A stretch of 64,000 nt of DNA from Urinicoccus massiliensis. GTDB lineage: Bacteria; Bacillota; Clostridia; Tissierellales; Peptoniphilaceae. The stretch lies in assembly GCF_900120405.1 (NCBI RefSeq), contig NZ_LT635492.1:267478-331477 (forward strand). Reading direction: 5' to 3'. Below the pieces are notes generated by a model, which worked only from the letters and a program-made list of their open reading frames with translations, was not told where the DNA came from and ran no database searches. Shown here in pieces: positions 1 to 64,000 of this stretch (positions are counted from its first letter, which is position 1; every line of letters starts with the position of its first letter). The translations under genes and the position numbers were made by a program.

Positions 1-477
1 CTCTGGTTTATCTGCTTTTTTCTTGTTTTCTTTTTGTGAAGGGGATTTTTTTTCATTTTTTGAATCAACAAGGTCATTATCTGTAAGATTGGGGTCTTGT
101 TTTAAAGCGTTTTTAACAGAGCTGTCTTTGGAGCGCAGAGTATAAATTTCTTGAATTAAATCTCTAATTTTTTTGCTATAGATACTTGTTGAGTCTACAT
201 CAATGGAAAATTTATAAGTAATATGAAAATTAAAATTTTCTTTTTGCTTAGGATCATCTTCATATAATATTTTTGCTCGATCCCCATTTAAACTATTTAC
301 ATATTTCCGCAATTCATAGATTGCACGAGATACCTCTGTGTAATCAGCCTTTTCGTTGCCTTTAATGCAGATAGTTACAACTTCATCATTAGCCATATTG
401 CCAATACTTCTAGGGGCCATCAAATCTTGGTACTTATCCTTAAGCTCAAGTAAATGTTTTCCACTATTAACTTTCAT
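1..477 (-). CDS. Hypothetical protein downstream of NuoE-like gene (3' end outside window)
   Basis: Read on the minus strand from an ATG at 477 that overlaps the end of the NuoE-like gene by 11 bases; the frame stays open for 159 codons to the window edge, so the C-terminus is missing. The N-terminal part (about residues 30-70) has the alternation of a small alpha/beta domain, with TICIKGN followed by a helix ending ELRKYV. The visible C-terminus is very Lys/Glu/Ser-rich and probably disordered. Genes in this place behind a NuoE/HndA subunit are often thioredoxin-like [2Fe-2S] subunits (HndB or the NuoF N-terminus). Here only one Cys is present where such proteins carry several, so if related it has lost the cluster. 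Function unknown; the coupling to NuoE is seen, the rest is inference. Confidence 0.7.
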   Translation of the reverse strand, partial: MKVNSGKHLLELKDKYQDLMAPRSIGNMANDEVVTICIKGNEKADYTEVSRAIYELRKYVNSLNGDRAKILYEDDPKQKENFNFHITYKFSIDVDSTSIYSKKIRDLIQEIYTLRSKDSSVKNALKQDPNLTDNDLVDSKNEKKSPSQKENKKKADKPE

Positions 478-976
478 CAGCCTTCTCCTTTTCTCGATAT
501 TCCACAATAATATCGTCTACCATATCATTGGTAACGTGGCTAAAGATTTTATCATTAATTTTAACAACCGGCCCTAGGCCACAGGCGCCTAGACAGCGGA
601 TACTGTTTAGAGTAAATAAGCCATCTTCGCTAATTCCCTCTTCATTGACCTTGAGTCTTTCGCTAAAGATATCGTAAAGATTTTGAGATCCCTTAACGAA
701 GCAAGCAGTACCTCTGCAAACGTCTACAATATACTTAGTTACCTGCTTTTCACTAAAAAAAGAATAAAAGGATACAATTCCGTTGATTTTTACTGCAGGC
801 ATATCAATTTTTCGAGCAATGTGCAGTTGCAATTCTTTAGGCAGATATTCAAAAACACTTTGGGCATAGTGTAAAATAGTAATGATGTTTAGTTGCTTAT
901 CTTCAAAAGTGTCAATATAGGCATCTAACATGTCAAGTTTCTTCTTTTCTAAGATGCTCATGTCTAAATCAGACAT
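467..976 (-). CDS. nuoE: NADH dehydrogenase/hydrogenase 24 kDa (NuoE/HndA-type) thioredoxin-like [2Fe-2S] subunit
   Basis: 169-residue protein with the four ligands of the NuoE [2Fe-2S] cluster: C87 and C92 (CRGTAC, C-x4-C) and C128 and C132 (CLGAC, C-x3-C). The helical N-terminal domain (EYLPKELQLHIARKI, GIVSFYSFF) is typical of the 24 kDa subunit. In anaerobic Clostridia such subunits pass electrons between NAD(P)H and a NuoF-like flavoprotein or an electron-bifurcating [FeFe] hydrogenase; which complex applies here cannot be seen because the operon continues past the left edge. ATG at 976 is preferred over TTG at 979 because AGGGGTG sits 7 bases upstream of the ATG. The downstream gene overlaps its stop by 11 bases. 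Confidence 0.9.
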   Translation of the reverse strand: MSDLDMSILEKKKLDMLDAYIDTFEDKQLNIITILHYAQSVFEYLPKELQLHIARKIDMPAVKINGIVSFYSFFSEKQVTKYIVDVCRGTACFVKGSQNLYDIFSERLKVNEEGISEDGLFTLNSIRCLGACGLGPVVKINDKIFSHVTNDMVDDIIVEYREKEKADES

Positions 977-1020
977 CAAATCACCCCTCTCTACTATTAG
1001 GATACACCATAATTATAAAA

Positions 1021-1050
1021 AGTATAGTATATTAAGAATAAAATGCACAA
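1021..1050 (-). promoter_or_regulatory. Probable promoter of the nuoE-like operon
   Basis: On the minus strand TTGTGC (1045-1050) is followed after 18 bases by TATACT (1021-1026), about 45 bases upstream of the NuoE-like start. The surrounding intergenic region is strongly A+T-rich. A TATAAT slightly downstream is an alternative -10 but has no -35 partner. Confidence 0.5.
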
Positions 1051-1097
1051 ACTAAGACTATTTTTTTACATATATTTGACAAAATTAAATATAATTG

Positions 1098-1149
1098 GGC
1101 ATATTAAAAATAAAAGACGAAAAATGGACTAAGAAATCCAGTTTTCGTC
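1098..1149 (-). terminator. Intrinsic terminator of the miaB-ynbB operon
   Basis: Minus-strand hairpin with arms GACGAAAA and TTTTCGTC (1116-1149) and an inner TGGA/TCCA pairing, followed by a T-rich tract (TTTTATTTTT). The ynbB stop codon lies inside the hairpin, as at several other operon ends in this window. Confidence 0.85.
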
Positions 1150-2373
1150 CTTAAATCTTTTAAGGACATTTCTTAAACTAATTCGACAATGAGCATAGGT
1201 TAATCCGCCTTGGAAGTAGGCAATATAGGGTTGACGCATTGGGCCGTCAGCTGACAATTCAATAGAGCTACCTTCAATAAAACCACCTGCTGCCATAATG
1301 ACAGGATCTTCGTATCCAGGCATATCCCAGGGTGTTGGGATGAAGTGGGCGTCAACAGGTGAACTTTTTTGAATCTCTTCACAAAAAGCTTTTAATTTTT
1401 CGGGATCCTTAAAGACAATGGATTGGATAATATCGGACCTTGGATCCTTGGCTTGAGGAATACATGGATAGGATAAGGATTCAAAACATTTGGCAAACAA
1501 CAAGGCTCCCTTTAAGGCTTCAGAAACAACATGGGGGGCCATAAACAAGCCTTGGAGAATTTGCCGGGTCATGCCAAAGGAAAGGCCACATTCTTTACCA
1601 ATTCCTGGTGCAGTTAGGAGGTTGGCTATATGGTCAATGTACTTGGCCTTACCTACAATGTATCCTCCGCAATATGCCAAACCACCACCTGGATTTTTAA
1701 TAAGAGAGCCAGCCATAATATCCACACCAAGGTCAGTTGGCTCCAGAATTTCTGTAAATTCACCATAGCAGTTATCTACAAAAATCGGAAGCTTAGAATT
1801 GATTGATCGAATCCGGTCGACAGCTTCTTTTATTTCCTGAATTGTGAAGGCTCTTCTTTGGCTATAGCCTGTGGATCGTTGAATGACAACCAAACTTGTT
1901 TTTTCGCTAATAAAGTCTTTGAACAGATTAAGATTCATTTGACCATCTTTTAAGGGGACTTCTTGATAGGAAACACCTCTGCTAAGCAAGTTTCCACTTT
2001 CCTCCCCTGTTAATCCAATAGCCTTTTGCATGGTGTCATAGAGGGGGCCACACAGGCTTAAAAGCTCGGAACCTTGTCTTAGAAAGGATGAAACAGCTAG
2101 GAAGATGGCATGGGTACCAGAGACGATATTGGGCCTTACAAGGGCATCTTCTGTATGAAAGACATCCTTATAAATGGCCTCCACCTTATCCCGGCCACCA
2201 TCTCCATATCCATAGCCTGTAGTCCAATGAAAATCAGATGCAGCCAACTTATTTTTCTGCATGGCTTTTAGGATTTTTTCTTGATTCAGAAGGGTAATTT
2301 TTTCTCTTAACTGAAAAAAATCCTTAGCTTCTTCTTCCATCCTATCTATTAACTTGTCTATTTCTTTATTCAT
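1129..2373 (-). CDS. ynbB: YnbB-type methionine gamma-lyase family protein (aluminium resistance protein family)
   Basis: 414 residues, full length for the PLP-dependent family annotated as aluminium resistance or methionine gamma-lyase family protein. A fold-type I aminotransferase signature is visible: GTHAIFLAV near residue 86, the PLP-binding Asp in FVDNCYGEF, and the Schiff-base Lys in GSLIKNPGGG. The family probably cleaves sulfur amino acids, but the physiological substrate is not established. It is the last gene of the miaB-mutS-mutL-miaA operon and its start overlaps the miaA stop by 8 bases. In Bacillus ynbB also lies downstream of miaA (after hfq and hflX), so the neighbourhood is conserved. 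GGAGGG precedes the ATG. Confidence 0.88.
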   Translation of the reverse strand: MNKEIDKLIDRMEEEAKDFFQLREKITLLNQEKILKAMQKNKLAASDFHWTTGYGYGDGGRDKVEAIYKDVFHTEDALVRPNIVSGTHAIFLAVSSFLRQGSELLSLCGPLYDTMQKAIGLTGEESGNLLSRGVSYQEVPLKDGQMNLNLFKDFISEKTSLVVIQRSTGYSQRRAFTIQEIKEAVDRIRSINSKLPIFVDNCYGEFTEILEPTDLGVDIMAGSLIKNPGGGLAYCGGYIVGKAKYIDHIANLLTAPGIGKECGLSFGMTRQILQGLFMAPHVVSEALKGALLFAKCFESLSYPCIPQAKDPRSDIIQSIVFKDPEKLKAFCEEIQKSSPVDAHFIPTPWDMPGYEDPVIMAAGGFIEGSSIELSADGPMRQPYIAYFQGGLTYAHCRISLRNVLKRFKDENWIS

Positions 2374-3289
2374 GTTCCCTCCAATGTGAAATAATTTGGT
2401 CTAAAGCGTCTCCTTGATTCAGATTGCTTAAATTAAGCCAAAATCCATTTTCATAGCGCCGGAACCAGGTTAATTGTCTTTTTGCATAGCGTCTAGAATT
2501 TCTCTTAATGAGGTCTATGGTTTCTTCATAGCTTGTATGGCCTAGAAAATACTGGTAAATTTCTTTGTAGCCAATGGCTTTCATGGCTTGGTTTTTGTTA
2601 TTTAAGCCACGGTCTATCAAAGCCTTGACCTCATCAAATAAGCCTTCTTGAACCATTCCATCTACTCTTTGGTTGATTCGCTCATATAGTTCTTCCCGGT
2701 TGCGGTTTAGGATAATTAAACAGGGATCATAAAAGAGACTCTCCACATTTAAACCGGCAGAAGCTTGTTTAGGGTTTTGGATTTCAATTTCTAAGGCCCG
2801 CATTAATCGCTGGGGATTTTTTTTATCCAAGCTTTCTAACTTTAAGGGATTGAGCTCTTTTAATAAATCAGACAGACCTTGACTTCCCTTGGTTTCATAA
2901 ATTTTTTCTAAATTTTGTCTTAAGGACTGGTCTTTTTTTGTCTTAAAGAAATCCAATTGGCACATGATACTGTGTAAATATAAACCAGTCCCCCCAACTA
3001 AGATGGGAAGCTTGCCCTCTTTTTCAATTATCTCAATATAGGACCCCACGTCTTCAGAAAATTCTGCAACACTATATTCAGCAAAGGGGTCTACATGGCT
3101 TAAACCGTAATGAGGAATACCGTCTGTTTCATCTAGTTTAATTTTCCCAGTTCCAATATTAAAATCTTTGTAGATTTGCATGGAATCTGCAGAAATGATT
3201 TCTCCATTTAAAGCCTTGGCCAGGTCTATGGATAGGTGGCTTTTCCCAACTCCTGTAGGCCCAGTTAGAATGAGTATTTTCTTTTTCAT
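2366..3289 (-). CDS. miaA: tRNA dimethylallyltransferase MiaA
   Basis: Transfers a dimethylallyl group to N6 of A37 in tRNAs reading UNN codons; MiaB, encoded two genes upstream, then methylthiolates the same base. 307 residues, the usual length. The P-loop GPTGVGKS is at residues 9-16, SADSMQIYK provides the substrate Asp, LVGGTGLYLHS follows, and the C-terminal KRQLTWFRR motif is the tRNA-binding segment. The start ATGA overlaps the mutL stop by 4 bases, indicating translational coupling. Confidence 0.97.
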   Translation of the reverse strand: MKKKILILTGPTGVGKSHLSIDLAKALNGEIISADSMQIYKDFNIGTGKIKLDETDGIPHYGLSHVDPFAEYSVAEFSEDVGSYIEIIEKEGKLPILVGGTGLYLHSIMCQLDFFKTKKDQSLRQNLEKIYETKGSQGLSDLLKELNPLKLESLDKKNPQRLMRALEIEIQNPKQASAGLNVESLFYDPCLIILNRNREELYERINQRVDGMVQEGLFDEVKALIDRGLNNKNQAMKAIGYKEIYQYFLGHTSYEETIDLIKRNSRRYAKRQLTWFRRYENGFWLNLSNLNQGDALDQIISHWREHE

Positions 3290-5118
3290 GATTCGACCCT
3301 TAAAAATAACTTTTCCAATTCTCGTTGGCTTATTTTTAATACGCTAGGACGACCATGGGGGCAGGTATAGGGATCATCACAAGCAATCAATTGTTGAATG
3401 AGGGCTTCTACTTCGATACCTATTAGGGGGTCATGGGCCTTTATAGCACTTCTGCAGGCCTTGCGCATAATGTCATAGCGATTAAAGTCGTATTTATTAG
3501 AAACAGTGGATAAATGGTCAATCAGGTTTTGAATAAAGGAAATAGAACCTGGCTCTCCAAAGATAAAGGGAACCTCTCTAAGTAGGATACTATCTTCGCC
3601 AAAAAAGTCATAGACAAATCCCAGCTCTTGGAAGGAAGTTTGGTAGTTTTCTAAGAGAGTTCGGGCATATTGCGAAGTCTTAATAAGCTCAGGCGTTAAA
3701 AGAATTTGCCGGTCTATAGCCTCGTTAGAAAATTCATAAAGATACTTTTCGTAGAGAATACGTTCATGGGCAGCATGTTGGTCAATTAGATAAATATCTG
3801 TTTTTCCTTGGAAAAGCAAATAAGTTTTAAAAATTTGTCCAATATATTTTGTTTCCAAGAGGGATTGGATCCATGTTTTTTCCGGATCAAGCCTAGAATA
3901 GTCATCCTCTTCTTCTGAGGCGTAGTCCAGATATTCAGCCTGGTCAGTTAGGTCTTGGTCCGAAGGTGGAAGGAGGTCCACTTTATTTAAAGAGTCATCT
4001 CTAACAAAGTTAATCTCTTCTATATCTTCTTTTTTTAGAGTAGGGTCTTCTTTTTTAGACTGACCATATAGGCTCAAAATGTCCAAAGGATCCTTTTGAG
4101 GCATGGTGTTTTTAATATTTTGGACATCGGGAATTTTAGATCCATTAAAGCTTTGACTTAAAAGTTCTTGAAGAATAGGGATTAACTTATTTTCGTTAGA
4201 TAACTTGACCTCGTGTTTTTTTGGATGAATATTCACATCAACAAGTTGGGGGTCAATTTCAATATATAAGACAAAGATTGGAAATTTCTGCAGGGGAATT
4301 TTTGACCGATAAACTCCCTCAATGGCCTTGGATATTTGTAAATTACGAACATATCGGCCATTAATATAGATATATTCATGGATTCGGGAAGACCGATAGA
4401 GTTGGTTGTCTCCAAAAAATCCTTGGATTTTATAGGAGGAAGATTTAAAGGAAATTGCCTGCAAGTGTTGGACAATTTGTTTCCCTAGGATGGAATAGAG
4501 GTGGTTTTCATGGTTCTGGCTATTAGAACTTTTAAAAACCTGACGATGGTCCTTGCTTAAGGAAATAGAAACACCGGGGACACCTAAGGAGATTTTTTCT
4601 ACAACCTCTACGATATTTGCCCATTGTATTTTACTGGCTTTTAAAAATTTTTTACGAACAGGCAAATTTTCGAAAATATTTTTTACTTTTATCGTGGTTC
4701 CGATAGGAGCTCCTATTTTCTCCCGTAAAACTTTTTTTCCAAATTGATAAACCAAGCGGATAGCATAGTCCTGGTCACAAGACCTGCTGATTATTTCCAG
4801 TTCGCTGACCTGGTTTATACTTGGTAGGGCCTCGCCACGGAAGCCGAGAGTTTTTGAATTATTCAAATCTTCGATAGATTGAATTTTTGATGTTGCATGC
4901 CGTAAGACTGAAAGTTCAATTTCTTCTTGGCTCATGCCTATGCCGTTGTCTGTAATTCGAATATAGCTGGCAGGACTGTTTAAAATTTCAATTTGAATTT
5001 GACTACTTTGGGCATCAATGGAATTTTCTAAAAGCTCTTTGACAACACTGGCAGGTTCTTCAATGATTTCGCCAGCAGCTATTTTTGAAATTGTATCACT
5101 TGTCAGTTGATGTATCAT
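3286..5118 (-). CDS. mutL: DNA mismatch repair protein MutL
   Basis: 610 residues. The N-terminal GHKL ATPase shows IAAGEIIEEPASVVKELLEN, DNGIGM and GFRGEAL. The C-terminal domain keeps the endonuclease motif DQHAAHERILYE and the metal-site motif CPHGRPS, so this is a nicking MutL as expected where MutH is absent. The linker (about residues 330-420) is acidic and low in complexity. The gene starts inside mutS (23-base overlap) with AGAGG 6 bases before the ATG. It acts with MutS encoded immediately upstream. Confidence 0.97.
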   Translation of the reverse strand: MIHQLTSDTISKIAAGEIIEEPASVVKELLENSIDAQSSQIQIEILNSPASYIRITDNGIGMSQEEIELSVLRHATSKIQSIEDLNNSKTLGFRGEALPSINQVSELEIISRSCDQDYAIRLVYQFGKKVLREKIGAPIGTTIKVKNIFENLPVRKKFLKASKIQWANIVEVVEKISLGVPGVSISLSKDHRQVFKSSNSQNHENHLYSILGKQIVQHLQAISFKSSSYKIQGFFGDNQLYRSSRIHEYIYINGRYVRNLQISKAIEGVYRSKIPLQKFPIFVLYIEIDPQLVDVNIHPKKHEVKLSNENKLIPILQELLSQSFNGSKIPDVQNIKNTMPQKDPLDILSLYGQSKKEDPTLKKEDIEEINFVRDDSLNKVDLLPPSDQDLTDQAEYLDYASEEEDDYSRLDPEKTWIQSLLETKYIGQIFKTYLLFQGKTDIYLIDQHAAHERILYEKYLYEFSNEAIDRQILLTPELIKTSQYARTLLENYQTSFQELGFVYDFFGEDSILLREVPFIFGEPGSISFIQNLIDHLSTVSNKYDFNRYDIMRKACRSAIKAHDPLIGIEVEALIQQLIACDDPYTCPHGRPSVLKISQRELEKLFLRVES

Positions 5119-7720
5119 TCAAGACCTCTTTTACTTCTATTTGCAAGTTTTGTACTTGGGTTAAAGTTTCCAATGGTGTTTGGCTCAACAAGTCAATTCT
5201 AGCTAATTTTTTTAAAATATTCTTATAATCCTCTTCCCTGTCAAAAACCTTGTCCTCCTTCTTTTCATAAAGAGGAGGAAGACTTGGAGTTTTTTCTTTT
5301 TCGTCAGCTTTTAATTTTAAGAAGATTTCCTTGGCTCTTTGGATGAGTCTTGGGTCAATACCAGCCAGTTGGGCTACATCAATCCCAAAAGATTGGTTGG
5401 AATACCCATGACTTATCTTGCGCAAGAAACTAATACCATGTTCATTTTCTTCCGTTAAGACCGTTAGGTTCACAAGCCCCGGAATTCGATCCGCCAGGGG
5501 AATTAATTCAAGATAGTGGGTTGCGAACAGGGTTTTAGCCTTAATTTCCTTAGCAATATATTCGATTAAAGCCCAGGCAATACTTAGGCCATCAAAGGTT
5601 CCTGTTCCCCGCCCTACCTCATCTAAAATAACCAGAGATTGGCTGGTGGCTTCCTTGGTAATGGTAGCCACTTCCTTCATTTCTACCATGAAAGTACTTT
5701 CTCCTCCACTTAGGTTATCAGAAGCGCCAATTCGGGTGAAAATTCGGTCTATGGGTGGAATTTTTGCCTGGCTTGCAGGAACAAAAGATCCTATATGGGC
5801 TAGAATGCAAATTAAGGCCACTTGACGCATGTAGGTGGATTTTCCGGCCATATTGGGCCCTGTAATGAGGGCAATCATCTCATCATCCTGGTTTAAATAG
5901 GTATCATTAGGAACAAAGAGTTCAAAGGCCTGGTTGGCTTCCACCATGGGGTGGCGGCCTTCTTTTATTTCTAAAACCTGGTCCTCTTGAATAAGAGGTC
6001 TTACATAGCCATAACTATGGGCAAGGCTGGCAAAGGAAGAGTAGATGTCCAATTCTGCTATTTTTTGTGCTGTATATTGAATGCGAGACAAATAGTCCTT
6101 GGTCTTGTTTTTTAAGTTTAAGAAGATAGAGCTTTGAAGACTCAGAGATTCATCTTTAGACCCAAGAATTTGAGACTCCATCTCCTTTAATTCAATAGTA
6201 AAAAATCGTTCACTTCCAACAAGGGTTTGCTTTCTTAAATAATAATCCGGAACAGCATCGGCATTGGACTTGGTTACTTCAATAAAATAGCCCAAAATTT
6301 TATTATATTTTATCCGGAGGTTTTTGATGCCTGTTTTTTCCTTTTCCTTTTTTTCTAAGTCAATGAGCCATTTTTTCCCATGGGTTCTGGCATCAATGAG
6401 TTGGTCCAGCTGTTCATCGACTCCTTGTTTGATAAAGATTGTATCTGTTATTAGAACAGGAGCATCTTCAATTAAGGTATTTTCAATAAGGTTAATTAGG
6501 TCTGATAAATCAGGGAAATTGGAAACGAACTTGAGGCATTCGGGCTTTTGCGAGGCAAGGAGCTTTTCTTCAAGATCCTTGCTGGTAAGAAGGGTATTTT
6601 TCAAGCAAATTAAGTCCCGGGGACTAATAGACCCTGTAGCGATTTTTACAGATAGTCTTTTTAAATCATAGACGTCCTTTAAAGAGGTCTTTATTTGGTC
6701 TAAAAAGATTAAATCATTGAATAAGAGTTCAACAAAATCCAGTCTTTGGTTGATTTTAACGGGATCTCTCAAGGGATGGTTAATCCAGTATCGCAGGAGT
6801 CTGGATCCCATGGAGGTTTGGTTCTTGTTTAAAACATGGTAGAGAGAACCTTCTTGATCTCCACGACCTAGAGTTTCAAAAAGCTCCAGGTTTTTTTTTG
6901 CTGTTTCATCCAAAACAAGCTCTTCCCCACTATCTACAGAGATAATCTCTAAAATATGATCCATATTGGTTTTTTGAGTTAGGCTAATGTAGTTTAAGAG
7001 AAAAATTGCCGTAGAATAGGATAGAGGATGACGCATGTTTAGTTTTAAAAAAGATTCCTCAAGTTCTTTAGTAATGGAAAGCTTTTTTTGAACCATAAAA
7101 TCATCCACAACTTGGATGGATATCTTTTCGTTCATAAATTCCAATTTTTCTAAAAGGTCTGGGTGGATCAAAATTTCCTTAGGGTCGTAGGTAGCAATTT
7201 GGTCTTGAATCCATAAAATGGCCTGGTCTTCGTCTTGGAAAAAATTCTCCAAACTAAAGAATTCTCCTGTTGAATAGTCTAAAAAAACCAAAGCTGTACT
7301 GGATTCTATAAATTGGATGGCACAAATATACCGGTTTTCATCCTTTTTCAAATAGGCTTCATTGGTAAAGGTTCCAGGAGTTACAACACGGATGACTTCT
7401 CTTTTTACAATACCTTGAGCTTCTTTAGGGTCTTCAACCTGGTCACAGATGGCAACCCGGTAGCCCTTAGCAACTAATTTAGCCAGGTATTGATCGGCTA
7501 CATGATAGGGCACCCCACACATGGGGATATTTGTATCCTCCGTTTTGCCACGTTTTGTCAGGGTAATATCTAGTTCTCTGGAGGCAATTTTTGCATCCTC
7601 AAAAAATAATTCAAAAAAGTCCCCTAGCCGGAAAAATAATAGACAATCCGGATAAGCATCCTTTGTTTTTAAATACTGTTGCATCATAGGGGTGTATTTT
7701 GTGTAATCTTTATGAACCAA
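5096..7720 (-). CDS. mutS: DNA mismatch recognition protein MutS
   Basis: About 874 residues, the normal MutS1 length. The mismatch-binding N-terminus shows LFFRLGDFFELFFEDA, with the F-x-E intercalating pair. Later come the core/lever and clamp domains and then the ABC-type ATPase: Walker A TGPNMAGKSTYMRQ, GGESTFMVEM and Walker B LVILDEVGRGT. The longest frame begins at GTG 7729, but that codon itself lies in the AAGGTGAG Shine-Dalgarno sequence; TTG at 7720, six bases further on, gives a typical N-terminus shortly before KYTPMMQQY. It overlaps miaB upstream and mutL downstream. Confidence 0.96.
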   Translation of the reverse strand: MVHKDYTKYTPMMQQYLKTKDAYPDCLLFFRLGDFFELFFEDAKIASRELDITLTKRGKTEDTNIPMCGVPYHVADQYLAKLVAKGYRVAICDQVEDPKEAQGIVKREVIRVVTPGTFTNEAYLKKDENRYICAIQFIESSTALVFLDYSTGEFFSLENFFQDEDQAILWIQDQIATYDPKEILIHPDLLEKLEFMNEKISIQVVDDFMVQKKLSITKELEESFLKLNMRHPLSYSTAIFLLNYISLTQKTNMDHILEIISVDSGEELVLDETAKKNLELFETLGRGDQEGSLYHVLNKNQTSMGSRLLRYWINHPLRDPVKINQRLDFVELLFNDLIFLDQIKTSLKDVYDLKRLSVKIATGSISPRDLICLKNTLLTSKDLEEKLLASQKPECLKFVSNFPDLSDLINLIENTLIEDAPVLITDTIFIKQGVDEQLDQLIDARTHGKKWLIDLEKKEKEKTGIKNLRIKYNKILGYFIEVTKSNADAVPDYYLRKQTLVGSERFFTIELKEMESQILGSKDESLSLQSSIFLNLKNKTKDYLSRIQYTAQKIAELDIYSSFASLAHSYGYVRPLIQEDQVLEIKEGRHPMVEANQAFELFVPNDTYLNQDDEMIALITGPNMAGKSTYMRQVALICILAHIGSFVPASQAKIPPIDRIFTRIGASDNLSGGESTFMVEMKEVATITKEATSQSLVILDEVGRGTGTFDGLSIAWALIEYIAKEIKAKTLFATHYLELIPLADRIPGLVNLTVLTEENEHGISFLRKISHGYSNQSFGIDVAQLAGIDPRLIQRAKEIFLKLKADEKEKTPSLPPLYEKKEDKVFDREEDYKNILKKLARIDLLSQTPLETLTQVQNLQIEVKEVLNDTSTDK

Positions 7721-9089
7721 TAAACTCACCTTCTAAATTAAAGGAATTTGCAGAAGTAATCGTTATAGGAAGAATCTTTCCAATAAGTCTATCCCCTCCT
7801 CTAAAATGGGTTAATTTAAAGCCTTCTGTACGGCCTGTCAGCATGGACTTATCATGCTTAGAATGATCTTCTACTAGAACCTCAAGGGTTTTCCCAACCA
7901 AAGCCTTATTTTTTTTCTCAAAGATAGGATAAAGAGTGTCTGTCAAGCGATTAAAGCGGTCTTGCTTGATTTCCTTTGGAATTTGGTGGATATTATTAGC
8001 TGCAGGAGTCCCCTCTCTAGGAGAGTACAAAAAGGTAAAGGCACTATCGTATTGAACATACTTAACTAGGTCTAGGGTATCTTGAAAGTCATCTTCACTT
8101 TCTTCAGGAAAGCCAACCATAATATCTGTACATAGGGCAATATCAGGAACCAAGTTTTTAACCTTGTCTATTTTTCTCATATAGTCCTCCCGACTATAGC
8201 GTCGGTTCATCTTCCTTAAAACAGAATTAGACCCGGCTTGGACGGGCAAATGTAAAAAGTTACACAGGGAGTCCAAATCTTTAAAAGCCATTAGGAGGTC
8301 GTCTGAAATATCTTTAGGATGGGAAGTCATAAAACGAATTCGTTTTAAACCCTGAATTTTTGCCAAATCATAGATTAAGTGGGTAAAACTGTACCCATTT
8401 TCCAGAGCTGGTGCATAGCTATTTACATTTTGTCCCAGGAGGGTAATTTCCAGAACGCCACTAGCAACCAGGGCTCGAACTTCATTTAGGATGTCTTGTG
8501 AAGGACGACTTACTTCCCTTCCCCGGGTGTAGGGAACGATGCAATAGCTACAGAAATTATTACATCCGTACATAATATTAACGAAAGATTTGTAGGGGTA
8601 GTAACGATTTGCCAAAAGCTTATCATCAATGGATTGGAAGGGCTCATCAATGTCAATGGTTCTTTTCTTAGTTTCATAGTGGTCTAGGAGCAAGGCCGGG
8701 AGCTTATGAATATTATTTGTTCCAAAAATAATATCTACGTGCTTACATTTCTCCAGGACCTTGTTCCTAGATTCTTCCCTTTGCATCATGCAGCCGCAGA
8801 CGGCAATGGTTAAGTCTCTTTGCTTTTTTTGGTGTTTGAGCTCTCCTAACTTACCATAGACTTTATCTTCTGCAGAATGACGGATTGAACAGGTATTTAG
8901 TAAAATTAAATCCGCTTCTTGAGGGTCTGGAGTAGCATGAAAGCCCACTTGCTCCAGAATCCAAGAAATTTTTTCAGAATCATGCTCATTCATTTGGCAG
9001 CCATAAGTCATAATGTGATATTTAGCCTGGCTGGGTAATTTATCTTTTAATATATGGATAACTTGTTCTTCTTGATCTATAAAATTCAA
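7710..9089 (-). CDS. miaB: tRNA-2-methylthio-N6-dimethylallyladenosine synthase MiaB
   Basis: 459-residue radical-SAM methylthiotransferase. The N-terminal UPF0004 domain holds one Fe-S cluster (YGCQMNEHDS, NTCSIR, CGCMMQ). The radical-SAM CxxxCxxC is in CNNFCSYCIVPYTRG, and a C-terminal TRAM domain follows (VEDHSKHDKSMLTGRTEGF). It converts i6A37 to ms2i6A37, the step after MiaA. First gene of its operon. Translation starts at TTG with AAGGAG 8 bases upstream; no ATG is better placed. Confidence 0.96.
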   Translation of the reverse strand: MNFIDQEEQVIHILKDKLPSQAKYHIMTYGCQMNEHDSEKISWILEQVGFHATPDPQEADLILLNTCSIRHSAEDKVYGKLGELKHQKKQRDLTIAVCGCMMQREESRNKVLEKCKHVDIIFGTNNIHKLPALLLDHYETKKRTIDIDEPFQSIDDKLLANRYYPYKSFVNIMYGCNNFCSYCIVPYTRGREVSRPSQDILNEVRALVASGVLEITLLGQNVNSYAPALENGYSFTHLIYDLAKIQGLKRIRFMTSHPKDISDDLLMAFKDLDSLCNFLHLPVQAGSNSVLRKMNRRYSREDYMRKIDKVKNLVPDIALCTDIMVGFPEESEDDFQDTLDLVKYVQYDSAFTFLYSPREGTPAANNIHQIPKEIKQDRFNRLTDTLYPIFEKKNKALVGKTLEVLVEDHSKHDKSMLTGRTEGFKLTHFRGGDRLIGKILPITITSANSFNLEGEFIGS

Positions 9090-9128
9090 AAATATACTCC
9101 TTTAAAATATTAGAATATCTAACTTAAT

Positions 9129-9137
9129 ATTATACCA
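9129..9137 (-). promoter_or_regulatory. Extended -10 promoter of the miaB-mutSL-miaA-ynbB operon
   Basis: Minus strand TGG-TATAAT (extended -10), 39 bases upstream of the miaB TTG. No good -35 hexamer is seen 16-18 bases upstream, consistent with reliance on the extended -10. Confidence 0.65.
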
Positions 9138-9197
9138 TAATTGCCGGGGGAAAACTAAAGAAGAGAAAAACATAGCCTAATCCAGATAAAATTTTAT

Positions 9198-9233
9198 GTA
9201 TAAGAAAAGAGTAAGTCTTTAAGACTTACTCTT
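9198..9233 (-). terminator. Intrinsic terminator after the metal ATPase gene
   Basis: Perfect inverted repeat AAGAGTAAGTC...GACTTACTCTT (9207-9233) followed on the minus strand by TTTTCTTAT. The ATPase stop codon is inside the stem. Confidence 0.85.
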
Positions 9234-11307
9234 CATAAATATAATCCTTCATATTGTTTCCTGCAATCATTACTGTCGATGTATTATGCAAGAAAGAGGA
9301 CGTAGTGTTGGATATAATATTAAAGGCTCCTAGGGCAATTAAAGAAGAATTAACCAACATAATTTCTTGATGATCGGCCTTCATCCGCTTTAACATAGAC
9401 CGGCCTAGTTTCACAACATTAACTAGACTGTACAATTCATCAGTTCCAATTGCAATGTCAGAGATTTCTTTTGCAATATCTGCACCCTTATGCATGCTAA
9501 TACCCACATCTGCCATAGAAAGAGCAACAGAATCGTTAATTCCATCCCCAATCATAACAACAGTATGTCCCTTGGCCTTCATAGACTTAATATAGTTAGC
9601 CTTATCCTCCGGAAGAACTTGAGACTGATATTCATCAAGTGATAGCTGTTGAGCTATACTTCGAGCAGCATTTTCTGCATCTCCCGTTAACATGACAATG
9701 TGCTTAAATCCAAGGTCCCTAAGTTGGTCTACTGTTTCCTTAGCATCACTTCTTAGAGGATCTGAAATACATAGAACAGAAATTAATTCGTTGTCAAGGG
9801 CCAAGTAAAGTAGAGAATATTCTTCCTTGAGTTCATCAATTAAAGACTGGTCTTCAGCATTTAATCGGACTCCCTCATCGTCAAAAATGAAATGAGCAGA
9901 ACCAATTAGGGCCTTTTGTTTCCCAATATAGGCTGAAATGCCATGGGCTACAATATATTCAGGCTCTGAATGCATCTCTTCGTGCTTGACATTTTCTTCA
10001 TGAGCCTTATTAACTACCGCATTGGCAATGGAATGGGGGAAATGTTCTTCAAGGCAAGCAGCTATTTTTAAACAATCTCTTTCATCATAGTCAGGATTGA
10101 AGGTGATAATTTTTTCAACCATAGGCTCACTTTTTGTTAGAGTGCCTGTTTTATCAAAAATAATGGTGTCTGCCTTGGCTAGATCTTCTAGATACTTTCC
10201 GCCCTTAACCAGGACATTGTTGTCTGAAGCTTGGTTCATAGCCTTCATAACAGCAATAGGCATGGTTAGTTTTAAGGCACAAGAGAAGTCTACCATTAAA
10301 AAGGCCTTGGCCGCTGTAAAGTTTCTTGTCAAAAGATAGGTAATTCCAGCGCCTAAAAAAGAGTATTTCACAAGACCATCTGCCTTGTTTTCGGCATTTA
10401 ACTGAGCTAAAGCCTTATTTTCTTCAGAAGAATTAATCAAGTCAATGATATAGTTCAATCGAGTTTCATTGTGTTTTTTCGTCGTTTCAATAAGCAGTTG
10501 GCCTTCTTCCAAGACAGTTCCGGCAAATACTGTTTTATTTTTAGTCACCTTGACAGGCTCGCTCTCTCCAGTAAAACTGGATTGGTTGACTAAGCCTAAG
10601 CCGTCAATGACTTTTCCATCTACAGGAATAACCGATCCCATATTTACATAAACGGCATCGCCTATTTCGACGTCATCTAAAGATTTAATTATTTTTTCAT
10701 GGCCATCTTTAACAAAGACCTTATCCACTTGAATAGCCAATGATTTGGTTAAATTTTGCTTGGACTTTTTCAGGGTCCATTCTTCTAAGTCTTCACCCAA
10801 GCCTAATAAAAACATAATGGATGAAGCTGTAGCAAAGTCACCAGAAAGCATAGATACACTTATGGCTGTCATATCCAAGACATCAACACTTAAGCGTCGA
10901 TTCCACAGGGATTTTAATCCACTCTTTATGAAAGCTCCACTCTTATACAGGGTTAAGACAGTCCGGATAGGCATAGGTAACAAGCGGATTAAAAGTCTTG
11001 TTTCAAAAGAGTCCCTTACAATATCAAACAGGTCATTTTCTTCCAAAGATAAGAAATTTTGGTCGTCAATTACTGTTTGATCAATTGTTTCTTCTTTTAG
11101 GGACAAGAGATATCGACAAATGCTTGGAAAGTCTTCTTCCTTATATTCTAGACTGATGCTAGAATTTTTTTTGTAAATTTTATAAGTGAGGATTTGGTCG
11201 TTTTTATCCAATAAATAGCTTAGTTTATCCAAAAAATCAATGGAATACAACTTATTGGATATTAGACGACACCTTCCCGGTATTCTATGGGCTATTGAAA
11301 TATCCAT
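9226..11307 (-). CDS. P1B-type heavy-metal ATPase with SCALK transmembrane motif (CtpC-like)
   Basis: 693-residue P-type ATPase. Actuator loop SSFTGESEPV (about 243-252), phosphorylated Asp385 in DKTGTLT, and the hinge GDGINDSVALSMADVGISM are all present. The metal-coordinating motif of the sixth helix, usually CPC, SPC or TPC, is replaced by S342-C343-A344-L345-K346. There is no classical GMxCxxC domain; instead about 140 residues with R-rich IPGRCRLIS precede the first helix. This set is typical of a separate group of P1B ATPases that includes mycobacterial CtpC; metal proposals include Mn, but the substrate here is unknown. It lies 10 bases after a DUF6110-like gene and shares its promoter. 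Confidence 0.85.
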   Translation of the reverse strand: MDISIAHRIPGRCRLISNKLYSIDFLDKLSYLLDKNDQILTYKIYKKNSSISLEYKEEDFPSICRYLLSLKEETIDQTVIDDQNFLSLEENDLFDIVRDSFETRLLIRLLPMPIRTVLTLYKSGAFIKSGLKSLWNRRLSVDVLDMTAISVSMLSGDFATASSIMFLLGLGEDLEEWTLKKSKQNLTKSLAIQVDKVFVKDGHEKIIKSLDDVEIGDAVYVNMGSVIPVDGKVIDGLGLVNQSSFTGESEPVKVTKNKTVFAGTVLEEGQLLIETTKKHNETRLNYIIDLINSSEENKALAQLNAENKADGLVKYSFLGAGITYLLTRNFTAAKAFLMVDFSCALKLTMPIAVMKAMNQASDNNVLVKGGKYLEDLAKADTIIFDKTGTLTKSEPMVEKIITFNPDYDERDCLKIAACLEEHFPHSIANAVVNKAHEENVKHEEMHSEPEYIVAHGISAYIGKQKALIGSAHFIFDDEGVRLNAEDQSLIDELKEEYSLLYLALDNELISVLCISDPLRSDAKETVDQLRDLGFKHIVMLTGDAENAARSIAQQLSLDEYQSQVLPEDKANYIKSMKAKGHTVVMIGDGINDSVALSMADVGISMHKGADIAKEISDIAIGTDELYSLVNVVKLGRSMLKRMKADHQEIMLVNSSLIALGAFNIISNTTSSFLHNTSTVMIAGNNMKDYIYEE

Positions 11308-11317
11308 TTTAAAACTC

Positions 11318-11602
11318 TTAGTCTTCTAGATCTGCTTCACTAGCAACTTCTTCTATGTCGTTTTCTTTTTCTTCTTCTTCTCTTTCGATGTCTTTTTCCA
11401 TCTTTAATACTTTTGCTTCAGCAACGATGTCGTCTGCATTTTCTTTTACTTTTTCTACAGCCTTATCAACATCGTCTTTAATTTTTAAACCGCCGGCAAC
11501 TGCACCTACAGCTAAATCCTTAATCTTTTGAGATTGAATAATTTTACTACCGATAGCACCTGCTAATACACCAAGTCCGATTCTAATTAATTGTTTGTTC
11601 AT
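11318..11602 (-). CDS. Small DUF6110-like protein paired with the metal ATPase
   Basis: 94 residues. The N-terminus (MNKQLIRIGLGVLAGAIGSKIIQSQKIKDL) is a hydrophobic glycine-rich segment ending in a K-S/Q-K turn, followed by an amphipathic helix and a very acidic tail (EREEEEKENDIEE). The pattern G-x-x-AGA-G-K-I and the AVAGGLKIKD segment match my recollection of DUF6110, small proteins encoded next to CtpC-like ATPases; the function is unknown, perhaps an accessory or metal-binding partner. AGGAG precedes the ATG and a consensus promoter lies upstream. Confidence 0.8.
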   Translation of the reverse strand: MNKQLIRIGLGVLAGAIGSKIIQSQKIKDLAVGAVAGGLKIKDDVDKAVEKVKENADDIVAEAKVLKMEKDIEREEEEKENDIEEVASEADLED

Positions 11603-11643
11603 TTTGTTTCTCCTCTCATAAAATGATACAGTTTCTCAATTTC

Positions 11644-11672
11644 ATTATATAACCCTGTTGCCTTAAAAGCAA
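11644..11672 (-). promoter_or_regulatory. Promoter of the DUF6110-ATPase operon
   Basis: Minus strand TTGCTT (11667-11672), 17-base spacer, TATAAT (11644-11649), about 40 bases upstream of the ATG of the small protein gene. Confidence 0.8.
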
Positions 11673-11673
11673 C
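11657..11673. promoter_or_regulatory. 17-bp palindrome overlapping the -35 (candidate operator)
   Basis: GTTGCCTTAAAAGCAAC is an inverted repeat with a single mismatched pair, covering the whole -35 and half the spacer of the ATPase operon promoter. Position and size suit a dimeric repressor site, possibly a metal-responsive one, given the genes it would control. The binding protein is unknown. Confidence 0.45.
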
Positions 11674-11686
11674 AATAAAGATTGAT

Positions 11687-11717
11687 GCCAGAGGTACTCA
11701 TTCCAAGCATCTCTGGC
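11687..11717 (-). terminator. Possible terminator of rubrerythrin gene
   Basis: Hairpin with 7-base arms GCCAGAG/CTCTGGC and a long loop, about 55 bases after the rubrerythrin stop. The following tract (ATCAATCTTTATTG) is only moderately T-rich, so termination efficiency is uncertain. Confidence 0.45.
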
Positions 11718-11771
11718 CTAAATAATACAGTCTTTTAATTTATAAGGACAGCAAAAGCTTGATCTTAGAAA

Positions 11772-12317
11772 TTAGTAAGCAATAAATGCCTTTGCCTTAG
11801 TATGACAAATTGGGCATGCTTCTTCTGTCTTATCAAAGGTGATGTAACCACATACTGGGCAAAGTAAAATATCTTCTTTGTCTAAATCTTTTCCAGCATC
11901 GACACATTTTTTAGCTTCTTCATAACGTTCAGCATGAACCTTTTCAGCTTCAATGGCATATCTCATTGCTTTAACAGCTTCTTTTTCACCTTGTTCTTCA
12001 GCTACACAAATAAAAGCTGGATACATTTGAGTAAATTCAAAAGTTTCTCCATCGATTGCAGCTTGAAGATTTTCAGAAGTCTTATTGATGCCAAAACCAG
12101 CCATGCTAGTTACAGCAAAGTCGCCGTTTACATCTTTAAGGGCTTTAAAGTGTAAGCGAGCGTGAACTTCTTCAGCGTCAGCAGTACAATCAAAAAGTCT
12201 TTTAACATTTTCAAATCCTTCTTTTTTAGCAGCGTCTCCCCAAACTCGATAGCGCATGTGAGCTTGGCTTTCGCCACCAAAAGCTGATTGTAAATTTGTT
12301 TGAGTCATTGCATTCAT
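11772..12317 (-). CDS. rbr: Rubrerythrin
   Basis: Cytoplasmic diiron peroxidase that reduces hydrogen peroxide in anaerobes. About 181 residues: an N-terminal ferritin-like four-helix domain with the E-x-x-H and E/H iron ligands (AEEVHARLHF, EEQGEKEAVKAM, EAEKVHAERY) and a C-terminal rubredoxin-like domain with CPVC and CPIC. Three in-frame ATGs are clustered; ATG 12317 is preferred because AGGAGG is 9 bases upstream of it but only 3 bases from ATG 12323. Monocistronic, with a near-consensus promoter. Confidence 0.95.
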   Translation of the reverse strand: MNAMTQTNLQSAFGGESQAHMRYRVWGDAAKKEGFENVKRLFDCTADAEEVHARLHFKALKDVNGDFAVTSMAGFGINKTSENLQAAIDGETFEFTQMYPAFICVAEEQGEKEAVKAMRYAIEAEKVHAERYEEAKKCVDAGKDLDKEDILLCPVCGYITFDKTEEACPICHTKAKAFIAY

Positions 12318-12362
12318 AATCATTTTCCTCCTTAAAAATCTTACTATTGATTAACTATCTTT

Positions 12363-12391
12363 AGTATAAGATATAATTTATAAATTTTCAA
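12363..12391 (-). promoter_or_regulatory. Promoter of rubrerythrin gene
   Basis: Minus strand TTGAAA (12386-12391), 17-base spacer, TATACT (12363-12368), about 45 bases before the start. No obvious PerR-type palindrome was recognised between them. Confidence 0.8.
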
Positions 12392-12489
12392 GAAATCCAG
12401 ATAATATTAATAAAGCAAAATACCCCACCGGGTAAGATGAAAGGCTTTATCATAATTAAATGGCTATTTTTCAATATCTTCATTGATTT

Positions 12490-12523
12490 TAAGAATAAAG
12501 AAAGCTTAGGTTTCCCTAAGCTT
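12490..12523 (-). terminator. Intrinsic terminator of rpmE-yqhQ-prmC-prfA
   Basis: AAGCTTAGG-GAAA-CCTAAGCTT hairpin (12502-12523) with a stable GNRA-like loop, followed by TCTTTATTCTT on the minus strand, directly after the prfA stop. Confidence 0.85.
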
Positions 12524-12524
12524 T

Positions 12525-13589
12525 TTAAATATTTTTTACTTTTTCTGCCTGATCATAAGCTGTTAGAGCATCAATTAACTCATCTAAATCCCCATCGTTA
12601 ATGGCGTCAATTTGATGGGAGGTAAAATTAATTCTGTGGTCTGTAACACGACCCTGAGGATAATTATAGGTTCGTATTCTTTCAGATCGGTCCCCACTTC
12701 CAATTTGAGACTTCTTTTCAGCTGAAATTTCCTTATTTTGTTCAGCCTGCATTTGGTCATAGATCCTAGACTTTAAAATAGTCATGGCCTTAGCCTTGTT
12801 TTTAATCTGACTTTTTTCGTCTTGACAGGAAACCACAATGCCTGTAGGAATGTGGGTTAAACGGACGGCCGAATCTGTGGTGTTAACGGATTGGCCCCCA
12901 TGACCGGAAGATCTAAAATAGTCTACACGAATTTCTGTTTCGTCAATCTCTACTTCAATATCTTCAACTTCAGGTAAGACAACAACTGTAGCTGTAGAAG
13001 TGTGAATTCGTCCAGAGCTTTCTGTTTCAGGAACACGTTGCACCCTATGAACTCCAGACTCATACTTTAACCTTGAGTAGGCGCCCTTCCCTTGGACCAT
13101 AAAAATGACTTCCTTATAGCCACCGATTCCTATTTCATTGGTATTTAAGACGTCTGTTTGCCAGTTGTGTTTTTCTGCATAGCGTAAATATTGTCGAAAT
13201 AAGACACCTGCAAATAGGGCTGCCTCATCCCCTCCTGCCCCGGCTCGGATTTCAATAATAACATTTTTATCGTCATTCTTATCCTTAGGAACCAGCAAAA
13301 TTTTTAATTCATTTTCCACCCTGGCTAGGTCTTCTTCATTTTGTGTGATTTCCTCTTTAACCAGTTCCTTCATTTCTTCGTCAAGAGGTTCGTTAAAGAG
13401 ACTTTTCGCAGAAGCAAGGTCTTCTGAAAGCTTGCGGTATTGCCTGTACTTTTCTACGACAGGCAATAGTTCCCCGTGTTCAATGGCATATTTTTGAAAA
13501 CTTTGAGAATCGCTAATGACGGCAGGGTCTATCATTAAGCCTTCAAGCTCTTTTAAACGATCTTCAAAAACAGATAATTTATCGTACAT
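12525..13589 (-). CDS. prfA: Peptide chain release factor 1
   Basis: 354 residues. The GGQ motif that triggers peptidyl-tRNA hydrolysis is in [11 protein letters not shown], and the codon-recognition tripeptide region [12 protein letters not shown] (PxT) identifies RF1 (UAA/UAG) rather than RF2. Starts one base after the prmC stop; PrmC methylates the Gln of this GGQ, so substrate and modifying enzyme are co-transcribed. Confidence 0.97.
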
Positions 13590-14405
13590 TTATTTCCTCC
13601 TAGTTGCTATAATTACCCGGTCATGACCACCATAGTCTTGGATGCATTTGCCGGTAAAATGAATGGCATCAAGTAAAGCAAATATTTCTTCTTTTTGATT
13701 ATAGCCAATTTCCAACACCAAGTAGCCAGTTTTATTTAGGTAGTCAGGGGTGTCTTTAATAATTTTTTTATAAAAGTCCAGGCCGTCTTCTCCCCCATTT
13801 AAGGCAAGGTGAGGCTCATATTTTTTTACTTCATCTTCTAAATCATCCATATCTTTTGCCTTAATATAGGGAGGATTTGAATAAATTAAGTCATAGGAAG
13901 GGGCGACTTTTTCGAAAAGGTTGCTTTTGAAAAAATGAACTTGTGCCAAATGCTTTTTAGCATTCAATTCAGCAACTTGAATGGCTTGGTCGCTAATATC
14001 TACACCATCCACAGATAAACTGGGCCTTTCAAGTTTCATTGTAATGGAGACGCAACCAGATCCGATACCAAGTTCCAAAAAGCTATTTCCAGGCAATTTT
14101 AATAGCTCCTGAATGGAGAATTCCGTCTCAAGCCTGGGAATAAGCACGGAGGAGTTTACAAAAAAATCTCGGCCATAAAAGCTTCTTTTATTAAAAATAT
14201 AGGCCAGGGGTTGGCCCAATTTTCGCGCTTCTATTACTTCCTCTAGTCTCTTAAGAATATTTTGGTCTACTGGCAAATCATCGTGGGCATATAAATAAGA
14301 AATATCCCTCTTAAATAGGTTTTCGAGAATTTCTCGACTCTCATGTTCATGGCCAATGGATTCAAGTTCTTTACGTAGATGGTGAAGCAATGTTTTTACA
14401 TCCAA
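13590..14405 (-). CDS. prmC: Release factor glutamine methyltransferase PrmC
   Basis: 271 residues. SAM-binding LELGIGSGCVSI, the substrate-Gln motif NPPYI, and the N-terminal helical RF-binding domain with PLAYIFNKRSFYGRDF and LIPRLETE are all in place. Methylates the GGQ glutamine of RF1/RF2. The start is TTG at 14405 with AAGGAG 10 bases upstream; a stop codon just upstream in frame excludes a longer form. Overlaps the yqhQ end by 10 bases. Confidence 0.95.
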   Translation of the reverse strand: MDVKTLLHHLRKELESIGHEHESREILENLFKRDISYLYAHDDLPVDQNILKRLEEVIEARKLGQPLAYIFNKRSFYGRDFFVNSSVLIPRLETEFSIQELLKLPGNSFLELGIGSGCVSITMKLERPSLSVDGVDISDQAIQVAELNAKKHLAQVHFFKSNLFEKVAPSYDLIYSNPPYIKAKDMDDLEDEVKKYEPHLALNGGEDGLDFYKKIIKDTPDYLNKTGYLVLEIGYNQKEEIFALLDAIHFTGKCIQDYGGHDRVIIATRRK

Positions 14406-15289
14406 CGGTCATTTTCTCCTTCTCTGGGAAGAACTGCCTTTAGAGAGGCGATGGCCACTTCAATTTGATCCGGGTCTGGTTCCTTAACTGTGGCAATTTT
14501 TTGGATGTAGAGTCCTGGCCGTCTTAATAATTTACTCAGGGCGGAGTCACTTTTTCCAATCCAGCGATTGATTTCATAGGCAATTCCCGCAATAACTGGG
14601 AACATTAAAATACGAATAAGGACCCTTAAGATGGGGTTGGGCCATCCAAAAAAAGATAGGACCACAATGCTAATGGCCAGGACCATAAACAAAAAGCTGG
14701 TCCCGCACCGGGGGTGTTCACAGGGATATTTTTGAACATTTTCTACAGTGAGTTCGTCTCCATGTTCATAGCAATGAATGGACTTGTGCTCAGATCCATG
14801 GTATTGGAAAACTCGGTAAATATCGTCAATTTTTGAAATATAAACTAGATAGATAAAAAAGACCACAATTCTTAAGATTCCCTCTAAAAGATTTAGGGCA
14901 AAAACAGAATCTGTAAATTTTTGAAGGCCACTGGCAATTAAATTTGGCAATAAAATAAAGAAAACAATAGCCATGGCTACAGAAAGGGACAGGGTTAGAA
15001 AAATCTCTTTATTGGATAAGAAAGTTCCTTCGTCATCGTCCCAAAAAGAAGCCGAATAGGTCATGGCTTTTAAACCTATCACCATAGCTTCGATTAGTTT
15101 AACTGCCCCTCTTAGGATGGGGAGATTAAAAATTGGGAACTTATCAGCAATAGAAAAGTTTTTATTTATTTTTAATTCAATTTCTCCATTAGGCTTCCGA
15201 ACGGCAATGGCTGTTTTTGAAGGGCCCTTCATCATGACGCCTTCAATGAGTGCCTGGCCACCAATAGAGGTTTTAAATGTATTATTCAT
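14396..15289 (-). CDS. yqhQ: DUF1385 family membrane protein YqhQ
   Basis: 297 residues from ATG 15289, which has GGAGAATCT before it; the longer frame from 15439 would run through rpmE and is rejected. The family signature IGGQALIEGVMMKGP is at the N-terminus. Several transmembrane helices follow (IFLTLSLSVAMAIVFFILLP, a segment near 190, FLFMVLAISIVVLSFF, VLIRILMFPVIAGIAYEI), with the conserved YHGSEHKSIHCYE and PRCGTSF motifs between them. Biochemical function is not established. The position between rpmE and prmC-prfA is conserved in Clostridia. Confidence 0.93.
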   Translation of the reverse strand: MNNTFKTSIGGQALIEGVMMKGPSKTAIAVRKPNGEIELKINKNFSIADKFPIFNLPILRGAVKLIEAMVIGLKAMTYSASFWDDDEGTFLSNKEIFLTLSLSVAMAIVFFILLPNLIASGLQKFTDSVFALNLLEGILRIVVFFIYLVYISKIDDIYRVFQYHGSEHKSIHCYEHGDELTVENVQKYPCEHPRCGTSFLFMVLAISIVVLSFFGWPNPILRVLIRILMFPVIAGIAYEINRWIGKSDSALSKLLRRPGLYIQKIATVKEPDPDQIEVAIASLKAVLPREGENDRWM

Positions 15290-15304
15290 AGATTCTCCAT
15301 ATGA

Positions 15305-15334
15305 AAATTGGTTAGTGTAAACACTAACCAATTT
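15305..15334 (-). terminator. Strong hairpin between rpmE and yqhQ (attenuator-like)
   Basis: Perfect 14-base inverted repeat AAATTGGTTAGTGT/ACACTAACCAATTT with a minimal loop, in the 46-base gap between rpmE and yqhQ. The T-tract is weak (TTTTCATAT) and the yqhQ Shine-Dalgarno sequence follows at once. It probably lowers downstream expression relative to the ribosomal protein or protects the rpmE mRNA end. Confidence 0.6.
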
Positions 15335-15335
15335 C

Positions 15336-15536
15336 TTAATCTCTTTTGTACTTGCGATTGAATTTTTCAATACGTCCACCTTGGTCTGAGAATTTTTGTT
15401 TCCCAGTGAAGAATGGATGGCATTGTGAGCACACTTCAACTTTTAAATTTTCCTTGACAGAACCTGTTTTAAAGGTATTCCCACAAGCACAAGTGACTGT
15501 AGCTTCCTTATATTCTGGTTGAATATCAGTCTTCAT
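15336..15536 (-). CDS. rpmE: 50S ribosomal protein L31 (zinc-binding form)
   Basis: 66 residues starting MKTDIQPEY. Four cysteines (CAC and CSQC) form the zinc site, so this is the C+ type L31 rather than the zinc-free paralogue. ATG at 15536 is preferred to GTG 15539: AAGGAG is upstream and family members begin MKxDIHP. First gene of rpmE-yqhQ-prmC-prfA. Confidence 0.96.
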
Positions 15537-15586
15537 CACTTATCACTCCTTTATTTAAATTACTTAGGCTCATACTTAACTTCTAT

Positions 15587-15615
15587 AGTATACCATAGGG
15601 ACAAGCCGATTTCAA
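15587..15615 (-). promoter_or_regulatory. Promoter of rpmE operon
   Basis: Minus strand TTGAAA (15610-15615), 17 bases, TATACT (15587-15592) with an upstream TG (extended -10). Near-consensus, as expected for a ribosomal protein gene. Confidence 0.85.
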
Positions 15616-15632
15616 TAAAAACTTATGAGGAT

Positions 15633-16598
15633 TTATTGAGCGTAGTCAGGCTTTTGATCCAGTTTATGGGTACTGGAAATTTTACGGATAGTTCCACTGG
15701 GTAATCTTAAAACCAAGGTGTCGGTATCTGCAATATTATTGGCGTGGTAGCTTACACCTCGTAAAAGCTCTCCGTTGCTGACTCCTGTTGCAGAAAATAA
15801 GACCTCATCTCCCTTAACCAGGTTATCAATGTGATAAATTTTGTCTAAATCACTTTTTAATTCTTTACAGCGAGCCAATTGGGCTTCATCAGATGGCATT
15901 AATTTTCCTTGGAAGTCGCCACCCAAACATTTTAAAGCAGCGGCGGCAATAACCCCTTCTGGAGCTCCACCAATCCCCATAATTAAATCAACACCAGAAT
16001 CTTCAAAGCAAGAAGCAATGGCAGTAACAATATCTCCGTCATTGACAAATTTAATTCTTGCTCCTTCTGCCCGAATTTCATTGACTAATTTTTCGTGGCG
16101 TTCACGTTTTAAAACGGAAACAGTTAGGTCGCTAATATCTTTTCCCAAAGCTTTGGCTACATTTCTTAGATTTTCTGCAGTACTGGCATCCAGTCGAATG
16201 GCTCCTTTTGCTTTAGGGCCACAAGCAATTTTATCCATGTAGCAGTCAGGGGCATTTAAAAGGCATCCCTTGGGAGCTACAGCAACTACGGCTATGGCGT
16301 TTGGCATACCTCCAGCAATGGAGGTTGTTCCATCGAGAGGGTCTACAGCAATATCTACTTGGTTTTCGTGGTTGGCGCGACCAATGTTTTCCCCAATATA
16401 AAGCATGGGGGCTTCATCGATTTCCCCTTCTCCAATAACTACTGTTCCATCAATATCTATGGTATCAAACATACGACGCATAGCATCAACAGCTGCACCA
16501 TCTGCCGCGTTTTTATCACCCTTCCCCATCCATTTTCCAGCTGCTAAGGCAGCAGCTTCTGTAACACGTGCTAAATTTAAACCTAAATCACGATTCAC
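15633..16598 (-). CDS. glpX: Class II fructose-1,6-bisphosphatase GlpX
   Basis: 321 residues from GTG 16598, which has AAGGGGG 7 bases upstream; the longer ATG form (16628) lies inside the preceding aldolase gene. Metal and substrate motifs GEGEIDEAPMLY, DPLDGTTSIAGG and GIGGAPEGVIAAAALK are intact. Hydrolyses fructose-1,6-bisphosphate in gluconeogenesis. The GTGA start overlaps the aldolase stop by 4 bases. Together the two genes act around fructose-6-phosphate. Confidence 0.95.
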   Translation of the reverse strand: MNRDLGLNLARVTEAAALAAGKWMGKGDKNAADGAAVDAMRRMFDTIDIDGTVVIGEGEIDEAPMLYIGENIGRANHENQVDIAVDPLDGTTSIAGGMPNAIAVVAVAPKGCLLNAPDCYMDKIACGPKAKGAIRLDASTAENLRNVAKALGKDISDLTVSVLKRERHEKLVNEIRAEGARIKFVNDGDIVTAIASCFEDSGVDLIMGIGGAPEGVIAAAALKCLGGDFQGKLMPSDEAQLARCKELKSDLDKIYHIDNLVKGDEVLFSATGVSNGELLRGVSYHANNIADTDTLVLRLPSGTIRKISSTHKLDQKPDYAQ

Positions 16599-17251
16599 TT
16601 TGTATCCCCCTTTAAGTATTTGTTCCAATCCTTATTAAAACCCTCTAGACCACTATCTGTCAAGGGGTGTTTTAGCATTTGTTTAAAAACCTTGTATGGT
16701 ATTGTTGCAATATCGGCACCATTGATTGCAGCATCTAGAACGTGTTTAGGGTGTCGAATACTGGCAGCTATAATTTTTGTAGGTATATTTCCTTGGGTAA
16801 AAATTTTCTTTATATTTTTAATTAAGTCTGCCCCATCATAAGAAATATCATCAATCCGTCCAATAAAAGGACTGACATATTGGGCACCTGCCTGAGAGGC
16901 TAATAAGGCCTGGTTTGGAGAAAAAATTAGGGTCATATTCACTTGAATTTTTTCTCTTGTTAAAATCGAAGTGGCCTTGATTCCCTCTTCTGTCATAGGT
17001 AGCTTAATAACAATATTTTTATCTAAACAAGCAAGCTTGCGGGCATCTACAACCATCTTTTCAGCAGTATCTGATGGGACTTCTGCACTGACAGGACCAT
17101 CCACCAAAGCAGCAATTTTTTGAATAATCTCTTCAAAATTTTCCTTGGATCGATAAATCAAGGATGGATTTGTAGTTACCCCGGAAAGAATTCCCCAGGT
17201 ATGAATTTCTTCTATTTCTTCATATAAAGCGCTATCAATAAATAAATCCAT
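16595..17251 (-). CDS. fsa: Fructose-6-phosphate aldolase / transaldolase-like protein (FSA/TalC family)
   Basis: 218 residues, the short transaldolase class. The Schiff-base lysine is in NIVIKLPMT, with TTNPSLI near residue 27, AEVPSDTAE, and the phosphate-binding AASIRHPKHV. Such proteins act either as fructose-6-phosphate aldolase or as transaldolase in the pentose phosphate pathway; sequence alone does not decide. Seven bases separate it from ispF. Confidence 0.92.
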   Translation of the reverse strand: MDLFIDSALYEEIEEIHTWGILSGVTTNPSLIYRSKENFEEIIQKIAALVDGPVSAEVPSDTAEKMVVDARKLACLDKNIVIKLPMTEEGIKATSILTREKIQVNMTLIFSPNQALLASQAGAQYVSPFIGRIDDISYDGADLIKNIKKIFTQGNIPTKIIAASIRHPKHVLDAAINGADIATIPYKVFKQMLKHPLTDSGLEGFNKDWNKYLKGDTK

Positions 17252-17258
17252 GATTACC

Positions 17259-17735
17259 TCATTTTCTACTTTCTATCAGGCAGACACATTGGCTGGTGAT
17301 GCCTTCTTTACGACCCTCATAACCAAGTCGCTCTGTGGTTGTAGCCTTAATTGAAATTTGACCAGTTGAAATTTTTAAGTGCTTACTCAGGATTTCTTTC
17401 ATTTCTGGTATATATGGAGCAAGTTTTGGCTCTTGGGCAGAAATAACGCAGTCAATATTTCCAATCCGATAGGCGTGTTTTTCAAGTAATGCAATAACCC
17501 TATCTAAGAGGACCAAACTGTTAATATCCTTATAGGCGGGGTCTGTATCCGGAAAGTGTTGGCCAATGTCGCCCAAGGCCATAGCCCCCAAGAGAGCGTC
17601 CATAATACTGTGAACCAGAACATCTGCATCGGAATGGCCTAAAAGACCCCTGTCATATGGAATTTTCACTCCTCCCAGGATTAAAGCTCTCTGGTCTGCA
17701 AAAGCATGTACATCAAATCCAAATCCTATTCTCAT
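17259..17735 (-). CDS. ispF: 2-C-methyl-D-erythritol 2,4-cyclodiphosphate synthase
   Basis: 158 residues. Zinc ligands DVHAF (D-x-H) and His in [15 protein letters not shown]; the C-terminal [14 protein letters not shown] fits. Fifth step of the MEP isoprenoid pathway, following IspD (and IspE elsewhere). Overlaps ispD by 4 bases. Isoprenoids feed undecaprenyl phosphate for the wall genes upstream and dimethylallyl diphosphate for MiaA. Confidence 0.97.
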
Positions 17736-18460
17736 AAATTTTCTCCATATCCATATTTCTTTAAAATTCTTCCAGGTTCTTCTTGTAATATTTCAGCAAA
17801 AAGCAGGTCTTCAGGGGTTGTAATTTTTATATTAGTGTATTCCCCTTGGACGATTTTAACCTTGTATCCAGCCTTTTCCACCAAGGAGCAGTCATCTGTT
17901 CCCTGGTAGTCTTCATCATAGGCTTGTTTATAAGCAGACTCTATAATATCTCGATAAAAGACCTGGGGAGTTTGAACTGCCCATAAAAGTTTTCGAGCGG
18001 GAGTATACGATACATATTGACCATTGGCTGAAAATTTGATGGTATCTTTTACTGGATGGGCCAAAACACTGGCTCCTGTGTCTTCAACAGCTGCAATGAC
18101 TTCATCAATAGCGTGAACAGATACAAAGGGTCTAGCTCCATCATGACTTGCAACGATATCTACCGATTGGTCAAGGGCCCTTAAACCATTTAAGATGGAA
18201 TCTTGCCTGGTCTCTCCTCCAGCTACCAGCTGATAGGGAATGTTAATTTCCTTGAGAAGGTCATGAATCAAGTCCAGCTCTTGTTCTTGCCCAATAACCA
18301 GGATGCAATCTACATATTTACTGGACGATACTTGTTTAATTGTTCGAGATAGGACAGATTGTTCCCCTAAAGAAATAAACTGCTTATTCATCTTTAGTTG
18401 CATTCGAGAACCACTACCTGCAGCTGCAATCAGCATTGCAACTTTTTTATTCTTTAACAT
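17732..18460 (-). CDS. ispD: 2-C-methyl-D-erythritol 4-phosphate cytidylyltransferase
   Basis: 242 residues. CTP-binding [10 protein letters not shown] near the N-terminus, with SHDGARPFV and [11 protein letters not shown] typical of IspD. Makes CDP-methylerythritol in the MEP pathway. Separate ispD and ispF genes, not the fused IspDF enzyme. Twelve bases downstream of the penicillin-binding protein gene. Confidence 0.96.
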
Positions 18461-18472
18461 TTAGGCCTCTTT

Positions 18473-19894
18473 CTAATTTACGATAACATGTTTATTTGCA
18501 TATCTAAGCAAATCTCTGGCAATAGGTGCTGCAACTGTTCCTCCGTAGCCCTCTGTTTGCTCAACAATCACAGCAATGGCAAATTTAGGGTCTGAGGCAG
18601 GTGCAAAACCAACAAACCATGCGTGATCTTTACCAGAAGAGTTTTCGGCAGTTCCTGTTTTTCCAGCAATTTTTAAGCCCTTGGAATAGGCCTTAGATCC
18701 ATTTCCGTTTCGAACGACATTAATCATTAGGTCCTTGACTTGGTCCGAAACTTCTTTTTTCGTTACCTCTGATAGGACCTTGGGTTCATGTTTGTCAATG
18801 GTGACACCATCAGCAGATTCAACTTCTGCTACCAGATAGGGTTCCATCATCTTGCCATCGTTGGCAATGGCAGCAGAAACTAGGGCCATTTCCAGAGGAG
18901 TTGCTAGGACCTTTCCTTGGCCAATGCTGGATGCAGCTAGCTGGGTGTTGTCAAGAGAATTAGAATAATTAAACACTGATTTTTTTACAGGCAGGTCAAA
19001 GTCTATTGTCTTATTAAACATAAAGCGGTCGGCAACATTTCCTAACGTGTTGGCTCCAAGTTTTACTCCCTTACTGACAAAATAGGTATTTAAGGATTGA
19101 GAGAAGGCGGTTTTTAGGTTGATTTTTCCATATTTTCGGTCTGGAACAGCATTTTTAAAGACCCGGCCATTGATGGTTTGAGTTCCCTCATCAACGTAAC
19201 TTTGGTCAATATTTGGATTTTCCAAAAGCCCCACACTGGTTAAAATCTTAAAGGTGGATCCGGGAGGATATAGACCCTGAGTTACCCTGTTGACCAAGGG
19301 ACCGTCTGCCCGACTGGAAATATCCGACCAGTCTTCCACAATGGTCGAAGCATCAAAATCAGGTAGACTAACCATGGAATAAATTTCACCTGTCTTGGGA
19401 TTTAAAATAACAGCTGCACACTTGCGGTCTGTTTCCTCCAAGACCTTATGGGCATAGTTTTGTAGGTTTGTATCAATGGTTAAATTTAAATTATTACCTA
19501 ATTTATTATTGCTTAAAAAGTTCTTAAGACTATTAAAACGCATAAAGGAACCCTTGTTTAAAAGTTGGTCATTGTAAGATAATTCCAGTCCCCCCTTTCC
19601 TAAAGAAGGATTGGCATAACCAACAATATGGGAATAGATTCGAGGGTAGTTGTAAAAACGACGATAGTCGCCCTCATGCCCTTTAGAGTAGGCAATAACT
19701 TCGGCATTTCGATCGCGGATAATTCCCCTTTGAATTTTTGCTTCTTCAATCCAACTTCGACGGTTGGCCGAATGTTTTTTTACTGCATCGGCTTGGAAAA
19801 ACATGAAGTATGTTAGATAGAGAATTAAAGATAGGCTTAAAAAGGTTAATCCTGATAGAAGGACTAAAATCCTACGATGTTCTTTAGGATTCAT
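18473..19894 (-). CDS. pbpA: Penicillin-binding protein, class B-like (PbpA/FtsI type)
   Basis: 473 residues from ATG 19894 (GGGAGGG 7 bases before). One N-terminal membrane anchor (about 8-33), then a short dimerisation domain with the RGIIRDRNAEVIA box and the transpeptidase domain. The latter has active-site Ser in PPGSTFKI (SxxK), SLN in FSQSLNTYF and KTG in AGKTGTAEN. It starts 11 bases inside ftsW, the usual pairing of a SEDS glycosyltransferase with its class B transpeptidase. Compact size without a PASTA domain suggests the PbpA group. Confidence 0.93.
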   Translation of the reverse strand: MNPKEHRRILVLLSGLTFLSLSLILYLTYFMFFQADAVKKHSANRRSWIEEAKIQRGIIRDRNAEVIAYSKGHEGDYRRFYNYPRIYSHIVGYANPSLGKGGLELSYNDQLLNKGSFMRFNSLKNFLSNNKLGNNLNLTIDTNLQNYAHKVLEETDRKCAAVILNPKTGEIYSMVSLPDFDASTIVEDWSDISSRADGPLVNRVTQGLYPPGSTFKILTSVGLLENPNIDQSYVDEGTQTINGRVFKNAVPDRKYGKINLKTAFSQSLNTYFVSKGVKLGANTLGNVADRFMFNKTIDFDLPVKKSVFNYSNSLDNTQLAASSIGQGKVLATPLEMALVSAAIANDGKMMEPYLVAEVESADGVTIDKHEPKVLSEVTKKEVSDQVKDLMINVVRNGNGSKAYSKGLKIAGKTGTAENSSGKDHAWFVGFAPASDPKFAIAVIVEQTEGYGGTVAAPIARDLLRYANKHVIVN

Positions 19895-21143
19895 TGCTGT
19901 TCCCTCCCTCATATTTAAAGGATAAATCTTCGCTCGTTACTTGAAGAATACCTAGGCAGATAAAGCTTGACAACATAGAGCTTCCTCCATAACTAATAAA
20001 GGGTAAAGTTAATCCAGTTAAAGGAATCAGCTTGGTTACACCTCCGATATGGACAAAAGCCTGGCAACAAAACAAGACGCTAACACATAGGGCTAAGATT
20101 CGATAAAAAGTATATTCTTGGTCCAAGGCAATCTTAATGCCACGATATACTAAAATCATATAGAGCATAATAATTGCAATCCCCATGGCAGTGCCCATTT
20201 CTTCACAAATTAAGGGGAAGATAAAGTCGCTATAGCTATATGGGATTAAATTTGGATATCCCATGCCAATCCCGCTGCCAAAAAATCCACCTTCTGCAAT
20301 GGCAAAGAAAGATTGAACAATTTGCCGACCTGTACTATAGGCATCGCTCCAGGGGTCCAGCCAAATATGAACTCGGGTCTGAACGTGAGTAAACAATTTA
20401 AAACCTAAAAAAGCACCTATAGCAATCAAGACAAGGTTGAGAATAATCATTTTTCTATTTTTTTCGTAGACAAATTGAATGGCCAAATACATGGCCAAAA
20501 ATAAAACGGCTGTTCCCAAGTCTTTTTGAATAAACATACATAAGATAAAGAAGTAGATAATCCCCATAATAATAAAGGGAGCATATTTTAGATTCTTGTA
20601 CTTATTGTAATTTGCATAAAAACTGGCCAAGATAAACATGATTAAGATCTTAGACAACTCCGAAGGTTGGACAAAAATATTTGAGGATATTTGAAGCCAG
20701 TTTCTAGCTCCGTGCCGGGTTGTTCCAAAAATTAGGGTGGTCAGGGTGAAAATGGCGGCTAATAAAACATATAGGTTTCCAAACTTGTCTAACTTGGGAA
20801 AATACTTTATAAAAAAATAAGTAGCATAAAAAAGCAAGATACCTGCAATGGACCAGACCATTTGCAAAATACCATAGCTTGGTTTAATGCGAAATTCCAT
20901 GACAATTCCAATGGTTAAAAGCATAGAAATAATCAAAAAGATGTAATTATCCCCACTGGAAATTTTCCCTAGGATGAAGTTAGAAACATAAATAATAGCT
21001 ATTAGACCAATGGCCTTATAGGCAATGGCTGCATCAAAGTTAGAATTTGTGCGGTAAAAAAAGAAAAGTAGAACGATACAGAGAATTTGAAAAACCAGTA
21101 AAAGATCTCTTGGCCGTCTACTTTTCGTTAAGCTAGTAAACAT
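19884..21143 (-). CDS. ftsW: SEDS-family peptidoglycan glycosyltransferase (FtsW/RodA/SpoVE)
   Basis: 419-residue polytopic membrane protein with about ten helices. Conserved SEDS stretches include NWLQI, QPSELSKI, QKDLGTAVLF, GRQIVQSFFAIAEGGFFGSGIG, and the C-terminal IPLTGLTLPFISYGGSSML. Polymerises lipid II with the PBP encoded next to it. FtsW versus RodA cannot be settled; the FHA-SEDS-PBP order is common in Clostridia and Actinobacteria. Confidence 0.93.
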   Translation of the reverse strand: MFTSLTKSRRPRDLLLVFQILCIVLLFFFYRTNSNFDAAIAYKAIGLIAIIYVSNFILGKISSGDNYIFLIISMLLTIGIVMEFRIKPSYGILQMVWSIAGILLFYATYFFIKYFPKLDKFGNLYVLLAAIFTLTTLIFGTTRHGARNWLQISSNIFVQPSELSKILIMFILASFYANYNKYKNLKYAPFIIMGIIYFFILCMFIQKDLGTAVLFLAMYLAIQFVYEKNRKMIILNLVLIAIGAFLGFKLFTHVQTRVHIWLDPWSDAYSTGRQIVQSFFAIAEGGFFGSGIGMGYPNLIPYSYSDFIFPLICEEMGTAMGIAIIMLYMILVYRGIKIALDQEYTFYRILALCVSVLFCCQAFVHIGGVTKLIPLTGLTLPFISYGGSSMLSSFICLGILQVTSEDLSFKYEGGNSNES

Positions 21144-21156
21144 TTTGACAAGTCTC

Positions 21157-21585
21157 CTATTCTACAAACAAAAACTGGATAAAGCCAATCCCAATCCGAT
21201 CACCATTTCTTAATTCGATGATATCATGGATAAGCTCTCCATTTAAATAGGTTCCATTGGCGCTGTTTAAGTCTTCAATAAAATAGGTTCCATTCTGATC
21301 TGTAATTTGAAGATGTTTTTTTGAAACAAAATTGTCCTTAATGACAATATCATTTCTAGATGACCGTCCAATGGTGATGGTTCCCTTTAAAGTATAGTAT
21401 TCTTGCATTTTAAAATTTAATGTATCCAGGCGGTTGACAACCTTTAAGTAGGCTCCATCCTTCATCATAGTCATTTTACTCATAGATTTAATATCTAAAT
21501 AAATCATACGGATAATACTAAATATAAAGAGATAGATAATTAAAGTTGCAATGTATTTTACACCTTGAGAAATTATTATAAACAT
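21157..21585 (-). CDS. Membrane-anchored FHA domain protein
   Basis: 142 residues from ATG 21585 (GAGG six bases upstream; the upstream ATG 21597 overlaps that site). One transmembrane segment near the N-terminus (YIATLIIYLFIFSIIRMIYL), a short linker, then an FHA domain with GRSSRNDIV, SKKHLQI and NSANGTYLNG, the phosphothreonine-binding loops. Upstream of the SEDS/PBP pair, it probably links Ser/Thr kinase signalling to wall synthesis; no kinase gene is in the window. Confidence 0.92.
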   Translation of the reverse strand: MFIIISQGVKYIATLIIYLFIFSIIRMIYLDIKSMSKMTMMKDGAYLKVVNRLDTLNFKMQEYYTLKGTITIGRSSRNDIVIKDNFVSKKHLQITDQNGTYFIEDLNSANGTYLNGELIHDIIELRNGDRIGIGFIQFLFVE

Positions 21586-21612
21586 ATTGCACCTCATAAA
21601 TTTACTGCATTT

Positions 21613-21641
21613 ATACTATCATATTAATAGCTTATTTTCAA
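21613..21641 (-). promoter_or_regulatory. Promoter of the FHA-ftsW-pbpA-ispDF-fsa-glpX operon
   Basis: Minus strand TTGAAA (21636-21641), 17 bases, TAGTAT (21613-21618) with an extended TG. Divergent from the recX promoter about 35 bases away. Confidence 0.75.
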
Positions 21642-21674
21642 TAAAAACAGCCTTTACCCCCCCCTGATAAATTA

Positions 21675-21703
21675 TTGAGTCTGGTCTCTATTTCTGATAC
21701 AAT
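21675..21703 (+). promoter_or_regulatory. Promoter of recX-thrE operon
   Basis: TTGAGT (21675-21680), 17 bases, TACAAT (21698-21703) preceded by TG. The predicted transcript start is only about 10 bases before the recX ATG, leaving a very short leader holding AGGAGG. Confidence 0.75.
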
Positions 21704-21719
21704 TCAGATAGGAGGAAGC

Positions 21720-22313
21720 ATGAAGAAAATAGAATCAATTTCCTTTCTCAAGGGGACCTATAAAATTACTACAAAAGACCAAGCCTTTCTCTATTTAAAT
21801 GAGGAGACCTTTATACATAGTGGCCTTTACAAGGGCTGTGAGATTTCCGAGGATGCTTGGACTCAACTGGAAGAGGAAAATCAATTTTATGAAGCTAGAG
21901 ATTTGAGCTTGAACTATTTGAGACGGAGACGGACTAGTGGTGAAATTAAGCACCTTTTAAGCCAGAAGGGTTTCAACCAGACCTGCTTAGATCGAATTAT
22001 TAAATACCTAAAAGACTATCAATTGATTAGTGATGAGGATTACATTAAAGACTTTATCCATGACCAATTTTATTTAGAAAAAAATGGGCCACGGAAAATT
22101 AAATTCAAACTAATGAATAAGTTTCTTGATCCAAGTTTAATTGATTGTTATCTGGCCGACCTTCCCCGAGAGGATTTAGAGGCTATGGTCAAGGAGTTAA
22201 TTGAAAAGAAATATGGCCAAGGCCCCTTTTCTCTAGTAGAAAAACAAAAAATAAACCGCTACTTACAAAATAAAGGCTATCCCTACTCTTCTATTTCAAA
22301 GGAGCTATTCTAA
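21720..22313 (+). CDS. recX: RecX family regulator of RecA
   Basis: 197 residues from ATG 21720 with AGGAGG just upstream; the longer TTG frame at 21675 coincides with the promoter and is rejected. Three-helix RecX repeats are recognisable: [27 protein letters not shown], then [17 protein letters not shown], then [15 protein letters not shown]. RecX binds RecA filaments and modulates recombination. The stop TAA overlaps the next ATG by one base. Confidence 0.88.
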
Positions 22314-22585
22314 TGGACTATGTCTATATTGTCCAATGCCGAGATAAGACCCTATACACGGGCTATACCACGGACCTTAAAAAGAGAATCCAGGTCCATA
22401 ATGCCGGAAAAGGAGCCAAATATACCCGGGGACGCGGACCGGTAACTCTTGTATATTGGGAAGAATGCGAAAATAAGTCCCTGGCCCTTTCAAGAGAAGC
22501 GAAAATTAAGAAGTTACCCAGGAATAAAAAATTAGAACTGGTGGAATCAAATGTTGAAAAAGTCAATAAATTATTGCAAGGATAA
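22313..22585 (+). CDS. GIY-YIG nuclease superfamily protein (UPF0213/YazA-like)
   Basis: 90-residue single-domain GIY-YIG protein: [24 protein letters not shown] contains the two Y-x-Y elements and catalytic Arg, followed by [16 protein letters not shown] and the REAKIKKL helix. Members are presumed structure-specific endonucleases; the cellular role is poorly known. Tightly coupled to recX, suggesting a DNA-repair setting. Confidence 0.93.
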
Positions 22586-23339
22586 GGCTTATGCCCAAAA
22601 GGTTATGGCCATGGCCCTGTATTTAGGCCAGCTTTTAGTTAAATATGGTGCAGAAATTTACCGGACGGAAGATACGATATCTAGAATTTGTGAAAGCTAT
22701 GAAAACTTAACTGCCATTGATGTATTTGGTCTAAGTAATGGTTTGTTTATTTCCTTGGAATATAACAATGAAGTCATTACCATGTATAAGAATGCCAGTG
22801 TAGGAAATTTAAATTTAGAAAAGATTAACCTCTTAAATACTTTTAGTCGAAAATTTGTAAAAGATCCTCAAGATGTTCAAGCGGCCATCCAAGACTTAAG
22901 AGCTATTGAGGATAAGGACGAGTACAGTTTCCCTCTTAAGTTTTTGGCTTCGGGCCTGGCAGCATCCTTTTTTGCCCTCTTATTTGGAGCCGATACCATG
23001 GATGCAGTATGTACTTTCTTTGTGGGAAGCTTAAGCTATGGGGGCGTTTTTCTCCTGTCCAAGTATGACTTGACCTTTTTTATAGAAAGTTTTTTAGGCG
23101 CCTTCTTCTCTTCTTTTTTTGCTATGATTTGCATCCTTTTGGGAGCGGGGCATAATATCGACCATATTATTATTGGATCTATTATGTTATTTGTGCCGGG
23201 GGTTGTTATGACGAATGCAGTACGAGATATTATGTCAGATGATTTTTTATCGGGACTAATAGGTCTTGTTAAGGCTATTTTCATTGCCCTGGCCATAGCA
23301 ATCGGGGTTGGTATTGTTTTAAGTTTCCATTTAAAATAG
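22551..23339 (+). CDS. ThrE-family threonine/serine exporter, large subunit (DUF1212)
   Basis: 262 residues. A soluble N-terminal region with [22 protein letters not shown], typical of the ThrE catalytic-like domain, precedes about five transmembrane segments from residue 130 onward. It starts 35 bases inside the GIY-YIG gene, with GGTGG six bases upstream of the ATG. With the next gene it reconstitutes a split ThrE exporter; the substrate may be amino acids or small dicarboxylates. Confidence 0.9.
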
Positions 23340-23349
23340 GGAGGAATTT

Positions 23350-23802
23350 ATGATTTATCTCAAGGCCTTCATTTATTCTTTCATAGCAAGCCTGGGTTTT
23401 GCCCTAATCTTTAATGCGCCCAAGAGGTCCATTTTACCTGCTTGTCTAGTTGGAGGAATTAGCTGGGTTGTTTATGAATTTTTGCAGGTTCAAAATTGTA
23501 ACTATATATTTTCAGCCTTTTTAGCAGCTTTTATCATTGGTATTTTGGGAGAGGTTTTTTCCAGGTGGCTAAAAAATCCGGCAACTCTTTTTATCCTTCC
23601 GGGGTTAATCCCCCTGGTACCGGGGGCGGGAATGTACTACTCTATGAACCATTTAATTGCTCAAAATTATAATTCTTTTATCGCTGTTGGAGCGAAAACT
23701 TTTTTCACTGCTGTTGCCCTGTCCATAGGTATTGTTGCCTCATCAATCTTTTCAAAAAGCCTAAGGCGGGTAAGGATTCGGAAGCAAGACAACGGCCTTT
23801 AA
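23350..23802 (+). CDS. ThrE-family exporter, small subunit (DUF3815)
   Basis: 150 residues, about four or five transmembrane helices, with PATLFILPGLIPLVPGAGMYYSM, the family's conserved PG...PG segment. Corresponds to the C-terminal half of fused ThrE. Ten bases after the large-subunit gene with GGGAGG before its ATG. Confidence 0.9.
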   Translation: MIYLKAFIYSFIASLGFALIFNAPKRSILPACLVGGISWVVYEFLQVQNCNYIFSAFLAAFIIGILGEVFSRWLKNPATLFILPGLIPLVPGAGMYYSMNHLIAQNYNSFIAVGAKTFFTAVALSIGIVASSIFSKSLRRVRIRKQDNGL

Positions 23803-23823
23803 ACCTTATTGCGTAAAAAAATG

Positions 23824-23850
23824 AAGCGAAACTTCTCTCGCTTTATAAAT
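23824..23850 (+). terminator. Weak hairpin after thrE genes
   Basis: AAGCGA...TCGCTT (23824-23843) with an 8-base loop and a short A/T tail. On its own a poor terminator; the IS hairpins downstream supply stronger plus-strand stops. Confidence 0.4.
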
Positions 23851-23861
23851 CAGATAATCAT

Positions 23862-23884
23862 AACCACCGGCTTAGCCGGTGGTT
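23862..23884. repeat. Subterminal hairpin of the IS element (right end, RE)
   Basis: 10-base perfect stem with a 3-base TTA loop, on the transposase 3' side. A second small hairpin GCCCC-TATAA-GGGGC follows at 23891-23905. Both are likely transposase recognition or transcript-end structures. Confidence 0.75.
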
Positions 23885-23977
23885 TGTTCTGCCCCTATAA
23901 GGGGCTGTTACCGGCAGCATTCCATGCTTTGAATTTTCTTACTCGTGCACCCTTCTCTCAGCGAGTGCTAAAGCACT

Positions 23978-24451
23978 TTATTTCTTGCTTTTGTTTACCG
24001 GCTCACCCGTAAACGGGTCTATAAATTCTTTCATACTGATTTGATCTGCCATATAATCTTCTTTCAACTGATTTTTTATATAGTCTTGTATTTTTTTCGC
24101 ATTTTTCCCGGCTGTATCTACATAGTACCCGCGACACCAGAAATGTCTATTCCCGTACTTATACTTTAGATTTGCATGGCGATCAAAAATAATCAAGCTG
24201 CTTTTTCCTTTTAAATACCCCATAATTTGGGATATGCTATATTTGGGTGGAATCTCCAACAACATATGGATGTGATCTGGACAACACTCTGCTTCAATAA
24301 TGTTGATCTCTTTTCTTTCGCATAAATCTCGTAATATCTTTCCTATATCTTGCTTTAGTTTCCCATAGATTATTTGTCTTCTGTATTTCGGAGCAAATAC
24401 TATATGATACTTACAATTCCAAGATGTATGTGATAAACTATTTTTATCCAT
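23978..24451 (-). CDS. tnpA: IS200-family transposase TnpA (Y1 HUH)
   Basis: 157 residues, full length. HUH metal motif at H60-I-H62 (CPDHIHMLLEIPP) and catalytic tyrosine Y124 (IQDYIKNQ) are present, as are the N-terminal WNCKYHIVFAPKYRR and HFWCRGYYVDT. It nicks and joins single-stranded DNA at hairpin-marked ends. Appears intact and potentially active. Its Shine-Dalgarno sequence is buried in an upstream stem (see 24458-24524). Confidence 0.96.
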   Translation of the reverse strand: MDKNSLSHTSWNCKYHIVFAPKYRRQIIYGKLKQDIGKILRDLCERKEINIIEAECCPDHIHMLLEIPPKYSISQIMGYLKGKSSLIIFDRHANLKYKYGNRHFWCRGYYVDTAGKNAKKIQDYIKNQLKEDYMADQISMKEFIDPFTGEPVNKSKK

Positions 24452-24457
24452 GTGGAT

Positions 24458-24524
24458 GCCTCCCTTTTCTAAATATGCTACTGCCAGTAACTTATTTAGT
24501 ATATCATGGGAGGCTTTTTTACTT
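24458..24524 (-). promoter_or_regulatory. Leader stem-loop sequestering the tnpA ribosome binding site
   Basis: GCCTCCC (minus-strand 5' arm, 24518-24524) pairs with GGGAGGC (24458-24464), which contains the tnpA Shine-Dalgarno sequence 7 bases before the ATG. Interior pairings CTAAATA/TATTTAG and TACTG/CAGTA extend the structure. Read on the plus strand the same hairpin ends in TTTTTT and is a good intrinsic terminator against transcription entering from thrE. Both roles match what is known for Salmonella IS200. Confidence 0.75.
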
Positions 24525-24545
24525 GAAGCTAAAGCTTATTTTCCT

Positions 24546-24566
24546 ACCACCAGCATAGCTGGTGGT
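24546..24566. repeat. Subterminal hairpin of the IS element (left end, LE)
   Basis: 9-base perfect stem ACCACCAGC/GCTGGTGGT with an ATA loop, on the 5' side of tnpA. On the plus strand it is followed by TTTTTT, so it can also act as a terminator. Confidence 0.75.
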
Positions 24567-24586
24567 TTTTTCATGCTAAAGCGTAC

Positions 24587-24626
24587 AAAAAATAGAAAGC
24601 CTTTTTTATTGGCCTTCTATTTTTTT
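24587..24626. terminator. Terminator at the end of the aspS operon, probably bidirectional
   Basis: AAAATAGAAGGCC...GGCTTTCTATTTTTT on the minus strand, overlapping the stop codon of the preceding gene; both sides carry A/T runs so it may work in either direction. Confidence 0.75.
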
Positions 24627-25694
24627 ATCATTTTTGATTAGTTGATAGCCCAGATTTGCCACCTGAGCCCAGTGGTTTTCTGTATTGGATATATCTCGCA
24701 AATAGTAATTTTCAGAGCTTTCCTTGTCGATAACGCTCATTAAAATTCCAGATGGTGTAAAGTATGAAAATGCAGTCCTATCTCCCATTTCACATGTGAT
24801 AAAGTAGATTTTAGAATTTTCAAGATAGGCTTTAAACATCCCCTTGGAACTATCTGTAGAAAAAGCCTTGGCTACAATAGACAGGTGGTCTAAGCCATAA
24901 CTATAGGTATCCCATAAGAAGCTTCCCTTTAAACTAATGTCATTCATAGCCTGCTTGGTATCGCTGTGCATTTGAGCCTTTTCGTCTTTCAGCCAGACAC
25001 CTTTCTTAAGCTCTAAGTCTGGATTCTTAATGGGAGATTCGATAGATAGAATGTCGTTTATATAGTCCTTTAAGGTAGCTGTAACTTCCATTTGATTCCC
25101 CATGGATTCTAGGACTTGACTCAACTGGGGATTTTTATTGTAGTGACCATTCATAATGGCGTACCAAGACCCGGGGTTTTTAGTATTACAAAAATATTCA
25201 ATTGCCCCCATCCTTCTTAAAATTGCACTGTTGGCAGCAAGGGTGGTTTCTAGGTCTATTTTTTTTAAAGATCCCAGAGTTTGGTAGATGGCAAGAGATT
25301 GGGATAGGCCATCCATTTCTCCAAGGCTATAAAAGGGCGAATCCTTATCTGCCTTAATTTGCCGGCTAGCCAAGACAGGATAATGGGCCAAAGAGGTATC
25401 GAACAGATAGGAATTAAGTTGAGAGGAGCTAAAATTGGGTAATTTAATTTTTTGCCAGGTGTTTTCCAAATGAACCAGTTGGTCAATAGCCTCCTGTCCC
25501 TGGTGAATTTCTTCTAGGAGAGAGGTTGTTTCAATTTTTTTGTAATTCAAATCTCTTTCTAGTTGTTTGACACTCTTCTTTAACTGGCCATAGTTCCCTT
25601 CTTTAGGATAGAGATAGACTCCAAAGACCAGTATAAAGAGACTGAATAAAAAAAGAACAAGCTGGATCCCCTTTTCCTTACTTTTCTTCTTCAT
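24606..25694 (-). CDS. Membrane-anchored protein of unknown function (aspS operon, gene 4)
   Basis: 362 residues, not recognised. Short Lys-rich cytoplasmic start, one transmembrane helix (about 9-28, IQLVLFLFSLFILVFGVYLY), a predicted coiled coil (about 33-75) and an extracytoplasmic mixed domain. No catalytic motif is visible. It overlaps the preceding gene by 17 bases, and that gene has the same one-helix-plus-coil layout, suggesting that the two products act as a pair at the envelope. The topology resembles PilN/PilO-type proteins but no homology is claimed. Confidence 0.8.
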   Translation of the reverse strand: MKKKSKEKGIQLVLFLFSLFILVFGVYLYPKEGNYGQLKKSVKQLERDLNYKKIETTSLLEEIHQGQEAIDQLVHLENTWQKIKLPNFSSSQLNSYLFDTSLAHYPVLASRQIKADKDSPFYSLGEMDGLSQSLAIYQTLGSLKKIDLETTLAANSAILRRMGAIEYFCNTKNPGSWYAIMNGHYNKNPQLSQVLESMGNQMEVTATLKDYINDILSIESPIKNPDLELKKGVWLKDEKAQMHSDTKQAMNDISLKGSFLWDTYSYGLDHLSIVAKAFSTDSSKGMFKAYLENSKIYFITCEMGDRTAFSYFTPSGILMSVIDKESSENYYLRDISNTENHWAQVANLGYQLIKNDKKIEGQ

Positions 25695-26508
25695 TGTTTC
25701 TTAACTCCTCTAATTGGTTTAAAATTCCTTCATATTTCAAATATTGACTATAGAGTTTTTCAAATTGGTCTTGATAATTTTTAAGCTTACTTGGGTTAAA
25801 GGCTTCAATATTGTAGCCCCTCTTTCGCAAAGACTCAACCCCATCAAGATATAAATCAAAGGCTACCCGGCTATCATCGAGATTTTTCAAATTAATTTCA
25901 GATAACTTATAGAGGTCATAACCTAGAGAAACTTGGTGGAGTATGCCTACCCTTAAGTCAGGGTTGTCTGTGGGATTTTTTTGGTAAAAAGAATGATAGA
26001 GTGGGTCCTCTAAGACAAGATTTAAAATATTATTGGCTTTAAGGTCTTGCCAAAGATTCGGATTTAGTTTATTATTTTCCGTTTGATTTGATATATCTGA
26101 GTATTTTCCTAAGAAAATAAGAAGGTCATCATTTTCATAAAAGTTCCTTCTAAAGTCTTGGTCCATTAAAATTGTATGTACTTGTTGAATAATTTCTTCT
26201 TGCTTTCGCCTAAAGGAGTCGATTTCTTTTTTTATGGACATGCTATTTAGGTCAGTTACCGGAAAACCATGCTGAGCCAGGAAGTTTTGAGATAAGGCTT
26301 CCTGGCTCTTTTTTATTTTTACATTGTCTGCTTGCAAAGAGGCAAGTTTTTGATCCTGGTCCCTTACAAGTTCCTTATATTTTTTATAATCACTTAATAG
26401 TTGTTTTTGGCTCAAGTTCAATAGGTAGGAATAGGCCAAAAAACAAGTGGATACTACCAGCATGAATATAAGGATAATCCTTGTGTATTTTTTCCAATCA
26501 GTTTCCAT
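25678..26508 (-). CDS. Membrane-anchored coiled-coil protein of unknown function (aspS operon, gene 3)
   Basis: 276 residues, not recognised. One N-terminal transmembrane helix (about 10-31, IILIFMLVVSTCFLAYSYLL), then a heptad-like region (about 35-75, LSDYKKYKELVRDQDQKL) and a helical, Asn/Asp-rich outer domain ending in another charged helix. Lies 7 bases downstream of the rseC-like gene and overlaps the next gene, whose product has the same architecture. Confidence 0.8.
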   Translation of the reverse strand: METDWKKYTRIILIFMLVVSTCFLAYSYLLNLSQKQLLSDYKKYKELVRDQDQKLASLQADNVKIKKSQEALSQNFLAQHGFPVTDLNSMSIKKEIDSFRRKQEEIIQQVHTILMDQDFRRNFYENDDLLIFLGKYSDISNQTENNKLNPNLWQDLKANNILNLVLEDPLYHSFYQKNPTDNPDLRVGILHQVSLGYDLYKLSEINLKNLDDSRVAFDLYLDGVESLRKRGYNIEAFNPSKLKNYQDQFEKLYSQYLKYEGILNQLEELRNNEEEK

Positions 26509-26515
26509 AAACCAC

Positions 26516-26935
26516 CTACAGAATCTTCACCATTTGAATTGGACTATGGCTTAATTGTGATTTGCGGTCCAGTCTTGAAATGTATAGGTAGCTTGCTAGT
26601 AAAGTAACTAGACCTATAAAAAAGCCAAAAAGCTCGTATGATGGTACATTTAAGGCTTTGAAGACATAGGTTCCTATCAGAGATCCTACCAGCAATCCAA
26701 GTAAAGGAAGTCCATACACTAAAAATATATAGGATAAGACACGCTTGGCGTCTGCTTCCAATTGAACATAATCCCCTACCTTGGCATTTAAATTATTAAT
26801 GATTTGAATATGTTCTACCTTTTCTTCACAACTAGCATGACATGATTCACAGCTGGCTCCACAAGCTCCAACACGTCTTACTTCTAAATCAGCTAAACCA
26901 TCTTGAACAGCTGTAACATAACCAACTTGTTCCAT
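26516..26935 (-). CDS. rseC: RseC/MucC family (SoxR-reducing system) membrane protein
   Basis: 139 residues. The N-terminal soluble domain has a four-cysteine motif C25-x3-C29-x2-C32-x3-C36, then two transmembrane helices (about 66-87 and 98-118) and a basic C-terminus. The family is linked to Rnf and SoxR reduction in Proteobacteria and is common as a single gene in Clostridia, where its job is not established. Starts directly after the aspS stop codon. Confidence 0.87.
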   Translation of the reverse strand: MEQVGYVTAVQDGLADLEVRRVGACGASCESCHASCEEKVEHIQIINNLNAKVGDYVQLEADAKRVLSYIFLVYGLPLLGLLVGSLIGTYVFKALNVPSYELFGFFIGLVTLLASYLYISRLDRKSQLSHSPIQMVKIL

Positions 26936-28705
26936 TTATTTCACCTCAATATTTAATTCATCTAGTTGTTTGTCAGAAACTTCAACAGGAGCTCCTGTCA
27001 TGAGGCAAGTGGCAGATTGAGTTTTCGGAAAGGCAATGACGTCGCGGATATTGTCAGCACCAGTAAAAATCATGGTAAGACGGTCTAGTCCATAGGCAAT
27101 GCCTCCGTGAGGAGGGGCTCCATATTTAAAGGCATCTAAAAGAAAACCAAATTTTTCTTCTGCATCTTCCTTGCTAAATCCGAGAGCCTTAAACATTTTT
27201 TCTTGAAGGTCACTGTTGTTAATCCGAATACTTCCTCCCCCGACTTCATCTCCGTTAATAACCAAGTCATAGGCCTTGGCTCGGACTTCTGATGGATCTT
27301 CTTCCAATTTTGGAATATCTTCTTCAAGTGGATGGGTAAAGGGGTGGTGCATGGCTACATAGCGATTTTCTTCTTGGCTGTATTCAAATTGAGGAAAGTC
27401 AGTAATCCATAAAATTTCATCATGATTTTCATCAATTAAGTTAAATTCTCTAGCAAGGTGGAGGCGTAAAGCACCTAAAGCAGCCAATACAGTAGAGTCT
27501 TCATCGGCAACAATTAAAATGATGTCCCCTACTTCTGCTTCTAGACTTTCAATAATGGCGTCTAATTCTTTGTCTAAAAATTTTGCAATGGGAGATTGAA
27601 TTCCATCCTTATTGATTTTAATCCAGGCAAGGCCCTTGGCCCCATAAGTTTTGACAAAGTCTTCCAACTTATCAATCTTCTTACGACTTAGGTCCTTACC
27701 CAAACCCTTGGCTAAAAGGCAGCGAACAGACTTCCCGTCTTTTGTTGCTTCCGAAAACACCTTAAAGGATGAATCTTTTACAAGCTGGGATATATTTTGA
27801 ATTTCCATAGCAAATCTTAAATCAGGCTTATCGGATCCAAAACGGTCCATAGCTTCATTATAAGGTAGCTTTTTAAAGGGACGAGACAGTTCAACTCCCT
27901 TTATTTCCCGATAGAGCATTTGGATAAATTCTTCGTTTAAGTCCATAATCTCTTCTCGGCTCATAAAGCTCATTTCCATATCGATTTGGGTGAATTCAGG
28001 TTGTCGGTTGGCTCTTAAATCTTCATCTCGGAAGCACTTGGTAATTTGAATATAACGGTCAAATCCCCCAACCATTAAAAGCTGTTTCATAAGTTGAGGA
28101 GACTGGGGCAAGGCATAAAACTTGCCCTTATTTATACGGCTTGGAACCAAGTAATCCCGAGCCCCTTCTGGAGTAGGCTTGGTTAGCATAGGAGTTTCAA
28201 TTTCAACAAAATTGTGGTCGATAAAGAAATTACGAGTAAGCTGACTAATTTTGGATCTTAAACGCAAATTTCTTTGCATTTCAGGCTTTCTAAGGTCCAA
28301 GGTACGATACTTCAAACGCATGGTTTCATCGACATTATCTCCATCTTTAACATAAATGGGTGGAACCTCAGATGTATTTAAAATTTTAAGTTCATCTACA
28401 AGAACTTCAATATTTCCTGTAGGAATATTAGGATTTTTATTTGAACGTTCTCTAGGCTTACCCTTTACAGCAATAACAAATTCAGACCGCAAACCTTGGG
28501 CCGTTTCATAAAGGGCGGAATCTGTATCATTATTAAAGACAAGTTGAACGATTCCAGAAAAATCTCTCAAGTCAACAAAGATTAGGGAACCCAAGTCCCT
28601 TTCTTTTTGGACCCACCCCATTAAACAAACACTTTCACCTATATTTTTTTCGCGCAAGACACCACAATAGTGACTTCTTGACCAATTACCTAAATGATCT
28701 AACAT
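26936..28705 (-). CDS. aspS: Aspartyl-tRNA synthetase
   Basis: 589 residues, bacterial type. N-terminal OB-fold anticodon domain (HYCGVLREKNIGESVCLMGW), class II motif 2 FRDEDLRANRQPEFTQID, the bacterial GAD insertion (about 300-410) and motif 3 GIAYGLDRL. Charges tRNA-Asp; whether it also misacylates tRNA-Asn was not judged. AGGAGGT precedes the ATG and a near-consensus promoter lies upstream. In many Clostridia hisS precedes aspS; here it does not. Confidence 0.97.
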   Translation of the reverse strand: MLDHLGNWSRSHYCGVLREKNIGESVCLMGWVQKERDLGSLIFVDLRDFSGIVQLVFNNDTDSALYETAQGLRSEFVIAVKGKPRERSNKNPNIPTGNIEVLVDELKILNTSEVPPIYVKDGDNVDETMRLKYRTLDLRKPEMQRNLRLRSKISQLTRNFFIDHNFVEIETPMLTKPTPEGARDYLVPSRINKGKFYALPQSPQLMKQLLMVGGFDRYIQITKCFRDEDLRANRQPEFTQIDMEMSFMSREEIMDLNEEFIQMLYREIKGVELSRPFKKLPYNEAMDRFGSDKPDLRFAMEIQNISQLVKDSSFKVFSEATKDGKSVRCLLAKGLGKDLSRKKIDKLEDFVKTYGAKGLAWIKINKDGIQSPIAKFLDKELDAIIESLEAEVGDIILIVADEDSTVLAALGALRLHLAREFNLIDENHDEILWITDFPQFEYSQEENRYVAMHHPFTHPLEEDIPKLEEDPSEVRAKAYDLVINGDEVGGGSIRINNSDLQEKMFKALGFSKEDAEEKFGFLLDAFKYGAPPHGGIAYGLDRLTMIFTGADNIRDVIAFPKTQSATCLMTGAPVEVSDKQLDELNIEVK

Positions 28706-28732
28706 ATTTACCTCCTAGTTCTGTCTAAGTCT

Positions 28733-28761
28733 ATTATAATCTTCTATAAAAGCCATTTCAA
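28733..28761 (-). promoter_or_regulatory. Promoter of aspS operon
   Basis: Minus strand TTGAAA (28756-28761), 17 bases, TATAAT (28733-28738). The -35 begins two bases after the stop of the MurE-like gene, so aspS has its own promoter although no terminator separates it from the upstream operon. Confidence 0.85.
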
Positions 28762-28762
28762 G

Positions 28763-30289
28763 CTAACAGGACCGGTCTTGGACTCTTTGAGTCAGTTCTT
28801 CCTGGTTTAAACGCGGATTTTGATTTTTCGTCAATAGAAAACCAGCGTGGTCCATTCCTTGGCAACCAGCTAGAAGGAGTAGGTCCCCATCTTCAACAAA
28901 TTCAAGTCCTCGGTTTAAGGCATCCTCTAAATGGTCCATTAATTCTACCTGGATTTTTTCTTCCTCCATAACTTTTAAAAAGACCTGGCGTTCTTCATCA
29001 TGGACCCAATCTTTTTGAGACACACAATCTTGACTTAGGCTGGCAATAAATTTTTTTAATTTTGCCTTCTTTAAAAATTTACTCATGGTTTGGGAAACTT
29101 CTTCATTTAAATGGACTCCTCGATTTCCCCGAATGGCATAAACCATCACTAGAGACTTATAGTCCATTTTCATTAGAGTTTCCATGGTAATTTCAATATT
29201 TCGACTGTTTGCAAAGTGGTCATCAATAATTTTAAAGGGGCTTGTTTGAATCATTTCAAAGCGTCTTTCCACTCCAGTAAAATCTTCAATTCCCTTTTTA
29301 ATGATGTCTTTTTCAATGCCCAATAAAAGAGCCAGACTAATGGCTACAAGGCTATTCATGACAGATGAGTAACCTGATGATGAAAGCTGGATATCCATTT
29401 CAAATGGCTCAAGAGTCTTATTCTTTAGCTTGATTTCTTTATTTAGGACATAGGTGTAGGATCCAAACCCTGTCGATAGGTCTAAATTTTTGAGGTAAAT
29501 ATCCGCCTTATCTTGGTAGGAAAGATGGAGCACCTTCCCTTGTGTTTCTTCTTCCAACTTAGCAATGAGGGGTTCATCTTGGTTTAGGAGGACAAAAGAA
29601 TCCTCTTTTGCTTGGGTAATCAGTTTTTTCTTTTGCTTGTAGTAATTTTCAAAAGACCCATGCTGGTCAATATGCTCTCTTGAAAGATTATGAAAGCTAA
29701 CCAGGTCAAAATCACAGTCAACAACTCGATCAAGCTCTTGGGCTGAAGAAGAAACTTCCATAATGCAAGCATCAATCCCCTCTTGATCCATATGGTAAAA
29801 GTGCTCTTGCAGGTCATAGGATTGGGGGGTCGTTAGGATGCTGGCTTTTTCATAGCCTGGATACTTAACTTTTACAGTACCAATTAGGCCCGTTTTCATT
29901 CCCTTTTCTTCCAAGATATGATTCAACATAAAGGATGTTGATGTTTTTCCGTTGGTTGCTGTAATCCCCACAAGGGGAAATTTCTTTGAAGGAGAAAGAA
30001 AGAACTTGGAGGACAACATGGCCAGAGCCCTCCTAGGATTCTCCACTTTAATTTGGGGAATATTATCTTCTGTAAATTTTGAACAGACAACGACACTAGC
30101 TCCATTTTTTATCGCATCCGGAATATACTTGTGGCCATCTACCAGCTCTCCCGGTATGGCTACAAATAAATTTCCCGGTTGAACCATTTGGGAGTGATAG
30201 TGGATGCCAGTAATTTCTGTCGGAAGAACTCCCCTGGAATCTAAAACATCAATAGCTCCCAGTAATTCCTTTAAATTTTTATTTACCAT
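28763..30289 (-). CDS. Atypical Mur ligase (MurE-like)
   Basis: 508 residues with the three-domain MurE plan: UDP-binding N-terminus (LFVAIPGELVDGHKYI), ATP loop TATNGKTSTSF, and central EVSSSAQELDRV and HNLSREHIDQHGSFENYY. The C-terminal half departs from MurE. The usual DYAHTP is replaced by DDHFANSRNIE, the DNPR/DDPN amino-acid specificity motif is missing, and GKGHE is replaced by AGCQGMDHAG. ATP-dependent ligation to a UDP-MurNAc-like acceptor is likely, but the added residue cannot be inferred. Last gene of the ruvC-to-hemZ run; starts 7 bases inside hemZ. Confidence 0.8.
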   Translation of the reverse strand: MVNKNLKELLGAIDVLDSRGVLPTEITGIHYHSQMVQPGNLFVAIPGELVDGHKYIPDAIKNGASVVVCSKFTEDNIPQIKVENPRRALAMLSSKFFLSPSKKFPLVGITATNGKTSTSFMLNHILEEKGMKTGLIGTVKVKYPGYEKASILTTPQSYDLQEHFYHMDQEGIDACIMEVSSSAQELDRVVDCDFDLVSFHNLSREHIDQHGSFENYYKQKKKLITQAKEDSFVLLNQDEPLIAKLEEETQGKVLHLSYQDKADIYLKNLDLSTGFGSYTYVLNKEIKLKNKTLEPFEMDIQLSSSGYSSVMNSLVAISLALLLGIEKDIIKKGIEDFTGVERRFEMIQTSPFKIIDDHFANSRNIEITMETLMKMDYKSLVMVYAIRGNRGVHLNEEVSQTMSKFLKKAKLKKFIASLSQDCVSQKDWVHDEERQVFLKVMEEEKIQVELMDHLEDALNRGLEFVEDGDLLLLAGCQGMDHAGFLLTKNQNPRLNQEELTQRVQDRSC

Positions 30290-31662
30290 TTAAAATCCTC
30301 CATATAGGCTTGCTTTAATGAGTTTTTATCTTGCCAATGCTCTTGGTAGTCTCTAAGGTTTTTATACTGCAATACTTTTTCCAGTCTATTTGACTCCGGA
30401 TAATAAAATTTTGAACTACTGCTCATTCCAAAACCCAATATACTTTGTTGTTCATCCATCATAAGCATATTATAAATAGATTCTCTACCCTCTTTACTGT
30501 ACCCTGCATTAAACCCATTTCCCAAGGTTCTTTTTTGGCGGTACATATAATAGGGCTTATAGCCCTTATTCCCCAAGCTTTGATAAACATGGTTAATTAG
30601 CTTGGAAATTATTTCTGAATTTGTATAATATTCTTGCTCTTGAAAGAGGCGAGATCCATTTTTTAAAGATAGGGTATGGACTGTAATATTATCAGTATCC
30701 AAGGCCATAACACGATTTAAAGAATCCATCATCTCCAAGGAATTTTCACCTGGTAGACCTAAAATTAAATCGACATTAATGGAAAAATCTAATTGTTTTG
30801 CTTCATAAAAGGCCTTTAAAAATTCCTCCACACTATGCCTTCGATTTAGGCGAGATAGGGTTTTATCCTGCATAGTTTGAGGGTTGATACTTATCCGGGT
30901 GACCCCATACTCTTTCAGGCAAGAAAAAATTGGCCCTGTTAGGGTGTCTGGACGTCCCGCTTCAACAGTAAATTCCATTCCTTGGCCAAATACTTGCCTG
31001 CTAGTCTTTAGTATTCTTTCTAACTGGCTTTCTCCTATGGAAGTTGGCGTTCCTCCACCTATGTAGATGCTGGTGGGGGGTTTTTTTAAATGCCTATAAC
31101 TTTTTATTTCACTTAGAAGAGTATCCACATAGGCCTGTAGCTTGTCCTTATTTGAACTTTTGATAATGGGATAGGAGCAATAGTCGCATCGGCTAGGACA
31201 AAAAGGAATATGGATATAGACAGAATACCCCTTGGGATCAATGGAATCAAAATAGGACTTTTCCTTTAAAGCGACGGAAATTAAAAAGCGAGCCATTAAG
31301 TCTTCTATGCAATAATAGTCTTTTAGATAATTTAAAAGTTGATCAGGAGAGAATCTGTCCAATAAGCCTATAATGAGCTTAATGGGCCGTACTCCTGTTA
31401 AGATTCCAAATTTTGAACTTACTCTTTCTTGTATTTGCAAGGAATTTAAGATATAGCTTTTAATCCTCCGTCTTCTTTCTTGAAAATCTATGCCTTCCGG
31501 TAGATGGCATACCTGATTTAAACCCTGGCTTAAAAAAGTTATTTTCCCAGAGCTATTGATGACTTCTATATCTTTTCCGCTGACAAATTGAGGATAAAGC
31601 ATACGGATTAATTCAAAATAATCATGGGCTTCGGCCTCACTAAAATTCTTAAATCTTATCAT
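30283..31662 (-). CDS. hemZ: Coproporphyrinogen III oxidase-like radical SAM protein HemZ
   Basis: 459 residues. Distinct N-terminal domain with FGILTGVRPIK, then a radical-SAM domain with C155-x3-C159-x2-C162 (CPSRCDYC), YIGGGTPT and SINPQTMQDKTL. HemZ-type proteins are HemN relatives found in Bacillus and Clostridia; some act on coproporphyrinogen or haem, others have unknown substrates. No other haem genes are in the window. Two bases from the MBL gene. Confidence 0.88.
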   Translation of the reverse strand: MIRFKNFSEAEAHDYFELIRMLYPQFVSGKDIEVINSSGKITFLSQGLNQVCHLPEGIDFQERRRRIKSYILNSLQIQERVSSKFGILTGVRPIKLIIGLLDRFSPDQLLNYLKDYYCIEDLMARFLISVALKEKSYFDSIDPKGYSVYIHIPFCPSRCDYCSYPIIKSSNKDKLQAYVDTLLSEIKSYRHLKKPPTSIYIGGGTPTSIGESQLERILKTSRQVFGQGMEFTVEAGRPDTLTGPIFSCLKEYGVTRISINPQTMQDKTLSRLNRRHSVEEFLKAFYEAKQLDFSINVDLILGLPGENSLEMMDSLNRVMALDTDNITVHTLSLKNGSRLFQEQEYYTNSEIISKLINHVYQSLGNKGYKPYYMYRQKRTLGNGFNAGYSKEGRESIYNMLMMDEQQSILGFGMSSSSKFYYPESNRLEKVLQYKNLRDYQEHWQDKNSLKQAYMEDFKW

Positions 31663-31663
31663 C

Positions 31664-32281
31664 TTAGGCCAAAAATGGGTTCATCATTTTTTCTTGGGAA
31701 ACAAGACTTCTAGGACCATGACCAGGCAAAATGATGGTGTCCGCTGGATAACTAATCAATTTGTGGCAGGAGGCGATAATTTCTGGATAGTTGCCACCTG
31801 GGAAATCCGTCCGTCCAATAGACCCATAAAACAAGGTGTCTCCCGTGAATAAATAGGGTTTGATATAAATACTCATGCCTCCCGGTGTATGTCCAGGACA
31901 ATGGATAAAGCGAATTGTCTCTTGACCAAAAGTTATTTCCTGGCCATCTTCCACTGGAACAAGCTGGGAGGATTTTTCTGGTATATTGGTATTCATTAAA
32001 GAGCTTAGGCTCATTCTTTGGTCATAAAGGGTAGTTAGTTCATTTTGATGGAGATAGACCGGTACCGGATAGGCCTCCATCAGCTCAGCTAAGGCACCAA
32101 TATGATCTCCATGGGCATGGGTAAGGACCATAAATTTCAAATCTAAATTATGGGAATCTAGGCTTTCTTTTATCTTGTCCGCATTGGTTGCAGGATCAAT
32201 AATAAAGGCCCCCTTATCTTCATTGTAAACAATATAGCAGTTGGTTTCATATAGCCCTAGGACCAGAGTTTCAATCTTCAA
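31664..32281 (-). CDS. Metallo-beta-lactamase fold hydrolase (glyoxalase II-like)
   Basis: 205 residues. Metal-binding H55-x-H57-x-D59-H60 (THAHGDH), His in HCPGHTPGG, Asp in TGDTLF and the final His in LPGHGP. Family members hydrolyse thioesters such as S-lactoylglutathione; this short clostridial group lacks the C-terminal glyoxalase II domain and its substrate is unknown. Lies between dtd and hemZ, a conserved clostridial order. Confidence 0.92.
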   Translation of the reverse strand: MKIETLVLGLYETNCYIVYNEDKGAFIIDPATNADKIKESLDSHNLDLKFMVLTHAHGDHIGALAELMEAYPVPVYLHQNELTTLYDQRMSLSSLMNTNIPEKSSQLVPVEDGQEITFGQETIRFIHCPGHTPGGMSIYIKPYLFTGDTLFYGSIGRTDFPGGNYPEIIASCHKLISYPADTIILPGHGPRSLVSQEKMMNPFLA

Positions 32282-32292
32282 AGTGCCGCCTC

Positions 32293-32730
32293 CTAACTTT
32301 CCATTAAAATAGTGACAGGACCATCATTAATGAGAGATACAGCCATATCCGCACCAAATTCTCCTGTTTGTACAGGAATATTCATTTCCTTGACTTTAGT
32401 GATAAATTTTTGATAGAGGGGTTCAGCTACATCTCCCTTAGCAGCCAATTGATAACTGGGTCGATTTCCTTTTTTTGTCTCTGCGTATAGGGTAAATTGG
32501 CTAACCACTAAAAGCTCTTTCTCTTGGTCAATTAAGGATTCATTCATGACTCCATTAGAATCATCAAAAATTCGACAATTCACAATCTTTTTTACTAGAT
32601 AATCGATATCTTTCTCACTGTCATCTGTTTTGATGCCCAGAAAAATCAATAGGCCACTTTTTATAGATGAAATTTTTTCTCCAGCTACAGAAACTTCTGC
32701 AGATTTTACTCGTTGAATTAATGCACGCAT
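32293..32730 (-). CDS. dtd: D-aminoacyl-tRNA deacylase
   Basis: 145 residues, full length. SQFTLYA and the C-terminal NDGPVTI, with the Gly-cisPro active-site element class, are present. Recycles mischarged D-aminoacyl- and glycyl-tRNA-Ala. Four bases downstream of rel, as in many Firmicutes. Confidence 0.96.
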   Translation of the reverse strand: MRALIQRVKSAEVSVAGEKISSIKSGLLIFLGIKTDDSEKDIDYLVKKIVNCRIFDDSNGVMNESLIDQEKELLVVSQFTLYAETKKGNRPSYQLAAKGDVAEPLYQKFITKVKEMNIPVQTGEFGADMAVSLINDGPVTILMES

Positions 32731-32733
32731 TTT

Positions 32734-34890
32734 TTAACTCCCTACTCGATAGGCATTGTAAATCGACTTTAGCTTTTTAAGCCGTTTAATTAGTAAGTCC
32801 AATTCGTCGATATTGTGTAACTCTACTTTAACATTGATGAATAAAATATGGTCCTTGGTATTTTTTGCAGTAAGACTGACAAGATTAAGCCTGGAATCAT
32901 TGATTCGATTGGCTACATCTCCAATAACCGTCGATTTATCCATGGCTTGGATTTCTATTTGAGCTGTATACTGGCCATTTTCTCCAGTATCCCACTTAAC
33001 TTCTAAATATCTGGACTTGTCATCGTTTTGAGCAATATTTAGACAGTCCATCCGGTGGATGCTAACACCTCGCCCCATGGTAACATAGCCGATAATATCA
33101 TCCCCTGGAACGGGATTGCAACATTTGGCAAAGCGAATTTTAGCATTGTCCAGCCCCTTAACAATAACACCGGAGTTGTTTTTCGGTTTTTTATTTAGGG
33201 TTTTACCTTCACTTAAGTTTAAGCTAGAGAGGTCAATGGGCTCCTTGTGCTCTTTATGGTAGAGGTCTACCAGTTTAGCCATAACTTGGTTGATTGTAAC
33301 AGATCCATAGCCTACAGCAGCATACATATCCTCTAAATTGGGAATTTTTAGCTTATCTAAGGTTTCATTTAACCAGTCATCTCGCAAGATATCTCCAACC
33401 CTATAGCCTAATTTTTTGGCTTCTCTTTCAAGGCTTTCTCGACCGCGCTCGATATTTTTATCTCGGTCTTTCACTTTGAAGTATTGCCTAATTTTTGACT
33501 TTGCTTGGGAAGACTTTACAATATTGAGCCAATCCAAGGATGGCTCTGCATTAGACCCGGTAATAATTTCTACAATATCTCCATTCTTTAAATGATGATG
33601 TAGAGGGACGATTCGCCCATTTATTTTTGCTCCCATACAGGTGTTTCCTACACCGGTATGGACCCTGTAAGCAAAGTCAATGGGTGTGGATCCTTCAGGA
33701 AGATTAATGACATCTCCATTAGGAGTAAAGACATAAACTTCATCTGCTAAGAAGTCAATCTTTAGGGTTTCCATAAAATCATTGGGGTCATTTACATCTT
33801 TTTGCCATTCCAAGAGTTGTCTTAACCAGGTTAGGTTTTCATCAAAACTTGTGGCCTTGTTGACGCCTTCCTTGTACTTCCAGTGGGCGGCAATCCCGTA
33901 TTCAGCAGTCCTATGCATGTCATAGGTTCGAATTTGTACTTCAAAGGTCTCCCCTTGGTCGTCCATAACTGTTGTATGGAGGGATTGGTACTTGTTGGGC
34001 TTAGGCATGGCAATATAGTCTTTAAAGCGTCCAGGAATCGGTTTAAAAAGAGTATGAACAACACCTAGGACTGCGTAGCAGTCATTGATGGATTCCACTA
34101 GAACACGGATGGCACTCAAGTCATAGATTTCATCAAAAGCCCTTCCCTTAAAGTGCATTTTTTTATAGATACTATAAAAGTTTTTGGGACGGCCATGAAT
34201 ATCTGCCTTAATATTGACATCGATTAGGGCGATTTGCAAGCGGTCAATCATGCGATTAATAAAGTCCATTCTCTCTGTTCGCCGTTTGTTGACCATATCT
34301 ACCAGCTTGTAGTAATTATCTGGATCCAAATAGCGTAGAGATAAATCTTCCAATTCCCATTTGATCCGGCTCATACCAAGTCGATCTGCTAAGGGTGCAT
34401 AAATTTCTATAGTTTCTAAGGCCTTTTCCTTCTTTTTGGCTTCATTCATATATTCCAATGTTCGTAAGTTGTGAAGTCGGTCCGCCAATTTCACAATAAT
34501 AACTCGAATATCTTTCGCCATGGCCAAGACCATCTTACGAATGTTTTCAGCTTGTTTTTCTTGCTTTGTTTGATAGGATAATTTTTTTAACTTAGTGACC
34601 CCATCAACTAGGTTGGCTACTTCTTCACCGAAAAGTTCCTTAACATCCTCATAGGTAACATCAGTATCCTCTACTACATCATGGAGCAAGCCTGCAACAA
34701 TTGTGGCAGGGTCCATGTTCATTTCAGCTAAAATTAAGGCCACATGGTAGGGATGAATAATGTAGTCTTCACCTGAATTTCTCTTTTGACCACGATGCTT
34801 TTCTTCGGCAAATTCAAACCCCTTGCGGATAAAAGCTTCATCAATATTTGGATTGTAGGATTTTATTTTTTCAAGTAAGGTCTCTAGCAT
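32734..34890 (-). CDS. relA: Bifunctional (p)ppGpp synthetase/hydrolase (Rel)
   Basis: 718 residues from ATG 34890 (AAGGGGTG upstream, one base after the recJ stop); the longer ORF start lies in recJ. Hydrolase HD domain with HDVVEDTDVT, synthetase domain with RPKNFYSIYKKM and YDLSAIRVLV, TGS domain (VYVFTPNGDVINLPEGSTPIDFAY), a Cys-containing CCNPVPGD helix and a C-terminal ACT domain. A single long Rel enzyme able to make and degrade the stringent alarmone. Confidence 0.96.
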   Translation of the reverse strand: MLETLLEKIKSYNPNIDEAFIRKGFEFAEEKHRGQKRNSGEDYIIHPYHVALILAEMNMDPATIVAGLLHDVVEDTDVTYEDVKELFGEEVANLVDGVTKLKKLSYQTKQEKQAENIRKMVLAMAKDIRVIIVKLADRLHNLRTLEYMNEAKKKEKALETIEIYAPLADRLGMSRIKWELEDLSLRYLDPDNYYKLVDMVNKRRTERMDFINRMIDRLQIALIDVNIKADIHGRPKNFYSIYKKMHFKGRAFDEIYDLSAIRVLVESINDCYAVLGVVHTLFKPIPGRFKDYIAMPKPNKYQSLHTTVMDDQGETFEVQIRTYDMHRTAEYGIAAHWKYKEGVNKATSFDENLTWLRQLLEWQKDVNDPNDFMETLKIDFLADEVYVFTPNGDVINLPEGSTPIDFAYRVHTGVGNTCMGAKINGRIVPLHHHLKNGDIVEIITGSNAEPSLDWLNIVKSSQAKSKIRQYFKVKDRDKNIERGRESLEREAKKLGYRVGDILRDDWLNETLDKLKIPNLEDMYAAVGYGSVTINQVMAKLVDLYHKEHKEPIDLSSLNLSEGKTLNKKPKNNSGVIVKGLDNAKIRFAKCCNPVPGDDIIGYVTMGRGVSIHRMDCLNIAQNDDKSRYLEVKWDTGENGQYTAQIEIQAMDKSTVIGDVANRINDSRLNLVSLTAKNTKDHILFINVKVELHNIDELDLLIKRLKKLKSIYNAYRVGS

Positions 34891-34891
34891 T

Positions 34892-36643
34892 TTACACCCC
34901 TTTAAATCGGTAGGATTCGACAACCAGCTGAATTGTTTTTTTCTGGTTAAATTCGTTGATACTTGGTTTATAGACCAGGTCAATTAAAATATTATTTTCT
35001 CTATTATAGTACAAATTTTCAACCTCTTGTGGAGGATAGGATTCATTGAGTCGATTAAAAAATTTTTTATAATCTTCAAATAGAATTGCTTCCTGATAAG
35101 AATTCTCCTTGTGGACAAAGAATTTGATAACATTTTTATTTTTACCCAATATCTTTAAATTTGAAATCTTTAAATTCAAGTCTCCAAAAGAAGGCTGTGG
35201 GTTGGCTACACCAAAGGGCTCTAGTTTTGTTAAAGAGTCAATAAGCTCCATAGAAATCATTTGAATGGGTACCTGGGCATCTAAATAAACTTTTTTTGTA
35301 AAGTCTTCCTGGGTTAAAGGGCACTTGTCTAAAATTTTTTTGTAAAAGACATCAAAATTCTCTGACTTTAAAGACAGGCCACAAGCCATAGCATGGCCTC
35401 CAAAACTTAAAAGGTCTTGGCGAAATTTTGAAAATTCCTCGGACATGTTATAGGTCTCAATGCTCCTACCAGATCCCTTCAAGCCCTGGTCTGTCTTGGT
35501 TAAAACAACAGTTGGATGGTTGGTACTTTCCTTAATACGGCCTGCGATAATTCCTGCAATACTTTCGTGGAGGTCTTCTTGAACCAGCATAAGAACCTTG
35601 GGAAGTTCAGGGTAGCTTTTCAACTTTTCTTCAATCTTTGCAAGGCCTTGGTTGGTTAATTCCTGCCGGTAGCTGTTCAGTTCTTTGAAGCTTTGGGCTA
35701 AGGACCTTGCCTGGTCCCAATCACTGGTTAAAAAAAGCTCTACAGCCTGGTTGGCATCTTCAAGGCGGCCCACAGAGTTAATACTGGGACCTAGAATGAA
35801 ACCTAAGTGGTAGGGTTCAATCTCCCTGCCTTTCAAGTTGCAGGCTTCAATTAGGGCTTTTAGACCCAGGTGACTTGTTCGGTTGATTTCTTCCAGTCCT
35901 TCTTTAACCAAAACCCTATTTTCATCAATTAAGGGCATGACGTCACAAACTGTAGCCAGGGCCACATAGGCTAAAAAGTCCTCCTTGAGATAACTTTCCA
36001 AACCGTGAATGGTATAAAGGGAATGCATGAGTTTATAGGCTACTGCTCCACCACAAAGACCTTGAAAGGGATATTTATCCTTTTCTTGTTTTGGGTTCAC
36101 CACAGCATTGGCTGTGGGAATTTTATCCCTATCCCCTTCTTTAACAAGATCGTGGTGGTCTGTAATAATAAGGTCAATATCTAGTTCATTTGCTTTTTCT
36201 ACAGCATCAAAGGCTGCAACCCCATTGTCACAAGTAATAATTAAGTCAACACCATCTTCATGGGCTTTTTGGACAATGGAGGCATTGATTCCATAGCCAT
36301 CACGAACACGGTGGGGAATAATATAGTCAACATTTCCCTTCAAGCGCTGCAAACCACGCATTAAAATAGTTGTGGACATGATTCCGTCTACATCATAGTC
36401 TCCAACAATCCGTATTTTTGAGTTTTTAGACAAGTGTTTGGAAAGGATGTTACCACTTTGAATAATATCCTTCATTAAAAAAGGTGAGTATAGGTCATCA
36501 AAGCCAGCATTTAAAAAATATTTTATTGCTTTAAGGCTGGAAATTTTTCGATTCAATAAAATACGATATTCCAGCTCTGTTAAGCCTAGACTTTGATAAT
36601 TTATTTCTTCTGTAGGTAAATTACTGCGAATATACCACTGCAT
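34892..36643 (-). CDS. recJ: Single-stranded-DNA 5'-3' exonuclease RecJ
   Basis: 583 residues, E. coli-like length; lacks the long C-terminal extension of some Bacillus RecJ proteins. DHH phosphoesterase motifs: GDYDVDGIMST (I), TCDNG (II), TDHHDL (III), and DHHA1 with SGRSIETYNMSEEF and FGGHAMACGLSL. Works in recombination and in mismatch and base-excision repair. Twenty bases after scfB. Confidence 0.95.
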   Translation of the reverse strand: MQWYIRSNLPTEEINYQSLGLTELEYRILLNRKISSLKAIKYFLNAGFDDLYSPFLMKDIIQSGNILSKHLSKNSKIRIVGDYDVDGIMSTTILMRGLQRLKGNVDYIIPHRVRDGYGINASIVQKAHEDGVDLIITCDNGVAAFDAVEKANELDIDLIITDHHDLVKEGDRDKIPTANAVVNPKQEKDKYPFQGLCGGAVAYKLMHSLYTIHGLESYLKEDFLAYVALATVCDVMPLIDENRVLVKEGLEEINRTSHLGLKALIEACNLKGREIEPYHLGFILGPSINSVGRLEDANQAVELFLTSDWDQARSLAQSFKELNSYRQELTNQGLAKIEEKLKSYPELPKVLMLVQEDLHESIAGIIAGRIKESTNHPTVVLTKTDQGLKGSGRSIETYNMSEEFSKFRQDLLSFGGHAMACGLSLKSENFDVFYKKILDKCPLTQEDFTKKVYLDAQVPIQMISMELIDSLTKLEPFGVANPQPSFGDLNLKISNLKILGKNKNVIKFFVHKENSYQEAILFEDYKKFFNRLNESYPPQEVENLYYNRENNILIDLVYKPSINEFNQKKTIQLVVESYRFKGV

Positions 36644-36663
36644 CTTCTCACCTGCCTTCAGAT

Positions 36664-38013
36664 TTATCCTTCATTTGCCAGAATCGATATGGCCGCTTCT
36701 AATCGTTTCTTTTCCATTTCACAACCTACCTTATAGGGTTCTAAAATAGACCCATTGGCGTAGTAGGCATTGGCATGGCAACCACCAGAGCAATAATATT
36801 TCGCCCAGCATTCTTGACAAGCTTCCTTGGTAAATACATTTGAACACTTAAAATTCTCAATGACTTCCGTATTGGTCAAGCCGGTGTGGACATTGCCCAA
36901 ACGAAATTTTGTCTCTCCAACAAATTGGTGGCAAGGATATATATCGCCAGTTGGAGTAATGGCCACATATTCAGAGCCAGCCCCGCAACCAATGGACCTT
37001 TTAATGGCACAGGGTCCTTGTTCCAGGTCTACCATAAAGTGGAAAAATAGAAAGTTGGGGTCTTCTTCTCGTATTTTTAAATAGATCTCACTTAAAACTT
37101 CATATTCTTTTAAGATTTGATCTAGGTGTTCTTCTCGAATAGCATACTCTTGTGTACTTTCTGCCACAACAGGTTCCATAGAGGTTTTCTCAAATCCTAA
37201 ATCATGGAAGAGTTTAACATCCTTGGAAAAATCTAAGTTGTGGTTGGTAAAAGTTCCCCGAATATAGTAGTCTTTATCCTTTCTCTTTGCAACTAGTTTT
37301 TGAAAGTTTTCTACAACTAGTTCAAAGCTTCCTTTTCCATTTGAGGTCGGTCTCATTTCATCATGGATTTTTTTACGACCATCAAGGCTTAACACCACAT
37401 TATCCATATGGGTATTTATGAAGTCAATATTTTCGTCATTGAGTAATACCCCGTTAGTTGTAATGGTAAAGCGAAAATGCTTATTGTACTTTTTCTCTAA
37501 GTCTCGACCATAAAAGACTAATTTTTTGACTAGACCGAAGTTCATAAGAGGTTCTCCACCAAAAAAGTCTACTTCCAGGTTCTTTCGATTGTTTGAATGA
37601 AGGCATAAAAATTCCAAGGCCTTTTTTCCTGTTTCTTCATCCATTAGAAGCCTTTGGTCATCATAGTCCCCTTGAGAGGCAAAACAGTACTTACAACGTA
37701 AGTTACAATCATGAGCGACATGAAGGCACATGGCTTTAATGGTATTGTCGGGATTATAAGGAGCCTTTAGCTCGATATCATCTTCTGAAAATAACAATTC
37801 TTGGTCGATTAAAAGTTGAATTTCATCAATTGCCCTGGACAGGTCTTCCTGGGGATATTGGTCTTTATATTTATTTATAATTTCTGATTTGTTTTTCTTT
37901 GGGATATCATCAATAATTTCATAAATCATAGGATCTACCACATGGACAGAGCCACTTGGTCGATCTAAGAGGACATATTGATTATTTAAATGAAATTTAT
38001 GAATTGAAGTCAT
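36664..38013 (-). CDS. scfB: SCIFF peptide maturase, radical SAM/SPASM
   Basis: 449 residues. N-terminal RiPP-recognition-like region, then radical-SAM C103-x3-C107-x2-C110 (CNLRCKYC), FFGGEPLMNF, and a C-terminal SPASM domain rich in Cys (CAIKRSIGCGAG, YPCHQFVG, CQECWAKYYCSGGCH, GCEMEKK) for two auxiliary clusters. Enzymes of this family form Cys sulfur-to-carbon thioether links in the SCIFF precursor, encoded 50 bases upstream. AAAGGAG lies 10 bases before the ATG, just after a hairpin that ends the scfA message. Confidence 0.96.
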   Translation of the reverse strand: MTSIHKFHLNNQYVLLDRPSGSVHVVDPMIYEIIDDIPKKNKSEIINKYKDQYPQEDLSRAIDEIQLLIDQELLFSEDDIELKAPYNPDNTIKAMCLHVAHDCNLRCKYCFASQGDYDDQRLLMDEETGKKALEFLCLHSNNRKNLEVDFFGGEPLMNFGLVKKLVFYGRDLEKKYNKHFRFTITTNGVLLNDENIDFINTHMDNVVLSLDGRKKIHDEMRPTSNGKGSFELVVENFQKLVAKRKDKDYYIRGTFTNHNLDFSKDVKLFHDLGFEKTSMEPVVAESTQEYAIREEHLDQILKEYEVLSEIYLKIREEDPNFLFFHFMVDLEQGPCAIKRSIGCGAGSEYVAITPTGDIYPCHQFVGETKFRLGNVHTGLTNTEVIENFKCSNVFTKEACQECWAKYYCSGGCHANAYYANGSILEPYKVGCEMEKKRLEAAISILANEG

Positions 38014-38029
38014 GCAGAATTTACTCCTT

Positions 38030-38064
38030 TAAAAAATAAAAGGCGTGGAGCACCACCGCCTTTT
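38030..38064 (-). terminator. Intrinsic terminator/attenuator between scfA and scfB
   Basis: Minus-strand hairpin AAAAGGCG-GTGG...CCA-CGCCTTTT (38038-38064) followed by ATTTTTT. It overlaps the scfA stop codon and precedes the scfB start, so most transcripts probably stop after the peptide and a minority continue into the maturase and recJ-rel. Confidence 0.75.
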
Positions 38065-38209
38065 ACCTGTTTTTTTGTTCACATTTTTGATTTCCGACTG
38101 TACAAGATGTCTTACAAGCAGATTGGCAAGATGTTTGGCATTCGCCACATCCACCATATTTCAAGCTTTGCTTTAAATTTCTTTTTGTCATGGTTTTTAT
38201 GTATTTCAT
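38063..38209 (-). CDS. scfA: SCIFF ranthipeptide precursor (six cysteines in forty-five residues)
   Basis: 48 codons, absent from longer ORF lists. Basic leader MKYIKTMTKRNLKQSLKYGG followed by a core with cysteines at 21, 24, 28, 32, 36 and 43. Acceptor residues T/S lie between the cysteines, including CQTSCQSACKTSCTV, the classical SCIFF pattern. AGGAGG is six to seven bases before the ATG. ScfB makes thioether bridges in it. Located 14 bases after yajC; the mature product and its role are not known, though related ranthipeptides have been linked to population-level regulation in solventogenic clostridia. Confidence 0.95.
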   Translation of the reverse strand: MKYIKTMTKRNLKQSLKYGGCGECQTSCQSACKTSCTVGNQKCEQKNR

Positions 38210-38223
38210 AAAAATCCTCCTAT

Positions 38224-38514
38224 TTATTTACTTTTTGTTACAGAATGGACGCCCCACTTCATGACGTCGATTCGAGTGTTTAATCCAGAGCTTTCAATAA
38301 CAACATAATCTTCCTTAACCATGATAATCTTACCCATAAGACCACCAATTGTAAGAATTTCATCTCCAACTTTTAAGTTGTTTCTCATGTCGTCCACTGT
38401 TTTTTCACGTTTCTTTTGTGGTCTCACCAAAACGAAATAGAAAAAAGCCAGCATAACGACCATGGGAATGATGCTACGGATAAATGGAGATTGCAAACTA
38501 CCTATTAAGTCCAT
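38224..38514 (-). CDS. yajC: Preprotein translocase accessory subunit YajC
   Basis: 96 residues from ATG 38514 (GGGAGG just upstream; the TTG start five codons earlier overlaps tgt). One N-terminal transmembrane helix (PMVVMLAFFYFVLVRPQKKREK) with the family RPQ box, then a small soluble domain (LKVGDEILTIGGLMGKI). Usually followed by secD-secF; here scfA follows instead. Confidence 0.95.
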   Translation of the reverse strand: MDLIGSLQSPFIRSIIPMVVMLAFFYFVLVRPQKKREKTVDDMRNNLKVGDEILTIGGLMGKIIMVKEDYVVIESSGLNTRIDVMKWGVHSVTKSK

Positions 38515-38525
38515 ATGTCCTCCCT

Positions 38526-40690
<2,165 letters not shown>

Positions 40691-40692
40691 AG

Positions 40693-41919
40693 TCAGTAGT
40701 TCCTTAATTCAATGGCCGGATAGTAATACAATAAAATATCTCGATAATTTTTTCCTTGTTTGGCCATTTCTACAGCTCCGTATTGGCTCATGCCAACACC
40801 ATGTCCATAGCCTCTTCCTTGGACAACAAAGTCATCCTTTGAAGAAAGGGATCCAAGTTGATTCTTGGCTTCCTTGTGAATCCATTCCTTGGCCGTTGTA
40901 TAGATGGAGGCTTGTTTTTTCACTCCTTGGGCAGATAGGACATAAAAATTGCTATCTTCGTTGGATAAATCGGAAGAGTTAAGGGTGAACCAGGTGCTTT
41001 TTACCTTGGTATTTCCTAAAATAGACCGAAATTCACTGGCCTTAATGGTTTTTGAAGAGCGACTCCCCATCAAAGATAGGGTTTTTACCCTGCGGTTATT
41101 ATAGGTGTCCTGAATTTGGATGTCTTCCAGGCTACCAATTTCTGGGTAGGCTTTTTCAAAAAGACTTTTTACTTTATCGCGACTTATTTTATAGGTCCAC
41201 TTTGCAGCTCGAGTATTAACGGAATAGGGGTCTTCTATGGCAACTAAATAGGGAACCATCCTTCCACCCCAGGCTTCATTTGCCGCAACAGTATAGCCAC
41301 CACTTGTGGCATGAAAGATTGTTTCAGCATAGTTGTTCATATAAAAGGGCACAATACCCCTAGTTTCATCCACTGCTTGGTTAGTACGACTTGTTTCAGA
41401 CTTCATACCTTTATAGACTTGAGAGTTTGTTGTGTCATCTAAATTGTAGCCGTACTTCATATATTTATTTTTATTGGACAAGGCAAAACCTCTGGAAGCA
41501 ACAGCTTGAGCCTTGAGGGCTTCAAGAGGAAAAGAGGCACTCATTTCATAGGGGATAACCCCTCGTATATAGTCCTCTAAGTTAATTCGATTGCAAACAA
41601 AGACATCTGTGCCAGAGTTTAAAAAAACGAAGTCTCCCCGGTACTTATTGTCCTTATATCCAATAAAGCTTCCTTGGGTGGATATTTGGTTAATGGCCTG
41701 GCCATTTACCTTGATTTGTCCATAGTCATTAGTCAATCGGACTGAATTAGATAGGTCTGTCCAGTCATTGTACAAAGATCTGTCAGAAGTCATTTGAATT
41801 TCCTGACCGTTTCTAATTGTAGGACCAATCTTTATAAGTAAGTCTTCACTTGCTCCATAGTAGCTTGTTGGAAGCAAGATTCCACAAAGTAAAATGAGTA
41901 AAAAAAGATATTTTTTCAT
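40693..41919 (-). CDS. SpoIID/LytB domain protein
   Basis: 408 residues with a signal peptide (MKKYLFLLILLCGILLPTSYYGA). The SpoIID catalytic domain shows VIPYEMSASFPLEALKAQAVASRGFA, ATSGGYTVAANEAWGG and GRGYGHGVGMSQYGA. SpoIID proteins are lytic transglycosylases cutting denuded glycans during engulfment, but the domain also occurs in non-sporulating relatives. Conserved location between ruvB and queA; presence alone does not show that the organism sporulates. Confidence 0.9.
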   Translation of the reverse strand: MKKYLFLLILLCGILLPTSYYGASEDLLIKIGPTIRNGQEIQMTSDRSLYNDWTDLSNSVRLTNDYGQIKVNGQAINQISTQGSFIGYKDNKYRGDFVFLNSGTDVFVCNRINLEDYIRGVIPYEMSASFPLEALKAQAVASRGFALSNKNKYMKYGYNLDDTTNSQVYKGMKSETSRTNQAVDETRGIVPFYMNNYAETIFHATSGGYTVAANEAWGGRMVPYLVAIEDPYSVNTRAAKWTYKISRDKVKSLFEKAYPEIGSLEDIQIQDTYNNRRVKTLSLMGSRSSKTIKASEFRSILGNTKVKSTWFTLNSSDLSNEDSNFYVLSAQGVKKQASIYTTAKEWIHKEAKNQLGSLSSKDDFVVQGRGYGHGVGMSQYGAVEMAKQGKNYRDILLYYYPAIELRNY

Positions 41920-41928
41920 AGCTTCTCC

Positions 41929-42924
41929 TTAATTTTCCTGGAAGGGAATATTGAAATGGTCGTAGGCTTTTTTGGTAGGGATTCTTCCCCGAGGGGTTCT
42001 TTGTAAAAAGCCTATTTGCATCAAGTAAGGCTCATAAACGTCTTCGATGGTTATTTTTTCTTCTCCCACACTGGCAGCAATGGTGTCGATGCCAACCGGA
42101 CGGCCCGCAAATTGTAAAATCATGGTTTCTATGATTCTTCGATCTAGGCGGTCTAGGCCGTAGTTGTCAATTTCCAATAGTCTTAGAGCCTCATCTGCCT
42201 TTTCTCGGGTGATGATTCCCTTGCCTAGGACCTGGGCATAGTCTCTAACTCTTTTTAAAAGACGGTTGGCAATTCTAGGCGTTCCTCTAGACCTTTTGGC
42301 AATTTCCAAGGCTCCCTCTTCATCAATAGGAACATTTAAAATTCTAGCTGACCGGTGGATGATTTCCAGAAGACTTTCTACGCTATAGAGCTCCAAATTA
42401 ATGGGAACTCCAAAGCGATCTCTTAGGGGAGAGCTAAGCTGTCCAGCTCGAGTGGTGGCTCCAATTAAGGTAAAATGATTGATGTCCAAACGGATGCTTT
42501 GGGCAGAAGGCCCCTTGCCAATCATTAAATCCAAGGCAAAATCTTCCATAGCTGAGTAGAGAATTTCCTCAACCGTTCGATGAATTCTATGAATTTCATC
42601 AATAAACAAGACATCATTTTCATTTAAATTCGTCAAAATAGAGGCTAAGTCTCCTGCCCTTTCAATGGCAGGGCCAGAGGTAACCTTCATTTGAACTCCC
42701 ATTTCATTGGCCACGATACCAGCCAAGGTAGTCTTCCCTAATCCTGGCGGCCCATGCAGTAAAACATGGTCCAGGGGTTCATTTCTCAACTTGGCTGCTT
42801 GGATAAAAATATCTAATTTTTTCTTGGCCTTGTCCTGCCCTATGTATTCATAGAGCCAGCGGGGTCTTAAATTTGATTGTTCCTTATCTTCCAGTAATTC
42901 TCCTGAATCGACGATTCGTTCCAT
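41929..42924 (-). CDS. ruvB: Holliday junction helicase motor RuvB
   Basis: 331 residues. Walker [12 protein letters not shown], Walker B FIDEIHR, sensor GATTRAG and the winged-helix C-terminus with [16 protein letters not shown] and LQRTPRGR. Drives branch migration with RuvA; eight bases after ruvA. Confidence 0.98.
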
Positions 42925-42932
42925 ATGAACTC

Positions 42933-43511
42933 CTATCTATTCTTTAAGGCTTGTCGTAAAATCAATTCGATGGGTTGGTCTTTATCAATTCCTTGTAACA
43001 TTTTATTAGCTTCTTTTTCTTGATAACCCAATTGAATCAAGGCTTCAAGGGCAGGATTATCTAGGCTGTGGATTTGTTGAACTTCTACATCCGATGGAAC
43101 AAATGAATCCATCTTAGATAGCTTGTCTTTTAATTCTACAACTATCCTTTGGGCTGTTTTTTTCCCCACTCCAGGAGCCTGGGTTAATATGGAAAGATCT
43201 TCCAGTAAAATGCTCTTTTGGAGGAGGTTAGAATTCATTCCTCCTAAGATATTCATGGCCACTTTGGGACCAATCCCAGATACCGTAATTAAAAGTTGGT
43301 ACATTTGTCTTTCGTGGAGGTCAATAAAACCATAGAGGGAGATGTCATCTTCCCTAACCACAAGGTCGGTATAAATTGTGGTTTCTTGACCCTCAGAGAG
43401 TTTTTTTAAAGAAGTGGATGGCATCAAGACCTTAATGCCAATTCCGCCCTTGTCTATGACCACAGCATCATTTGTAATTTGATAAATACTTCCCTTTATA
43501 TAATCAATCAT
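42933..43511 (-). CDS. ruvA: Holliday junction DNA-binding protein RuvA
   Basis: 192 residues. N-terminal OB domain ([28 protein letters not shown]), two helix-hairpin-helix motifs ([14 protein letters not shown] and [16 protein letters not shown]) and the C-terminal RuvB-contacting helix bundle ([16 protein letters not shown]). Three bases after ruvC. Confidence 0.97.
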
Positions 43512-43514
43512 TCT

Positions 43515-44009
43515 TTACTCCATTAAATACTGTGACTTAAACTTATCCGTATGACCATGGGTTAAGGCAATGGCCAAGGCATCTGCTACATCATCAGGCT
43601 TAGGTATTTCCGGCAAATTTAATAAAATTTTTACCATGTGTTGGATTTGCTTTTTATCGGCCCGACCATAACCCACTAAGCCTTGCTTAACCTGCAAGGG
43701 TGTATATTCATATATGGGAATATTTTTGATTTGAGCAGAGAGAATCTCCACCCCCCTAGCCTGGGCAACGGAAATAGCCGTTTTTACATTCTTGTTAAAA
43801 AAGAGTTCTTCAATAGCCAATTCATCGGGCTGATAAAGATCAATCAACCTAGTCATTTCCCTATAAATATGCTCTAACCGTTGACTACTAGGCATTCCTG
43901 CCGGTGTTGTAATCGCATCATAGTCAATAACCTTATATGAATTGCCAATTTTTTCGATAAATCCATAGCCAACAATGGCTAAACCTGGATCCAAACCCAT
44001 TATAATCAT
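43515..44009 (-). CDS. ruvC: Crossover junction endodeoxyribonuclease RuvC
   Basis: 164 residues. Acidic catalytic residues in MGLDPGLA, AIEELFFNKN and KPDDVADALAIALTH. Cleaves Holliday junctions. First gene of the 15-gene run ruvC to the MurE-like gene; AAGGAG lies nine bases before the ATG. No clear -35/-10 pair was recognised upstream. Confidence 0.97.
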   Translation of the reverse strand: MIIMGLDPGLAIVGYGFIEKIGNSYKVIDYDAITTPAGMPSSQRLEHIYREMTRLIDLYQPDELAIEELFFNKNVKTAISVAQARGVEILSAQIKNIPIYEYTPLQVKQGLVGYGRADKKQIQHMVKILLNLPEIPKPDDVADALAIALTHGHTDKFKSQYLME

Positions 44010-44050
44010 TTTATCATACTCCTTGCTATTTACCAGTCTAAAGAAGATTT

Positions 44051-44076
44051 TTAAGGCAAGAAATTGCCCGCCTTAA
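44051..44076 (-). other. Overlapping alternative hairpins upstream of ruvC
   Basis: TTAAGGC (44051-44057) can pair with GCCTTAA (44070-44076), while the inner GGCAA (44055-44059) can instead pair with TTGCC (44064-44068). The two pairings exclude one another. Location between the upstream terminator and ruvC suggests a second terminator or leader structure; no ligand class is recognised. Confidence 0.35.
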
Positions 44077-44092
44077 GGATTTATTCTTTTCT

Positions 44093-44127
44093 AATAAAAA
44101 AACTAAGTTATCCCAGGATAACTTAGT
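44093..44127 (-). terminator. Strong intrinsic terminator upstream of ruvC
   Basis: 12-base perfect stem ACTAAGTTATCC/GGATAACTTAGT followed by TTTTTTT on the minus strand; the stem abuts the stop codon of the 254-residue unknown gene and insulates the ruv operon from it. Confidence 0.9.
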
Positions 44128-44891
44128 CAATGATATCTCTTCATTACTTGATTGTTCATTCCATCCCAGTAGGCCTTTTGATAGACCCGCATACAGTCAC
44201 GGGCCAAAAATTTAAGCAGCCTTTTATACATACAGGAAATATCACGAAACCTTAAGGGTAAATGAGCTTCTATAAAGGATATTTCGTCAGAATCATAGTC
44301 AATCATAAGTTGACGATCCAAGTATTTATTAATGTGGAATATTTTTGACCTTAAGACCTTTTTAGAATAAACGTGGACCAGGTCAAATAAAAATTTTTGA
44401 ACCTTTTCATCATTTTCAACAATGTCGTCTAACTTCTTACGGAAAAGGTAAATTTCTTTGCATTGGTCTAAATATTTGGGACCAAAGGCTGATTTATAAA
44501 TATCCTCAACTGAAACATGGTTAAAGGTTAAAATTTCAAGCTGGTTGGGCCATTTTTTAGACTTGTAGCCCATTCGATAGCCTTCTAAGTAAACACAAAG
44601 CTCCAGTCTTGTAATATCTCCATGGATTAGGTTTGTTACATTTTGCGCTACAAGCTCCCGACCTTGGTTGGGATTTAGATAGCGAATAATGTCGGACTTT
44701 AGGTTTTTCATGGAAATATAGCTTGGCAAGACATTTTCAATGGAATCTTCGATATTGTACAGATTCAAGAGGATTTGTAAGCAAGTACTATCATCTTCAA
44801 AGAGAAATTTATTTAATAAAGTTGCTTTAATGTCTTTGTTTTTTTGAACAGTATGTAAATTTACTTGTTCTTTTTTTTGAACAGAAAACAT
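44127..44891 (-). CDS. Hypothetical protein, 254 residues
   Basis: Not recognised. Soluble, highly charged, mostly helical, with many aromatic residues; segments such as LCVYLEGYRMGYKSKKW, LRFRDISCMYKRLLKFL and VYQKAYWDGMN stand out. No signal peptide, membrane helix or catalytic motif. AGGAGG precedes the ATG, it has its own extended -10 promoter and a strong terminator, so it is a free-standing gene and very likely real. Probably confined to a narrow lineage. Confidence 0.8.
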   Translation of the reverse strand: MFSVQKKEQVNLHTVQKNKDIKATLLNKFLFEDDSTCLQILLNLYNIEDSIENVLPSYISMKNLKSDIIRYLNPNQGRELVAQNVTNLIHGDITRLELCVYLEGYRMGYKSKKWPNQLEILTFNHVSVEDIYKSAFGPKYLDQCKEIYLFRKKLDDIVENDEKVQKFLFDLVHVYSKKVLRSKIFHINKYLDRQLMIDYDSDEISFIEAHLPLRFRDISCMYKRLLKFLARDCMRVYQKAYWDGMNNQVMKRYH

Positions 44892-44921
44892 AAATTCCTC
44901 CTTGCTGATGTGATTGAAAAT

Positions 44922-44930
44922 ATTATACCA
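44922..44930 (-). promoter_or_regulatory. Extended -10 promoter for the 254-residue hypothetical
   Basis: Minus strand TGG-TATAAT about 31 bases upstream of the ATG; no good -35. Confidence 0.6.
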
Positions 44931-44960
44931 AAAATATCTTAGCTTTTGGTAAAGGATTCA

Positions 44961-44995
44961 AAGGCAAATAATTCTCACAGAGAATGAAAAGCCTT
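44961..44995 (-). terminator. Probable terminator of the two-component operon
   Basis: Two-part stem: outer AAGGC/GCCTT and inner ATTCTC-TGT-GAGAAT, then TTTGAATCCTTT on the minus strand. Downstream of the small membrane protein gene. Confidence 0.55.
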
Positions 44996-45022
44996 AATGC
45001 TGGTAATAGGACAAGGCTCCCT

Positions 45023-45325
45023 TTATTGCTTATGGATAAGCCCAATAATCAAGGCAAATAGGAGGCTGCAAATCCCTGCAGTTAGGCAAATAACAGTAAC
45101 AAGAATGTTGTTTAAACTTGCTGAATCAAAGAGATGGTTGAGAACACTTAAGAGAGAAACGACTCCTATAAGGATAAAGACCAAGGAGGGTAGGTATTTT
45201 AAAAAGGTCAAATCCTTGGAAAATAAATTCATAATAAAGGTAATGAATATTGCAAGAAGGATTGTAATAATACAAATAACAATAAACTCATAATGGCCAC
45301 TAAGGGCAGTTAATATTTTGTCCAT
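45023..45325 (-). CDS. Small three-helix membrane protein, unknown
   Basis: 100 residues with three hydrophobic helices (about 12-34, 43-62, 73-96). No recognisable family. AAGGAG precedes the ATG; 47 bases after the lipoprotein gene, so probably the last gene of the two-component operon. Confidence 0.7.
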   Translation of the reverse strand: MDKILTALSGHYEFIVICIITILLAIFITFIMNLFSKDLTFLKYLPSLVFILIGVVSLLSVLNHLFDSASLNNILVTVICLTAGICSLLFALIIGLIHKQ

Positions 45326-45372
45326 TTTAACTCCTTTTCATTTTTACTATAGAAACTGGGCTTGCAGAACTG

Positions 45373-45876
45373 CTAGGAAAAGTTTTCGATGTCCTTATCT
45401 GTTACCTGGTCAGAGGTTTTCTTTATTTGCATAAATATCCCATTGATATTGATATAGGCCAGGTCATCTTTTTCTCTGTAAACTTCAAAGCACTTGTTTT
45501 CATTGTCATAGATGTCAATGATGTATAAATAGTCCCCCTTAATCCCCATGGATTCCTTTGTGGTATTGAATTCCCTTTCTAAGAGGAGGTTGCTATTGAC
45601 TCTTCGAATTTGAAAGGACGGTTTATGGATTACAGCCTTGTCGATGATAACAGCCTTGGAACTAATGATTAGGTCATTGCCGATGTATTTTTTATAGGAA
45701 AAATCATCCAGGCGGTTTTCTGGGGTAAAAATTGTCTTAATGATTGTCCACTTTCCTTCAATGGGAGCGCGAGTAATTCTTGGAGGATCGTAGGCATTGT
45801 TAACCTGTAAGGTGACGTCCTTGCAGCCGGTTAATAGTAAGATTAAAGCCAGTGCCATGAATCTTTTAATCTTCAT
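45373..45876 (-). CDS. Putative lipoprotein in two-component operon
   Basis: 167 residues with a lipobox: MKIKRFMALALILLLTGC, lipidated at C18. The rest is a beta-rich domain of unknown type (EGKWTIIKTIF, then KGDYLYIIDIYDNENKCFEVYRE). It starts 11 bases inside the histidine kinase gene, so its product may monitor or modulate the sensor. Not recognised further. Confidence 0.82.
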   Translation of the reverse strand: MKIKRFMALALILLLTGCKDVTLQVNNAYDPPRITRAPIEGKWTIIKTIFTPENRLDDFSYKKYIGNDLIISSKAVIIDKAVIHKPSFQIRRVNSNLLLEREFNTTKESMGIKGDYLYIIDIYDNENKCFEVYREKDDLAYININGIFMQIKKTSDQVTDKDIENFS

Positions 45877-47284
45877 TTTTCACCTCTACATTCTTATCAT
45901 AGGGAAGGGATATTTTAATGGTTGTACCTACATTTTCTTCTGAAAAGATATCCATATGGCCGCCATGTAATTTGACAATTTCATCAGCTATGGATAAACC
46001 AATGCCGCTGTGGCTCTTGGAATGTTTCCCCTTGTAGAATTTTTCTTTTACATGGTCCAACTCGTCCTTAGACATACCAACTCCATTGTCCGATACGAGG
46101 ATGATATAGTTATCTTCATCAACGTAACTTGTCAATTTAATCCATCCATTTTCTTCTGTAAACTTAATGGCATTATCTAAAAGGTTGATAAGAAGTTGCT
46201 TAATCCTGTTTTCATCCCCAATATAAACCATAACAGAATTTTGTATTTCTAGGCTCAATTGAACATGGGCAATATCTGCCTTGGGCTCCATTTGCATACA
46301 GACATTGCTACAGGTTGTGGCCAGGTTAAAGATATCCTTGTCTAGGGTAATTCGACCGGAAATATATCTGGAAAAATCCAACAATTCTTCCACCATTTTT
46401 GCTAGGCGGTCTGATTCATTTTGAATGATATCCAGCCCCTCAATATAAAGTTGTTTTTCATCTTCATTTAAGTTCATTAAAATAGATGCCCAGCCCTTAA
46501 TAGAGGTTAAGGGGGTTCTAAGTTCATGAGATATGGATGAAATAAAGTCATTCTTAATTTGATCTTTTTTTAAAATCTCTTCTGCCAGAGTGTTTAAAGT
46601 AAAGCCCAACTTACCCAATTCGTCATTGCTGTCCAAGTTGGCCCGAACCTTATAATGACCATTGGCCATCTCTTCCGCTACAGAAGTAAGCTCTTCAATC
46701 GGGCGAACAATGGATTTGGCCAAGACAACACCCACCAACAAGGAAATGCTGATAATTAACAAGCTAATGATTACTAAGAAAAAGGCCACATAGCGAATTT
46801 GGCTATTTACTCTTGCCAAAGAAACGTTGAGCCGGACTAAGCCGCTAATATCTCCATTTTGGTCTTTCAGGGGAGCAGAAAGACTCATGACGGAATCATC
46901 GGAATACTCCACCGTTCCAACCCTGGAAGTAATTTTTCCATTTAAGGCCTTCTGTACATCTGTGTATAGAAGTACATTGTCTTGAAAGACGCCTAAGGAA
47001 TCTGACAGAACATTTCCCCTGGTATCTATGATTTGTACTTCTGCCTTCACATAATCTGGAAGCAGGTTGATATTTTCCAGGGCAAAGTCTTCAATAGAGT
47101 ATTGCTTATAATTTTCTTGGTAAATTCCTTGGGCATTATCAATGCGGTATCTGAGATTATTTTCGATGGTATTGTAGTAGTATTGCCGGTAACCAGTAAT
47201 TAAGAGAATATCAATAATGGATACAGTCAGGAGGATAATAATTAAAAAACTATTAATAATCCGACTTCCGATAGACTTTTTCAC
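45866..47284 (-). CDS. Sensor histidine kinase
   Basis: 472 residues. Two transmembrane helices (about 10-32 and 165-189) bound a ~130-residue extracellular sensor domain; then HAMP (VRPIEELTSVAEEMANGHY), HisKA with phosphorylated H253 (SISHELRTPLTSIKGW) and the ATP-binding HATPase with N, G1 and G2 boxes (LLDNAIKF, VSDNGVGM, SGIGLSIADEI). Pairs with the response regulator that overlaps it by 4 bases. Signal unknown. Confidence 0.95.
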   Translation of the reverse strand: MKKSIGSRIINSFLIIILLTVSIIDILLITGYRQYYYNTIENNLRYRIDNAQGIYQENYKQYSIEDFALENINLLPDYVKAEVQIIDTRGNVLSDSLGVFQDNVLLYTDVQKALNGKITSRVGTVEYSDDSVMSLSAPLKDQNGDISGLVRLNVSLARVNSQIRYVAFFLVIISLLIISISLLVGVVLAKSIVRPIEELTSVAEEMANGHYKVRANLDSNDELGKLGFTLNTLAEEILKKDQIKNDFISSISHELRTPLTSIKGWASILMNLNEDEKQLYIEGLDIIQNESDRLAKMVEELLDFSRYISGRITLDKDIFNLATTCSNVCMQMEPKADIAHVQLSLEIQNSVMVYIGDENRIKQLLINLLDNAIKFTEENGWIKLTSYVDEDNYIILVSDNGVGMSKDELDHVKEKFYKGKHSKSHSGIGLSIADEIVKLHGGHMDIFSEENVGTTIKISLPYDKNVEVKNED

Positions 47285-47988
47285 TGTTCATCCTCTGCAA
47301 TAAACCACCGATAGCCCATTCCCCAAACCGTTTCGATAAAACGAGGTTTTGCAGGATTTTGTTCGATTTTTGACCGTAAGCGCCGAATGTTTACGTCCAC
47401 AATCTTACTATCTCCTAAATATTCATTGCCCCAAACCCTAGTAAGGATCTCTTCCCTTTTTAGAGCTTTTCCTGGATTTTCCATAAAGAGTTTCATAATA
47501 ATATACTCCGTAGGAGTTAATTCTACTTCTTTAGATTGATAGTAAAATTTTCTTGCATAGGTATCTAATTCAAAGGGCGGATGGTTTATAACACTTGCCT
47601 GGGGTATTTTTGTATTCTTGGCATCCAGACGTCTTTCCAAACTTTTGATTCGGAGGCTTAACTCTGTCGGGTTAAATGGTTTTGTCATATAGTCATCACT
47701 GCCAAATTGTAGGCCCATAATCTTATCCAGGTCTTCAGCCTTGGCAGTTAACATAATAATCCCCAAGTCTGGGAATTCTTGACGCAAAATTCGACAAACT
47801 TCAAAGCCGTCAATACCAGGTAGCATAATATCTAAAACCACGATTTCAGGATGTTCCTTTTTTGCTAGATCTATCCCATCTTCTCCGCTACCAGCTTCAA
47901 AAACCTGGTAGCCTTCTCTTTCCAAGTTTATTTTTACAAACTTACGAATTGCATCCTCATCTTCAACTAATAAAATTTTTCGAGCCAT
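47281..47988 (-). CDS. OmpR/PhoB-family response regulator
   Basis: 235 residues. Receiver domain with acidic pair E9/D10, phospho-acceptor D53 (VVLDIMLPGIDGFEV), Lys in YMTKPFNP, and a C-terminal winged-helix DNA-binding domain (YIIMKLFMENPGKALKREEILTRVWG, VDVNIRRLRSKIE). Co-transcribed with the kinase and the HD-domain gene. Confidence 0.95.
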   Translation of the reverse strand: MARKILLVEDEDAIRKFVKINLEREGYQVFEAGSGEDGIDLAKKEHPEIVVLDIMLPGIDGFEVCRILRQEFPDLGIIMLTAKAEDLDKIMGLQFGSDDYMTKPFNPTELSLRIKSLERRLDAKNTKIPQASVINHPPFELDTYARKFYYQSKEVELTPTEYIIMKLFMENPGKALKREEILTRVWGNEYLGDSKIVDVNIRRLRSKIEQNPAKPRFIETVWGMGYRWFIAEDEQ

Positions 47989-47992
47989 CTTA

Positions 47993-48568
47993 TCACAATC
48001 CTTTATGTTTATTAAAATAATCGTCCACGATATTGCAAGCGTAGGTCCAAAGTTGATTAGAAATCTCCTTTATGGGCCCCAATCTCTTATAAACCATCTC
48101 TCGATTAATGGGATATAGGGCCCAGGTTGCAATTTTTCCATAATAATTCATCATAATGGGTTGCAGGCGGTCCATAGCATTGGCGTAAAGGGAATCATTT
48201 GTTTTCATTTCCTCAAATTCAAGCCAGAGGTCAAAAAATTCTTTTCCCTGGTCTTCTTTTAAAAGACCATAGAGCCTTTTTGCCGCCTTTAGCTCCCTTT
48301 CATTTTTATCCTCATAGCCCTTGGCATCATAGGCAAAAGTATCTCCTGCATCAATTTCCACCAAATCGTGGGCCAAGAGCATTTTACAAACTCGATCTAC
48401 ATCAATGGGCCTATCGGCATAATCCTTTAATAGGTGGGCCATTAGGGCAATGTGGAAGCTGTGCTCCGCATCATTTTCTCTGCGATCTCCAGATAGGATA
48501 TAGGTCCGGCGGTAGACAGACTTCATCTTATCCAGTTCAAGTATGAATTTAATTTCTTCTTCTAACAT
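47993..48568 (-). CDS. HD domain phosphohydrolase (YfbR/HDDC2-like)
   Basis: 191 residues. HD-superfamily residues R32, H36 region (ENDAEHSFHIA), HD pair in LLAHDLVEIDAGDT, and a later Asp in NAMDRLQPIM. Related proteins are 5'-nucleotidases on deoxynucleoside monophosphates; fits a nucleotide-salvage cluster with its neighbours. Eight bases after the eIF2B/MtnA-family gene. Confidence 0.88.
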   Translation of the reverse strand: MLEEEIKFILELDKMKSVYRRTYILSGDRRENDAEHSFHIALMAHLLKDYADRPIDVDRVCKMLLAHDLVEIDAGDTFAYDAKGYEDKNERELKAAKRLYGLLKEDQGKEFFDLWLEFEEMKTNDSLYANAMDRLQPIMMNYYGKIATWALYPINREMVYKRLGPIKEISNQLWTYACNIVDDYFNKHKGL

Positions 48569-48576
48569 GGCCCCTC

Positions 48577-49638
48577 CTATACGGCAAAATTATAAAAATT
48601 AGTCTGGTCAGCCTTGTAGCCATCCAAGGCATCTGGTAAAAAAGCTCCTTGGTCTGTAATAATTTCGCTAACTAGACTTGGGGGTGTAATATCAAAAGCC
48701 GGATAGTAACCCTTTACTCCTTCTAGGGTATGCTTGATATGGTGGGCTGATAGGGTTTCTTCAGGATCTCTAAACTCGATATCTACACTCTTAGCATCAG
48801 GATGGTTTAAATCAGGGATTCCCGTGCAATAGTAGGGGATGTTGAAATATTTAGCACAAATAGCAATTTGTAGAGTTCCAACCTTGTTTATAATGCTTCC
48901 ATCCATACAGATGACATCTGCTGCCGAAGTAAATAAGTCGACCTTTTCGTGCGCCATATAAAAAGCCGGCATATTATCTGTTATTACGGTGACGTCAACG
49001 CCCATGTCTGTTGCACAAGACGCAGTAAAGCGAGCTCCTTGTAAAAAGGGTCTAGTTTCCGGACAAACCATCTTCAAATTAATTCCATTTTTTTGTGCCT
49101 GACGAATCATCATCCCAATAATGGTTTCTCCAAAACATTGGGTCATAACCCGAGCATCTTTTGGCATCTTTTTGATGAGTTCACAGGCCACCCTGTCAAT
49201 TCTCGCATAGCGATTGTTCATAGCTTGCAGGGTATATTGAAAAATTGCCTGGTCACAATTTTTTCCCAAATTGTCTTTGGCGACAGATAAACAACCCGTA
49301 ACCACTTGTTTTAATCGGTCTTTGGTGGTGGGCCGAGCCGAAAAAATGCATTCTGCTGCATTTAGCAAAAACTGATATTGGCCTTTTTCATTAAGAAGTC
49401 TTGCCTCATAGGCTGCCAGAGCCATGCCCATTCCTGCAGCGGTATAGGGGCCAGCACTTTGGGTCACCATGTCGGAAATAGCCTGGGCCACTTCTGTATA
49501 GTGGTGACATGTTACAAATTTCACTTCAATTGGATAGATTCTACGATCTAATATTTTAACGCAACCTTTTTCATACCAGGCCACATTTTCATATTGCAAC
49601 ATCCTGGCAAGGCCTTCATCCATTCGTTTTATATTCAT
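48577..49638 (-). CDS. eIF2B/MtnA/ribose-1,5-bisphosphate isomerase family protein
   Basis: 353 residues. The superfamily core is clear: VMTQCFGETIIG (equivalent of the MtnA catalytic Cys), CPETRPFLQGARFTA, VTVITDNMPAF and DGSIINKVGTLQIAICAKYFNIPYYC. MtnA isomerases carry GD in the NGDxxNKIGT loop, where Asp is catalytic; here the Asp is Ser (DGSIINKVGT). Function as methylthioribose-1-phosphate isomerase is therefore doubtful despite the divergent methylthioadenosine-type phosphorylase next door. It may act on another ribose phosphate or be regulatory. Confidence 0.75.
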   Translation of the reverse strand: MNIKRMDEGLARMLQYENVAWYEKGCVKILDRRIYPIEVKFVTCHHYTEVAQAISDMVTQSAGPYTAAGMGMALAAYEARLLNEKGQYQFLLNAAECIFSARPTTKDRLKQVVTGCLSVAKDNLGKNCDQAIFQYTLQAMNNRYARIDRVACELIKKMPKDARVMTQCFGETIIGMMIRQAQKNGINLKMVCPETRPFLQGARFTASCATDMGVDVTVITDNMPAFYMAHEKVDLFTSAADVICMDGSIINKVGTLQIAICAKYFNIPYYCTGIPDLNHPDAKSVDIEFRDPEETLSAHHIKHTLEGVKGYYPAFDITPPSLVSEIITDQGAFLPDALDGYKADQTNFYNFAV

Positions 49639-49658
49639 GAAACCCTCCTATTGCTTCT

Positions 49659-49664
49659 ATTATA
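49659..49664 (-). promoter_or_regulatory. -10 element of the eIF2B-like/HD/two-component operon
   Basis: Minus strand TATAAT about 20 bases before the ATG, leaving a short leader with AGGAGGG. The -35 is weak (TTTAAA at 17 bases). Confidence 0.55.
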
Positions 49665-49716
49665 ACTGAAAAATCTTGACATTTAAATAAAGAGTCCATT
49701 TTTAATCCTCTTTTGT

Positions 49717-49722
49717 TATAAT
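49717..49722 (+). promoter_or_regulatory. Extended -10 element of the phosphorylase gene
   Basis: TGT-TATAAT on the plus strand, 21 bases before the ATG with AGGAGG between. Divergent from the eIF2B-like promoter; no good -35. Confidence 0.55.
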
Positions 49723-49743
49723 TAATTTCAGGAGGTTGATCTT

Positions 49744-50481
49744 ATGTTAGCTTTAATTGCAGGAACCGGTTTTGATCGATTTTTAAAACCTGAGGAAGAA
49801 AAAATAGTTGAAACACCCTTTGGATCCAGGGCTATTTATAAAATACAGGCCCAGGATCAAAGTTTTTACTACCTGCCCAGACATGGTCTGGACCATTCTG
49901 TAGCCCCCCATTTGATTAATTATCGGGCCAACTTGTGGGCTCTGAAAGACTTGGGGGTAGATAAGGTTCTAAGCCTATGTGCAGTAGGTTCTCTAAATAA
50001 AGACTTTAAACCAGGAAACTTTGTTGCCGTCAAGGATATTTTAGATTTCACCAAAGGACGAACCAGCACTTTTTATGATGGACAGGACCGTGACTTAAAG
50101 CACTTAGACGTCTCAAACCTTTATAGCAAGTCCATGGTCCAAGAAATTAAAAACTTCTTTAGCCAAAGACCAGAATCCTTCCAGGAAGGAATTTATGTTT
50201 GTACGGAAGGTCCTCGCTTTGAAACGGCAGCTGAAATTAAATTTTATCAAATGATTGGAGGCGATCTTGTGGGCATGACCGGGTCTCCCGAAGTCTTCCT
50301 TGCCCGGGAGCTCTCTATGAACTATGCCAGCCTGGCCCTGGTAACTAACTTTTGCACAGGGGTCGCCAGTGACTCCATTGAATTTGTTTCCTCTTTTGAC
50401 CAATATCAAGACCTCATAGAAAGTCTTTTAAACTATTTAAGTCGGAAAAACATTTCAAAGCAAGAATCGATTTTTGTTTAA
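49744..50481 (+). CDS. Methylthioadenosine/methylthioinosine/purine nucleoside phosphorylase family
   Basis: 245 residues, class I trimeric phosphorylase fold of the MTAP type: IAGTGFDRF (phosphate loop), RHGLDHSVAPHLINYRANLWALK, CAVGSLN, CTEGPRFETAAEI and GDLVGMTGSPEVFLARE. Cleaves a nucleoside with phosphate to a base and a ribose-1-phosphate; which nucleoside (methylthioadenosine, methylthioinosine, adenosine or guanosine) is open. Divergent from an MtnA-superfamily gene, suggesting coupled processing of the sugar phosphate. Confidence 0.88.
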   Translation: MLALIAGTGFDRFLKPEEEKIVETPFGSRAIYKIQAQDQSFYYLPRHGLDHSVAPHLINYRANLWALKDLGVDKVLSLCAVGSLNKDFKPGNFVAVKDILDFTKGRTSTFYDGQDRDLKHLDVSNLYSKSMVQEIKNFFSQRPESFQEGIYVCTEGPRFETAAEIKFYQMIGGDLVGMTGSPEVFLARELSMNYASLALVTNFCTGVASDSIEFVSSFDQYQDLIESLLNYLSRKNISKQESIFV

Positions 50482-50489
50482 TAGACAAG

Positions 50490-50525
50490 AAAGAACCTCT
50501 CACATTGCTCGGTGAGAGGTTCTTT
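50490..50525. terminator. Terminator of the phosphorylase gene, bidirectional
   Basis: 14-base stem AAAGAACCTCTCAC/GTGAGAGGTTCTTT. It ends the plus-strand phosphorylase transcript. On the minus strand the same hairpin is followed by T-rich sequence and would stop transcripts arriving from the riboswitch. Confidence 0.85.
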
Positions 50526-50611
50526 AATAGGGGTAATTAAATATGTTTTTATTTACAGCCTCTTCCTCTGAAATGGGAGGTAGACCGTCATTTCAGAACT
50601 GTAAATTGAGC
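50526..50611 (-). other. Structured noncoding stretch beyond the riboswitch terminator
   Basis: A long stem-loop: outer TTTACAG (50552-50558)/CTGTAAA (50599-50605) and inner CTGAAATG (50568-50575)/CATTTCAG (50589-50596). No convincing gene on either strand. It would be transcribed only when the riboswitch terminator is bypassed. Confidence 0.5.
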
Positions 50612-50642
50612 AATAAAAAAATTCCTCGCTACAGTAGGAATT
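50612..50642 (-). terminator. Intrinsic terminator of the cobalamin riboswitch RNA
   Basis: AATTCCT-ACTGTAGCG-AGGAATT followed by a run of seven T on the minus strand, about 50 bases after the aptamer. Between aptamer and terminator lies another hairpin (TTCGGTG/CACCGAG outside, TACTATT/AATAGTA inside), the likely expression platform. Confidence 0.8.
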
Positions 50643-50694
50643 CTCGGTGTTACTATTGACGTTTTTTAATAGTAGCATTTCCCACCGAAAGCTT

Positions 50695-50855
50695 AACTTA
50701 ATGTCCATAGGTAGGTCTCCTGACTTATGATCACTTTACTTTCAACGTCTTCCCGATTTCTCAGTGACTTTCTTGTTGATTTCATCTCAATTACAGTAGC
50801 GGGGGCTGTATTGGATTTTCACCAATTTCCCTTTTCCTAAGACAACTATTAAGTT
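50695..50855 (-). ncRNA. Cobalamin (B12) riboswitch, no gene downstream
   Basis: Minus-strand RNA with the conserved cobalamin aptamer blocks in order: P1 AACTTAAT (50848-50855) closing with ATTAAGTT (50695-50702); AAAGGGAA-type segment; GGTGAAAATCC; CAGCCCCCGCTACTGTAA; GTCACTG; GGGAAGAC; and the B12-box end ATAAGTCAGGAGACCTACCT. It binds adenosyl- or methylcobalamin derivatives and switches transcription or translation. Downstream in its own direction there is only a terminator and then the 3' end of the oppositely oriented phosphorylase gene, so it has no conventional target. Confidence 0.93.
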
Positions 50856-50863
50856 ATGGATAC

Positions 50864-50892
50864 ATTATATCATTGTTAATTCTTTATTTCAA
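50864..50892 (-). promoter_or_regulatory. Promoter of the riboswitch RNA
   Basis: Minus strand TTGAAA (50887-50892), 17 bases, TATAAT (50864-50869) with an extended TG. Among the best promoters in the window. It starts right after the rluD stop, and predicted initiation near 50857 falls at the first base of the aptamer. Confidence 0.85.
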
Positions 50893-50894
50893 TC

Positions 50895-51767
50895 TTATTT
50901 TTCCATAATCTTATCAAAATATTCTGGACGAGGCCTTTGAACCATAATAAGATGATGACTTCTAGGATGAACGAAAGACATTTGTGTTGCCGCCAAGGCT
51001 TGAGAGTCCAATCCATAAAAGGGTGGATGTGAATAAGTTTGGTCTCCGATTATGCTGTGTCCAATGGATTTTAGGTGGACGCGTATCTGGTGGGTCCTTC
51101 CTGTAACAATAGAAACTTCCAATAGACTTTTATTCTTGCCCCAACCAAGGGGGCGAATATGGCTGATAGCTTTTTTCCCCCTAGAATCGGTGGTCATTTT
51201 TTTCCGATCTATTTTGCTACGGGCAATGGGATTGTCAATAGTTAAGGGTTCTTTTATTAAGCCGTGAACAATGCATTGATATATTTTTTTTACCCTTCTG
51301 CTCTTAAAGTCTTTCATCAAGGCAGTCATGGCAAATTCATTTTTAGCTACAAGTAAAAGACCTTCTGTATCCTTGTCTAAGCGATGAACAATTCCGGGAC
51401 GCAAGGAATCATCTAAAACAGGCAAGTCCGGATACTTATATAAAAGCCTGTGGACTAAACTATCTTCTTCCTCCCCTGCTCCAGGATGGACAACCAAATT
51501 TTTTGGTTTATTGACAACCAAAAGGTCTTCATCTTCATAGTAAATATCAACTTGCTTGTTTACCGGGAGAATTTGATAGGACTCCTTTAGAAAAACATGA
51601 ATTTCATCTGTGGCGGATAAAAGAAACCCTGCCTTGACCTCTTGATGATTAACAAGAATCCTCTTTTCCTTGTTCATTTTTTTGATTTGGGATCGAGTTA
51701 ACCCCAGCTTTTCTGATAAATAGATATCCAGGCGAAGGCCCTCTCGGCCCTGAATTATTTTTTCCAT
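50895..51767 (-). CDS. rluD: RluA/RluD-family pseudouridine synthase
   Basis: 290 residues. N-terminal S4 RNA-binding domain (RLDIYLSEKLGLTRSQIKKM), then the catalytic domain with Asp in HRLDKDTEGLLLVAKN and VTGRTHQIRVHLKSIGH. Probably modifies 23S rRNA; exact positions are not inferable. Follows lspA with a 13-base overlap, as in many Firmicutes (lspA-rluD). Confidence 0.95.
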   Translation of the reverse strand: MEKIIQGREGLRLDIYLSEKLGLTRSQIKKMNKEKRILVNHQEVKAGFLLSATDEIHVFLKESYQILPVNKQVDIYYEDEDLLVVNKPKNLVVHPGAGEEEDSLVHRLLYKYPDLPVLDDSLRPGIVHRLDKDTEGLLLVAKNEFAMTALMKDFKSRRVKKIYQCIVHGLIKEPLTIDNPIARSKIDRKKMTTDSRGKKAISHIRPLGWGKNKSLLEVSIVTGRTHQIRVHLKSIGHSIIGDQTYSHPPFYGLDSQALAATQMSFVHPRSHHLIMVQRPRPEYFDKIMEK

Positions 51768-52213
51768 GAAGCTTCCTTGTCATCACTTTTTAAAATAGTA
51801 AAGCATAGGAAAATGGCCCCAACAACAATCATACTATCTGCCAGGTTAAAGACGGCAAAATGATAGCTTTTAAATTTTAAGCTAATGAAGTCCACAACAT
51901 AACCCAATCGAACCCGGTCAATAAAATTTCCTATGGTTCCCGCTAAAATTAAAACCAAGGACCAATAGGCTAAGGAAAATTTTTTAAGCCTGGGTAGATT
52001 ATAGATAATGGCAGCAACCACCACTAGGGTGATGGCTACAAATAAAAGAAATTTATTTTGTAAAATACCAAATGCAGCACCTGAATTTTCTAAGTACATT
52101 AACTTAAAAAAGCCTGGTACAAGAACCAGATCCCTGGATAGAAGATATTTTACCACTAAAAGCTTTGAAAGCTGATCCAATAGTGTAAGTAATAATACAA
52201 GTAAAAATGTCAT
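51755..52213 (-). CDS. lspA: Lipoprotein signal peptidase (signal peptidase II)
   Basis: 152 residues, four transmembrane helices. Catalytic aspartates in GNFIDRV and FNLADS, plus NSGAAFG. Removes signal peptides of prolipoproteins after lipidation, such as the lipoprotein at 45373-45876. Confidence 0.97.
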   Translation of the reverse strand: MTFLLVLLLTLLDQLSKLLVVKYLLSRDLVLVPGFFKLMYLENSGAAFGILQNKFLLFVAITLVVVAAIIYNLPRLKKFSLAYWSLVLILAGTIGNFIDRVRLGYVVDFISLKFKSYHFAVFNLADSMIVVGAIFLCFTILKSDDKEASWKK

Positions 52214-52225
52214 ATAGATCCTTTC

Positions 52226-53002
52226 CTATTTTTGGTATAGAATTCTGACCCTGTAGCGTTCTTTTTTGGTCTTTTTTATCATTCCATCAAAAATAAACCG
52301 TCCCTTTCTACGAACGGAAACCATATCTCCTTGGTTTAGAAGAACAGACGGCTTGGTCTCAAGACAAAAGTTCACCTTAACAAGCTCTTTTTGCAATAAG
52401 AGACTACTTTGCTTCCTGGATAGGTGGAAATATTCGCTAATAACTGCATCTAACCTCAAGGAAGAGACAGTTAATTCTCTAACTTCATAGTTAATTTCAT
52501 CTAGAACGATATTTTCTGCACTAGTCCTTTTCAAGGCAACAGGATTTCTTCTTATCTTTTTTAGATTAAACTCTAAAAAGTCTGCCAGCTCATTTTTTAC
52601 AGCAAAATAAAAGGCATCTCCAGAGAAAAAAATATCACCAATCTTTTTTCTTTCAATGCCTAGAGATAGGAGACTGCCCAATACATCTCGATGGGAAAAC
52701 TGTCCATCCCAAGGGCCCCGGATTAACTGTAGGCCTGAATAATCTTCTAGGTTGAAAAAATCAGGCGCAATTAAAATAATCTTTTGTTCACTGGGTTCAA
52801 ACCCACCGTCAAGGCGAAAATGAAGGTCATGAAATTGGGAGACTAAACTAGCGGCAAGTTTTTGTTCATGGGGATTTAGAAAATCAGAACTATAGATAGA
52901 CTTATGTTTTAGGGCCCCTTCAACATAGTCTAAAATTCTCCGTGCAGTTTTCTCGTCTTCAGGATTCTTTAAGTGGGATATATACTTAGCCTTATCAAGC
53001 AT
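52226..53002 (-). CDS. ylmH: YlmH family S4-domain RNA-binding protein
   Basis: 258 residues; N-terminal domain of the YlmH type, central GDIFFSGDAFYFAVKNELADFL, and a C-terminal S4 domain (RLDAVISEYFHLSRKQSSLLLQKELVKVN). Family members act in division-site placement in Gram-positives and recently in ribosome rescue by binding peptidyl-tRNA on 50S subunits. Starts one base inside sepF's stop; conserved ylm cluster order. Confidence 0.92.
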   Translation of the reverse strand: MLDKAKYISHLKNPEDEKTARRILDYVEGALKHKSIYSSDFLNPHEQKLAASLVSQFHDLHFRLDGGFEPSEQKIILIAPDFFNLEDYSGLQLIRGPWDGQFSHRDVLGSLLSLGIERKKIGDIFFSGDAFYFAVKNELADFLEFNLKKIRRNPVALKRTSAENIVLDEINYEVRELTVSSLRLDAVISEYFHLSRKQSSLLLQKELVKVNFCLETKPSVLLNQGDMVSVRRKGRFIFDGMIKKTKKERYRVRILYQK

Positions 53003-53475
53003 TACCAGGGAAAAACGCCTGAATTTTGAAGTTCTTCTTTCAAGCCATCAATTTCAACAGATGGAGGTGCTAGGATAAAGATGTCCTTATTTACTTTTTG
53101 AATTTTACCTTCAATAGCGTAAAGGGCTCCATTAACGAAGTCAAAGATTTCTCTCTTTACATCCAAGTCTAATTGTTCAAAATTTAAAACAACTGCCTTG
53201 TGGGCCTTAAGGTCATCTACGATGCTTGGAGATTCATCATAGTTTAGGGGTTCATGAACAGAAATAACCATGTTTCCTGAAGTGTGCATATGAATGTTTC
53301 CATTTCTACCCATAGTTTTGCGGGTTTTTAAACTTCTTTGTTGGTCTCTTTCTGGCACAATAGAATTTTCTTCTTCGTATTGGTCATCATGAAGTTCTTC
53401 TTCATAATCTTCGTAGTCATCTTCATCATAACCAAAACCAAAAGCTCGCATAAATTTTGAAAACATATTACTCAT
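53002..53475 (-). CDS. sepF: Cell division protein SepF
   Basis: 157 residues from ATG 53475 (AGGAGG 6 bases upstream; the longer frame overlaps ylmE). Amphipathic membrane-targeting N-terminus (MSNMFSKFMRAFGFGYDE), an acidic low-complexity linker, then the SepF core (AVVLNFEQLDLDVKREIFDFVNGALYAIEGKIQKV). Anchors FtsZ to the membrane at the Z ring. Confidence 0.95.
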   Translation of the reverse strand: MSNMFSKFMRAFGFGYDEDDYEDYEEELHDDQYEEENSIVPERDQQRSLKTRKTMGRNGNIHMHTSGNMVISVHEPLNYDESPSIVDDLKAHKAVVLNFEQLDLDVKREIFDFVNGALYAIEGKIQKVNKDIFILAPPSVEIDGLKEELQNSGVFPW

Positions 53476-53485
53476 AACTTTCCTC

Positions 53486-54196
53486 CTAATAATATCTTTT
53501 ACTATAGTCTCGCTGACCAAACAGGGATCGTCCAACGCGAACAATATTGGCGCCCTCTTCAATCGCTATTGTATAGTCATTTGTCATACCCATTGACAAA
53601 TATTTCATATCTAATTCATTATACCCTTTTTTTGAAATCTTTTCTCGCAAATTTGATAATTCTCTAAAAATTTTTCGGATATAGTCCCTATCGTCGGTAT
53701 GAGGAGCCATGGTCATGAGTCCTTGAATTGAAATATTGGGGTATTCTAAACACTTTTCTAGAAAAGCTTCAACTTCTTCCAGATAAAGTCCAGACTTGCT
53801 ATCTTCTTTAGATACATTGACTTGGATTAAGCAAGGCATTTTTTGGTCAATGGCCTTGGCTCTTTTATTTATTTCCTTGGCCAGGCTCAGCCGGTCAAGA
53901 GAATGAATCAAGTCTACCTTATCTATAATATATTTAACCTTATTGCTTTGTAAAGACCCTATTAAGTGATATTCCAACTTGTCCGTTCGGTCTTTATAGG
54001 CATTGTACTTGGTCAAGAATTCTTGCACCCTATTTTCTCCAATGCAATACTCCCCATTGTCTAAAACAGCTTGAACAATGGATGGATCGTGATTTTTTGT
54101 GACGCATACCAGCTTGACTTCTTGCTGGTAGGGGCTTTTTTCTTTTGCTTTCTGTATGTTTTCCTGAACACGTTTAAACTGGTCTGAATAATTCAT
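53486..54196 (-). CDS. ylmE: PLP homeostasis protein YggS/YlmE
   Basis: 236 residues, alanine-racemase-like barrel without a C-terminal domain. PLP Lys in VCVTKNHDP, HLIGSLQSNKVKYI, and LSMGMTNDYTIAIEEGANIVRVG. Binds and buffers pyridoxal phosphate; no catalytic reaction is firmly known. Adjacent to sepF as usual. Confidence 0.95.
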   Translation of the reverse strand: MNYSDQFKRVQENIQKAKEKSPYQQEVKLVCVTKNHDPSIVQAVLDNGEYCIGENRVQEFLTKYNAYKDRTDKLEYHLIGSLQSNKVKYIIDKVDLIHSLDRLSLAKEINKRAKAIDQKMPCLIQVNVSKEDSKSGLYLEEVEAFLEKCLEYPNISIQGLMTMAPHTDDRDYIRKIFRELSNLREKISKKGYNELDMKYLSMGMTNDYTIAIEEGANIVRVGRSLFGQRDYSKRYY

Positions 54197-54209
54197 AAGT
54201 CACTACCTT

Positions 54210-55493
54210 CTAATTAATTAACTGTTTTTCTTGGACTGAAGCGGGATCTAGGACGATATTATCTTCATAGGTAATCGTCTGTACCTGTTTTTCTCCATTT
54301 TTTTCATCAAGAGTGATTTTATTTTTCATATCTCCCTTTTCCAAATAGGCCCAGTCGTCGTTTTGAGCAAGAATTTTTACTGGGACAAAGCGAACTAGGT
54401 TATGGATATCCTGAACATAGACCCCCGTCTTCTTCTTTTGTTCTACAATAGCCTTGGCTGGCACTGTGTAGGCATCTTCTTGTTTCAGGATAATTTCTGC
54501 ATTTTGCTTGGCTTTTGTATAGTTTTCTTCAAAGCCCTCTTCCATGGAGATGATAATTACGCCTTCCTTGTCCTGACTTTCTTTGATTTCTTTTATAATC
54601 CCCTTAATGGCTTCTTTTTTATTAAGAACTAGGCTGACTTCCTGACCAGCTTCCAGGTCTTTTAATTTTGAATTATTGTGGACACTCACAGCTATATACC
54701 ACTGGAGGTTGTCAATAATTCGAAAAATGGGCTTGCCTTTCTTAACCCTGACGCCAGATTGCTGGATGGGGTTAAAATGTAGTTGATCTAAGTAAGCTAG
54801 GCTAAACTTGTCAAAAGAGCCTTTGTAGTTCAGACTTTTCCCTGCCGGGAAGATATAGGAAATTACTCCTGGAACAGTGGAGATATATCTTGATCTGGTT
54901 TGGGATAGGGCCTTTGATAGGGCCTCTTTTTTTTCTTCTAAGGCTTCCAGAGGCTCATTCAATAGTTCACTTAATTCTGAAATATTCACATTATGAGGCG
55001 TAATCAAGTCTAAATTATTGATGTCAGAAACCATAGATTGAAAGTCATTGTCTTTAATCGAGGTTTGGATTTTCTCAATAGTCTTTTTTATTTCCGGAGT
55101 TTCTTGGTAGCTATCTTTCCCGGCCGCCTTTTTATTACTCTTATAGTCAATAGCTGCTTGGATACGGATTAAATCATCCTTTTGCGAGGAAAAGTCATCT
55201 TGAAAGTTAACTGTAGCAATTTCATAATCAACAGGGACCCTTTCTCCTTCCTGGGCTCCATAGACCACAATGCCATCATTTTTTGCATAAAATTGGCTTT
55301 GACTTAAAATAGTATATCCCTGTCCCCGAATTACATTTTTATAAGTCGTCATTTTTGGACGGGCAGTGGTTAATTTTTTATAACCAATTGTAAAAATGGG
55401 GCGAATCAAAAAAAACAAGACTAGGATGAAAAGCAGGAAAGCTAGGAACCCCTTTAGGGGTTTTCTTTTTGACCTTTTATTTTTTCTAACCAC
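54210..55493 (-). CDS. HlyD-like membrane-anchored protein of the ylm cluster
   Basis: 427 residues. Very basic start (MVRKNKRSKRKPLKG), one transmembrane helix (about 16-37), then a long extracytoplasmic region with paired barrel-sandwich halves (IVVYGAQEGERVPVDYEIA; GVRVKKGKPIFRI) around a helical hairpin of about 130 residues, resembling membrane-fusion adaptors. No partner ABC or RND transporter is adjacent. Similar proteins occur upstream of ylmE-sepF in Clostridia, so a cell-division or envelope role is possible. Confidence 0.85.
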   Translation of the reverse strand: MVRKNKRSKRKPLKGFLAFLLFILVLFFLIRPIFTIGYKKLTTARPKMTTYKNVIRGQGYTILSQSQFYAKNDGIVVYGAQEGERVPVDYEIATVNFQDDFSSQKDDLIRIQAAIDYKSNKKAAGKDSYQETPEIKKTIEKIQTSIKDNDFQSMVSDINNLDLITPHNVNISELSELLNEPLEALEEKKEALSKALSQTRSRYISTVPGVISYIFPAGKSLNYKGSFDKFSLAYLDQLHFNPIQQSGVRVKKGKPIFRIIDNLQWYIAVSVHNNSKLKDLEAGQEVSLVLNKKEAIKGIIKEIKESQDKEGVIIISMEEGFEENYTKAKQNAEIILKQEDAYTVPAKAIVEQKKKTGVYVQDIHNLVRFVPVKILAQNDDWAYLEKGDMKNKITLDEKNGEKQVQTITYEDNIVLDPASVQEKQLIN

Positions 55494-55501
55494 AATAGCA
55501 C

Positions 55502-56509
55502 CTATAAGAAAAAGACTTCTTCAATTTCGTCTTTGGAATCTCTTGCCATTAAGATTTTAACTGCCTCTAAGGGGTTCTTTCCTTCATATAAGACCCCATA
55601 CAACTTGTTGGTAATGGGCATGTCCACAGATAATTTTTTGGCCAAATCATAAGCAGACTTGGTGGTCTTAATCCCTTCAACAACCATGCCAACTTCATGA
55701 CTGGCTTCTTCAACGCTTAAACCTTGACCAATCAAAATTCCGCATCTTCGATTCCTCGAGTGCATACTGGTACATGTTACAATCAAGTCCCCCATACCGG
55801 CCAAACCGTGAAAAGTTTGAGGGTTCCCTCCCATTTCAATGGCAAGCTTGCTAATTTCGTACATTCCTCGAGTCATGAGAGCAGCCTTGGTATTGTCGCC
55901 AAATTGAAGACCATCACTGATGCCTGCCGCCAAGGCGATAATATTTTTTAAAGCCCCACCTAATTCCACACCTACCAGGTCATGGTTTGTGTAGACTCGA
56001 AAATTCTTGGTTGAAAAGATATTTTGTATCTTATAAGCATAGGACATATCCTGACAAGCTACGGTTACACAGGTTGGAATATCTTTGGCTACTTCTTCCG
56101 CATGGGATGGACCCGATAGACAAACAAAAGGAAGGTCTCCTAAAATTTCCTTTGAAATTTCAGATACTCTCTTAAGGCTCTTGTTTTCAATTCCCTTGGC
56201 CAAATTTACTAGAATAGCATCTTCTTTTAAAGAATATTCTTTGATTTTGCCCAAGACTTCTCGGCAGGCTGATGTGGGCACTGCTAGGACAATCACTTCT
56301 GCTTCTTCAACACAAGCTAAATTAAGCGTATAGGATAAGTTTTGGGGTAGAGAAATACCCGGTAAATAATCAGGATTTTCCTTAGATTCTTGCAAAACTT
56401 TATATTGGTCTTTGGAATTGGTGTACATGACCAGGTCATGGCCCTTGTTTGCCAGGAGTCTTGCAATGGCCGTACCCCAACTTCCAGCACCGAGAACTGC
56501 TATTTTCAT
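55502..56509 (-). CDS. gpsA: Glycerol-3-phosphate dehydrogenase [NAD(P)+]
   Basis: 335 residues from ATG 56509; the earlier in-frame ATG 56515 abuts GGAGG directly and is less likely. NAD-binding GAGSWGTAIA, catalytic Lys in ELGGALKNIIALA, GLAGMGDLIVTC and NRRCG. Supplies sn-glycerol-3-phosphate, the substrate of PlsY encoded upstream. Confidence 0.96.
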   Translation of the reverse strand: MKIAVLGAGSWGTAIARLLANKGHDLVMYTNSKDQYKVLQESKENPDYLPGISLPQNLSYTLNLACVEEAEVIVLAVPTSACREVLGKIKEYSLKEDAILVNLAKGIENKSLKRVSEISKEILGDLPFVCLSGPSHAEEVAKDIPTCVTVACQDMSYAYKIQNIFSTKNFRVYTNHDLVGVELGGALKNIIALAAGISDGLQFGDNTKAALMTRGMYEISKLAIEMGGNPQTFHGLAGMGDLIVTCTSMHSRNRRCGILIGQGLSVEEASHEVGMVVEGIKTTKSAYDLAKKLSVDMPITNKLYGVLYEGKNPLEAVKILMARDSKDEIEEVFFL

Positions 56510-56511
56510 AA

Positions 56512-57102
56512 TCATCCTCCAAGTTTCTTTTCTTCGCCGTGGAGCAACCTCTTAATATTTTCTTTATGGCGATATATTCCCAAAAGACAGGTTAAAAATA
56601 AAAAGACAAATTGGACATCATTGAAGAGTCCCTTGCCCAGGAAAAAATAAAGTACAGGCAGCAGACAATATAAAATAACCGACCACAAACTAATTAGACG
56701 AGTGGCTAAGGCTCCAATTCCCCAAATCAAAATACTAAGTATAGTGGGAAGAAAGCCAATTAACAAGCTAGAACCCATCGTTGTCGCAACCCCCTTGCCT
56801 CCTTTGAAGTGCATATAAAAGGGGAAATCATGACCTATAACGCAAAAAAACATGGAAAGATAGATATAGGATGGGCCGAAAGTATGCTTTACCAGGTAAA
56901 TAGTTAAGACTCCCTTTAAAAAATCAATGAGAAAGGTTAAAAAACCAAACTTAATACCCATAACCCGGATGGCATTTGTCGTTCCTGCATTTCCACTTCC
57001 TTTTGTCCGGATATCCATATTAAAATGGTATTTCCCGATCAAAAAGGACCCAGAAATAGTTCCCATTAAGTAAGAAAATATTACCACAAATAGTGTTGCC
57101 AT
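56512..57102 (-). CDS. plsY: Acyl-phosphate glycerol-3-phosphate acyltransferase PlsY
   Basis: 196 residues, about five transmembrane helices. Conserved loops GSGNAGTTNAIRVMG and HFKGGKGVATTMG. First acylation step of phospholipid synthesis. Lies between der and gpsA, the classical der-plsY-gpsA arrangement of Firmicutes. Confidence 0.97.
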   Translation of the reverse strand: MATLFVVIFSYLMGTISGSFLIGKYHFNMDIRTKGSGNAGTTNAIRVMGIKFGFLTFLIDFLKGVLTIYLVKHTFGPSYIYLSMFFCVIGHDFPFYMHFKGGKGVATTMGSSLLIGFLPTILSILIWGIGALATRLISLWSVILYCLLPVLYFFLGKGLFNDVQFVFLFLTCLLGIYRHKENIKRLLHGEEKKLGG

Positions 57103-57103
57103 C

Positions 57104-58426
57104 TTAGTCGGAGTCCTTTCCTCTGGATTTATAATTAAAGGTCAAGGGGACTCCATCAAAAGAAAAGGACTTGCGAATTTGATTTTCTAAAAACCTACGG
57201 TAGGTAAAGTGAAATAATTCAGGGTCATTGACGTAAAAATTAAATTTAGGAGGCCTTGTGGAAACTTGAGATCCATAAAACAGCTTCCCTCTTCTTCCCT
57301 TGTCTGATGGCGGTTGATTCATCAATACCGCTTGATTTAAGAGGTCATTTAAGACCCCTGTAGGAATTCTCAAACTATAATTATTGTTGACAATATTAAT
57401 AAGGTCTAAAAGTTGTGTAACTCTTTGGCCTGTTTTGGCAGAAATAAAAACAAGAGGGGCATAATTGGCAAAGGACAACTTTTCCCTAATTTCCTTTTCA
57501 TAGGCCCGCATGGTATTTGTTTCTTTTTCAACAGCATCCCATTTGTTCACTGCAATAATCAAACCCTTATTTTGGTCATGGGCATAGCCCATAATTTTGG
57601 TGTCCTGTTCTGAAATGCCTTCTGTTGCATCTACCATCAAGACACAAATATGGGACCGATCAATGGCGGACAGGGTTCGAACAGCAGAATACCTTTCGAT
57701 TTTCTCTTCAATCTTCTTCCTTTTCCTAAGACCTGCCGTGTCTACAAAGATGTAGTCTGTGTCCCTGTAAGTGAAATAGGAATCAATAGAATCCCTTGTC
57801 GTTCCCGGAATATTAGTTACAATATTTCTATTTTCTCCAAGAATATGATTAATCAAGGACGACTTCCCAACATTGGGCTTGCCTATAAAGCTGACACGAA
57901 TTTTGGGGTCATCTTCATCGGGATCCACGATAGGAAAGTCTTCAATTACCTGGTCTAGGAGGTCCCCAATTCCTTGTCCTTGCTCTGCGCTGACAAAGAC
58001 AGGTTCGCCAAAACCCAACTCATAAAAGTCATACATATTTTCTTTTGTTTTTTTAGAGTCTAGTTTATTAACAGCCAAGATCACTTTTTTATTGGTTTGT
58101 CTCAAGCGGTTTGCCAGGTCTCGATCCATGGCAGTAACTGATTCTACACCATCCACTAGAAAGATAATCACATTTGAAGTTTCCAGGGCAATATCGGCTT
58201 GAAGGCGGATATTTTTCATAAAGGTATCGTCGGATTTGACATCCAAGCCACCGGTATCTATTAAGATGAATTCCCGCCCCAACCAGGAAGCCCGTCCATA
58301 AATCCGGTCTCTAGTTACACCTGGGGTATCCTCTGTAATGGATATTCTTTGCCCCACAATTTTATTAAATAAAGAAGACTTCCCTACATTAGGCTTTCCT
58401 ACTATACATACAATTTGATCACTCAT
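57104..58426 (-). CDS. der: Ribosome assembly GTPase Der (EngA)
   Basis: 440 residues with two tandem GTPase domains (GKPNVGKSS at both starts; DTPGVTRD and NIPGTTRDS G2 regions; VNKLD and VNKWD) and a C-terminal KH-like domain. Needed for 50S maturation. Overlaps the DUF512 gene by 8 bases. Confidence 0.97.
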   Translation of the reverse strand: MSDQIVCIVGKPNVGKSSLFNKIVGQRISITEDTPGVTRDRIYGRASWLGREFILIDTGGLDVKSDDTFMKNIRLQADIALETSNVIIFLVDGVESVTAMDRDLANRLRQTNKKVILAVNKLDSKKTKENMYDFYELGFGEPVFVSAEQGQGIGDLLDQVIEDFPIVDPDEDDPKIRVSFIGKPNVGKSSLINHILGENRNIVTNIPGTTRDSIDSYFTYRDTDYIFVDTAGLRKRKKIEEKIERYSAVRTLSAIDRSHICVLMVDATEGISEQDTKIMGYAHDQNKGLIIAVNKWDAVEKETNTMRAYEKEIREKLSFANYAPLVFISAKTGQRVTQLLDLINIVNNNYSLRIPTGVLNDLLNQAVLMNQPPSDKGRRGKLFYGSQVSTRPPKFNFYVNDPELFHFTYRRFLENQIRKSFSFDGVPLTFNYKSRGKDSD

Positions 58427-59774
58427 TATCGATCACCTTTTCTAATTCATTTATAAATTTAAACCCATCCCATGGTCCTAGATAGATTTCTTGTTTTAAC
58501 TGTTTTGATAAAGATTCATCTGTTTGGTCATCCAAAGTAATGAGCATATCTTCACGAAACATATTCCTGGGTAACATTATAGCATCTGCCTGGACCCCTT
58601 TCAATTGGTCCAAGACATCATAGCCGGTTAACAAGCCCGAAACATTTACAGACTGGCCAAAAAAGTTATTTTTCACCGGATAGACTTCTATGGATAAGTT
58701 TGAAATGGCCGATTCCAGCCAGGCCTTCACCTTTAGCATGGTTTCCTTGGACAGGGTGGAAGTTACAAAGGCTATTGTTACTTTTTTTCCGGAAATTTTC
58801 TTGTTGAGTTTGTTTTTGTGCTTTTGAATTCCTTGATAGACTTCTTCTAAAAAAGATCTTGTCATCCCAACGCCATTTTCTATTTGGGGGTAGCCCTCAT
58901 AGGCTTCCTCACTGGGAAGAGGTCTTTTGGCCTTTAAATAAAATTCATCTGACAAGAAAAAAAGCCTTGTTCCAATGGTTTCCAAGCATTTTTTTTGCAT
59001 CTTTTCAACTTGATCAATGACTTTTAAAAGTTCATTCTCTCTAAATTCCCTCAAGGAGAATAAATTTTTCCGATGCCTTGTAAGGCCTACAGGGACAATG
59101 GCAACAGATTGGAGGGTTGGGTAAAGATTATAGAGGTCCTCCATGGTCCTGTCCAACTCTTCCCCATCATTCATCTCCGGAATCAAAACAATTTGTCCAT
59201 TTATTTCAAGATTGACTTCATGAAATCTTTTTAAGGTATCTAAAATCTTACCTGCTTCCCGATGTCCCAACATTCTCCTTCTGAGATTGGGATTTGTTGT
59301 GTGAATGGACACATTTACTGGGCTAATCCGGTATTGGATCATCCGGTTTATTTCATCTTGGGACATGTTTGTCAGAGTGATGAAGTTCCCTTGTAAAAAG
59401 GATAGGCGAGAATCGTCATCTTTAAAGTAGAGGGTTGACCTTAAGTTTTTGGGAAGTTGGTCGATAAAGCAAAATACACAATGGTTGGAGCAAGACTTGG
59501 CATGGTCGATTAAGGGGTTGGAAAAATCCAGACCCAGGTCTTCGTCATAGTCTTTCTCGATGTCAAAAATAATGGCTTCTCCAGATTTTTTCTCAATTTC
59601 CAGCTCAATCTGTTCATCGTGAATTAAAAATCTATAGTCAATAACATCCTTTATCTTTTGACCATTAATGGATATGAGTTGGTCTCCTTCTTCTAATCCA
59701 ATTTCAGAGGCAATGGTATCTGGAAGAACTGTTTGAATTGTGTTTTGAAAATTATAGCTGTTTTTTATTTCCAT
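58419..59774 (-). CDS. DUF512 family protein (PDZ + radical-SAM-like)
   Basis: 451 residues. N-terminal PDZ-like domain (DTIASEIGLEEGDQLISING), then a radical-SAM-type cysteine set C95-x3-C99-x2-C102 (CSNHCVFCFID) with LPKNLRSTLYFKDDD, and the C-terminal DUF512 domain (YEGYPQIENGVGM, PRNMFRED). The family sits immediately upstream of der in Clostridia; the reaction is unknown. Confidence 0.93.
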   Translation of the reverse strand: MEIKNSYNFQNTIQTVLPDTIASEIGLEEGDQLISINGQKIKDVIDYRFLIHDEQIELEIEKKSGEAIIFDIEKDYDEDLGLDFSNPLIDHAKSCSNHCVFCFIDQLPKNLRSTLYFKDDDSRLSFLQGNFITLTNMSQDEINRMIQYRISPVNVSIHTTNPNLRRRMLGHREAGKILDTLKRFHEVNLEINGQIVLIPEMNDGEELDRTMEDLYNLYPTLQSVAIVPVGLTRHRKNLFSLREFRENELLKVIDQVEKMQKKCLETIGTRLFFLSDEFYLKAKRPLPSEEAYEGYPQIENGVGMTRSFLEEVYQGIQKHKNKLNKKISGKKVTIAFVTSTLSKETMLKVKAWLESAISNLSIEVYPVKNNFFGQSVNVSGLLTGYDVLDQLKGVQADAIMLPRNMFREDMLITLDDQTDESLSKQLKQEIYLGPWDGFKFINELEKVIDNE

Positions 59775-59793
59775 TCATTGTCTCCTAAACTTT

Positions 59794-61026
59794 TTATTTA
59801 TAGAGAGGGTGTTTTTGACACAAGTCTTTGACCATCTTTAGGGATTCTTGACAAGACAAGCGATCCTTTAAGAGGCCCGAGATAATTTGACCTACCACGG
59901 TAAAGTCTTCTTCATCAAATCCCCGACTTGTCATGGCTGCTGTTCCAATCCGGATACCACTGGTTACAAAGGGAGATTGGGTTTCGTTAGGAATGGTGTT
60001 TTTATTGACAGCCAGGCCACCCTTACCCAAGAGAGCTTCTGCATCTTTACCTGTAATTCCCAAAGAGGTTAAATTCATTAAGATTAAATGGTTGTCTGTT
60101 CCCTTAGTACAAAGGTCAATGCCATCATCCATGAGGCTTTTGGCCAGGGCCTTAGCATTTTTTATCACTTGTTCTTGGTAGTCCTTAAAGGATGGATCTA
60201 AGGCCTCTTTAAAACTAACAGCCTTGGCAGCAATAATATGCATCAAGGGCCCTCCTTGAAGACCTGGAAAAACCGCCTTGTCAATGGCCTTGGCAAATTC
60301 TTCCTTGCACAGGATAGCCCCACCTCTTGGCCCTCTCAAGGTCTTGTGAGTGGTTGTTGTTACAACATCTGCATAGGGAACGGGGCTCATGTGGTGCCCC
60401 GTAGCAACAAGGCCTGCAATATGGGCCATGTCAACCATTAAAAGAGCACCTGTTTCATGGGCAATTTCGCCAAATTTTTCAAAATCAATTTTTCGTGGAT
60501 AAGCAGAAGCTCCAGCTACGATTAATTTTGGCTTATGCTTTTTAGCTGCGGCATAAACTTGGTCGTAGTCAATTCTTTCTGTTTTTTCATCTACCCCGTA
60601 GTCAACAAAGTTAAAATATTTCCCGGAGATATTTACAGGACTTCCATGGGTTAAGTGACCTCCGTGAGATAGGTTCATGCCCAAAACAGTATCTCCCGGA
60701 TTTAACAGGGCCACATAAACAGCCAAGTTTGCATTTGCTCCAGAATGGGGTTGGACGTTGACGTGGTCTGCTTGGTAGAGTTTTTTCAACCGATCTCGAG
60801 CCAATTCCTCTGCCAGATCAACTACCTCGCAGCCCCCATAGTATCTTTTACCGGGGTAACCTTCTGCATATTTATTCGTTAAGGCACTTCCCATAGCTTC
60901 TAAAACGGCCTTGGATACAAAATTTTCAGATGCAATTAATTCAATATGGTTTTCTTGTCGGTCAACTTCTTTTTGAATAATTTCATATATTTCCTTGTCT
61001 ACCAATTGTAAATTTTGGGTATTCAT
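59794..61026 (-). CDS. glyA: Serine hydroxymethyltransferase
   Basis: 410 residues. PLP lysine in [15 protein letters not shown]-terminal [19 protein letters not shown] and PHSGANAN. Interconverts serine and glycine with tetrahydrofolate. Gap of 19 bases to the DUF512 gene. Confidence 0.97.
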
Positions 61027-61044
61027 GCTTAATCCTCTCTTCCA

Positions 61045-61587
61045 TTAATATGTATCATTGATGTATTTAGAAATTAGTGAAGGGCGTTTATTGATATCAA
61101 ATAGGCCCTTGTCGCATAAAATCTTGCGTATCTTTGGAGACATTGAGTGAAAAATAGCTTCCTTCTGTCTAAGCGCAACAATTTCAAAGAGTTTATTATC
61201 CAGCCTCTTAGAATCCGTCCTTATGGGATAGGCCTGAATAAATTCATAATTTAAAAGTTCTAAAATCCGGCAGACAACACCATCTTTTTTTTCATAAAAA
61301 GAATTCCCTAAAGAGGAATAATGGTTGTAGGACCTTTTGTTTTTCTTATTTTTTTTGCATTGGCCAGCAAGCATGGAGTAGTGCTTGGCCATGCAATTAT
61401 AATATTGGTAATTAAAAAGCGCTTTTTCAAAACTGTCGACCCTTACATAGGGACCACTCATTTGATGGGCCAGTTGAAAGTTATTAAGGATGAATTCTCG
61501 TTTTGACATTTCGCCCCTGGTATAGTCTGCAATTAACTTAGACCTTCTCTTATAAAATTTTAAGGCCTGTCTATTCTCTGTATCCAT
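61045..61587 (-). CDS. Conserved hypothetical protein (DUF6648-like), 180 residues
   Basis: Soluble, very basic and Tyr-rich, with several Cys; segments FNYQYYNCMAKHYSMLAGQ and KRSYNHYSSLGNSFYEKKD. I associate the pattern with DUF6648, but this is a recollection rather than a search. No catalytic motif. GGGG precedes the ATG; 11 bases after a 28-residue membrane-peptide gene and 18 bases before glyA. Confidence 0.78.
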   Translation of the reverse strand: MDTENRQALKFYKRRSKLIADYTRGEMSKREFILNNFQLAHQMSGPYVRVDSFEKALFNYQYYNCMAKHYSMLAGQCKKNKKNKRSYNHYSSLGNSFYEKKDGVVCRILELLNYEFIQAYPIRTDSKRLDNKLFEIVALRQKEAIFHSMSPKIRKILCDKGLFDINKRPSLISKYINDTY

Positions 61588-61598
61588 AGTTTCCCCAA

Positions 61599-61685
61599 TT
61601 AATAAATTGTTAAAAGTATCGGCACAATCATACTTAAGGCAATTAACACTGCCAAAATACGAACAATTAACTTATGGTTGCTCAT
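61599..61685 (-). CDS. Very small single-pass membrane protein (28 residues)
   Basis: MSNHKLIVRILAVLIALSMI followed by VPILLTIY: a short basic N-terminus and one hydrophobic helix to the C-terminus. A G-rich ribosome site (GGGGGTGG) lies just upstream of two consecutive ATGs (61688 and 61685). The layout resembles the short Gram-positive membrane proteins of the Prli42/DUF4044 kind, but no homology is claimed. It follows a terminator and precedes the DUF6648-like gene. Confidence 0.6.
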   Translation of the reverse strand: MSNHKLIVRILAVLIALSMIVPILLTIY

Positions 61686-61705
61686 CATCCACCCCCCCTG
61701 CATAT

Positions 61706-61735
61706 AAAACCGAAAGACCGGGATAACCCGGTCTT
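61706..61735 (-). terminator. Intrinsic terminator after the P-loop protein gene
   Basis: AAGACCGGG-TTAT-CCCGGTCTT (61714-61735) followed by TCGGTTTTAT on the minus strand. The next gene starts about 20 bases later, so read-through must feed the glyA-rluD run or a promoter overlaps this stretch. Confidence 0.7.
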
Positions 61736-61737
61736 GA

Positions 61738-62166
61738 TTAATCTTCTAAAGTTACCTCTTCAGAACATGCTTGTAATTTTTCAGGCAGGTCTTTTGTCAA
61801 GCAATCCACGTTAATGAATATTCGTCTTTCTTTAATCTCTTCGATGGAAGAAAGTTTGTCATAAAGTGTTTCAAGATTGTCCTTGTTTAAGTCAATAATC
61901 TTATAGACGCTATCAATATAAATTTTTTCCAAGTCAAAGTCCATTGCCATTAAACCACATATAAACCCACAAAGGGAGTCAATATTGGTTAACTTATAGT
62001 CTTGGGCGTTAATTAAGCGAATTTGATAGTCAAGGCTGAAGATGTGGTCATCATCAACATCTACAAAAGCAATGTTTCCATTGCCAGACTTTAAGTCTTC
62101 ATTTGCATTATCAATGAGCCATTTTGTTTTTCCTGATCCTTTTGCACCTACAATAAATTTTATCAT
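61738..62166 (-). CDS. Small P-loop ATP-binding protein
   Basis: 142 residues from ATG 62166 (AAGGAAGGAT upstream; the TTG six codons earlier overlaps that site). Walker A GAKGSGKT at residues 7-14, then VDVDDDHIFSL and FDLEKIYIDSVYKI, a probable Walker B-like strand ending in D. In Clostridia similar short proteins are annotated as twitching-motility or ATP-binding proteins without evidence. Function unknown. Confidence 0.82.
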   Translation of the reverse strand: MIKFIVGAKGSGKTKWLIDNANEDLKSGNGNIAFVDVDDDHIFSLDYQIRLINAQDYKLTNIDSLCGFICGLMAMDFDLEKIYIDSVYKIIDLNKDNLETLYDKLSSIEEIKERRIFINVDCLTKDLPEKLQACSEEVTLED

Positions 62167-62190
62167 GGTTATCCTTCCTTTCAATCCATT

Positions 62191-63129
62191 CTATCTAATA
62201 GAACTTCCCTGTTCTATAGATTGCATATTCATTTGATCGATAATTTCATCTCGAATCTTCCACCAAGATTCTCCAAAATTACAAAAGCGACTTGCTTCCT
62301 TTGGAGCCCGACCAATAATCCTTTGGACAACAATATTCGGGTCCAAATGAGACAAAAATAGAATCACCCTCTTTTGAAAGGTCTCCTTGTTTAAAAGGGC
62401 AACCTCCCCGTTTAAAAGCATTTTTTCCAAAGTAGTATTTTTTAGTACATAAAGTGAATGCAACTTCACCTCATCTACTTGCAAGGCATTTAAGATTTTA
62501 GCAGCCTCGATAATATCCAATTCATCATCCCAAGGCAAGTCCATAATTAAATGAACCCCTATGCGAAAGGGATACTTTTTCAATCTTAGAACTCCTTCAA
62601 TGAAATCAGATAGGTAGTGGCCTCGGTTGAGGATTTTTAAGGTGTGGTTATTTACACTTTGTAGGCCCAGTTCAAAACAAACGTCCAAGCCTTGACAAGT
62701 CTCTTCAGTTGCCAACAAATACTCCTCCCCTAAAAAGTCGGGACGGGTGGATATATTGACTCCAACAATATTTTCCAGACGACAATCGGCTAAAGCTCTC
62801 TGGTAAGAAGCTAAGGGTTGGTAGGTATTTGTAAAATTTTGAAAATAGGCGATAAACTTATTAGCATGATACTTCTTGCCAATGTAAGCCATATTTGTAA
62901 GAAGCTGGTCCCGGACACTTAATTGCTCTAGGTTTTCAAAGGACCCACCTTCTTCCCCGCAAAAGATACAGCCCCCATAGGCGCAAGTTCCATCTCTATT
63001 GGGACAAGTCAAATTTAGCTTAACTGGTAACTTATAAACCTTTTGACCATACTTTTCTTTTAGGTAGTCACTATATTGTCTATAGGGTACCTTATTCTTC
63101 TTCAATTGGGAATTGTCTTTCAAACTCAT
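62191..63129 (-). CDS. TIGR01212-type radical SAM protein (YhcC family)
   Basis: 312 residues. Signature CPNRDGTCAYGGCIFCGEEGGS with cluster cysteines C42, C54 and C57; YFQNFTNTYQP, NISTRPDF, LGLQSVNNHTLKILNRGH and HLIMDLPWDD follow. The substrate of this conserved family is not known. The ATG at 63129 overlaps the DUF1292 gene by 38 bases; TTG at 63105 is an alternative closer to the family's usual N-terminus. Confidence 0.92.
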   Translation of the reverse strand: MSLKDNSQLKKNKVPYRQYSDYLKEKYGQKVYKLPVKLNLTCPNRDGTCAYGGCIFCGEEGGSFENLEQLSVRDQLLTNMAYIGKKYHANKFIAYFQNFTNTYQPLASYQRALADCRLENIVGVNISTRPDFLGEEYLLATEETCQGLDVCFELGLQSVNNHTLKILNRGHYLSDFIEGVLRLKKYPFRIGVHLIMDLPWDDELDIIEAAKILNALQVDEVKLHSLYVLKNTTLEKMLLNGEVALLNKETFQKRVILFLSHLDPNIVVQRIIGRAPKEASRFCNFGESWWKIRDEIIDQMNMQSIEQGSSIR

Positions 63130-63430
63130 CCGCTACTGAATCAAAGTCCTCTTCGTCAATTAATCTCAGGTCAATTTCGTCATCATCTAATTCCTCATAT
63201 TCATATAAAAGAAGACCTTCTTCTTCCTCCATATCATCTTCAGGAACCAAAGCGATGTAAGATTTTCCGTTAAAATCAAAGGTTGCATAAACAATGCAAT
63301 CTAGACTTTCCCCATCTTCTAAATCTAAATGAATAACAGGATATTCTTCTTCATGGTGGTTGTGGCCACCACAGCATTCATGGTTATGATCGTGGTCATG
63401 GTCATGGTGACAGTTTTCGTGATTTGCCAT
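63092..63430 (-). CDS. DUF1292 protein with His-rich N-terminus
   Basis: 112 residues. The first 28 residues contain ten His and three Cys (NHENCHHDHDHDHNHECCGG), a likely metal-binding tail. The DUF1292 domain follows (VIHLDLEDGESLDCIVYATFDFNGKSYIALVPED, LLLYEYEE) and the C-terminus is very acidic. Function unknown; common in Firmicutes. AAAGGAG precedes the ATG and the 5' leader can form a small hairpin (63468-63488). Confidence 0.9.
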   Translation of the reverse strand: MANHENCHHDHDHDHNHECCGGHNHHEEEYPVIHLDLEDGESLDCIVYATFDFNGKSYIALVPEDDMEEEEGLLLYEYEELDDDEIDLRLIDEEDFDSVADEFERQFPIEEE

Positions 63431-63498
63431 AAAATTCTCCTTTAAATATACTAAATTTGTTTGAAATTAGATAGCTCCTATAACTATCTCTTATTTTT

Positions 63499-63504
63499 AT
63501 TATA
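63499..63504 (-). promoter_or_regulatory. Possible -10 of the DUF1292 operon
   Basis: Minus strand TATAAT about 70 bases upstream of the ATG in a very A+T-rich gap (63431-63553). No good -35, so weakly supported. Confidence 0.4.
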
Positions 63505-63553
63505 CTAAAAATAGAGCAAATTATATAGCTATTTCAGTAAAATATTCAGGGGA

Positions 63554-64000
63554 TTAATAATAAGTTACTGTGTATTCTTTTTTCAGGTCTTCGATTTTGT
63601 TCAAATAAGCCTCTTTTTGCTTTAACCTCAAGGCCTCTTGCATGCAAAGATCTTTCACTTCATCGAATTCTTTTTGACGACCGTCTTTACGGTCATGTAA
63701 TTGAATGATATGGTAGCCAAATTCAGTTTTAATTGGCTCAGAAATGGTCCCAACTTCCATGGAAAAGACCGCTTCATCAAAAGGTTTCACCATTTGACCC
63801 GGTCTAAAAGTGCCTAAATTCCCACCATTTTCCTTAGAAGGACAAGTTGAATATTCTTTGGCCAATTTTTCAAAGTTTTCTCCCTTATCCAAGGCCGCCT
63901 TAATTTCCTTAGCCTTTTCTTCTGTTTCCACTAGAATATGGCTAGCTGTAGCCGAAGCATCTTGATTGAATAGTTTTTTATTCTTCTCATAATAATCCCT
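63554..64000 (-). CDS. PpiC-type peptidyl-prolyl cis-trans isomerase (5' end outside window)
   Basis: The frame is open from the right edge to the stop at 63554 (148 codons visible); the GTG at 63931 is internal, because the upstream codons encode YYEKNKKLFNQDASATASHIL, the normal lead-in to a parvulin domain. Domain hallmarks: ASHILVETEEKAKEI, FEKLAKEYSTCPS, NGGNLGTFRPGQMVKPFDEAVF and TEFGYHIIQLHDR. Likely a PrsA-like or trigger-type foldase. Whether it carries a signal peptide or lipobox lies outside the window. Confidence 0.93.
   Translation of the reverse strand, partial: RDYYEKNKKLFNQDASATASHILVETEEKAKEIKAALDKGENFEKLAKEYSTCPSKENGGNLGTFRPGQMVKPFDEAVFSMEVGTISEPIKTEFGYHIIQLHDRKDGRQKEFDEVKDLCMQEALRLKQKEAYLNKIEDLKKEYTVTYY

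Follow-up and report, generated by a model that had tools for sequence, protein, structure and literature searches.

A riboswitch is commonly understood as acting in cis on the gene that lies behind it. In EutX of Enterococcus and Rli55 of Listeria a noncoding RNA is placed under an AdoCbl riboswitch and its terminator, and the long form of this RNA is made without B12. A cofactor-sparing RNA is known in RyhB, an sRNA that is under Fur, senses iron and pairs near the ribosome-binding site of enzymes needing the scarce cofactor. EutX carries ANTAR hexaloops and acts as a sponge for EutV (PMC8934654), whilst AspocR of Listeria (Rli39/RliH) is an RNA that a B12 riboswitch ends early, at 230 nt as against 1400 nt, with the full RNA acting in trans and restraining a B12-dependent pathway (PMC8079631). 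The RZ sRNA of Sinorhizobium is an sRNA from a riboswitch locus, that of the metZ SAM-II riboswitch (PMC9373788), and sRNA regulation is also described for btuB in E. coli (PMC11162775) and for metE, on which scr5239 acts (PMC4365011).

The locus described here shares features with each of these. As in EutX and Rli55 a B12 riboswitch with a terminator governs a noncoding RNA and not an mRNA, although this likeness is one of anatomy only. Like AspocR, the RNA is a noncoding one that a B12 riboswitch would terminate early; AspocR is a long pocR antisense, whereas the RNA here is short and has a proposed 19-nt seed and unlinked targets (PMC8079631). RZ is the terminated, ligand-bound product of its locus, in contrast to the read-through product considered here (PMC9373788). 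The btuB sRNAs and scr5239 resemble it as small RNAs that act on mRNAs of B12 metabolism, but they are apparently not riboswitch-controlled themselves (PMC11162775, PMC4365011). Among the literature matches listed, none described an sRNA under a riboswitch that acts on the mRNAs of mutases, nor one that pairs through a seed with several targets.

The window (the whole stretch of 64,000 nucleotides that was analysed) contains a single Rfam match over threshold, found with cmscan, which is RF00174 Cobalamin on the minus strand at 50872-50693, full length, with 97.6 bits against a cut-off of 31.5 and an E value of 4e-23. The first-pass annotation had proposed a cobalamin riboswitch with no target gene at this position; the covariance search finds the riboswitch, and there is no ORF of at least 60 aa between 50482 and 50894, that is between the two neighbouring genes. 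The whole unit is found beside mtnP in five of 130 family genomes, that of the window (G000) and those of four other species (G001, G018, G002 and G010), at whose mtnP locus RF00174 is likewise over its cut-off. The features, in the order in which the RNA would be transcribed and with the two neighbours at either end, are as follows.

50895 to 51767, minus strand: RluA-family pseudouridine synthase gene (rluD-like), upstream neighbour (TIGR00005, 242.5 bits, over the cut-off)
50887 to 50892, minus strand: promoter -35 element TTGAAA (promoter scan; layout shared by 5 of 5 species)
50864 to 50869, minus strand: promoter -10 element TATAAT, with TG ahead of it (promoter scan)
50693 to 50872, minus strand: cobalamin riboswitch aptamer, RF00174 (cmscan), the model's unpaired 5' flank overlapping the -10 element
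50848 to 50855, minus strand: 5' arm of P1, AACUUAAU, read by eye and unchanged in 5 of 5 species
50695 to 50702, minus strand: 3' arm of P1, AUUAAGUU, read by eye, part of which pairs with terminator 1 (3' side) when the predicted antiterminator forms
50675 to 50692, minus strand: P13-like hairpin, GCUUUCGGUGGGAAAUGC (folds; 100, 100, 100 and 94% identity to the window in the four relatives)
50651 to 50674, minus strand: small hairpin UACUAUU/AAUAGUA in the interval from P13 to terminator 1, predicted top of the antiterminator (folds)
50615 to 50642, minus strand: intrinsic terminator 1, 28 nt including its 7-U (T7) tail, where the short, B12-bound RNA is expected to end
50608 to 50614, minus strand: AUUGCUC, predicted pseudoknot partner of the terminator 2 loop (shuffle test)
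50552 to 50605, minus strand: variable hairpin of the read-through RNA, with CUACCUCCC in its loop (fold)
50528 to 50546, minus strand: conserved 19-nt tail ACAUAUUUAAUUACCCCUA, proposed seed against the Shine-Dalgarno sequence and AUG of target mRNAs (conservation, target tests)
50490 to 50525, minus strand: intrinsic terminator 2 with a 14-bp stem (terminator scan), expected 3' end of the full-length RNA and common to the convergent mtnP
50504 to 50510, minus strand: GAGCAAU in the loop of terminator 2, predicted pseudoknot partner of AUUGCUC (shuffle test)
49744 to 50481, plus strand: mtnP (S-methyl-5'-thioadenosine phosphorylase-like), convergent neighbour, not thought to be a target (TIGR01694, 223.9 bits in the profile search, under its cut-off of 274.85)

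The promoter, TTGAAA-17-TATAAT at 50892-50864, begins shortly after the rluD-like gene has ended, runs into the 5' flank of the aptamer match and agrees with the consensus at 11 of 12 positions, as had been noted of a near-consensus promoter at the aptamer start. Transcription would be expected to start near 50857, and the -10 element is separated by 6 bases from AUAACUU, which lies just ahead of P1. Promoter-like sites are no rarer in shuffled sequence (4 found in the region, a mean of 4.3 in shuffles), thus it is position and conservation that make the case, with the layout recurring in all five species with a spacer of 16-17. The perfect 8-base P1 of the first-pass annotation is also present when read by eye, with cmscan aligning the P1 region differently. 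Judged by the covariance model the locus is an ordinary member of RF00174 as far as the riboswitch is concerned, and corrinoid binding is predicted.

Behind the aptamer lies what appears to be a transcriptional switch. Terminator 1 (50642-50615) corresponds to the T-tailed hairpin that had been placed about 245 nt downstream, and the expected length of the OFF RNA is 243 nt; its stem, read by eye, is of 7 bp and includes two G-C pairs and its loop is of 9 nt, features outside the limits of the automated terminator scan, so that the hairpin is unlisted there. The CGGUGGGAA of the P13-like hairpin can pair with UUCCUACUG of terminator 1 as an antiterminator, and an unconstrained fold from the P1 3' arm to terminator 1 gives this antiterminator in four of the five species. 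In G000 it is made up of CGGUGGGAA/UUCCUACUG, GCU/AGC and part of the P1 3' arm with the 3' side of the terminator. Its energy is below that of the two separately folded halves (the P13 side and terminator 1) by 1.8, 4.3, 3.6 and 3.2 kcal/mol in G000, G001, G018 and G002 respectively. The exception is G010, where the terminator is the minimum-energy fold either way and the alternative pairing is present by eye. A possible L5-L13 contact was seen by eye, with UGAAA in L5 able to pair with UUUCG beside L13, this being weaker in G010.

The mutually exclusive pairings of P13, antiterminator and terminator are those found in repressing transcriptional corrinoid riboswitches. The platform is arranged like that of the Priestia megaterium metE riboswitch, in which the arrangement was dissected by mutation (PMC10653944), and by this analogy we infer, fairly confidently, that B12 shuts off production of the long RNA; the label P13 itself depends on the layout described there. 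In the activating corrinoid riboswitch in the same paper P13 and the terminator share bases, and the layout here differs from this (PMC10653944). The output differs too, as the P. megaterium riboswitch controls the metE mRNA whereas here a noncoding RNA follows.

Beyond terminator 1 the RNA would run through a hairpin (50605-50552), the conserved tail (50546-50528) and the second intrinsic terminator (50525-50490). It had been proposed that read-through would meet about 90 structured noncoding bases and then the 3' end of the phosphorylase gene. The structure is there, with the 137-nt read-through part folding at -39.5 kcal/mol (z -5.4, with 0 of 200 shuffles as low), but it is terminator 2 and not the end of mtnP that comes next. 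In all five species the bases that directly follow terminator 1 are able to pair with the loop of terminator 2. The score of this pseudoknot summed over four species was reached in 0 of 20000 shuffles, that of single species in 53 to 384. Both sides of the helix are altered in G002 with pairing kept (UUGCCA/UGGCAA), and in G010 the helix includes G-U pairs and is in competition with its own hairpin. When the read-through part is folded by itself the tail is left unpaired, but the minimum-energy fold of the complete RNA (372 nt) pairs it with the aptamer; the latter could be how the free RNA folds, or it could be an artefact of a model that ignores the pseudoknot and the order of transcription. 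An Rfam search of the read-through part at a permissive threshold gave six matches, all far under their cut-offs, the best with 24 bits against 49.

The position of terminator 2 bears on one of the options that had been raised for this RNA, that it is an antisense regulator of mtnP, acting through overlapping 3' ends or transcriptional collision. The RNA converges on mtnP in all five species, which would fit such a role, as would the placing of terminator 2 between the two genes, where it could serve both. However, the RNA would be expected to end at terminator 2 (50490-50525), ahead of the mtnP stop at 50481 and outside the coding region, so that the RNA and the mtnP transcript would overlap only in terminator 2 itself, and an overlap with the opposite coding region of the kind seen in AspocR is absent. 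The conserved tail lies beyond the expected 3' end of mtnP and the gene order may simply be inherited, and an antisense role is thus considered quite improbable.

Comparison of the five species suggests which parts of the RNA matter. The recurring unit consists of promoter, aptamer, switch, terminator 1, variable hairpin, 19-nt tail and terminator 2, and it spans four genera in which the neighbouring genes have diverged to around 50% DNA identity (mtnP 58 to 50% identical to the window in the four relatives, rluD 60 to 45% in three). The tail is 100, 100, 95 and 90% identical, with identity falling to 83 to 19% between terminator 1 and the tail and to 53-59% in the terminator 2 region. It is near certain from such alignments that the locus is conserved, and by the same comparison specific parts of the RNA are under selection. 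The 421-nt region as a whole was matched over most of its length in two of 60 relatives (G001 at 89%, G018 at 78%); in G002 and G010 shorter stretches were matched, and the remaining matches were shorter and mostly within the aptamer. The part beyond the aptamer was matched in six of the 130 family genomes, the sixth (G020) being a match of 31 nt in a genome that is without any cobalamin riboswitch. Upstream of the RNA is the RluA-family gene, in G010 pyrR and then that gene (the relatives being recognised by eye), with the upstream side in G018 out of view where the contig ends.

The pattern of the tail was found at nine loci when one genome per species was searched for about 85,000 species, a set from which the window genome may be excluded. 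Four of these are in the four relatives that carry the RNA, Clostridiales bacterium SIT11 'Ndiopella massiliensis' and three Tissierellia MAGs, and the other five are taken as chance, having no Rfam match in 8 kb. Viral contigs gave no match to the tail pattern. Within the order the pattern GCTTTCGGTGGGAAANGCTNCTA was found with up to three mismatches in 16 of 249 genomes, and exactly only in the five species.

The first-pass annotation had also offered the RNA as the remnant of a lost B12 gene, and as a decaying leftover or a riboswitch without output it would account for there being no gene behind it and for its presence in only five of 130 family genomes. This is already contradicted by the retention of promoter, switch, both terminators and tail across four genera with neighbours at about 50% DNA identity, the tail past the terminator being more conserved than the neighbouring genes. 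Nor does a gene follow in the relatives, as none of the five species has an ORF of at least 80 aa behind the RNA on its strand before mtnP. At the loci of 20 other close mtnP homologues the exact B12-box string is absent up to 1.5 kb downstream, and thus no lost B12 gene is seen at the spot, and the tail core (one substitution allowed) is absent from the first 600 nt, whilst at least nine of these loci keep pyrR and/or rluD downstream, recognised by eye. The absence of box and tail from these loci points to a probable gain of the RNA within a single clade, and that it is a leftover is highly improbable. In G029 (L055) a cobalamin riboswitch with most of the P13 sequence is followed, as read by eye, by an apparent terminator, by another stretch resembling a hairpin and by an HD-domain gene, with no tail seen at that locus; it is possibly a related switch with another output.

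It could also be asked whether the read-through region encodes a small peptide, as the minus strand of the region has in the window an ATG frame of 43 codons (by eye) and the plus strand one of 38 aa. In the relatives the first of these is interrupted by stops or altered in length (by eye), and on the plus strand the frames are of 38, 62, 2, 11 and 22 aa in G000, G001, G018, G002 and G010, thus neither is conserved. This reading, which is scarcely credible, was dropped.

A clue to the role of the tail is that its reverse complement, UAGGGGUAAUUAAAUAUGU, resembles a Shine-Dalgarno sequence with an AUG. Pattern searches for partners in trans gave little: matches to the whole tail (TAGGGGTAATTAAATATGT, up to three mismatches) were limited in G000 to the locus itself, with six further hits at three mismatches in G001, G018 and G002 and no near-perfect match in trans. 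Scans with AGGGGTAA..ATG were under their reversed control in all five genomes, and those with AGGGGTAAN{2,10}ATG were under the reversed control with no shared target. The best first-pass duplex in G000 was with a NuoE-like gene at the start of the window (-18.0), a candidate that was rejected as three of the four relatives were unmatched and G002 was weak. Genes with a B12-binding domain showed at first look no agreement between species, the strong cases being limited to mcmB in G010 and another protein in G018. It was when corrinoid enzymes were found through the B12-binding family, and their operons then fetched with first genes, that a signal appeared. This step was exploratory, and an ortholog ranking and an oraS control were run after it to test its signal; all duplex energies were computed without folding of the partners.

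Among the tested ORFs the top duplex was that of mcmA (methylmalonyl-CoA mutase) in G001, G018 and G010 and that of oraS (ornithine aminomutase) in G002, and within the fetched B12 loci of G000 the best was the mcm-linked scpC. The identities of these proteins come from profile searches of a selection of the copies (mcmA PF01642 and TIGR00641, oraS PF16552, scpC NF053853). The mcmA sites are UUUAGGGGGUACUUUAUG in G001 (-21.6 kcal/mol), UUAGGGGGUAAAUAUAUG in G018 (-18.7 kcal/mol) and AUAGGGGGAUGAAUUAUG in G010 (-21.5 kcal/mol). For oraS the site in G001 is UUUAGGGGGUAAAGUAUG (-19.1 kcal/mol), with similar ones in G002, G010 and G018 (-17.5, -18.0 and -15.6 kcal/mol). The scpC duplexes are of -17.9, -16.5 and -15.6 kcal/mol in G001, G010 and G000, and weak in G018 at -8.4.

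For the ranking, 31 ortholog groups, each with members in three or more of the five species, were drawn from the B12-enzyme loci and the mtnP neighbourhood only, two ambiguous clusters (of eight and five members) being left out, and each was scored by its mean z against 100 shuffles of the tail. First of the 31 is mcmA (mean z -5.42, in all three species where it was found), second oraS (-4.28, four of four species) and third scpC (-2.48, strong in three of four), followed by a fourth group at -1.88. The complementary sites are thus kept in orthologs of mcmA (3/3), oraS (4/4) and scpC (3/4), and the control in other species was made with oraS. Neither metH nor kamE is a consistent target across species, and mcmB has a strong duplex in G010 only and kamD in G002 only.

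The oraS gene (PF16552) occurs in 102 of 248 genomes of the order, of which 74 were examined; in the family it is found in the four relatives that have the RNA and in two genomes that do not (G008 and G027). Start codons were picked here by likeness to AGGAGG, and in the ortholog comparison by likeness to AGGAGG or AGGGGG. TAGGGGG is present in the oraS ribosome-binding site of all four RNA-bearing species with the gene, as against 2 of 70 others, and the RNA-bearing species hold duplex ranks 1, 2, 3 and 7 of 74. The associated probabilities (Fisher 1.3e-5, rank-sum 6e-6) ignore common descent and thus overstate the strength of the contrast. The tail of G018 stood in for that of every species, and the 70 controls were judged to be RNA-free by the family search (G008, G027), by having no exact P13 block and by the tail scan rather than by a homology search of each genome. 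GGAGG is found in 55 of the 70 control sites, G008 and G027 have a canonical ribosome-binding site with duplexes of -6.8 and -6.6 kcal/mol, and in three of the 70 controls the duplex is as stable as that of the weakest RNA-bearing species or more so.

TAGGGGG start sites also occur at genes that have no link to the mutases. Genome-wide they exceed their reversed control in all five genomes (G000 42 v 13, G001 34 v 19, G018 30 v 14, G002 88 v 21, G010 40 v 22). When all 40 hits in G010 were considered, 16 begin ORFs of at least 60 aa, and by duplex energy the mutase-linked genes are 1, 3, 4 and 6 of these, with other genes at 2 and 5. The other genomes were read in part: mcmA is tied first and oraS fifth of 14 ORFs in G018 (22 of 30 hits), oraS is third of 13 in G002 (22 of 88, mostly picked by eye and thus biased), mcmA, oraS and scpC are first to third of six in G001 (8 of 34) and scpC is first of six in G000 (7 of 42).

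These start sites at other genes bring in a different account of the RNA, as a conserved, B12-switched RNA that acts otherwise, with tail and pseudoknot binding a protein, as Rli55 and EutX do with EutV, or pairing with other mRNAs, and the matches to mcmA and oraS arising as a by-product of AGGGGG-type Shine-Dalgarno sites. The tail is conserved beyond the needs of the matches, and the window genome is without oraS, both of which would sit well with such an account. Against it, the top three of the 31 ortholog groups are all linked to AdoCbl mutases, albeit from loci picked for B12 enzymes and the mtnP neighbourhood, and the oraS site is nearly specific to the RNA-bearing species. The read-through part has no Rfam family over threshold, and the loops of its fold are of other sizes than those of the dual hexaloop ANTAR motif, which is not visible by eye. 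EutX and Rli55 had been put forward as precedents, and this holds for the switch but not for the output, since theirs sequester the ANTAR protein EutV through hexaloop hairpins, whereas the partners predicted here are mRNAs and the action base-pairing. On balance an RNA acting by these other means is thought unlikely.

The genome of the window itself is a less complete example of the proposed targets. A PF16552 search found no oraS, and at L211 4806-6773 scpC lies directly before mcmB, so that mcmA, which stands between the two in the relatives, is missing from this operon, and mcmB scores lower than the copy of a relative. The methylmalonyl-CoA mutase operon has perhaps been partly lost. The RNA is intact, with a tail identical to that of G001, and within this genome it is only scpC (-15.6) that backs the target model.

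The same genome (2.1 Mb) has nine cobalamin riboswitches, three of them ahead of very large putative surface proteins at L079 3-5702 (1900 aa, cut by the end of the locus), L080 851-5845 (1664 aa) and L083 747-4181 (1144 aa). S-layer homology domains are present in L080 and L083, and DUF4430, which we take to be related to transcobalamin-type B12 binding, is found in L083 with 63 bits and in L079 just under the cut-off (23.7 against 23.8); these three are candidate surface corrinoid-capture proteins. A SAM-dependent methyltransferase-like gene lies behind a cobalamin riboswitch at L081 594-1343, and two near-identical minus-strand ORFs between two surface-protein genes (L083 4267-5171) resemble repeated DNA.

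The reading that is favoured, with a probability of roughly two in three (0.66), is that of a trans-acting, B12-sparing sRNA under riboswitch control that would repress AdoCbl-dependent mutases when B12 is absent. It takes up the sRNA among the options first suggested for a B12-responsive noncoding RNA without an adjacent gene. Conservation, architecture, complementarity and the difference in oraS ribosome-binding sites were computed here; the OFF polarity, the transcription, the repression in trans and the physiological purpose are what they are taken to imply. With AdoCbl bound, P1 and the P13-like hairpin would form, as would terminator 1, and the 243-nt RNA without a tail would be released. 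With AdoCbl absent, P13 would open, GGUGGGAA would pair with the 5' side of terminator 1 and read-through would give an RNA of about 370 nt ending at terminator 2. This long RNA would expose the tail ACAUAUUUAAUUACCCCUA, flanked by the hairpin and by terminator 2, the loop of which would pair back with AUUGCUC, and the tail could then pair in trans with the Shine-Dalgarno and start-codon region (typically UUUAGGGGGUAA..AUAUG) of the mcmA, oraS and mcm-linked scpC mRNAs. Such pairing would block translation of the mutases and thus spare B12, with the cell not making enzymes that are unusable without it.

As with RyhB-type sRNAs, the RNA would be made when a cofactor is scarce and would repress the dependent enzymes near their ribosome-binding sites; unlike RyhB, which is under the Fur protein and responds to iron, it would have its sensor, a B12 riboswitch, inside the same RNA. 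To our knowledge the B12-riboswitch noncoding RNAs act on one protein (EutX/Rli55) or on one opposite gene (AspocR). A B12-sparing regulon run by one molecule, in which a riboswitch gates an sRNA that silences several unlinked AdoCbl enzymes in trans, and in which the ribosome-binding sites have co-evolved with the tail within one clade of Tissierellia, is given odds a little better than even. If true, a riboswitch-run sRNA with several targets and seed pairing would be a direct, protein-free path from the level of a vitamin to the regulon that needs it, and the B12 counterpart of iron sparing. Orphan riboswitches would gain a testable function, with the sequence of the mutase ribosome-binding sites becoming its readout.
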